From a virus, in the IMG/VR virus record IMGVR_UViG_3300028410_000056, positions 1-26,770 of that record: DNA of 26,770 bases; one strand, written 5' to 3'. The notes under the pieces are model-generated. The model had not been told where the DNA came from and did no database searches. It was given only the letters and a program-made list of their open reading frames with translations. Positions 1 through 26,770 of this stretch are shown piece after piece. A program made the position numbers and the translations under genes. Positions within the stretch are counted from its first letter, which is position 1. Each line of letters starts with the position of its first letter.

Positions 1-1
1 G

Positions 2-58
2 CCACTATTCAAAATACTAGAAGACATGATGGAAAGATATGAGACTTTAACTATTTAA
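2..58 (+). CDS. 3' end of a small protein, truncated by the window edge
   Basis: The second frame is open from the window edge to a UAA at 56-58 and reads as an ordinary charged tail ending RYETLTI. The next ATG follows five bases later, the tight spacing seen throughout this phage. Only 18 residues are visible, so no family can be named. A second frame is also open over the same bases, and the assignment rests on the spacing to the next start and the amino-acid composition. Confidence 0.4.
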   Translation, partial: PLFKILEDMMERYETLTI

Positions 59-63
59 TCACT

Positions 64-162
64 ATGAGCGAACTACAGATAGAACTACAAGAAGCAGAGT
101 TCCGAATATGACGAGATAAAACAGAAGACTGATACATAGAGAGACTTTTAGATTCACAGTAA
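64..162 (+). CDS. Small hypothetical protein (32 aa, UGA=Gly)
   Basis: Short charged protein beginning MSELQIELQEAEF and ending in UAA. It contains two in-frame UGA codons read as glycine (FRIGRDK and EDGYIE), so it is invisible under the standard code. It starts five bases after the preceding stop and ends two bases before the next ATG, consistent with one transcript. The N-terminal half is probably helical. No function can be proposed; small size is the main reason for doubt. Confidence 0.5.
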
Positions 163-164
163 AT

Positions 165-446
165 ATGAGCAATCAATCAGAGGCTGAGAAGTACCTAAAG
201 GAAGTTAAAGAAGGAGAAGAAAAACCCGAAACTACCACGTATACTATAAGCCATGAGTTATTACATTTCTTTGTTGGAAGTACGGATAGCTATTATGGTG
301 ATGGCTGGAGAGCACCAGAATCAACTAGAGAAGAATGGGATATATTAGAGATTGCCTACGAAAAGGAGATTCATGATCGCCTTGAAGTATATCGCCTCGA
401 TAGAGAGCGTAAAGAATACGAAAGACTCAAAGCCAAATACGAATAA
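165..446 (+). CDS. Hypothetical protein (93 aa) with charged helical C-terminus
   Basis: Ninety-three residues, UAA stop, no UGA codons. The N-terminus is very acidic/basic (EAEKYLKEVKEGEEK), the middle carries aromatic residues (HELLHFFVG, SYYGDGW), and the last 35 residues form a highly charged region likely to be a long helix (RLDRERKEYERLKAKYE). ATG 165 lies two bases after the preceding stop, so translational coupling is likely. It sits upstream of an SSB-like gene, suggesting an early or replication-associated role, but no domain is recognised. Confidence 0.65.
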   Translation: MSNQSEAEKYLKEVKEGEEKPETTTYTISHELLHFFVGSTDSYYGDGWRAPESTREEWDILEIAYEKEIHDRLEVYRLDRERKEYERLKAKYE

Positions 447-468
447 CCCTTTATAATACCCTTATACT

Positions 469-1116
469 ATGACTAAAATCTACCGAGCTATTAAGACGGA
501 GCAAGATAAACAGCCTTGCTTCGAGAACTACGACAGAGAAAACCCAGATGATTCAGAGAGGTCTTCTGCTATCACTGGTACATTCAGATCTATCTGATTC
601 AATAACAAGGAAGTAAATAGAAGAAGAGATAATGAGCCTATGGTACTTCGTGAGGTATATATAAATTTAGTAAACAAAGCAGGAGAGGAGGTAGTTATTA
701 AAGGAGTCATTAGTTTCCACTACCCACAACAAGACAAAACTACTATCAACTATACAGTAATGGGTATGGTAAACAAACTAGCAAACTACAAGGAACTAGG
801 CAAGCTAGAGTTCACTATCGTAAAGAAGAAAAGTACTTACATCTCAATAGTAGAAAGAAAATCATGAGGGCAAGACGATATTCTCTATGATAAGTACTCT
901 TATGATGAGCAGCAGACTATGCCAGACTTGCTAGAGAAAATAGAACAGAACGCTCTACTCATACAAGTAATAAATACAGACGAGAAAGCAGAAGAAGAGA
1001 GTGATGTACTAGCAGAAAGTAAGACGTTAGAAGCACTAGAGGATAAGAAGAGAGCAGATGACGTTGGTAAGGATATTAGGTTCTGAGAACCTGATACAGA
1101 TTCGCTTCCGTTCTAA
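469..1116 (+). CDS. Candidate single-stranded DNA-binding protein with acidic SSB-type tail (215 aa)
   Basis: The protein has a basic N-terminal region, a central beta-rich stretch (VLREVYINLVNKAG, EEVVIKGVISFHYPQ, INYTVMGMVNK) with the feel of an OB fold, and an acidic C-terminal region ending PDTDSLPF. Bacterial and phage SSBs end in an acidic tail tipped by a hydrophobic pair such as IPF, which recruits partner proteins; the match here is to that end motif, not to a full-domain alignment. Three in-frame UGA codons (RSIGFNN, RKSGGQDD, IRFGEPD) are read as glycine. The leader has a CCTTTATAAT stretch about 20 bases upstream and no Shine-Dalgarno. The next gene is a conserved phage protein often found in replication regions. 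Other OB-fold or recombination mediator proteins are possible. Confidence 0.5.
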
Positions 1117-1140
1117 CTCCCCTTTATTTAAGCCAATAGT

Positions 1141-1497
1141 ATGCAAGTAGTACTAACAGCAATACTGGACACCTACAAGAAACTTAAAGACGGTAGCATG
1201 AAGGTGACTTTTGAGACAGGGGAACTCTGAGCAGAACAGGTGCTAGGTATACATGAGTTATGCAACCAAGAAATATATATAGCTATGTGACAGAACCCTC
1301 TCGCCTATCAAGACATACAAGACAATCTACCCAAAGCATTAGAACAGACACCAAAAAGAAAGTCCTCTAGTAAAAGGCTCAGATCTGTACTCTATCTGCT
1401 ACGGAAAAAGTGAGGGAAAGGCGATAAAGACGATTACTATGAGAAAATGATGGACTCTATAATTGAGTTCTATAAAGGGAAGTTAGACGAGTGATAA
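1141..1497 (+). CDS. Conserved phage hypothetical protein (118 aa)
   Basis: A 118-residue protein beginning MQVVLTAILDTYKKL. The pattern of a basic patch followed by a helical C-terminus (KRKSSSKRLRSVLYLLRKK, then YYEKMMDSIIEFYKGKL) resembles a widespread family of small phage proteins of unknown function found near replication genes. In-frame UGA codons are read as glycine (TGELGAEQ, AIAMGQNPL-like, RKKGGKG). The frame ends with UGA-UAA, so the last residue is glycine under table 25. The leader contains CCCCTTTATTTAA. The family resemblance is from memory of the pattern, so function is left open. Confidence 0.6.
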
Positions 1498-1540
1498 CTT
1501 TTATATAGCACAACTTTTGCACAAGGTACTTATAAAATAA

Positions 1541-1609
1541 ATGATTGCATATATACTTATTGTGAGGTTAGAGGTTTACGAAAACGGTATCCTCCGTCAA
1601 TTAGAGTAA
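1541..1609 (+). CDS. Possible 22-aa leader peptide or micro-ORF
   Basis: ATG follows a CTTATAAAATAA leader like those of real genes here and opens 22 codons (MIAYILIVRLEVYENG...) ending in UAA. The composition is hydrophobic then charged and protein-like. However it overlaps the candidate folded RNA at 1568-1630 and lies just before the tRNA-like element, so the reading frame may be fortuitous. Confidence 0.25.
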   Translation: MIAYILIVRLEVYENGILRQLE

Positions 1610-1630
1610 AACACACTCTCTAGCCTCTAA
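1568..1630 (+). ncRNA. Candidate folded RNA element (three-way junction)
   Basis: A 7-bp closing stem (TTAGAGG at 1568-1574 with CCTCTAA at 1624-1630) encloses two smaller hairpins: ACGG/CCGT (1584-1587 with 1594-1597, 6-nt loop) and AGAGT/ACTCT (1603-1607 with 1615-1619, 7-nt loop). The element ends five bases before the long helix around the tRNA-like sequence. It could be a processing signal, a small RNA or chance complementarity; no known family is recognised. Confidence 0.3.
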
Positions 1631-1635
1631 TTAAC

Positions 1636-1764
1636 AGTAATAGTTACAGCTGATGGTGTAGTTAGTAGCTCAGTTGGTAGAGCTTTGTTGCAACAAATAC
1701 ACACCAGGATATGTGGTCACTGGTTCGAGTCCAGTCTACTACACCATCATCTGTAGCTATTGCT
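1636..1764 (+). repeat. Long imperfect inverted repeat enclosing the tRNA-like sequence
   Basis: The arm 1636-1665 pairs with 1736-1764 over 29 positions: 28 pairs including two G.U wobbles (1638/1762 and 1644/1756), one mismatch (1650/1750) and one bulged base (1663). The innermost seven pairs are the acceptor stem of the tRNA-like domain, so the acceptor helix runs on outward for about 22 more positions. The encoded 3' CCA (1744-1746) is buried in this helix by pairing with 1654-1656. Normal tRNA precursors do not have leader and trailer paired over such a length. Confidence 0.75.
1658..1746 (+). tRNA. tRNA-like gene with atypical anticodon region; identity not assignable
   Basis: Clear tRNA parts are present. 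D arm: TA linker, GCTC (1668-1671), loop AGTTGGTA, GAGC (1680-1683). T arm: ACTGG (1719-1723), loop TTCGAGT, CCAGT (1731-1735). Acceptor strand CTACTAC (1736-1742), then A and an encoded CCA (1744-1746). The 5' acceptor strand GTAGTTAG pairs with it if one T (1663) bulges out. The middle is abnormal: 35 bases separate the D and T arms instead of about 23. They contain a perfect palindrome (1684-1697, TTTGTTGCAACAAA) and a CACA/TGTG hairpin (1700-1703 with 1712-1715). No standard 5-bp/7-nt anticodon arm with U33 forms, so I assign no amino acid. It could be a long-variable-arm tRNA, a degenerate tRNA, or a tRNA mimic. Confidence 0.65.
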
Positions 1765-1790
1765 ATCTTTATAACCTACAAAAACAAAAA

Positions 1791-2015
1791 ATGAAATTAC
1801 TAAAAAGACTAAGAAGACGAATCTTTATGCTAGGGATAGCTTGTTACGGTCTACCAATGAACGTACTAGCTTACAATCCTACCTGTGTAGCTAATACACT
1901 ACAGCATATCAATGAACTAAACTATGTAATACAGAACGTAGAACTAACTACTCAGAAGAGAATGAGCTACAGACGGAAACTACATAAGACAGTTATGTCT
2001 CTAGAACAATGTTAG
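1791..2015 (+). CDS. Small exported protein with signal peptide (74 aa)
   Basis: ATG 1791 follows an A-rich leader (ACAAAAACAAAAA). The N-terminus is a textbook secretion signal: MKLLKRLRRR, a hydrophobic segment (IFMLGIACYGL), then PMNVLA as a likely signal peptidase site before YNPTCV. The mature part of about 47 residues has two cysteines (one near its start, one as the last residue), which could form a disulfide, and a helical middle. It has no UGA codons and ends in UAG. It precedes a Cys-rich protein and the endolysin, so a role at the cell envelope is plausible. No family is recognised. The longer frame through the tRNA-like region is not used because its start would lie inside that RNA. 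Confidence 0.65.
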   Translation: MKLLKRLRRRIFMLGIACYGLPMNVLAYNPTCVANTLQHINELNYVIQNVELTTQKRMSYRRKLHKTVMSLEQC

Positions 2016-2030
2016 TAACCTTTAATCCTT

Positions 2031-2453
2031 ATGAATATTATGAATGAAATATTCCAGAAAGAACAAGAACTTAAAGATCTCAAATACCAGAAATGGCAAC
2101 AGGATGAGAAGATAAAGAAGTTAGCAGAGAAGGAATTTAAGGATAAGAATGGCTGATTAAATATATACATTAACGATGATTACGCTTGATGTTCAATATG
2201 AGACTACAGCTTCTATTTCTGATACGAAGAGACTATATGTAAAAAACATCCTAAGAAGTCTCACTGTCTTGATGATTATGATTGTGAAGATAGGGAGCGG
2301 TGTTTCACTGCCAGTATAGGAGACAAAGAAATTGCCAGATACGCTGAATCAGATCTATGACCGTACAATCAAATGGAGTGAGCACTAATATCTGGTATTA
2401 TGTTAAGTGTCTATGAAGGAAAACTTTTACAACCAAAAACTAAATGAAAATAA
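2031..2453 (+). CDS. Cys-rich hypothetical protein (140 aa)
   Basis: A charged N-terminal helix (about residues 5-40, QKEQELKDLKYQKWQ) precedes a cysteine-bearing central region (CSIGDYSFYFGYEE, ICKKHPKKSHC, YDCEDRERC), with six cysteines between about residues 55 and 95 that could bind zinc or form disulfides. Seven or more UGA codons are read as glycine, several in aromatic-rich segments. An alternative start lies three codons downstream (2040). The 3' end overlaps the next gene by ten bases. The leader is CCTTTAATCCTT. No family is recognised. Confidence 0.55.
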
Positions 2454-2794
2454 AAACCACAACTACTATCTGAATCATTACTATCTGCGTATTATTGATT
2501 TATTTCTTGCTCTCAAACAGCTGAAACACCAGTTCTCCTGGTGGACAGAAGTGTGTAGAGTTTAACGAAACAAAGAAGGTGACAACCAATAAGAAGAACT
2601 ATGATAAATGCGATAGAGAGGAATCTGTCTACAAATCAGAGCGAGGAGAACTAGAATTAATACAGCAAGGTATTAGTGAGCAAGCAGACTGAGTTAGAGC
2701 TATCAAAGAATCATACCCTTTCGACTTAGCTCCTGAGCAAGAGCAAACGAAACTGACTCCTGAACTGACGAAGAATTTGAACCTCATAAAATAG
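2444..2794 (+). CDS. Membrane-anchor protein, probably the N-terminal part of the endolysin (116 aa)
   Basis: The frame opens with MKIKTTTTIG followed by a single transmembrane segment or uncleaved signal anchor (IITICVLLIYFLL, residues 11-23). A Ser/Gly linker and a charged, probably helical region (residues about 35-90) follow before UAG at 2792-2794. Read alone it is a membrane-tethered protein with no domain. The amidase frame immediately downstream has no start codon of its own and lies in the -1 frame. Both frames are open over 2698-2791, so this gene and the amidase are most simply one protein split by a -1 shift. A run A-AAA-UAG at 2788-2794 would allow tandem AAA re-pairing at the stop. 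A sequencing indel is the alternative. Confidence 0.6.
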
Positions 2795-3555
2795 TTATTC
2801 ATCACACAGTTAGTTGAGGAGAGAGATCTTGGGAGAATACCCACAAGAACAAGAGCAAATGAAAGAGTACGTCAGAATTATGAAGCAATATATATTATCA
2901 TATAGTGGTATTCAAGGACTGAACATACAAGCAATATAGGAAATTGAATGAACGGCCTTGGGCTACTAGAGCTAATAATGATTGAATACATATAGCAATG
3001 GAAGGTAACTTCAATGAAGAGAAGCCCACTAAGGAACAGATAAGAATGGTACAGAGTGTGGTCGAGGAGATAAGGATAGAGTTTGGAGATCTAAAAGTAT
3101 ACGAGCATGGTGAACTACAAGGAGAATCCAGTGGATGTGCAGGGAAAAACTTTGATACTAGCCTATTAGCACAGCCAGTAGTCATAGAAGGTAAGGGAGA
3201 CCAAGCCTCTAAGATAGCAAGCTACGCCTACAATATCTGTATGTCTTACACAGGAGACGTTGAGATGATCTACTGATGCAAGGATATGGTGCTCACTTTC
3301 AATGCTGAGAACAGAAACTGGCTATACAATACTGTCTCTGCCAAGAACGAGAATGGCACTAGAGACCATGGTATCTGCCAACTGAACGACAAGTACCATA
3401 CCCCTTTCATATCTACTAGAGAATTTCTGGATGCCTACAGCCAAGTAGACTACTGCTTTGAAGTATGGATTGATGCGAACAGAAAGAAGAAGATGCCATG
3501 GAGAGGCTACTATGTAAAAGAAGAGAGAGGAGTAAATGTAGCTTTTAATTGATAA
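2698..3555 (+). CDS. Endolysin: zinc amidase (Amidase_2/PGRP-like) plus lytic-transglycosylase-like domain; lacks own start
   Basis: The frame is open from 2698 to UAA 3553-3555 with no ATG, GTG or TTG before the conserved core, which begins at PHKIVIHHTVSG (about 2782). Amidase_2 features are visible: the IVIHH zinc histidine, YYHIVVFKDG, ERPWATRANN, the GNFNEEKPTKEQ segment, then VYEHGEL with a second zinc histidine and GCAGKNFD with the zinc cysteine. After a linker, about residues 150-255 of the core look like a lysozyme/soluble lytic transglycosylase domain: LTFNAENRNW with a candidate catalytic Glu and DHGICQLNDKY, comparable to the G-[LIF]-x-QIN motif. The enzyme would cut both the stem-peptide amide and the glycan. 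UGA is read as glycine in TVSGGE, FKDGTYK and NDGIH. Expression probably depends on a -1 frameshift from the upstream anchor frame. Confidence 0.75.
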
Positions 3556-3566
3556 GCTAGATTGAG

Positions 3567-3680
3567 ATGAAAGAGTATCTGCAAGAGATAACTATACGAG
3601 GAAGAATAGTTATATGGACTGCTATAACTTGACGGTTATTATTCTTTATCATAATAGCAGAATATTTCTATTATAACTAA
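3567..3680 (+). CDS. Tiny single-helix membrane protein (37 aa), possible holin
   Basis: Thirty-seven residues with a short charged N-terminus (MKEYLQEITIRGR), one hydrophobic segment (IVIWTAITG, LLFFIIIAEYF) and no other features; UGA gives the glycine in AITGRLL. It begins 11 bases after the endolysin stop. A small membrane protein next to an endolysin is the usual position for a holin or lysis regulator, so this is a candidate by context only. More small membrane proteins lie at the right end of the window and compete for that role. Confidence 0.5.
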
Positions 3681-3702
3681 CCCCTTTATTATCTACAGGA
3701 CA

Positions 3703-3780
3703 ATGAAAAGAGAATGTGAATTAGAGGGGACAACAATATTTGCTACCGACATCAATGTCGTTACCACTTTTACCCCCTAA
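3703..3780 (+). CDS. Possible micro-protein (25 aa)
   Basis: ATG 3703 follows a CCCCTTTATTATC leader and opens 25 codons (MKRECELEGTTIF...) to UAA, without UGA. The coding stretch includes an inverted repeat, CGACAT (3747-3752) with ATGTCG (3755-3760), so it might partly be a regulatory or transcription-pausing site. The leader motif and spacing support translation; the small size prevents certainty. Confidence 0.35.
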   Translation: MKRECELEGTTIFATDINVVTTFTP

Positions 3781-3786
3781 CTAATA

Positions 3787-4032
3787 ATGAGACAAGCACC
3801 TAGTGATGATGATCTAGTAAAACACTGAGCTTATAACATAGCTAAGTGAGAGATAGAAGAAGCACTCCAAGAGATACAGCTATCTAACTACGACAAAGAA
3901 GTAACAACAACAGCTTACCATAGAGTAATAAAATATGCTATGATGCTAAAAGATATACTAGTAGAAGAAGACCCAACACTATACAACAAAGCAAGTAAAG
4001 AGTATTTAGATACTGATAATAAAGATGAATAA
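3787..4032 (+). CDS. Small acidic helical hypothetical protein (81 aa)
   Basis: The protein begins MRQAPSDDDLVKHG and is mostly helical and acidic (EIEEALQEIQLS, MLKDILVEEDPTLYNKASK). Two UGA codons are read as glycine (VKHGAYN, AKGEIEE). It starts six bases after the preceding UAA and its last codons overlap the next start by eight bases, implying coupled translation. No domain is recognised. Confidence 0.6.
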
Positions 4033-4486
4033 AGAACAACTAACCACACGATACCAAGGTCAGTTCGCTAGTAAGGAGTTGAGCTTTGGGTGTAGAATTT
4101 CTTATGACGGAGATTTATGAGGTAGAGAATACTGAAAGTTTGTTTGTCGCTATGACGTAATGAATCCAGACGAGGATATTGAAATACAAATAAGTAGAGC
4201 ACCTAGATTCTATAAGGTATTGAGAGATTCAGGTAATTTTCTTGAACAGTTACTTATATGAAAACATAACTTTGAAAACATAGGACACCCACTAACACGA
4301 GGGAGATTATATCAGGAGCTGTTAGTAAATAAGTATTGTGGTATGACGGAGATATGACAGTTTCTTGATCCCATACTGAGAGAAAAGCTGCGGAAATCCA
4401 GACTCCTAGACAAAACTATCTACGAATGGGTAGAAGTGCCTGAGATCTACGAGATACTTTTATCAATAAAAGATAACTATGAGTAA
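4025..4486 (+). CDS. Hypothetical protein (153 aa)
   Basis: A 153-residue soluble protein ending in UAA. The N-terminal half is beta-like (CRISYDGDLGGREYGKFVCRYDV), the C-terminal half helical (FLEQLLIG..., DPILREKLRKSRLL). Five UGA codons are read as glycine. It overlaps the gene upstream by eight bases, and its own end overlaps the start of the (Gly-X)n repeat gene by eight bases. Its last codons (LLSIKDNYE) include one copy of a 21-bp direct repeat found again at 5189-5209. No family is recognised. Confidence 0.55.
4458..4478 (+). repeat. 21-bp direct repeat, copy 1 (inside a coding sequence)
   Basis: This segment, beginning TTTTATCAATAAAAG, is repeated exactly at 5189-5209. Here it encodes the end of the 153-aa protein; the second copy is intergenic. 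Both copies are directly followed by a gene start (4479 and 5213). Confidence 0.8.
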
Positions 4487-4787
4487 CACTACGCTAGAAG
4501 ACCACAAAACGTGAGAATGAGACTGAGACTGATACTGAGACTGATACTGAAACTGAAACTGAAACTGATACTGAGACTGATACTGAAACTGAAACTGAAA
4601 CTGAAACTGATACTGAGACTGATACTGAAACTGATACTGAAACTGAGACGGATACTGATACTGAAACTGATACTGATACTGAAACTGATACTGAGACTGA
4701 AACTGATACTGAAACTGAAACTGATACTGATACTGAAACTGAAACTGATACTGAAACTGAAACTGAGACTGAGTTACTATCCTTTAA
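4479..4787 (+). CDS. (Gly-Asp/Tyr/Asn)n dipeptide-repeat protein encoded mainly by UGA (102 aa)
   Basis: ATG 4479 overlaps the upstream stop. After an 11-residue head (MSNTTLEDHKT) every second codon from 4512 to 4770 is glycine: 43 UGA and a single GGA (4650-4652). The intervening residues are Glu once, then only Asp, Tyr or Asn, giving a (G-D/G-Y/G-N)43 tract before a short VTIL tail and UAA. The lone GGA in register with the UGA codons is internal support for UGA=Gly. Under the standard code translation would stop after 11 residues. Gly-Tyr/Gly-Asn repeats are typical of flexible, self-associating or elastic low-complexity proteins in general; the role here is unknown. The other two forward frames are also open, a result of the 6-bp period, but would give Thr-Asp/Glu or Lys/Leu/Ile repeats without a start overlapping the upstream stop. 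Confidence 0.6.
4512..4772 (+). repeat. Hexanucleotide tandem repeat (TGA-NAC)n, about 43 units
   Basis: The array is a 6-bp period TGA followed by GAC, TAC or AAC, running for about 260 bp with almost no departures except a GAA at the start and one GGA (4650). Variation is confined to one base of the unit, which changes only Asp/Tyr/Asn in the coding frame. Such an array should be prone to slipped-strand length change in steps of two residues without loss of frame. Confidence 0.9.
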
Positions 4788-4806
4788 CCTTTATATACCC
4801 AATACC

Positions 4807-5187
4807 ATGAAAGAACAACTTATCGAGAAAATCCTAGAGAAATATTTACTAGGTGAAACAGAACAAACAGAAAGTAATAACCCTTTTATATGAAAGTATG
4901 TGATTGTAAGAGGTTATGATGCTTGAGTATGGTGTGGTAAACTTATAGACTGAACAAAAGGTAATATCATCTTAGAAGATGCTAGAAACTTATGGAGACG
5001 ATGGTGTAAAGAGTGAATAGGTCTATCTGGTCTAGCTTCTTATTGACTAGCGGATAAAGACGTAGTTAAGGTATTAGAAACACAGAAGAAGATAATGATT
5101 ACTGATGAGAGAGTATCTACTTTCTTTATAGTAGAAAAAGATATAGAGAAACAGCTAAGAGAATGGAAGACAGCAGAACAAAGTTAA
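4807..5187 (+). CDS. DUF6948-like conserved phage protein (126 aa)
   Basis: The sequence YVIVRGYDAGVWCGKL, followed by IILEDARNLWRRW, then GLSGLASYGLADKD and a C-terminal IMITDERVSTFFIVEKDIE, follows the layout of a phage family usually listed as DUF6948 (IVRTYSAGVFAG..., NARRLWYW..., SLSQLA..., IIPCTEKA). The function of the family is not known. Position 40 of the protein, a UGA codon (4924-4926), falls on the conserved glycine of AGV, which supports the recoding. Six UGA codons in total. The leader is CCTTTATATACCC. The gene lies between the Gly-X repeat gene and a small Cys-rich protein. Confidence 0.7.
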
Positions 5188-5188
5188 A

Positions 5189-5209
5189 TTTTATCAATAA
5201 AAGATAACT
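5189..5209 (+). repeat. 21-bp direct repeat, copy 2 (intergenic)
   Basis: Exact copy of 4458-4478, located directly after the UAA of the DUF6948-like gene and four bases before the next ATG. The two copies bracket the repeat gene and the DUF6948-like gene (731 bp from start to start), suggesting a duplication or recombination junction. Confidence 0.8.
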
Positions 5210-5212
5210 GGG

Positions 5213-5434
5213 ATGAGGAATAAATATGTAGACAAACAACTAGACAATAGATGCCGTACAGAAACGAACCCTAGAGACACGAGGCGTGATTGTCGAAGTC
5301 CTTGATGTAAAAGATTTGCTTTCTTAAAATGTTGGCATTGATACAAATATTGCTTCAAACACTGGAGGAGTGACTACAAATGGTGAAGTGAGATATGATT
5401 ACGGAGAGCAATAAAGTGGACAAAGATATTTTAA
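5213..5434 (+). CDS. Small basic Cys/His-rich protein, likely zinc-binding (73 aa)
   Basis: The protein is strongly basic and has a metal-ligand pattern in its middle: CRSPGCKRFAF, KCWHGYKYCFKHW (cysteines and histidines between residues about 27 and 51). The tail is basic and aromatic (RSDYKWGSEIGLRRAIKWTKIF). UGA supplies four glycines, including the one inside the SPGC knuckle. It could bind nucleic acid, but no named family is recognised. Two further small Cys-rich genes lie at 6894 and 7069. Confidence 0.55.
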
Positions 5435-5512
5435 CCAAACAACTCCAAACTTAGAAAAGAAGCAAAAACAACTAGCTAAACTACAGCAACATTTTATTGA
5501 TAGTATGACATT
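5412..5512 (+). other. Start-less open frame with coiled-coil-like sequence
   Basis: After UAA at 5412-5414 one frame runs to UAA at 5510-5512 and reads like a helix (LEKKQKQLAKLQQHFIDSM) but has no upstream ATG. It overlaps the 3' end of the 73-aa gene in another frame, and the third frame holds a 19-codon ORF starting at 5395. It may be a remnant of a broken gene or a frameshifted extension of the upstream one. Confidence 0.25.
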
Positions 5513-5515
5513 GTA

Positions 5516-5617
5516 ATGATAACTAAACTATGAGAAGGAAATGGTACTGAATATACACACCCTAATTGAATGTGCTGAGCGTATACTGTGAAATTACTGA
5601 AGCGTGTATTGCGATAA
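5516..5617 (+). CDS. Possible small protein (33 aa)
   Basis: ATG 5516 opens 33 codons with three UGA codons read as glycine (MITKLGEGNG, HPNGMCGAYTVKLLKRVL) to UAA 5615-5617. The composition is plausible for a small protein with a basic helical C-terminus. No other evidence supports it, and it may be a fragment. Confidence 0.35.
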
Positions 5618-5659
5618 TAATATAACTGATAAGCCTTTAATTAACTAATTTACTGTATA

Positions 5660-5923
5660 ATGCTTAAAGTATATGTATCTCAATCAAGAATGCTTCATAT
5701 TTTAGAAGAATATTGTATTTACTGATGATATTTTTCATGAGCTTATTTTGAACTAAAACGCTATAAAAAAGAATATTGAATGGAAGTTAAATTTAATAAA
5801 TCATTATGAAAAAGAATACTCCAAAATAAATATATGAAAGTAGTTATTTGACATATAGAATGATATGATGAAAAAGATTTTGACTCTTTCTTTGAAGAGT
5901 ACTGTAAAGAATTAGATAAATAA
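5660..5923 (+). CDS. AT-rich hypothetical protein (87 aa)
   Basis: The gene is more AT-rich than its neighbours. The protein begins MLKVYVSQSRMLHILEEY, continues through a Gly/Tyr/aromatic segment with two adjacent UGA codons (IYGGYFSGAYFELKRYKKEYG), and ends with an acidic tail (DEKDFDSFFEEYCKELDK). UGA codons are needed to keep it open. The pattern suggests a small alpha/beta protein; no family is recognised. A TGTATAAT sequence overlaps the start codon. Confidence 0.55.
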
Positions 5924-5943
5924 CTTTTACTTATTATATATCC

Positions 5944-6402
5944 ATGACACCAGCTGAAACACTTGCAGAAAGTATAAATCTGAATGAATACAGAAAAGAG
6001 ACTACTGATGAAGATGTGCAGTACGCAAAAGACAACAATCTTATGATCTGTACAGGAAGTGGTGATGACAACATAACGCTGTATGGAGCATTTGAAGAAG
6101 AAGTATGAATTAGTTATGATGGAAACTTCCATATATGAAAAATGGAAGACGATAGATATTTCCGATTAAGAGGAGAAGACACTAGAGAAGAAATAGAATC
6201 TCTATCAAACTCAACACAATGGCTTATTGGAGATATTTACAGATTATTATGATGACTAATAGAAGTAAAAGTGAAAGTAGACTACGAAGAGACATGATAT
6301 TACTTCGATATGTCAGATAATAAACATCCTACATTTGAGATACTAGAAGACTGAGAGAAGTATTGTATATGATGTATAGTAGATTTATCTGTATTAAAAT
6401 AA
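5944..6402 (+). CDS. Conserved phage hypothetical protein (152 aa)
   Basis: The segment DNNLMICTGSGDDNITLYGAFEEEVGISYDG (residues about 31-61) resembles a common small phage protein family with the pattern LVVVFGASDDLxEFRGAxxDEVG; the glycine ending that motif is a UGA codon here. The C-terminal half (YRLLGGLIEVKVKVDYEETGYYF, EDGEKYCIGCIVDLSVL) is beta-rich with a CxxC pair. Eight UGA codons. It overlaps the following ATG as TAATG. The function of the family is unknown. Confidence 0.6.
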
Positions 6403-6524
6403 TGAGCACTTACTACTAAATAATCTCAGCTAAAGAGAAGAAAGACCTAGAGAGTATAGAGTTCCCTTGTACTGTAATAGTAGGACACGATACAGAAGAC
6501 TCTTTATTAGGTAAGAATAGATAA
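6402..6524 (+). pseudogene. Small phage gene interrupted by an in-frame UAA at codon 6
   Basis: ATG 6402 overlaps the upstream stop as TAATG, and the frame reads MSTYY, UAA (6417-6419), IISAKEKKDLESIEF, then PCTVIVGHDTEDSLLGKNR and UAA at 6522-6524, which overlaps the next ATG as TAATG. The start and end junctions match intact genes, and the sequence on both sides of the UAA is in one frame. A single TAC to TAA change would explain it. The alternatives are a sequencing error, a minor population variant or stop-codon readthrough. Confidence 0.55.
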
Positions 6525-6901
6525 TGAATATTTGTGTTTCACTAGAGAAAGCTAAACTACTCAAAGAGAATTGATGGGAGAAATATACATTTATGGTTTT
6601 CGGAGATTACTCATATAGTTCAAAATATGAGCTACAGGTTAATGAAATGGAAGATGATTGAGAAAAATGGAACGATATTTACGCCCCTACAGCACAGGAA
6701 CTACTAGATGAGTTTAAGAAGGAAAATATTAGAGTGGTTATAGATATTTGAAGAATGAATTATGCAAAGATATACAATATAAATGGTAGAATAAAATTTA
6801 AGGTACATGTCATAGATAATAATATTTCAAATGCTCTAGCTGATCTATGGATATGGTGTAAAGAGAATGGTTTTATTACTAAGAATTGAGAAGATGAGTA
6901 G
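6524..6901 (+). CDS. Conserved phage hypothetical protein (125 aa)
   Basis: A 125-residue protein with features of a recurrent small phage family: YAPTAQELLDEFKKE in the middle and a C-terminal helix NALADLWIWCKENGFI. The N-terminus reads MNICVSLEKAKLLKENGWEKYTF. UGA is read as glycine in ENGWEK, DDGEKW, DIGRMN and KNGEDE. It begins within the UAA of the interrupted gene (TAATG) and overlaps the next gene by eight bases. The family has no assigned function that I can name. Confidence 0.6.
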
Positions 6902-7082
6902 GGATAAAGAGTGTTGGCGTTGTTGATGGACTGAAAAAGAAGTAAGGAAGGAACGCAATGAATGCTATCCTTGATATTGATCTCACTATAAACGTCACTG
7001 GCGAAGCACTAAAGAACAAAGGGATAAACAAGCAGCCAGCCCAGATTTAATTTATAACTTATTAGAAGATGACAAAATGTAA
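6894..7082 (+). CDS. Small zinc-finger-like protein (62 aa)
   Basis: The sequence ECWRCGWTEKEVRKERNECY then PGYGSHYKRHW has a CxxC pair at residues 7-10, a third Cys near residue 24 and histidines near 30 and 34, giving enough ligands for one zinc site. UGA codons give the glycines after the CxxC pair and in PGYGS. The C-terminus is a polar linker and a short acidic helix (LIYNLLEDDKM). It overlaps both neighbours (start in the gene before, last bases in the gene after), indicating coupled translation. Confidence 0.6.
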
Positions 7083-7251
7083 GAAGTGTGATCTACCTTT
7101 ACTAGAAGAGCTATGCCTATACAACCATAAGGAATACTCCAGAATGTGCTGCCTTAATTGTGAAGACGGTAAAGAACCAGAAAATAGTGAACGAATAGAA
7201 ATATCACAAAGTAATCCCGAGATGGGGAGAGAAGTATTACTAACAGAATAA
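7069..7251 (+). CDS. Small zinc-ribbon-like protein (60 aa)
   Basis: The N-terminal two thirds carry a CxxC...CxxC arrangement (MTKCKKCDLPLL, RMCCLNCEDG), typical of a small treble-clef or zinc-ribbon module similar to HNH-associated or translation-factor zinc ribbons. The tail is acidic and disordered-looking. No UGA codons. It overlaps the preceding gene by 14 bases and is the last gene before the terminator at 7253, ending the accessory block. Confidence 0.65.
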   Translation: MTKCKKCDLPLLEELCLYNHKEYSRMCCLNCEDGKEPENSERIEISQSNPEMGREVLLTE

Positions 7252-7252
7252 T

Positions 7253-7274
7253 AACTCCTTAATGGAGTTTTTTT
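7253..7274 (+). terminator. Rho-independent terminator
   Basis: A six-base-pair stem AACTCC (7253-7258) with GGAGTT (7264-7269), loop TTAAT, runs straight into a T tract ending at 7274. It separates the accessory genes from the late virion operon. Confidence 0.8.
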
Positions 7275-7290
7275 ATTACAAAGAATTAAA

Positions 7291-7301
7291 TGACTTAGTC
7301 A
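7291..7301 (+). promoter_or_regulatory. Perfect palindrome TGACTTAGTCA, candidate operator
   Basis: An 11-bp perfect dyad lies between the terminator and the candidate late promoter, the position of an operator. No regulator is identified and there is only one copy. Confidence 0.3.
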
Positions 7302-7322
7302 AGCTAATATAAGACTACACTA

Positions 7323-7350
7323 TTGCTTTATCTAGGAAATTAACTATATA
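7323..7350 (+). promoter_or_regulatory. Candidate late promoter
   Basis: TTGCTT (7323-7328) followed after 16 bases by TATATA (7345-7350; an overlapping TATATA at 7347 gives 18 bases) resembles a sigma-70 type -35/-10 pair. It lies after the terminator and 30-odd bases before the small terminase gene. Promoter consensus for this host group is not well known, so this is by analogy. Confidence 0.4.
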
Positions 7351-7382
7351 TATAGGTAATATGTCTTTACTAATGTTCTTCT

Positions 7383-7814
7383 ATGAAAGACACCTCCAAT
7401 GTTAAGCCAAGGAATATAGGGAAGGTGGCAGAGATCTTAGCAGAAGATCCTAATACTACCCATAGAGGGCTACAAGAAGCAACTTGATTAGCCTCTAACA
7501 CTATACAGAAAGCAAAAGACGAATTGAAGCAAACTTGAAGCAAAGACCCTATTATATCATATATTGTAGAAGGTGCAAAGAATAGGTTACAGAGAATAGA
7601 TGGGCTACTAGATAGATTCGTATTAGAAGCAGAGGAGAAACCCACTTTAGATAGGAGGGATATTTCTTTAGTTAAAGACTTTGCTAAAGATGACCTACAG
7701 AGGATAACAGTACTAGGTTGAGACGTAACAGATGACGGAGGTTGATTAAAGGATATGAAGGCTATGACTACTGAACAGCTTTTAGAATTTATAGAAGCTA
7801 AATGACAACAATAG
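7383..7814 (+). CDS. Probable terminase small subunit (143 aa)
   Basis: The protein is the first gene of the virion operon, in the place of the small terminase, the DNA-recognition part of the packaging motor. Residues about 12-50 form a helix-turn-helix-like segment (VAEILAEDPNTTHRGLQEAT, then GLASNTIQKAKDELKQTG). The rest is helical (NRLQRIDGLLDRFVLEAEE, DISLVKDFAKDDLQRI) with an acidic Gly-rich stretch (GGDVTDDGGLKD), like an oligomerisation core. UGA is read as glycine in EATGLAS and QTGSKD. An ATG at 7361 in another frame gives only 14 codons and is not used. The identification is by position and HTH character rather than a clear family match. Confidence 0.6.
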
Positions 7815-8413
7815 AATCCTTAGTAACGAGTTTGAACGAAGACTATGTCAGAGACCCTGGGAATAAGGTCTGGAACTTAGCCACTAAACACAGAGCAATC
7901 AATAAAGGATATACTAAGATACAAGAAGAACTTAACTGGAACGAATGACAGAACGAAGCTAACGAGACTAGACTAACAGTAATAGGCTCAGAACTATACG
8001 TACTACCAGATGACTTCATTAGAATGTCTATCGTTACTCATAACTGAACAGACCTAGCAGAGACAAGTAGGAAGATCACTAGAGAACGAGACCAGACACC
8101 TCAATCAGGTATACCAAGACACTACTACATCTATAACAATAAACTATGACTCTATCCAGTACCAGACGCTGTACAGACATTAAACATGATGTTCTATAAA
8201 GACGAACCAGCAGTATCTACTACACAGGACTCTACTATGCCTGCAACAACAGACGATGCAGCACTCAAATGGGCAGCCTACCAATTATTCCTATGAGTAA
8301 GAGACGCTAACAGTGCTACTATATACCTACAGGACTATGAGAGAGAGATAAACAATCTAAGAGGTACGCTATTGTTCGATGACGAGAATACACAACTAAC
8401 ATACGAGAGATAG
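7802..8413 (+). CDS. Head-tail adaptor (connector) protein (203 aa)
   Basis: Features match the adaptor family that sits beneath the portal in short-tailed and siphovirus-type particles: an N-terminal helix, WNEGQNEANETRLTVIGSE, a central LYVLPDDFIRM segment, the hallmark IPRHYYIYNNKLGLYPVP (residues about 103-122; many adaptors have PxxYYxxGxxLxLxPxP), and a helical end ALKWAAYQLFLGVRD. UGA supplies glycine in NNKLGLYP, the position expected in that motif. It overlaps the small terminase gene by 13 bases. It likely joins the portal to the hub-like protein encoded next. Confidence 0.7.
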
Positions 8414-8432
8414 CTTTAACTACTTAGCACTA

Positions 8433-10229
8433 ATGGTCGTCAAACCTTTCAACGATTTCACTGGAGGACTAAACCTAACCCAATCTACACAGATAGGGGA
8501 TAACGAATTGACGATAGCTAAAAATGTTTTCTACAACAACGCTAAACAGATACAAACAAGAAGAGGTATCACCACATTCTGAGACTCAGTAGGTTCTAAA
8601 CCTTTCACCTCTTACTTCTTCTACCAGAGAGATGACAACCTAGCTAAGATTGCTGTAGCTAACTCAGGGAATGACTGTTACGCTTTTGACGGTACTAACT
8701 GGAGTAGTATACAAGCTAACCTTATGGAATTTGAAACTATACCTGGTATTGCTAACAATAGGACTAGATGGGACTACGCTGTATATAAGAATGTTATCTA
8801 TATGGGAGACGGAGTTAATCCTTATTCTTCTTATGATGGTACAACCTATACACAGATTAACCTATGAACACCGACTACTTGTACGTTCGATAATACTACT
8901 GAGTATGTAAATAAGGTGGCTCACTGATTAGTTACTAATGATGAGCTATTCTTTACAACAAGTGGTACTCTACCTACTGAGATAACAGCTTATCAAACTT
9001 ACTATGTAACTAAGATAGATGATGATAACTTCACTATCTCAACTACTCTTGGTTGAACTGCATTAAACCTTACTGACAACGGTACTGGTACTAACCAGTT
9101 TACTAAATTATGAGAACCTAGACTAAGATATATCCAATACCTAGGAGACAGAGTTTACTGAGCAGGAGATGATGCTAACCCATCTTCTCTTTACTATACC
9201 TGAGCAGCACCAGCTGACGGTACTAACATCAATGCTAATGTTGTGGTAGTAGGTTGAGACGAACAAGGAAGGATCAACTGATTAAGTGAGTTCTCACAGT
9301 TGGTGTTATCGTTCAAGAGTATTAAAGTGTATGCTGTAGACGTGGTTACTCCTAGCGTAGATACTATAGACTCACAGACAGGAGGGTTCGCAGACAGGAC
9401 TATACACAACGTAGGCAATAGTCTCGCTTACTTCAATGAGAGGGGTATTGATACACTAAGTAAGCGTAGTGGGATAGATTGAGCATCTGCTGTTGAATCT
9501 GTGCCATTATCAGACAATGTTAGAGAGCTTATTAAGGAGATAGACGAGGTACAGTATAACTCCTGAACATCTTACTACATTAAAGAGAAGAACAACTATT
9601 ACTTCTCATTTGATACTACCAATGACAATAAGCCTGATACTACGTTAGTATATAACTCATTGACTAAGTGACGAACACAGTACCTATTCCCTGCATTATA
9701 TGACTACGGTTTATACATAAACTCTGATAACGAGTACCAGCATCTATTCTCTAGTGCTAGTGGCTGACAGATGTACCAGTTTGAGACTGGCTTTGACGAT
9801 AATGGGCTACCTATTGAAGTAGAGATACAGACTAAGGACTTTGACTTTAATGACCCTGCACAGAGTAAGATATTCAGTTTCGTAGATGTAACAGGTTATA
9901 AACAAGAAGCAGGAGAGATAGTGATAGATGTTCTGGTTGATAGTGAGCCTGCCTCAACAGGTACGGTAACAGATTCCAACATAAACTTAGATGACCCAGT
10001 ATGAGTTATAGGTGTCTCTTGACTAGGACTAGAACCATTAGGAGTTGGTAATAGTGATGTAGATGGAATGCCTATGTATAAGTTTACAGTAAGAGTTCCT
10101 ATGTATGCTAGATGAAGTAATATAGCTATCAATATGTCATCAAGTGGCGTACAACGGATAGTAGAGAAGATGAGAGTAGATGTTAATGGTGAGGTAGTGC
10201 CTGTATTCAACTACTGAAACATACTTTAG
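8433..10229 (+). CDS. Tail hub/DNA-stabilisation-like protein (598 aa)
   Basis: The N-terminus FNDFTGGLNLTQSTQIGDNE then LTIAKNVFYNNAKQIQTRRG is the signature of a family found next to the adaptor in podovirus-like genomes and often compared with the P22 gp10 packaged-DNA stabilisation/tail hub protein. The body is beta-rich with repeated blade-like segments (YAVYKNVIYMGDG, RYIQYLGDRVYGAGDD, SLAYFNERGIDTLSKRSGID), consistent with a beta-propeller. UGA codons read as glycine occur throughout, for example in ITTFGDSVG. It ends in UAG and is followed after 15 bases by the tail fibre gene. The order adaptor, hub, fibre supports a short tail; specific equivalence to gp10 is an inference. Confidence 0.6.
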
Positions 10230-10244
10230 ACCTTATATATAACA

Positions 10245-11939
10245 ATGGCTGACTTGACCAAATATCCTCTTCAAGATAACTTTGAGACTACCCTTGCTCA
10301 GGTATGGGATGGTAGTGCTAGTACTGTTTATGTAAATGGTACTCCTACATTCACTTTCCCTAGCGGTATAACTACTTACATAGTAGTAAACCCTGGTAAG
10401 ACTAATATGCAAGTCAGAGAGATAACCGACTATAGTGCTGCTAATGGTACTTTTACAATCAGTGCTACTGCTATTAAGAGTGGGGCTGGTTCTACTTACT
10501 CTGAGCAAACACATTCAGTAGGATCTATTGTAAGAATATCAGACAACTATCAGTTCTGGGAGGATATAGCAACATCTCTTATTAGTAAGCTACATACAGA
10601 CGGTAGTAATGCTGCTGATGCTTTCGACCTAGCAACAAGCGGTAACAGTTTCCGTATAAGGTATGATACTGGTGACATGAAGTTCACAGACGATAACCAA
10701 TCAGAGGTGAGCCTATCTACATTAGCCGCAGCTGCATGAGTAGATGAGAAGATTAAGATTAGTAGCAACGATACAACAACAGGCTATCTAGTAGCTAAAC
10801 TAACAGCGGGTAACGGTATTACGCTAACTGAGACTAATGATGCTAGTAATGAGACACTAGATGTAGATGTAGATCTTACTGATACTACCGTATTCACTGA
10901 TACACAGGTAGCTAGTAGAGCTGCTAAGACAGCTGCTGACGGTACAGTGAACGCACTAATAACTTATGATTATGTATGAGATGGGAAATATATATTCTGT
11001 GACGGTAGTGACGGAGACGTGACAATCTCTAGCAACACAACACTGACTAGAGATATGTACTATAACAACCTAACAATAAATAGTACATTCACACTATTCC
11101 CAGACGGTTATAAGATATATGTTGCAGAGACATTAACTAACAACTGAACTATCAGTAGAGCTTGAGTAGCAGGTAGTGCTGGTGCTAACGGTGCAGGTGG
11201 TACAGGTTGAGCAGGTTGAGCAGGAGGTGTCGCATTAACAGCGAACACATTGTCAGATAATGTTGTAGGTTGAGCAGGATGAGCATGATCTAATGGTAGT
11301 TCTGTTGGTACAGCAGGTAGTGCGGGTACATCTACTAGCCCTAGTTATACAGCAACGGATTGAGTAGTTGGTTGAGTAGGGGGTATCACACCAAGTTATG
11401 GTGCATCTGTAGCGGGAGCAGCAGGTACTTCTACACAGGGTAGCGAATATAACGTAGTGTATTCAATGAGCAAGATTATGGGTATACTATCTAACCCTGC
11501 ATCTAGTAGTGTGCCACAACTAACCTCACTACTATCTGATACACTATATAAATGACCAGCTTCTTCATGAGGCTGAGGAGGTTGAGCCTCACAGACTACA
11601 GACGGTTGAGGTTGAGGATGAGGTGGAGGTACAGCGGGTGGAGTAATACGAATCTCTGCTAGTATCATAGACAACACTAGCGGAGTCATATCTAGTATAG
11701 GTTGAGCAGGAGGTGCAGGATGAGATGGTGAGACTTGAGGTAACGCATGAGGTTGAGGTTGAGGTTGAGGAGGTAACTGAGGTATTATATACCTTATCTA
11801 CAGAACACTGACAGCAATAGGGACTACAACACTAACTGGATGAGCAGGATGAGTTGGTGGAGCATTAGCTGGTACAGGTGGAGCAGGTTGAACTGGTACA
11901 TCAGGTGCAGCAGGTGAGTTGATACAAGTAGTAGTTTAA
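10245..11939 (+). CDS. Glycine-rich tail fibre / adhesin-like protein (564 aa)
   Basis: The N-terminal part (residues 1-170: MADLTKYPLQDNFETTLAQV, TYIVVNPGKTNMQVREI) resembles phage fibre attachment regions. A middle region links to a C-terminal half made of polyglycine-like tracts, GGAGGAGGVA and GGGGGGGGTAGG, interrupted by conserved beta segments (GVIRISASIIDNTSGVI, GGIIYLIYRTLTAIGTTTL). This arrangement is well known in phage tail tips that fold as polyglycine-II-type receptor-binding domains. About 30 UGA codons, most inside the glycine tracts, must be read as glycine; any other meaning destroys the pattern. Probably recognises the host surface. Confidence 0.75.
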
Positions 11940-11955
11940 TCATAACCTTACATAG

Positions 11956-14364
11956 ATGGCAAAGACAAAGGCACAGTTACTAGCAGAACAACAAGCTATC
12001 TGAGGAGGTAGTACGATAGGCTTGCCAGCAGCATTTGATACTATAAACCAGTCTACAGAGATGGTTACACCACCTGTACTACCTAACCAGTCGCTAATGA
12101 CTGATAATCAGTCTATTGTGCCACCTGAGCAACTATGACCTGTAGTACCAACGGTTTGAACCCCAGTTACCCCTACTAACCTATTACCTACAGGGTGATC
12201 AGCTCCTGTAGAGAATGGTGTAATGAGTGGTTCTCCTTTGAGATGAGATGAAGACCTATTAACCAGTCAATGAGGCCTACTACATTGATCTCCCCTAAGA
12301 GGAGAAGAAGACCTTATAGCTAATCAGACTGCTACATCTGAAAACCCTGTAGTAGATAGAACACCAGCAGTACCAGAAGAGAGTAGTCCTTTCTCAGTGC
12401 AGGAGTTCCCAGAATTAGAGTGATTAGATCAGAACGCACTTTACCGTATAGTGAATCAGATTAACAATAAGTCTCGTATGGGACAGAAGATAACAATGGA
12501 TGACTTAAACCTTATATCAGAAATAGAACTAAGACTTGGTTCAAAGAATGAGTTCACAGGTTCACAAGACGTATTAGATGAGGATGTCCGTCTCGAAACA
12601 CAGAGAGGTGTAGATAGAGCTAGAGAGATAGAACAATCAAAAGCTAAGGCTATATTCGATGCAGACCAACTATCATCAGCAGAGTTCTTCCAACGCTCTA
12701 ACTTAGCAAGAGAACAAGGAGAAGACCTAAAGGATGCAAGCCAACAAGCACTATCATTCTCAGGATTCGGTAGGTCAACCTTTGCTGCTGACCAAGCACA
12801 GAAGATACAGAAAGACGTAAATAGGAGTATAGCGTTCTTTGACGCTGAGAGATCTGCTAGAGTTAATTTAGCTAGAGCTACAGCAGAAGGTGTCGCAGAG
12901 GAACAGTTGCAAGGTCTAAGAGATAGACTGCTTATGTTCCAAGACAGAGCTAGAGACCATTCATTAGCTATAGCTGAACAACTAAACGAGTTTAACGCTC
13001 AGAATACTAAGACTTATGAAGAGAAGATAGGTAATATATTCAAACTATCACAGAGTTATACATCAGACGACCCACTAAACGAACAAGAGATGGCTACCGT
13101 ACAATCATTCGCTACTCTACTAATAGACGGCGAGGGCAATGTAGATGCTAATATATTGAAAGAGATACCATCTCATCTACTAGGTGCAACTATGCAACAG
13201 GCAGCGGCTCTAAAGGGTGCTTTACCTGCCAATAGTGATACTGCTGACTCAGCTGATACCGTAAAGACAGATAGAGGTACATTCCAACGGAATCCTGCTA
13301 CTAGTACTTATGATATACCAGTAGGAGCACAAGGTGACAGACCTACAAGTAATTGACCAGCAAGAGGATTCAGGACAGACAGACATAACAACCCTACAGC
13401 ATTCACTACTGATATAGCTAGACAGGCAGGATTAGTAGAGGGAGTTGATTATACTGTTTGAGATGCTTTCCCTAATAACCCTAATCAGACTACAGCACTC
13501 CTTATAGGAGACCCATTTGAACAGACAATTAAAGTGATAGATAATATAGGATTCTATACAGGAGCAGGACAACAGAGACGAACACATACAGCTATGGATA
13601 AAGGACAATGGGATGGTCTTAGTGATGAGCAGAAGAGAGGAGTAATAGCTGAGATGTATCAGAAAGAATGAGGAGCATGACTAGACCAACTAGGAAACGT
13701 ACAATCTCAAGGTGAGCCTATTGACCCTACAAGCCTATCTTCTCTAGCTCAATCAATAATCAACGGAGACCTTAAATGAGTAAACCTTGCAGGTGCAGTT
13801 AAAGGTAGTGGTATGACAGTAAATGACGTACTAACTGAGGTAGCTAACTACAGAGGCTCTATATGAGAGTCAGACATAGAACAGAACGCAGAGAAGATAA
13901 ACGATCTTAATGCTCTATTAGATATGTGATTCATAGCTCAAAAGGGTTCAGGATTCGGATTTGGGTTCTTATGAGGGAATCAAGCGAAGTTTGACGTAAC
14001 ACATGACTTTATTAAGGAGAACATGACCTTGGATAGCTTTATTGATGCTAAAGAGGCTGGTGCTACGTTTGGTGCTATGTCAGAGGGTGAATGGAAAATA
14101 CTTAGAAACTCTGCCACAAAGCTTGATAGAAGATTAAACCCTAAAGACTATAAGGCAGAACTTATCGCTATAAGGTCAGTGATGGAAGGAAAGACTGAGA
14201 CTGAGGTAATAAAAGATAAAAAGGCATTCCTTAGAACATGAACAATACCTAGTAGTAGTGCTATTGAACAAACACAAGGACAACAGACACAAGGACAACA
14301 GACCCAAGGACAAGGAGACTCACCAGCGACACAAGCAGAACAAGACTATATCAATAGTTTATAA
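11956..14364 (+). CDS. Large virion protein, candidate internal/ejection protein (802 aa)
   Basis: Residues 1-165 are a Pro/Thr/Gln-rich low-complexity region. Residues about 175-340 are strongly helical (TQRGVDRAREIEQSKAKAIF, QDRARDHSLAIAEQLNEFNA). Residues about 468-580 form a separate domain beginning RGFRTDRHNNPTAFTTDIAR and containing GVDYTVGDAFPNN, LLIGDPFEQTIKVID and RRTHTAMDKGQWDGLS; related HNNPTA-type domains occur in other large phage virion proteins, with no function I can name. The C-terminus carries a 15-bp/5-residue repeat TQGQQ (14269-14313). Over ten UGA codons are read as glycine. Its size, location between the fibre and terminase genes and pairing with another large protein suggest a protein ejected with the DNA. 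Confidence 0.55.
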
Positions 14365-14375
14365 CAATAATCACC

Positions 14376-16460
14376 ATGGCTCTAGGAAACTTCGTTACTA
14401 AAAGTGAAATGAAAGAGATCTTAGCTAATGCCCCTCAAGGCACTAGACCTGAGATAATTTTGAGGTGACTAGCTAACAAAGGCAAGGTTATTGAATGATT
14501 CAACGAAGACCAACAATCAAGAAACAGACCAGCAGAGTTCGTTTGAGGTATCGGCAGGTCATTAGTGTCTTACGGAATAAAAACTGCAGGAAGCATCCTA
14601 AAGTGAGGCGAAGCAATAGGTAAGTCCGTAGGCAAACTACAAGATAGACTACCATGAGTTAAGAGATATATGTGAGAGTCTATGACACCAAAATCCTTAG
14701 AGGGATTGGGTGAGAAGGTTATTTGAGCTTGAGATAGAGCCGATAGTAATGTTAAGAACTTTATGGGTGAAACATGAGTAAGAACAGATACTACGGCTGC
14801 TCAATGAGGTAAGGTTGTATGAGATGTTGTACAATCAACACTACTATGACCTAGATGACCTAAATTCCCTTGATTCACTGCTGCTCAACCTTGATTGTCC
14901 GCATTCAAAGATGCTGGATTAAAAGAAGGTACTAAGATGTTCGCTAGATATGCTTGACCTAAATCATTGATAGGTGCTACAGAAGAACTAAGATACAATA
15001 TAGGTACTGAGGGAAGCCTGACTAGAGAGTGAGGCACACCAGACTTCGTTGTTGGTGTTCTTGCTGAGGTTCTAGCACCTGTAGGAATAAATATGCTACT
15101 AAGGAAGTTTGCATTCAAACCTTGAACAGAAGCGTTAGAAGACGTTGTTTCTAGGGCAGTAAAGAAAACTCTAGCTGATCCGTCTGATGTAGCTAAGGCG
15201 ACACCTTGAATAGATATTGCTACTAAGGCTGTTTCATCTAGTGATGTAGGTAAGATAACTATAGATGCTAAACACGCTCCAGTAGTACAGAAAGTACTAG
15301 AAGACTTAAATGCTGGCAAAATAACAGAATGAGAAGCCGTATCTAGGATAATGATAGAGACAGGACAGACCTCAACGAGTAAGGAGATTATGGCTTGATT
15401 ACCTAGTAACTTCAAGAATCAACTAGCAGGTAAGGATGAGCTAGTTAATGAATACTGGGCTATCTGAAAGGCTAGAGAGGCTTGACTGTCAGCACCTACA
15501 CCAATGGAATACACCGTACAGAAAGCAATAGGTACTAGAGATGCTATAGTTAAACTAACTAATGACACTGGTAGCTGAGTATGAGCATATAAGAAGGCTT
15601 CTTCTCTTGTACCTAATAAGATAGCAGACGTTACCGAGATTACTGACTGGTTTACTAAAGAGATGAAAGCCAAACATCTTATCCGAGACGGTGAGAAATT
15701 TATAGCTGAACCATGATTTGAGGCTAACGTAAAACTAAGGAACGAAGCAGGAGACTTGAATGTATATAGAGACTTCTATAACGGTATAACAGCATTGAAC
15801 GGACAGACTAGACTAGATGCCTTCGAGATACTTGCTTGAGTAAGAGACAAGGCTAGTTTCTCTTCTGGTATCAAAGGTACAGCAAGTAGTAAGGTAGAGA
15901 AAGTAAGCAAGTGACTATCACATAAGATGAGAGAAACACTACAGAGAGGTATGAGCAAAGAAGATAAAGCACTCTTTGATGAGTATTCATATCTCATATC
16001 ATTCTTACAGGATGTGAATAAGTATGCAGACAGTAGGAGTGGGTTCTGAGTATTACTTAGAAGAGTATTGAGTGCTAAGGGAGGAGATGCACAAAAGATG
16101 TTCTCAGTAATCAAGAAATACACAGGAGTAGATCTAATGGATGATGCTGTTGCTAGTTCTGTTGTTACTAACGCTATAGGAGACAAGACCTCAAAGACCT
16201 TGCTACAGTGAATGATAGAAGACCAAGGCATTAGCTGATTTGAGATGGTTGCAGACTTTGCCGACAATCCTGCTAAGGGGACATTTAATCTTATTAAGAA
16301 GTTACGACCGAAAGCAAAGAAGTTGGATATAGAAAAGACTATAAAGAATGCTATTAAGTGAAAAGAGTGAGGGCTGTCATATCAAGATGCCCTTGACCTA
16401 GTAGAGTCTATCAAGAAAGCAGGCTATAAAGGTAGCTGAGTATTCCCTACAACAAGCTAA
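14376..16460 (+). CDS. Second large virion protein, candidate ejection protein (694 aa)
   Basis: A long, mainly helical protein with no catalytic motif that I recognise. The N-terminal 180 residues have many short amphipathic and Gly-containing segments (GIGRSLVSYGIKTAGSILKG, IGKSVGKLQDRLPG), some of which could contact membranes. The C-terminal half is helical and charged (AGVRDKASFSSG, KMRETLQRGMSKEDKALF, KKLRPKAKKLDIEKTI). UGA use is very dense (more than 30 codons). It begins 12 bases after the stop of the 802-aa gene. Long Ala/Gly-rich helical proteins encoded beside the packaging genes are often ejection proteins in short-tailed phages, but this rests on context. Confidence 0.5.
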
Positions 16461-16478
16461 TTTATCCCCTAAACAATA

Positions 16479-17987
16479 ATGAGCAAAGAACTAGAGAGAG
16501 CTAAGGTAGAGTACGCAACTCGTATTCTTGAAGACCAACACGCACTACAGCGTGACTCTTTCTATGAATTTGTTAAATACTATTGGGAGGTAGAGAAGAA
16601 AACTAAGCTAGACGATAACCGACATATACAAGAGATATGCATACAGCTAGAAGAAGTATACCATGGCAGACTAAAGAGACTAATGATTAACATACCACCT
16701 AGATCACTCAAGACAGAATTAGCTTCTATAGCATTCCCTGCTCGGTGTCTAGGCAAGAAGTCAGAGACACAGTTCATGGGGGTATCGTATTCAGCCTCTC
16801 TAGCACAGGATGCTTCTAGGACTTGTAGGGATATGTATGTATCTAAAACATATCGTATGATATTCCCTAGGGCTGCTGCTCTATTGAAAGACCAAGATAC
16901 TAAGCAGTTCCGAAAGAATAAGAAAGGAGGTCATTACTACGCTACAGGTTCATCAGGTACGATTATTGGTAAGGGTTGTGATATAATGATAATAGATGAC
17001 CCTCTCAAGCCAGATGATGCTATGAGCGAAACTACTAGACCTGCAATCAACAAGAACTACCACTGAACGCTATCGAGTAGATTCAATGACCCAGCCAACG
17101 GTGCTATTATTATTATAATGCAGAGACTACATGATGATGACCTATGCTGACATCTCCTAGACCAGGAATCAAAAGGCGGAGATGTATGGAAGAAGTTAGT
17201 AGTGCAGGCTATCCCAGACGAAGACACAAAGAACACTAAAGCAGGTAAAAGTTTCTTCCCTAAGAGGTTCCCACTAGATCTGTTAAAAGCTAAGAAGAGA
17301 AAAGATAAGATGGTATTCTCCTGTCAGTATCAACAACAACCAGTCAATAAAGATACTCAAGAGTTCCATGAAGAACGGTTTAAGTACCATTGAAGCAACA
17401 ATATAGAGTGAGAGTTCCCAACACCAAAAGGGCTAAGGATATTCACTACTGTAGATCCAGCATTCAAACAGAAGCAAGAGAACGATAACAGTTGTATTAT
17501 GACAGCGTGATTCGACTGAGACAAGATGTATATACTAGAGTACTCAGTAGGTAAACGATCAGCTGACGTACTACAGGATAAAATCTTATACCACATACAG
17601 AAGCGAAGACCAGAGAAGACAGGTATTGAAGCCTACCAAGCACAGTCGATGATAGTAACATTCCTAAAGAAGAGACTATCAGAGATGAACATACACACCA
17701 CAGTAGAAGAACTAACACAAGCAGGCGATAAGTTCACTAAGATTAGGAGACTGGTAGTATTGTATAGAGATGGGCTGATATTCCATAGAGCGGAGATGCT
17801 AGAGCTAGAGAACGAACTAAAGAGATTTCCAAGAGGTAAGCATGATGATATGATAGACGCTGAACAGATGTTATACAGCCTATACGAACTACAGCCGAAC
17901 TCTACTAACACTTATGACATGAACTTCGAGCGAGACAAGAACGGTGTACCAATACAACAAGAATTTTACCCTGAGAAACGATTATAA
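16479..17987 (+). CDS. terL: Terminase large subunit (packaging ATPase/nuclease, 502 aa)
   Basis: The packaging motor ATPase that translocates and cuts genomic DNA. The Walker A-like motif is NIPPRSLKTE (residues 71-80; the PPRSLKT form is a known variant in this terminase group). Walker B is IMIIDDP (169-175). The coupling region includes HGTLSSRFNDPANGAIIIIM then QRLHDDDLCGHLL. The nuclease half begins with FTTVDPAF (Asp near 326), followed by TGIEAYQAQ and ends at GKHDDMIDA (near 455). Glycine of CGHLL is a UGA (17148-17150), a strongly conserved glycine in terminases. Six UGA codons in all. UAA at 17985-17987 overlaps the portal start as TAATG. Confidence 0.93.
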
Positions 17988-19825
17988 TGGCTAAACTCAA
18001 ACTCTCACAAGATCAACAAGAAGATATACTCTCTTATGTAGGTAAGACGTATCAATCTTGGTCTAAACAACTAAAGAATTACAAGAACAGGATGGAGACC
18101 ATCTATGATGAGGTAACTACTTTTGTAGAGACTAAGGCTAATAGCTGGGACACAGAGTTTAAGGTAAATAAGTTGTTTGAGGCAGAGAATAAAGTATTGC
18201 CAAGGATTATAGCAAATAACCCTAAACGGTTAGTATCTCTCAAGTCTGATGAGTTCAATGAAGGAGACGATAAGCTAGACCCAGCGGCTAAGGCATCTAA
18301 AATGAAGATCGCCGAGGCTTCTGCTGATGCTGTAAGAGATTACCTTAGCCGGGTGTTCGAGAAACAAGACCTAACAGAGGTAGTGAAGCTATGGGCTAAG
18401 AATATGGTTAGATACGGTCTAGGTTGGTCTAAAGTGAGCTATAAGTATGAGTTAGTCTCTGAGAAGATCTCAGACAAGGTAACAGAGATAGACGAGGAAG
18501 GCAATGAGATAGAACTTATAGAGGAAAAGACTAAGGAGAACGTAGTTAGTGAATACCCTACTATTGATATAGTAAGTTGGTCTAGTATCTATTATGACCC
18601 TAGATACATCCGTTTAGAGGATATGCCATGAATCATAGACGTAAAAGACGGTATCAGGCAAGCATTCTTCACTAAAGACCCTAAGAAATACCTTAATATA
18701 GATAAACTCAAACAACTAGGTAACACCACTTATGACGATTGAGACGCTGAGAACTACAAACAAGCTATCTACAATATAACAGGCATACAATACAACGAGG
18801 ACTGACCTATAGATATGAATAACCTCACTGTAAGGAAGTTCTACGGTCGGTATGAAGTAAGTGACGACCCAGACAAGGATGGTTCAGGTGAGAAGATGTA
18901 TGAGTTCTGGTCGATCAATGATATGTTACTTATATATGCTAGAGAGATCACCCACCTACCATTTGAAAGTATAAAATCGTTTGAGGACACAGAATCACAT
19001 CTAGCTGTAGGGTTCTTAGAGAATATTGTAGGTGTCACTAACGAGCTAAACTTCAAGAAGAACAGAGCGTCATTATACCTAAACCAATCGCTTGCTAGGA
19101 ACTTTGTATGGTCTCCTCAGAGTGGTATAAACCCTAAACACCTTAACTCATCACCTGGGAATATTATACCTACTACCAAGGATTGAGTAACAGCTATGTC
19201 TAACCTACAAGAGCTACCGTTCAGAGCACTACCAGCTAACTACTTCCAAGAACAGAACGACTTTGAGAGACAGATACAATCAAGCACGTTTACTATTGAT
19301 ACTACCACACCACAAGGTAACCAAGCACTAACCAATACAGCAACAGGTATCAAGGTAAAGGCATTCGAGAGTAATAGTGTTATCAATATGGTTAGAAAGA
19401 ACTTTGAGGATGGTATGGTAAGGATAGCATACAAGTTCCTACAGGCAACCTTTGAGAACCAAGACGATAATATCATAATAAAGAAATTCTGAGGTAAGTG
19501 ATTCCAGCAAATAAACAAGGAGGTTATGAGAGACGCTATCAGAAGATACGACATAAAGATAGAAGCAGGTAGTTCTAGTTTCGACTCAGAAGAACAAAGG
19601 AGAGCCAACGGTACTGCTCAATGGAATCTATCACTCTCTGCTGCACAGGCATGAGTACCAGTAGATATGGCTGCCGAGTATGTCAGACTAATGGGTAACT
19701 TTGAAGGAGTAAACACAGACAAACTACTAAAACCAGTAGACCCACTACAGCAACAAGAACAACAGGGAGGCTGACCAGTAGCATTACCTAAGCCAGCCAC
19801 TGATCCGTCTAACATACCAGTATAA
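17987..19825 (+). CDS. Portal protein (612 aa)
   Basis: The dodecameric ring at the capsid vertex through which DNA passes. It directly follows the large terminase and precedes scaffold and capsid genes. Visible features: N-terminal YVGKTYQSWSKQLKNYKNRM, FEAENKVLPRIIANNPKR, the segment VVKLWAKNMVRYGLGWSKV, the WSSIYYDPRYIRLEDMPG strand region typical of P22-type portals, and a long helical C-terminal region with LQELPFRALPANYFQEQND and GNQALTNTATGIKV. The tail is Gln/Pro rich (PLQQQEQQGG). UGA codons are read as glycine at EDMPGIID, YDDGDAE, NEDGPID, KDGVTA, KFGGKGFQQ and others. Length and order fit a P22-like portal. Confidence 0.85.
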
Positions 19826-19887
19826 TCTTGGCATCCTAATCGTGTAAGCCCAAAACACCTACTATTTTATCCCCCACAGTATATTCC

Positions 19888-20178
19888 ATGAGTAAACCAT
19901 CGAAATTGATGAAGAAAGTACACTCACAACAGAAAGGTCTCACTGACCTAGATAGTGCGAGCAAGTATTTTGAGCGTCAGGTAGATTCGATCAAGTGAAT
20001 CAAGAACACTGCAGGGCTAGAAGAGATAGAAAACTACTTTACGAACATTTATGATACCGCAGCACTCAAGATTGAGTCGGAAGACGCTAATAACGTCTGA
20101 AAAATGGCTAAGTATCAAGCTGAAATGAGCGTAGCAAGAAGTTTCCTACTGTTCTTGGATAATCTAAAGGAGGAATAG
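19888..20178 (+). CDS. Small helical protein between portal and scaffold (96 aa)
   Basis: A 96-residue, mostly helical protein (KLMKKVHSQQKGLTDLDSAS, GLEEIENYFTNIYDTAALKI, AKYQAEMSVARSFLLFLDNL). Two UGA codons are read as glycine. It lies 62 bases after the portal gene; that gap contains CTATTTTATCCCCC. The last codons read AAGGAGGAA, which looks like a Shine-Dalgarno sequence, but the next ATG is 30 bases further on. No family is recognised; a minor structural role is suggested only by position. Confidence 0.6.
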
Positions 20179-20194
20179 CCTTAACGGCTCTTTA
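20177..20194 (+). terminator. Weak hairpin, possible attenuator before the scaffold gene
   Basis: AGCC (20177-20180) pairs with GGCT (20186-20189) around a TTAAC loop and is followed by CTTTAT. The stem is only four pairs and the T-run short, so at most a weak or pausing site. Confidence 0.25.
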
Positions 20195-20208
20195 TAATTA
20201 TTTACACA

Positions 20209-20811
20209 ATGACTGAACAACCAAACGATGTCACCCTTGAAGAAGGACAAGACAAGACTGAGGACTCAGGTGGAGTGGACTGGGAAAAGAAGGTCGCCGA
20301 GCTTGAAGCTAACAACAAATCACTACAGGCTGAGTTTACTAGAAAATCCCAGAGACTGGCTGAAATAGAGAAGGAGAAAGAAGGTAAACCTACCAAGGAT
20401 TTATCGCAAGAAGAAGTAGACCTGAAAGACCGAATCAGAAAAGAAGTAATAGAAGAGGAAAGGGAGCTACGCAGTAAAGAGTTCGAAGAATTCAAGAGTC
20501 AGCAAAAAATGGAATCAGACTTCGGTCAATTGCTTCAATACTATCCAGAACTATCACAACATGAGACAGCTATCAAGGACTTGCAAAAGCCTTGACAGTC
20601 GCTTGAAGAGGTGGCAATCAAGTATTGATTCACAAGTGAAGATAAGATTAGTAGAGCAAAATCTAGTAGAGGCAAAATGGTAGGCACTGACACCAAGTGA
20701 AAGTCAGAGCAAAGACCTTTGGGAGAGGCTACTCTTGAGGAATACGCTAAATGGAAAAAAGAGTGAGGTGTATCTTGAAAAAATAGCTTCCAAAAGGCAC
20801 AATCATTTTAA
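20209..20811 (+). CDS. Probable capsid scaffolding protein (200 aa)
   Basis: Its position between portal-region genes and the major capsid gene, acidic N-terminus (TEQPNDVTLEEGQDKTEDSG) and long charged coiled coil (residues about 25-105: KKVAELEANNKSLQAEFTRK, EEVDLKDRIRKEVIEEEREL) are typical of scaffolding proteins. The C-terminal part is basic and polar with several UGA glycines (TKGKSEQRP, KKEGGVSGKNS), often the capsid-binding side in such proteins. The leader is CTTTATAATTATTTACACA. UGA is concentrated in the last third. Confidence 0.7.
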
Positions 20812-20828
20812 TTGATTTATAATTCATA

Positions 20829-22028
20829 ATGGCTAATTCATTTAACGCATCGTTCAAGGAAGTTTGGGCGAAAGAACAACAGACAGTATTCTACAAACTT
20901 AACGTAGCAAAACAGATTGCAGATATGAGCTTCCAAGCTTCTTTGTCTAGCGGTGACACTCTAAACAGAACTTACAGAAGCTCTGCTGGAACACCTGCTT
21001 CTTACACAAGAGGTACAGACATGGTTGAAAGAACACTCACTGACACTAATGAGTCAATGACTATCAACCAAGAGTACTATGACTTCTTCTACATTGACGA
21101 CCATGACAAGATTCAGAATGACTACAATGCTGCTGTAAACTACGGTAAAGACGGTGGAGAAACTCTCTCTGACCTTATTGATGCTAAAGTATTGGGTGAA
21201 GCTGTAAACGCTACATCTACTATGGATGCAGGAGACGTTGGAGGTTCAGCTGGTACAGGTATCACTCTTACAACTGCTAACGTTGTTAAGACAGTATCAG
21301 GTGCTACAAAGAAAATGAAGAAATTGAACGTTAAAGGTGCTAACAAATATGGTGTAATCTCACCTGAATTTGAAGACATCCTCGTTCAGTACGGAGTAGC
21401 TAGAGAAACAGACATGGGTGATGGGCTCAATAGAAAGCCTGAATTTATGAACTGGCTCGGTTACAAGTTGTATGTTTCTAATAACAACTCAACTTCTGCT
21501 GTACTACAGTTGGCTACACAGCCTACAGCTAATGACACAGTAGTTATCGAAGGTGTAACATTCACATTCGTAGCTTCTCCATCTGCTGCTGGTGATGTAG
21601 ATATTGGTGCTAATGTAGATGCTACAAGAGTAAATCTTGAGACTCTAATCAACGCTCCTACTGTTACTACTGCTGGAGGTGTTGCTCTCAGTACAGAAGA
21701 CGCTAAGTTGTTCACAGCTTACGTTTCTGCTGTAGACGATGCTGCTGGAGATACTCTTACTGTTACTGTTCAGGGTGCTGGTACAATCACTGTATCTGAG
21801 ACTCTTACAGACGGTACAGATGTCTGGGCTTTGGCTAAACAACATCTTCTATTCGGTATTCAAGGTAACCCATCATTGGTTATCCAACAGGATGCTAGTA
21901 TTGAATTTGTTAAGGCTGAGAAGAGAAAGGGTTACTTCTACCAGAATACGATCCTATTCGGTACTAAGACCTTTGTAGACAACGCTAAACAGATGGTGAA
22001 AGTAGATATTGCTTCTGCTGGATTCTAA
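20829..22028 (+). CDS. Major capsid protein (399 aa), HK97-like with an inserted domain; contains no UGA codon
   Basis: Follows the scaffold gene and precedes a strong terminator. N-terminus MANSFNASFKEVWAKEQQTV, a central GANKYGVISPEFEDILVQYG and NWLGYKLYVSNNN, and a C-terminal FFVKAEKRKGYF-like/LFGTKTFVDNAKQMVKVDI region fit phage capsid proteins of the P22/podovirus type. Residues about 218-330 look like an inserted beta domain (TANDTVVIEGVTFTFVASPS, AGDVDIGANVDATRVNLETL, GDTLTVTVQGAGTITVSE), a type of domain seen in many phage structural proteins. By my count the protein has 33 glycines, none encoded by UGA, in contrast to its neighbours; TTG, CTC and GCT usage also differs. The leader is TGATTTATAATTCATA. 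Confidence 0.88.
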   Translation: MANSFNASFKEVWAKEQQTVFYKLNVAKQIADMSFQASLSSGDTLNRTYRSSAGTPASYTRGTDMVERTLTDTNESMTINQEYYDFFYIDDHDKIQNDYNAAVNYGKDGGETLSDLIDAKVLGEAVNATSTMDAGDVGGSAGTGITLTTANVVKTVSGATKKMKKLNVKGANKYGVISPEFEDILVQYGVARETDMGDGLNRKPEFMNWLGYKLYVSNNNSTSAVLQLATQPTANDTVVIEGVTFTFVASPSAAGDVDIGANVDATRVNLETLINAPTVTTAGGVALSTEDAKLFTAYVSAVDDAAGDTLTVTVQGAGTITVSETLTDGTDVWALAKQHLLFGIQGNPSLVIQQDASIEFVKAEKRKGYFYQNTILFGTKTFVDNAKQMVKVDIASAGF

Positions 22029-22036
22029 TTGCCCTT

Positions 22037-22064
22037 GGGGGGTGGGATAACCCCCCTTTCTTTT
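22037..22064 (+). terminator. Strong rho-independent terminator after the capsid gene
   Basis: Six G residues (22037-22042) pair with six C residues (22051-22056) around an 8-base loop, followed by TTTCTTTT. It lies nine bases after the capsid stop codon, and probably reduces transcription into the downstream tail genes. Confidence 0.85.
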
Positions 22065-22077
22065 ACAATTACATACT

Positions 22078-22452
22078 ATGATGTTATATGAAGTAAACAG
22101 CGACAAGCCGACAAGATATATGCATTTACCTACAATTCCTTATCTCGTTGTAAGGAAACAGGAAATGGAAGGCTACCCTTGGGATTATCGAGTGGTAACT
22201 ATTGACGGAAACGATGCTAACTTTCTTTTTGATGGGAAAAGTTTGTATGTAGACTTCTCAGACGGCGAGAGATCAGAAGCACAGGCAGCAGAGTTAGAAA
22301 AAGAGTGCGAAGGTATGACTAAAGAGGAATCAGAAGAGTTTATGACTGGCAAGATTGTTAATTACAGACACAGAGTAGAGCATATCGTACAATACACAGA
22401 CGGTAAGAAGTTCTCAAACGTAGTAGATTTAATCAATAAAATAATCGCTTAA
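22078..22452 (+). CDS. Hypothetical protein downstream of capsid (124 aa)
   Basis: Starts with two adjacent ATGs (22078 or 22081). The protein is mixed alpha/beta: MHLPTIPYLVVRKQEMEGYP, WDYRVVTIDGNDANFLFDGK, then an acidic helix (AQAAELEKECEGMTKEESEE) and YRHRVEHIVQYTDGKKF. It has seven glycines and no UGA. The leader after the capsid terminator is CTTTTACAATTACATACT. No family is recognised; it may be a small virion or head-completion protein. Confidence 0.6.
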   Translation: MMLYEVNSDKPTRYMHLPTIPYLVVRKQEMEGYPWDYRVVTIDGNDANFLFDGKSLYVDFSDGERSEAQAAELEKECEGMTKEESEEFMTGKIVNYRHRVEHIVQYTDGKKFSNVVDLINKIIA

Positions 22453-22640
22453 TGACTCGAACCGATGCTATAGTAGCTGAATCAGGAGAATGGGATAGTG
22501 TACTAGGGTCAGGTGCTGCCTTCGCTGCCTTTTCTGACAGTTTTGTAGTAGGGTTTAGTGATGGTAGTTGAGCGGCTTATTTTGATGCTACTTACGAAGA
22601 CTGAGATTGGACACCTGTAGACCTTAGTTGAGAGGCTTAA
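22452..22640 (+). CDS. Small acidic hypothetical protein (62 aa)
   Basis: ATG overlaps the preceding UAA as TAATG. The protein is Gly/Ser/Asp-rich and acidic (GEWDSVLGSGAAFAAFSDS, SDGSGAAYFDATYEDGDWTP). Three UGA codons are read as glycine. It precedes the large tail fibre gene; a fibre-associated role is a guess from position. Confidence 0.5.
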
Positions 22641-22662
22641 TTTATATATTCACTATAACATA

Positions 22663-24765
22663 ATGGTAGACGTAGCAATAGTCGGTACTAATACGACTCT
22701 AACAACACCAACCGATAGTAAGTTGATAGCAATGTTCCCTAGTAAGGAACATACTAATATCGGTACATTGAAAGCGTATTACGTTACCGCTGCTACGGTA
22801 GATGCTGCTTGAGCAACAATGAATACTGACTCTGATGTCTCAGGTAATACTTGGGTATTAGACGAAGATAACATGGCAAGTAACTCTGCTACAAAATTAG
22901 CTACACAGCAGAGTATAAAAGCCTATGTAGATAGCCTGGGAGGTGATATGGCAGCGGCTACTTACGATCCAACGACCGTAGCAGGGGATGCTTTCCTTAT
23001 GTCTAACTTCGCAGAGGCAGCAGATGCTAAAATACTTACATCCGCTGAGAGGACTATACTAAGTAATACCTCTGGAACTAATACTTGAGACCAAAGTTTG
23101 ACTGCGTACCAACTCAAACCTTCTGAATGAGCTTTCGCTGACTGAGATAAAACTAAGTTAGATTGAATCGAAACAGCGGCAGACGTTACAGATGCTACTA
23201 ACGTATGAGCAGCATTAACACTAACAGGTGATGTTACATCATCAGGTTCAATGGCTACTACAATAGCAGCCTGAGCGGTAGATGTTGCGATGTTAGCTAA
23301 CGGTACAGACTGAGAACTAATTACATGGGATGCAGCAGGAGCACCAGCAGTAGTAGCAGTAGGGACAGCTAACCAAGTCCTAACAAGTAACGGTACAGGA
23401 GCAGCTCCTACATTCCAAGCAGCGGCTTGAGGTACTCCAGAAGGTACAGCTGTACTATCTACCTGAGAGGCAGGAGGTACTAAATACCTTAGAGAGGATT
23501 GAGATGGTACTTGTTCATGGCAGACTCCTTCTGGTAGTTGAGACTTCTTAGCTGATGGTTCTGTTCCTATGACAGGAAACTTAGATTTAGGTTGAAATAA
23601 TATAGTAGCTAGTATTGGTACTGGGATAGAGGATGAGAATGGGAACGAACAGATAACATTCATTACTACAGCTAGTGCTGTAAATCAAATGGCATATACA
23701 AATGCGGCTACTGGCAACGCCCCTACATTATTAGCCACAGGAGCTGACACTAATGTAGACGGTGATTTGGTTACAAAGGGAAGCGGTGTTTGGAAGACTA
23801 ATTGAGTAGACATAGCTACCGCTAATACTGCTCTTATGGATAGTGAAGTAACAAATCTTGCTCAGGTGAAAGCTTTTGATACTACGGATTATGCAGCTGC
23901 TCTAGGTGTTGATGACAACTATGTTACTGACGCAGAAAAGACAGTAATAGGAAACACAAGTTGAACCAATACTTGAGACCAAGACCTTAGTTGATATGCA
24001 CAAGACTCTGATATAGGTACTACTATACAAGCCTATGATGCAGGATTACAGAGTATAGCAGGACTAACAACTCTAGCAGATAGAATGATATATACTACCG
24101 CTAGTGACACTTATACAGTGACTCCGCTTACTGCAGCTGGTAGGGCGTTGATAGATGATGCTAGTGCAACAGCACAGAGGACTACTCTAGGTGTAGGTAC
24201 AGCAGACTCTCCTCAGTTTACAGCAGTAAATATAGGACACGCAACTGATACAACTGTGACAAGAGTAAGTGCTGGTAAAATAGCAGTAGAGGGTGTTACA
24301 ATCCCTACACTGTCTAGCACAAGTACATTGACCAATAAGACACTAACCTCTCCTACACTTACTACTCCAGTACTAGGAACTCCTACTTCTGGCAATCTAT
24401 CAAACTGTACTGTAGACGGTACAAATGATGTAGGGTTCAGGGTAATACCACAAGAGAGTAAATCTGCTGCATATACTCTAGTGTTAGCAGATAGTGGTAA
24501 ACATATATATCACCCTTGAGCAGATACTACAGCAAGGATCTGGACAATACCAGCTAATGCGAGTGTAGCTTATCCAGTAGGAACAGCTCTTACATTCATA
24601 AACGATACGAGTGCTGGGGTAGTGACTATAGCTATAACTACTGATACTATGATCCTAGCAGGTGCAGGTACTACAGGTAGTAGGACTTTAGCTGCTAACG
24701 GTATCGCTACGGCAGTCAAGATAACAGCTACTAGATGGATGATAAGCGGTACTGGATTGAGCTAG
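22663..24765 (+). CDS. Tail fibre protein (700 aa)
   Basis: Repetitive beta-rich fibre with motifs common in phage tail fibres: two NTGDQ motifs (glycine at residues 142 and 438, both UGA), ADGDKTKLDGIETAADVTDA near residue 160 (UGA for the Gly of LDGIE), LTLTGDVTSSGSMATTIA, then GELITWDAAGAPAVVAVGTA, NQVLTSNGTGAAPTFQ, TKYLREDGDGTCSWQTPSG, and MTGNLDLGGNNI. The C-terminal part repeats fibre shaft patterns (TLTNKTLTSPTLTTPVLGTP) and ends with a compact beta domain. About 25 UGA codons read as glycine fall on positions expected to be Gly. Together with the following LamG-like protein it probably forms the host-recognition apparatus. Confidence 0.85.
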
Positions 24766-24780
24766 GTTTTATTTCTTAGA

Positions 24781-25521
24781 ATGATTATGTGAGCAATACA
24801 ACAAGTCTTAGCTAGTTACTGAGCAGCAGCAGGTAATGGGCTGAGAAACAATGTAGTAGGCTATTATAGTGAAGTCAATAACCCTGACGATATACATGGG
24901 TCTGCTGATGCTACTGCCACGAATATTACGTATGATGGATCGGATTTTGTAATAGGTACTTACTCTACTGTTTTTAATGGGTCTACCTCTGTATTTTTAC
25001 CACCTGACTTAAACCTTGATGGGTGAGACTTCACCATCAGGTTATTATTTAAGATACCATCTGACGACAATAATAAACACCAATTGATAGCTATCCACGA
25101 TACTGGCTCTTTTGCTAATAAGTTAGAGGTGTATGTAGGTAATACTTCTGAGAGTGACAGCCTTAGAATAACTATGAGAGACGGAGCTGCGTGAGGTAGT
25201 GCGTTATCACCTGCACCAAGCACTAACTATAAGGACAATACTCGGAGGCATCTTGTAATGACGAGAACAGCGAGTAGTGGTTTTGTTGAAGTATTTATAG
25301 ACGGAACTAGTGTTTCATCTATGACGGATATTGAGAACAAAGTTACCTTATGACCTCAGTACAATATAGGAGCATTCAAATATAACACGACATTATATAA
25401 CCCTATGGACTGAAAGGTGCAGGGAGCGGCTTTCATAGCGTGAGAGGTACGAGGCTCCACCAAGATAGATGCAGATTACAACTCTTGAAGTCCTTTATCT
25501 TATTCAGAACGAACAACCTAA
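24781..25521 (+). CDS. LamG/concanavalin-like domain protein, probable tail-associated binding protein (246 aa)
   Basis: After an N-terminal helix (MIMGAIQQVLASYGAAAGNG) the protein shows the strand pattern of a LamG_3/concanavalin A-like jelly roll: STVFNGSTSVFLPPDLNLDG, FTIRLLFKIPSDDNNKHQLI, RHLVMTRTASSGFVEVFIDG and IGAFKYNTTLYNPMDG. This fold usually binds carbohydrate. UGA is read as glycine at DGGDFTI and NPMDGKVQ, positions normally Gly in the family. It follows the fibre gene by 15 bases and overlaps the next start as TAATG. Likely attached to or part of the tail tip. Confidence 0.7.
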
Positions 25522-25943
25522 TGACAAAAATCTACGGACTTTACAGAATGCGTTACTCACAACTAAGGGACAGACAGTCTATGAGTTTCTATCTAGAAAA
25601 GGATTTGAGTGAATACTTCCAAGCAGGAGTTGTTACACTAAAAGATATGGAACTATCTGATGAACAGTACACGCTAGAAGTGGTACCTTGACTAAAAAAT
25701 AATGCAAGGTTCTTTGTCGCCGAGTATGTAGAGCAGTATGTGCAACAACAATGGGTGAATATGTTGAAGGCACGAATGGTAAACAACCATTACGCAGAGT
25801 TCTTTGATACTCCAGAAGCGGCTGCAACTTGGCTAAGTAATAGTACCAACCTAGTAGAGACAGAACCTGCAACGTTCAAGATAGCAGACGAAGTTACTGA
25901 GGTTGGTTTTGAATCACCTGCTAAATTTATCACTATAGACTAA
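25521..25943 (+). CDS. Hypothetical protein (140 aa)
   Basis: Alpha/beta protein: MTKIYGLYRMRYSQLRDRQS, FYLEKDLSEYFQAGVVTLKD, then FFVAEYVEQYVQQQWVNMLK, and an acidic C-terminus. There is only one UGA (VVPGLKN). The N-terminal segment begins with the same MTKIYxxxR pattern as the 215-aa SSB-like protein, probably by chance. It overlaps neighbours on both sides as TAATG. No function can be given. Confidence 0.55.
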
Positions 25944-26332
25944 TGAGAAATAAGCTCTGATTACTTATCGCATCGTTCTTGTTTGTGCTGGCTTTTGGTT
26001 TGTATGTGTTACTATTCAGGTTCGTCTTGATAGAGATGTTATATAGGTTTTTTGCTGAGGGTACTACTGGGCTAAGGGACTACTTATATAAGGTAGCTAG
26101 GAGTGTAGACCAGACAGCCAACGCAACATATCCTGTATTACGGACTATCACGTTACTTTCTTGGTGGGACTTATCGCCTGATTGGCACAGGTTCGGGAAC
26201 GAAGATGTAACAATATCTATGGTCTTACATATAAACAAACTAGACGGAAACTTGAGTATTATAGGTGACTGCCTGTGGTGGGTTCTGGAGTCCCTAGACC
26301 CATGACACTGAGAGGAGTCTATAGAGGGGTAA
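25943..26332 (+). CDS. Membrane protein of a conserved phage family near lysis genes (129 aa)
   Basis: N-terminal transmembrane segment (GLLIASFLFVLAFGLYVLLF, residues 6-25), then a soluble part with DQTANATYPVLRTIT, WHRFGNEDVTISMVLHINKL, and WVLESLDPGHGEESIEG. The core GNEDVTISxVLxxNK and the closing LDPGH pattern match a small family in many phages, encoded near holin/endolysin genes, of unknown function; related proteins often contain GDPDETISSVLGK. UGA is read as glycine in LDPGHGEE, as expected. Position fits an envelope or lysis-associated role. Confidence 0.6.
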
Positions 26333-26358
26333 TTTCATTTATAAGTAACTACTGATGT

Positions 26359-26616
26359 ATGACGGCAGCAGGGATAAGTTTAGTAACAGAGAGGCTAGAA
26401 GACGTAAGAGCTGACCTTGCTGAGATAAAAGGTGAACTCAAGTCCATACGCAGGGGGTATGTTACCACCCAGTCGCTAGACTTAATTATCTGACAGCTTG
26501 TGCAGAGGGTAGAGAAACTCGAAGCGAGAAACCTATGGATAGACAGACTAGTTGGTGGTATAATAATCAGTGCTTTACTTGGATTGATAGTGGTACAATG
26601 ATGAATAACAGGTTAG
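26359..26616 (+). CDS. Holin-associated XhlA-like protein (85 aa)
   Basis: Layout of a short coiled coil (ERLEDVRADLAEIKGELKSI, residues 11-30, and LVQRVEKLEARNLW) followed by one C-terminal transmembrane helix (GGIIISALLGLIVVQGG) is that of hemolysin XhlA-type phage proteins, which act with holin and endolysin. ATG 26359 is chosen; another ATG at 26355 is in a different frame. UGA codons give glycine in IIGQL and QGGITG. It overlaps the next gene. Confidence 0.6.
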
Positions 26617-26770
26617 TTCGATTATATAAAAATCTCTTTAGATTAGCCACACTGAATGTATTGGCACTAATGGGGATACTACGAATGTATTTTTGACCAG
26701 TAAACGTCTCTGATGTATGGGTAGAGCCACTAACTATCCTATCGGAGTCCGTAAAATCAGGGACTCCTAT
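26598..26770 (+). CDS. Partial small membrane protein, possible holin
   Basis: The frame begins MMNNRLVRLYKNLFRLAT (two adjacent ATGs, 26598 and 26601) and enters a hydrophobic segment (LNVLALMGILRMYFG) before a polar stretch running off the window end. It overlaps the XhlA-like gene. Position and the hydrophobic segment suggest a holin or other lysis membrane protein, but the C-terminus is missing. Confidence 0.45.

What the first reader, a model, noticed from the sequence alone, without database searches (positions are those of the whole stretch)
1636..1764. tRNA-like fold capping a 29-position helix that buries the 3' CCA
Leader and trailer of the tRNA-like sequence are complementary for 29 positions (28 pairs, two of them G.U) with only one mismatch and one bulge. 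The G.U pairs are what selection on RNA structure would leave. An unprocessed transcript would be a long rod with a tRNA-like tip, unlike ordinary tRNA precursors. It might be a processing control, a small RNA, a packaging or recombination signal, or a mimic.
Basis: seen in the sequence. Interest (0 to 1): 0.8.

Follow-up and report, generated by a model that had tools for sequence, protein, structure and literature searches.

The report
Phage stalk capped by decoding-dead tRNA
A phage that reads TGA as glycine carries a 28-pair RNA stalk tipped by a tRNA-shaped fold with no usable anticodon; the same build recurs in unrelated phages, including close relatives of lambda where it caps the known RNase III stalk before gene N, so the tRNA shape looks like an exchangeable tip of a message-processing hairpin.

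Summary
In detail: 28 pairs (two G.U), one mismatch, one bulge at 1636-1665/1736-1764, far beyond chance (score 55; 200 shuffles, maximum 46). The tip is tRNA-derived (Rfam 31.2 bits) with intact D and T arms, but the anticodon arm is replaced and CCA is buried, so it should not decode. No orthologue was found in terminase relatives. A pattern scan shows that decoding-dead tRNA-like sequences are common in viral contigs (116; 103 keep the acceptor stem, 2 a normal anticodon arm). Long leader/trailer stalks occur in 5 of 116 (window included) versus 0 of 248 ordinary tRNAs, and in 1 of 4 of a second sample. Four lambdoid genomes carry such a tip on the stalk that sits between nutL and N in lambda, a published RNase III-processed leader; stalk pairs show compensatory changes and near-identical leaders swap tips. 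Best explanation: a leader-processing stalk with an exchangeable tRNA-like cap, 26 nt upstream of a small gene. RNase III cleavage and the cap's role are inferred. YrlA (opposite topology), attP (no nearby integrase) and a decoding tRNA are disfavoured. No description of this arrangement turned up in the papers searched.

The parts
1636..1665 (+). 5' arm of the stalk (leader side), including the bulged 5' acceptor strand GTAG-T-TAG
1736..1764 (+). 3' arm of the stalk: 3' acceptor strand CTACTAC, A73, CCA (1744-1746, paired) and trailer
1668..1683 (+). D arm GCTC-AGTTGGTA-GAGC with the conserved GG, preceded by T8-A9
   Evidence: alignment; (pair probability 0.74)
1684..1718 (+). replaced anticodon/variable region: palindrome TTTGTTGCAACAAA (1684-1697) and hairpin ACCA-GGATATG-TGGT (1703-1717); no 5-bp/7-nt arm with U33
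1719..1735 (+). T arm ACTGG-TTCGAGT-CCAGT
   Evidence: (pair probability 0.73-0.84)
1559..1631 (+). separate stable hairpin just upstream of the stalk (GAGGTTAGAGG.../...CCTCTAATT); role unknown
   Evidence: 236-nt fold z = -6.25
1791..2015 (+). next gene, 74 aa, 26 nt after the stalk, basic then hydrophobic N-terminus (signal-peptide-like by eye); no PHROG match

Best explanation
The element is a structured RNA in the leader of a small phage gene: a 28-bp leader-trailer stalk whose tip is a tRNA-derived fold that can no longer decode. Shown: the stalk, the tRNA-like core, the missing anticodon arm, recurrence of the build in unrelated phages, and use of the same kind of tip on the stalk that precedes gene N in lambda relatives. 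Inferred: the transcript folds as drawn, the host RNase III cuts the long double-stranded stalk (as published for lambda N-leader RNA and for rRNA leader-trailer helices), and cutting changes stability or translation of the downstream gene. The tRNA-like cap is most likely a compact, self-folding end that brings the two arms together and keeps the tip off other RNA; the fact that caps are swapped while the stalk is kept says that the stalk is the main functional part. What the cap adds (modification enzymes, RNase P, decoy) is unknown.
For: Rod beyond chance. tRNA core with abnormal anticodon arm. 116 such tRNA-like sequences in viral contigs; 103 keep at least 6 of 7 acceptor pairs, which the search did not impose; 2 have a normal anticodon arm. 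Strict leader/trailer extension of score 8 or more: 5 of 116 (window, L134, L173, L157, L084) versus 0 of 248 ordinary tRNAs in the same stretches and 0.015% of cross-paired flanks; an independent pattern gave 1 rod (L207, 26 pairs) among 4 true elements. Lambdoid leaders: L153, Salmonella phage P6, E. coli AR_0058 prophage ('tRNA-OTHER'), Hafnia phage Pocitis76 ('tRNA-Gly', next to N) have a tRNA-like cap on the stalk that in lambda, Sf6, Hafnia phage Meifeng and E. coli prophages L205/L206 carries other caps; the L153 gene is N-like (PHROG E 1e-13). Stalk pairs change on both sides (C-G to G-C; G.U/A-U/G-C; the whole inner half in L206) and T-stem pairs of the caps covary. Lambda N-leader RNA processing (Steege 1987) is cited among RNase III targets in PMC5371410; rRNA leader-trailer helices cut by RNase III, PMC10250234. 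SD plus start codon follow the stalk closely in L134, L173 and L153.
Against: No orthologue of the window element was found, so covariation is shown only in distant analogues. Four of the non-lambdoid rods (L084, L157, L129, L207) have no good start codon right after the stalk, so the leader position is not general; enrichment of downstream genes is weak for the class as a whole (17 of 114 versus 20 of 255 ordinary tRNAs). The gene after the window's stalk is not N-like, and no nut-like site or promoter was identified. Transcription, cleavage and the presence of RNase III in the host were not tested. 4 of 115 versus 0 of 248 is a modest contrast, and the controls come from only 45 stretches.
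Confidence: 0.5

Rival explanations
1. A decaying tRNA gene: a captured tRNA that lost its anticodon arm, with flanks that happen to be complementary or arose by a neutral inverted duplication.
For: Anticodon arm abnormal, acceptor strand bulged, no orthologues. Inverted repeats can arise neutrally.
Against: Decay should hit all arms, but D, T and acceptor pairing are kept in 103-115 of 116 such sequences; long stalks recur in unrelated phages and not around ordinary tRNAs; lambdoid stalks and T stems show compensatory changes.
Confidence: 0.15
2. A counter-defence decoy: an uncuttable tRNA look-alike that occupies host or defence enzymes acting on tRNA (anticodon nucleases, modification enzymes), with the stalk protecting its ends.
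For: Elbow kept, anticodon absent or altered in over 100 phage sequences. For YrlA, competitive inhibition of an anticodon nuclease has been proposed (PMC7790460).
Against: No defence or counter-defence neighbour was identified; most such sequences have no stalk; lambda-type leaders swap the cap freely for non-tRNA caps.
Confidence: 0.12
3. A tRNA with an intron in the anticodon arm that is spliced and then decodes.
Against: No 5-bp stem can be made in the window by removing one insert (by eye); the anticodons ARAGORN assigns across the class have no pattern; the acceptor is bulged and CCA is paired; no known intron type matched in Rfam.
Confidence: 0.06
4. A DNA-level signal: attP core or other recombination site that copies a host tRNA.
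For: P22-like phage L has its attP inside a tRNA-like gene next to int (PMC8022706).
Against: No tyrosine integrase in the window record or in L173, L084, L207; in L134, L153, L129, L157 it lies about 5.5-14 kb away. The window record is incomplete, so int could be missing.
Confidence: 0.06
5. A bacterial Y RNA (YrlA) that tethers a Ro60/Rsr protein.
For: YrlA also joins a long end-to-end stem to a tRNA-like domain (PMC8394870).
Against: RF02553 scores 11.2 bits (gathering 69) here. The model runs T arm, closed acceptor hairpin, D arm, a circular permutation, whereas here D precedes T and the stem extends the acceptor. No TROVE protein in 50 related records.
Confidence: 0.03

Closest known systems
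Lambda N-leader RNase III stalk (nutL - stalk - N)
   Same: Long imperfect leader-trailer stalk shortly before a small phage gene; four relatives have a tRNA-like cap on this very stalk or its close variant.
   Different: Lambda's own cap is not tRNA-like; the window has no recognised nut site or N gene, other stalk sequence, other host lineage.
rRNA leader-trailer helices (pre-16S, pre-23S)
   Same: 25-40-bp helix of complementary flanks closing a folded RNA, cut by RNase III (PMC10250234).
   Different: The enclosed RNA is a 70-nt tRNA-like fold rather than rRNA; no evidence that a mature RNA is released.
YrlA bacterial Y RNA (RF02553)
   Same: tRNA mimic with D and T arms and a long end-to-end stem.
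   Different: YrlA is circularly permuted (T arm, acceptor hairpin, D arm); here the order is D then T and the stem is on the acceptor side.
T4 stable RNA rnaC (species 1 RNA)
   Same: Phage RNA with a tRNA-like T arm, annotated only as a small stable RNA, beside phage tRNA genes.
   Different: No tRNA-type D arm next to an acceptor stalk; Rfam tRNA does not match it.
Ordinary phage tRNA genes
   Same: D arm, T arm, acceptor sequence, encoded CCA.
   Different: No anticodon arm; leader and trailer fully paired, which none of 248 ordinary tRNAs shows.

Membership tests
Decoding tRNA | 5-bp/7-nt anticodon arm with U33 and an anticodon | tested here: not met
   best register 2 of 5 pairs, no U33; ARAGORN finds no gene
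Decoding tRNA | D and T arms with loop-loop residues, Rfam tRNA score | tested here: met
   31.2 bits, gathering 29
Decoding tRNA | free or freeable 3' CCA | tested here: inconclusive
   CCA encoded but paired in the stalk; processing unknown
YrlA (RF02553) | score above gathering threshold | tested here: not met
   11.2 bits versus 69
YrlA (RF02553) | permuted order T arm - acceptor hairpin - D arm | tested here: not met
   model order; window order D then T
YrlA (RF02553) | Rsr/Ro60 partner gene | tested here: inconclusive
   no TROVE match in 50 records, all possibly fragments; host genome not available
RNase III-processed leader-trailer stalk | long near-continuous helix of flanking arms (20 bp or more) | tested here: met
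   28 pairs
RNase III-processed leader-trailer stalk | pairing kept by compensatory change in relatives | tested here: inconclusive
   met in lambdoid analogues, no orthologues of the window element
RNase III-processed leader-trailer stalk | cleavage by RNase III | not testable with these tools
   needs RNA
Phage attP in a tRNA-like sequence | adjacent integrase gene | tested here: not met
   none in window; 5.5 kb or more away in other rods; window record incomplete
Intrinsic terminator | GC-rich short hairpin followed by T run | tested here: not met
   no site in 1100-2100

The most novel reading that the evidence does not exclude
Phages share an unrecognised class of decoding-dead tRNA-like RNAs, used as exchangeable caps on leader-processing stalks, in which the tRNA elbow is kept because it recruits host tRNA-handling enzymes to control early phage messages or blunt tRNA-directed defence.
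Probability: 0.25. Interest if true: 0.82.

Novelty: new variant of a known kind. Interest (0 to 1): 0.6.

Why it matters
It links two things usually kept apart, phage tRNA genes and leader-processing hairpins. It makes a cheap experiment possible in lambda relatives: swap natural caps on the N-leader stalk and measure RNase III cleavage and N expression. It also suggests that many entries annotated as odd phage tRNAs ('tRNA-OTHER', 'tRNA-Gly' with a wrong loop) are not tRNAs for translation, which matters for claims about phage tRNA supply and codon usage.

Tried and rejected
Homology by neighbouring proteins (469-1116, amidase 2770-3555) and by the MCP alone: no relatives. DNA similarity of the element to phage records: none; short matches in related records at E 0.01-0.4 are chance-level. 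A helix in the closest terminase relative available at that point, L004 3653-3826, spans the end of the portal gene and the next start codon and is not tRNA-like. L018/L014 and L063 hold other tRNAs, not orthologues. A loose scoring of leader/trailer pairing did not separate tRNA-like sequences from controls; the strict scoring, chosen after that, penalises mismatches and gaps more; both are reported. YrlA searches in 240 Bdellovibrionota genomes found none. SpF41 sRNA (RF02435, 27.4 bits, gathering 52) mainly reflects the shared T arm and closing stem. Six pattern hits spanning two adjacent tRNAs were removed.

Full report
What is there. The window is a virus record of 26,770 bases, probably incomplete, of a tailed phage (terminase, head-tail adaptor, major head protein). 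TGA is a sense codon read as glycine: open frames cover 37% of the window under table 11 and 87% when TGA is read, and one TGA falls on a glycine that is invariant in five terminases (position 224). It is not chance: its helix score is 55, the next best in the window 32, and the best of 200 dinucleotide-preserving shuffles of the window is 46; the fold has z = -4.8.

The tip. Rfam's tRNA model matches 1661-1743 with 31.2 bits. T8-A9, a 4-bp D stem with GG in the loop, and a perfect T arm are present. The anticodon arm is not: after the D stem come a 14-nt palindrome and a weak 4-bp hairpin; ARAGORN finds no tRNA without allowing an intron, and none of three registers tried gives a normal arm. 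The acceptor strand has a bulged T, and A73 and CCA are inside the stalk. The tRNA-like fold and the minimum-energy fold have nearly equal predicted energy (-53.2 and -53.6 kcal/mol), with the outer stalk formed in both. A second stable hairpin lies just upstream (1559-1631).

Relatives of the phage. Searches with the terminase and with a terminase alignment gave 49 related records, mostly fragments. One relative (L062) has a tRNA with a 48-nt insertion in the anticodon loop and no stalk.

A wider class. I asked viral contigs for a standard D arm and T arm separated by 30-59 instead of the usual 26 bases. After removing six pairs of neighbouring tRNAs, 116 sequences remain; 103 keep at least six of seven acceptor pairs and 115 the T stem. 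The search fixed the D arm, the T loop and two bases on each T-stem side; it did not fix the acceptor or the rest of the T stem. Only two have a normal anticodon arm. Phages thus carry many tRNA-like sequences that kept the elbow and acceptor and lost decoding.

The stalk in that class. With strict scoring of pairing outward from the discriminator base, 5 of 116 reach 8 or more (window 17.5, L134 14.0, L173 9.5, L157 9.5, L084 8.5), 0 of 248 ordinary tRNAs in the same stretches do, and 0.015% of flanks paired across loci do. Leaving the window out, 4 of 115 remain. A looser scoring, tried first, did not separate the groups. A second, disjoint pattern gave five loci, one of them a tRNA pair; of the four true elements one, L207, has a 26-pair stalk. 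The stalks are unrelated in sequence, which points to repeated origin.

The lambdoid cases. L153, found by the same pattern, proved to be a lambda relative in which the tRNA-like cap sits between nutL and N, before an N-like gene (PHROG E 1e-13). Its stalk AGCTTTGG-GGTGTG / CACACC-A-CCAAAGCT is lambda's own leader stalk with one changed pair. The mBio paper PMC5371410 lists lambda among RNase III targets and cites Steege et al. 1987 on processing of N-leader RNA; that this stalk is the RNase III site is from my own knowledge of the lambda literature. Salmonella phage P6, the E. coli AR_0058 prophage (annotated 'tRNA-OTHER') and Hafnia phage Pocitis76 (annotated 'tRNA-Gly', but with G at position 33 by my reading) have tRNA-like caps too. 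Hafnia phage Meifeng has nearly the same leader as Pocitis76 but a different, non-tRNA cap, and Hafnia phage yong2 has the Pocitis76 cap in another leader. Lambda, Sf6, L205 and L206 have other caps. Across these leaders the stalk stays paired while letters change on both sides: C-G in lambda is G-C in P6, G.U/A-U/G-C at the sixth pair, and in L206 the whole inner half is replaced by another fully paired sequence; the last may be a module swap rather than stepwise change. The T stems of the caps covary as well (ACCGG/CCGGT, ACCAG/CTGGT, GCTGG/CCAGC).

Mechanism. The most economical reading is that the stalk is the functional part, a double-stranded processing site in a leader, and that the tRNA-like fold is one of several tips that can close it. 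For the window this is an analogy: its stalk ends 26 nt before a 74-aa gene, as the lambda-type stalks end shortly before N and those of L134 and L173 shortly before a Shine-Dalgarno and start codon. Four other rods have no such gene right behind, and for the class as a whole a gene with a Shine-Dalgarno within 80 nt is only mildly more frequent than behind ordinary tRNAs (17/114 versus 20/255). So the leader role is inferred, at about even odds; a decoy role for the cap is not excluded.

Alternatives tested. YrlA, the best-known RNA that joins a long stem to a tRNA mimic, is excluded as a family: 11.2 bits against a threshold of 69, and the model itself is permuted, T arm - acceptor hairpin - D arm, with the long stem on the anticodon side (the last point from memory of the published structure). 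No TROVE protein is found in related records. attP is disfavoured: no integrase near any rod, though some phages do have attP in a tRNA-like gene (PMC8022706). No terminator is predicted.

Novelty. Nine literature searches in the open-access library found no description of tRNA-like caps on phage leader stalks; that library lacks most subscription journals. I rate it a new variant of a known kind (leader-trailer processing stalks; phage tRNA-derived RNAs).

Noticed in passing
Viral-contig loci L075-L194, L207-L211: Over a hundred tRNA-like sequences with intact acceptor, D and T arms and a replaced anticodon arm; some form sequence families (L103/L116/L119/L176; L139/L149/L159/L163/L170). They look like an undescribed class of phage RNA.
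   Followed up: partly
L196, L197, L201, L153, L203: tRNA-like caps in lambdoid N-type leaders are annotated as tRNA-Gly or tRNA-OTHER or not at all; closely related leaders swap caps.
   Followed up: partly
window 1559-1631: A second stable hairpin directly upstream of the stalk; with it the 236-nt region folds at z = -6.25.
   Followed up: no
window 4479-4787: A Gly-rich repeat protein (GNGYGDGYG...) encoded with 43 TGA codons, in an array of 12-18-bp repeats; the 21-bp direct repeat TTTTATCAATAAAAGATAACT flanks the area at 4458 and 5189.
   Followed up: no
L062 1501-1624 and downstream: A terminase relative has a tRNA with a 48-nt insertion in the anticodon loop, followed by an unidentified sequence and what looks like an HNH endonuclease gene (by eye).
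   Followed up: partly
L063 598-668; L018 304-374: Two related phages carry tRNA-Gly(TCC)-like genes with the unusual T loop TGCAATT; L018 also has a second tRNA-like sequence just before it.
   Followed up: no
L207 798-960: A stalk-capped tRNA-like sequence followed at once by another tRNA-like D arm; T arm of the first plus D arm of the second match the permuted YrlA model (26.2 bits).
   Followed up: no
L004 3653-3826: A 27-nt-arm helix spanning the end of the portal gene and the start of the next gene, possibly a translation-control stem.
   Followed up: partly

Follow-up and report, generated by a model that had tools for sequence, protein, structure and literature searches.

Phages of Gracilibacteria and Absconditabacteria that use genetic code 25 carry dense in-frame UGA codons for glycine across their genomes (PMC10746230), and the main text of that paper lacks the word 'repeat' and does not appear to treat a UGA array gene. 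Literature searches on DUF6948, on glycine-rich phage repeats and on phage Sm-like proteins yielded nothing relevant. Rings of Hfq and of Sm/LSm proteins are modulated by tails that are disordered and acidic or of low complexity. In this report, we characterize a repeat gene in the window (the whole stretch of 26,770 nucleotides of viral DNA that was analysed, IMG/VR record IMGVR_UViG_3300028410_000056), which is the form, written in UGA, of a phage gene that is widespread; the broader module to which it belongs, a pairing of DUF6948 with a (Gly-X)n polypeptide, is undescribed in the literature searched and is the more interesting finding. The features of the locus are as follows.

4025..4486, plus strand: upstream open reading frame of 153 aa, without a family; it shares its last 8 nt with the start of the array gene.
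4479..4787, plus strand: (Gly-Asn/Tyr/Asp)n gene of 102 codons read with code 25, from a frame check and relatives beside DUF6948.
4518..4772, plus strand: tandem array of the hexanucleotide TGANAC (N is A, T or G, never C), from TRF (period 6/18) and unit counts.
4807..5187, plus strand: DUF6948 (PF22253) gene with a predicted Sm/LSm fold, from Pfam (2.5e-14), AF2 (pLDDT 89.5) and Foldseek against the PDB.

The array gene runs from ATG to TAA and holds 43 TGA and one GGA among its 102 codons, with 18 AAC, 16 TAC and 8 GAC as second codons and a single GAA near the beginning; the sole GGA lies inside the array in the context GAC GGA TAC. Read with code 25, the product is MSNTTLEDHKTGEGDGDGYG...GNGDGVTIL*, a protein of net charge -10 that belongs to the DUF6948-linked (Gly-X)n class, defined as short frames in which glycine alternates strictly with a small or aromatic residue (S/Y/D/N) over at least six units. 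Its start codon at 4479 lies in an overlap with the end of the upstream frame (TAA at 4484-4486) and not with the stop of DUF6948, and the DUF6948 gene follows on the same strand after a gap of 19 nt, which places the array upstream of its partner. A sequence-only reading of this DNA had reported the UGA share and its alternation with AAC, TAC or GAC, the single GGA, the ATG overlapping the upstream stop and the UAA end; the frame check confirms this description. The upstream frame has no match in Pfam or PHROG and no relative among viral contigs, PADLOC found no defence match and Rfam matched nothing at the array. Matches of the array to Pfam TrAA12 and to an NCBIfam serine-rich family were rejected as low-complexity artefacts.

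For the array product to be made, UGA must be glycine. Code-25 translation of the window gives matches to a terminase, a head-tail adaptor and a major head protein, and its other open reading frames use in-frame UGA for 213 of 680 glycine codons (about 31%), compared with 43 of 44 in the array gene. The proposal, first made from the letters, that the gene could be made only where UGA is glycine is supported. The major capsid gene (20829-22028) has no UGA among its 33 glycine codons (24 GGT, 8 GGA and 1 GGG), probably reflecting codon choice under high expression. Elsewhere in the window, positions 1658-1746 hold a tRNA-like element that scores 31.2 bits, just over the Rfam tRNA threshold, and that ARAGORN matches only with an intron allowed and with the anticodon ACA, not UCA; it is perhaps a degenerate tRNA or a tRNA-like RNA.

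All six frames are open over the array, so the openness of its frame proves nothing, and the frame was therefore tested against relatives. A search with the DUF6948 of the window alone led to L085 (62% identity), in which the array is built of TGA-NAT in place of TGA-NAC, a change that is synonymous if UGA is glycine; it leaves the Gly-X reading unchanged and turns the (Thr-Glu/Asp) frame into (Ile-Glu/Asp). UGA arrays of 48 and 34 units adjoin DUF6948 in L039 and L027, and in L028 arrays of 26 and 47 units flank it on both sides. The two arrays of L028 (1841-1996 and 2489-2770) share an identical leader, MEELEDFKEASG. Their arrangement suggests that the array gene was duplicated around its DUF6948 partner. 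The viral contigs of IMG/VR were all scanned, to completion, for a 42-base pattern of seven TGANAY units. Of the 50 contigs that matched, only L027, L028, L039 and L385 (the contig of L085) hold long arrays mixing three bases. All four are code-25 contigs, with an open-frame coverage of 0.06-0.30 under code 11 and 0.58-0.80 under code 25, and all their arrays abut DUF6948. In the remaining contigs the matches are for the most part monotonous runs, and most of these can be read in another frame with the standard code. Six recoded contigs were examined, and five of them have UGA arrays. In a phylum scan around a Gracilibacteria MAG, DUF6948 was found in 2 of 380 genomes, and no UGA array in 353 members of the class, which may not use code 25.

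The same gene is also written without UGA. In the code-25 contig L090, DUF6948 is followed by MSNIIGSGYGYGSG..., with 29 GGT and one GGA, and GGC arrays are carried by the standard-code phages that were retrieved when the DUF6948 of the window was the sole query. Among the annotated DUF6948 phages that were examined, GGC arrays are found in phiPLPE (where the array frame is unannotated), in Taid and six close Pectobacterium relatives, in Setonix, in ctRVW222 and in Vibrio IKEMa6-1; the array of ct8d5349 is degenerate. Because the UGA-coded relatives keep the form ATG-(UGA-NAY)n-stop and the standard-code relatives keep the pattern with GGN, we trust the Gly-X frame, and to judge from this conservation the gene at 4479-4787 is very probably translated.

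We also took DUF6948 as the starting point and collected 80 viral and 70 bacterial-genome loci, with an array defined as at least six units. A same-strand array is present in 74/80 viral and 57/70 bacterial-genome loci, proportions that may run somewhat high because the query was built from array-bearing loci, a bias of which the hits to the window's own DUF6948 are free. In this sample, 126 arrays lie within 250 nt of DUF6948, none on the opposite strand and 124 of them downstream. Among 137 array frames, the nearest ATG overlaps the DUF6948 stop in 122 (median -12 nt). Gene order varies within the code-25 group: most of its arrays precede DUF6948, those of L028 flank it and that of L090 follows it, and a downstream position was for that reason not used as a membership criterion. 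In L136, DUF6948 and the (Gly-X)n array form a single open reading frame, a natural fusion. Loci of the Bacteroidales type have the array joined to a C-terminal domain some 150 aa long that has no match in Pfam, and in L169, L208, L121 and L178 the array is likewise fused to a conserved domain of about this length (AHGET...TGSC..GR), also without a Pfam match. The pairing is kept in most loci and across many phyla, with the same residue alphabet although the founder codon has been UGA or any of the four GGN codons; the arrays contain about 15% Tyr and 13% Asp, and the search was built so as to admit no basic residues. The pair is neighboured by phage genes of early or accessory type, including repressors, integrases, methyltransferases, helicases and annealing proteins. 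The claim that no phage gene of this kind had been described holds for the literature searched but not for the genomes, in which it is widespread. At L091:1200-1403, L093:1505-2077 and L378:3286-3531 the annotation omits the (Gly-X)n frame or calls a shifted one (MAMALA...), and in ctRVW222 and CV-1-33 the array is annotated in a wrong or shifted frame.

The dominance of one glycine codon in the window array is common to these arrays. In the DUF6948-first sample, a single glycine codon reaches a share of 95% or more in 103 of the 131 arrays, and GGC, GGG, GGT and GGA are each found as the pure codon of standard-code arrays; since those arrays show purity too, it is a property of the repeat, best explained, we infer, by slippage or unequal recombination of the six-base unit. 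The array is hypervariable: between the phages Ymer and Amona, the 1774 bp that precede it and the 1169 bp that follow it show 100% identity, whereas the arrays themselves differ in length (222 and 204 nt) and in a scrambled order of units. Array length ranges from 21 to 39 units among close relatives.

A further property of the UGA arrays is the near absence of serine, which fills only 2 of the roughly 236 X positions (AGC each time, in L028), whereas it is the commonest X in non-UGA arrays, nearly always as TCC or TCT. The combination TGA-TCN would create GATC, which is under-represented: observed and expected counts are 0 and 16 in L039, 0 and 13 in L027, 27 and 41 in L028, and 47 and 92 in the window. 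The counts suggest that L039 and L027 avoid GATC as a restriction site, with the same but weaker trend in the window, and it is plausible that such avoidance lies behind the use of Asn in place of Ser. Several further palindromes are likewise depleted.

The partner was modelled twice: a mixed alignment with the window sequence at its head gave a pLDDT of 89.5, and an alignment restricted to standard-code sequences gave 89.4. Both AlphaFold models begin with a helix and three long strands, after which come an inserted helix, more strands and a final helix, in agreement with the Sm order of an N-terminal helix and a five-strand barrel. In Foldseek searches of the PDB, the best 50 matches were all of the Sm/LSm type for both models, with lowest E values of 4e-4 and 1e-3 and a target-normalised TM of 0.45-0.77 in most cases, and the viral library returned other DUF6948 proteins, a phage 'Sm-like' protein and a phage 'RNA binding protein'. 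The alignment conserves a G-V-x-x-G-x-L core, and no clear RG of Sm2 is seen. A sequence search against the PDB gave no match, so the Sm assignment is a prediction at the level of the fold, and DUF6948 is predicted to have an Sm/LSm-like fold.

Several other readings of the array deserve weighing. A near-neutral coding minisatellite, in which a hexamer slips within a dispensable small gene whose protein has little function and the pattern lasts only because the unit is in frame, would account for the extreme change in length and order between otherwise identical regions of Ymer and Amona and for the one glycine codon per array, and any frame would stay open through its six-base steps. Such a repeat would hardly be kept beside DUF6948 across many phyla, however, with the same residue alphabet from five founder codons, with start codons that mostly overlap the DUF6948 stop and with natural fusions to DUF6948 or to the C-terminal domain, and we consider this reading unlikely. 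It is less likely still that the array is a DNA or RNA element, such as a recombination hot spot, an iteron or a leader RNA, whose translation is incidental. The regular hexamer, its hypervariability and the recombination and replication genes nearby would suit such an element; nevertheless, the DNA unit varies (TGANAC, TGANAT, GGCNNC, GGGNNC, GGTNNT, GGANNT) while the amino-acid pattern is constant, the array always lies on the strand of DUF6948, and the folding of its RNA is no stronger than that of shuffles (z -1.1).

The sequence-only reading had also offered a lock that limits expression to recoded hosts, or a strong consumer of tRNA-Gly(UCA), either of which would mean that the gene exists to be UGA-rich. 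The excess of UGA over the other window genes and the frequency of UGA arrays in recoded contigs speak for this proposal, to which we nevertheless give very little credence: L090 has the gene in GGT under the same code, standard-code phages and prophages have it without UGA and with comparable purity for each GGN codon, and a lock would be redundant beside the in-frame UGA codons of the other window genes. On the evidence of the sequences, the UGA content follows from the homogenisation of codons in a phage that uses code 25, and neither a lock nor a sink is needed to explain it. Finally, the (Thr-Glu/Asp) frame of the window is stop-free from 4498 into DUF6948 and has the variable base in the third codon position, as an N-terminal extension of DUF6948 might, yet no start codon precedes the array in this frame, L085 would read (Ile-Glu/Asp)n there, stops part it from DUF6948 in L085, L039 and L027, and the conserved reading in standard-code relatives is Gly-X; that another frame is the real one is barely credible, and both (TE/TD)n and (VS)n were rejected on the relatives.

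We therefore prefer, as the probable explanation, that the window gene is the code-25 member of a widespread pair in which a predicted Sm-like DUF6948 protein is accompanied by a Tyr-bearing, acidic (Gly-X)n polypeptide, here with UGA as the homogenised founder codon. The product would be a low-complexity polypeptide, as the sequence-only reading rightly supposed, translationally linked to its partner, with glycine in strict alternation with Ser/Tyr/Asp, or Asn/Tyr/Asp here. The six-base unit would multiply and homogenise by slippage or recombination until one glycine codon overran the array, and in this phage, where UGA is glycine, the founder would have been UGA by chance. Disordered, net negative and Tyr-bearing, the product may serve an Sm-like ring in trans as its flexible tail of stickers and spacers, much as disordered tails serve Hfq and eukaryotic Sm/LSm proteins, the interaction being inferred from linkage and one fusion, and such a tail would concentrate or tune phage RNA-protein assembly early in infection. 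More tentatively, it is possible that the module forms or tunes phage ribonucleoprotein condensates across many bacterial phyla, and that UGA-recoded phages write its tail almost wholly in UGA.

A repeat protein kept through five glycine codons, including UGA, is a natural test of codon reassignment. The module is widespread and largely unannotated, and two 2.9-kb phage stretches differ in nothing but their arrays. The module would link phage biology to low-complexity ribonucleoprotein tails, provided that DUF6948 is indeed an RNA-binding protein of the Sm-like kind. With the standard-code loci of Iodobacter phiPLPE, Pectobacterium Taid, Ymer and Amona, Vibrio IKEMa6-1 and ctRVW222, the window shares the partner gene, the strand, the strict Gly-X alternation and the use of one glycine codon, and its array is similar in length to theirs (6-57 units). 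Unlike those loci, it has UGA for glycine and Asn for Ser, and its array lies upstream of DUF6948 and overlaps another open reading frame. With Sm, LSm and Hfq proteins, the module shares the predicted fold of DUF6948 and a low-complexity partner, here usually a separate polypeptide; DUF6948 differs from Sm/LSm in a helix inserted between strands 3 and 4 and in having no clear Sm2 motif, and the tail is acidic Gly-X, not RGG.
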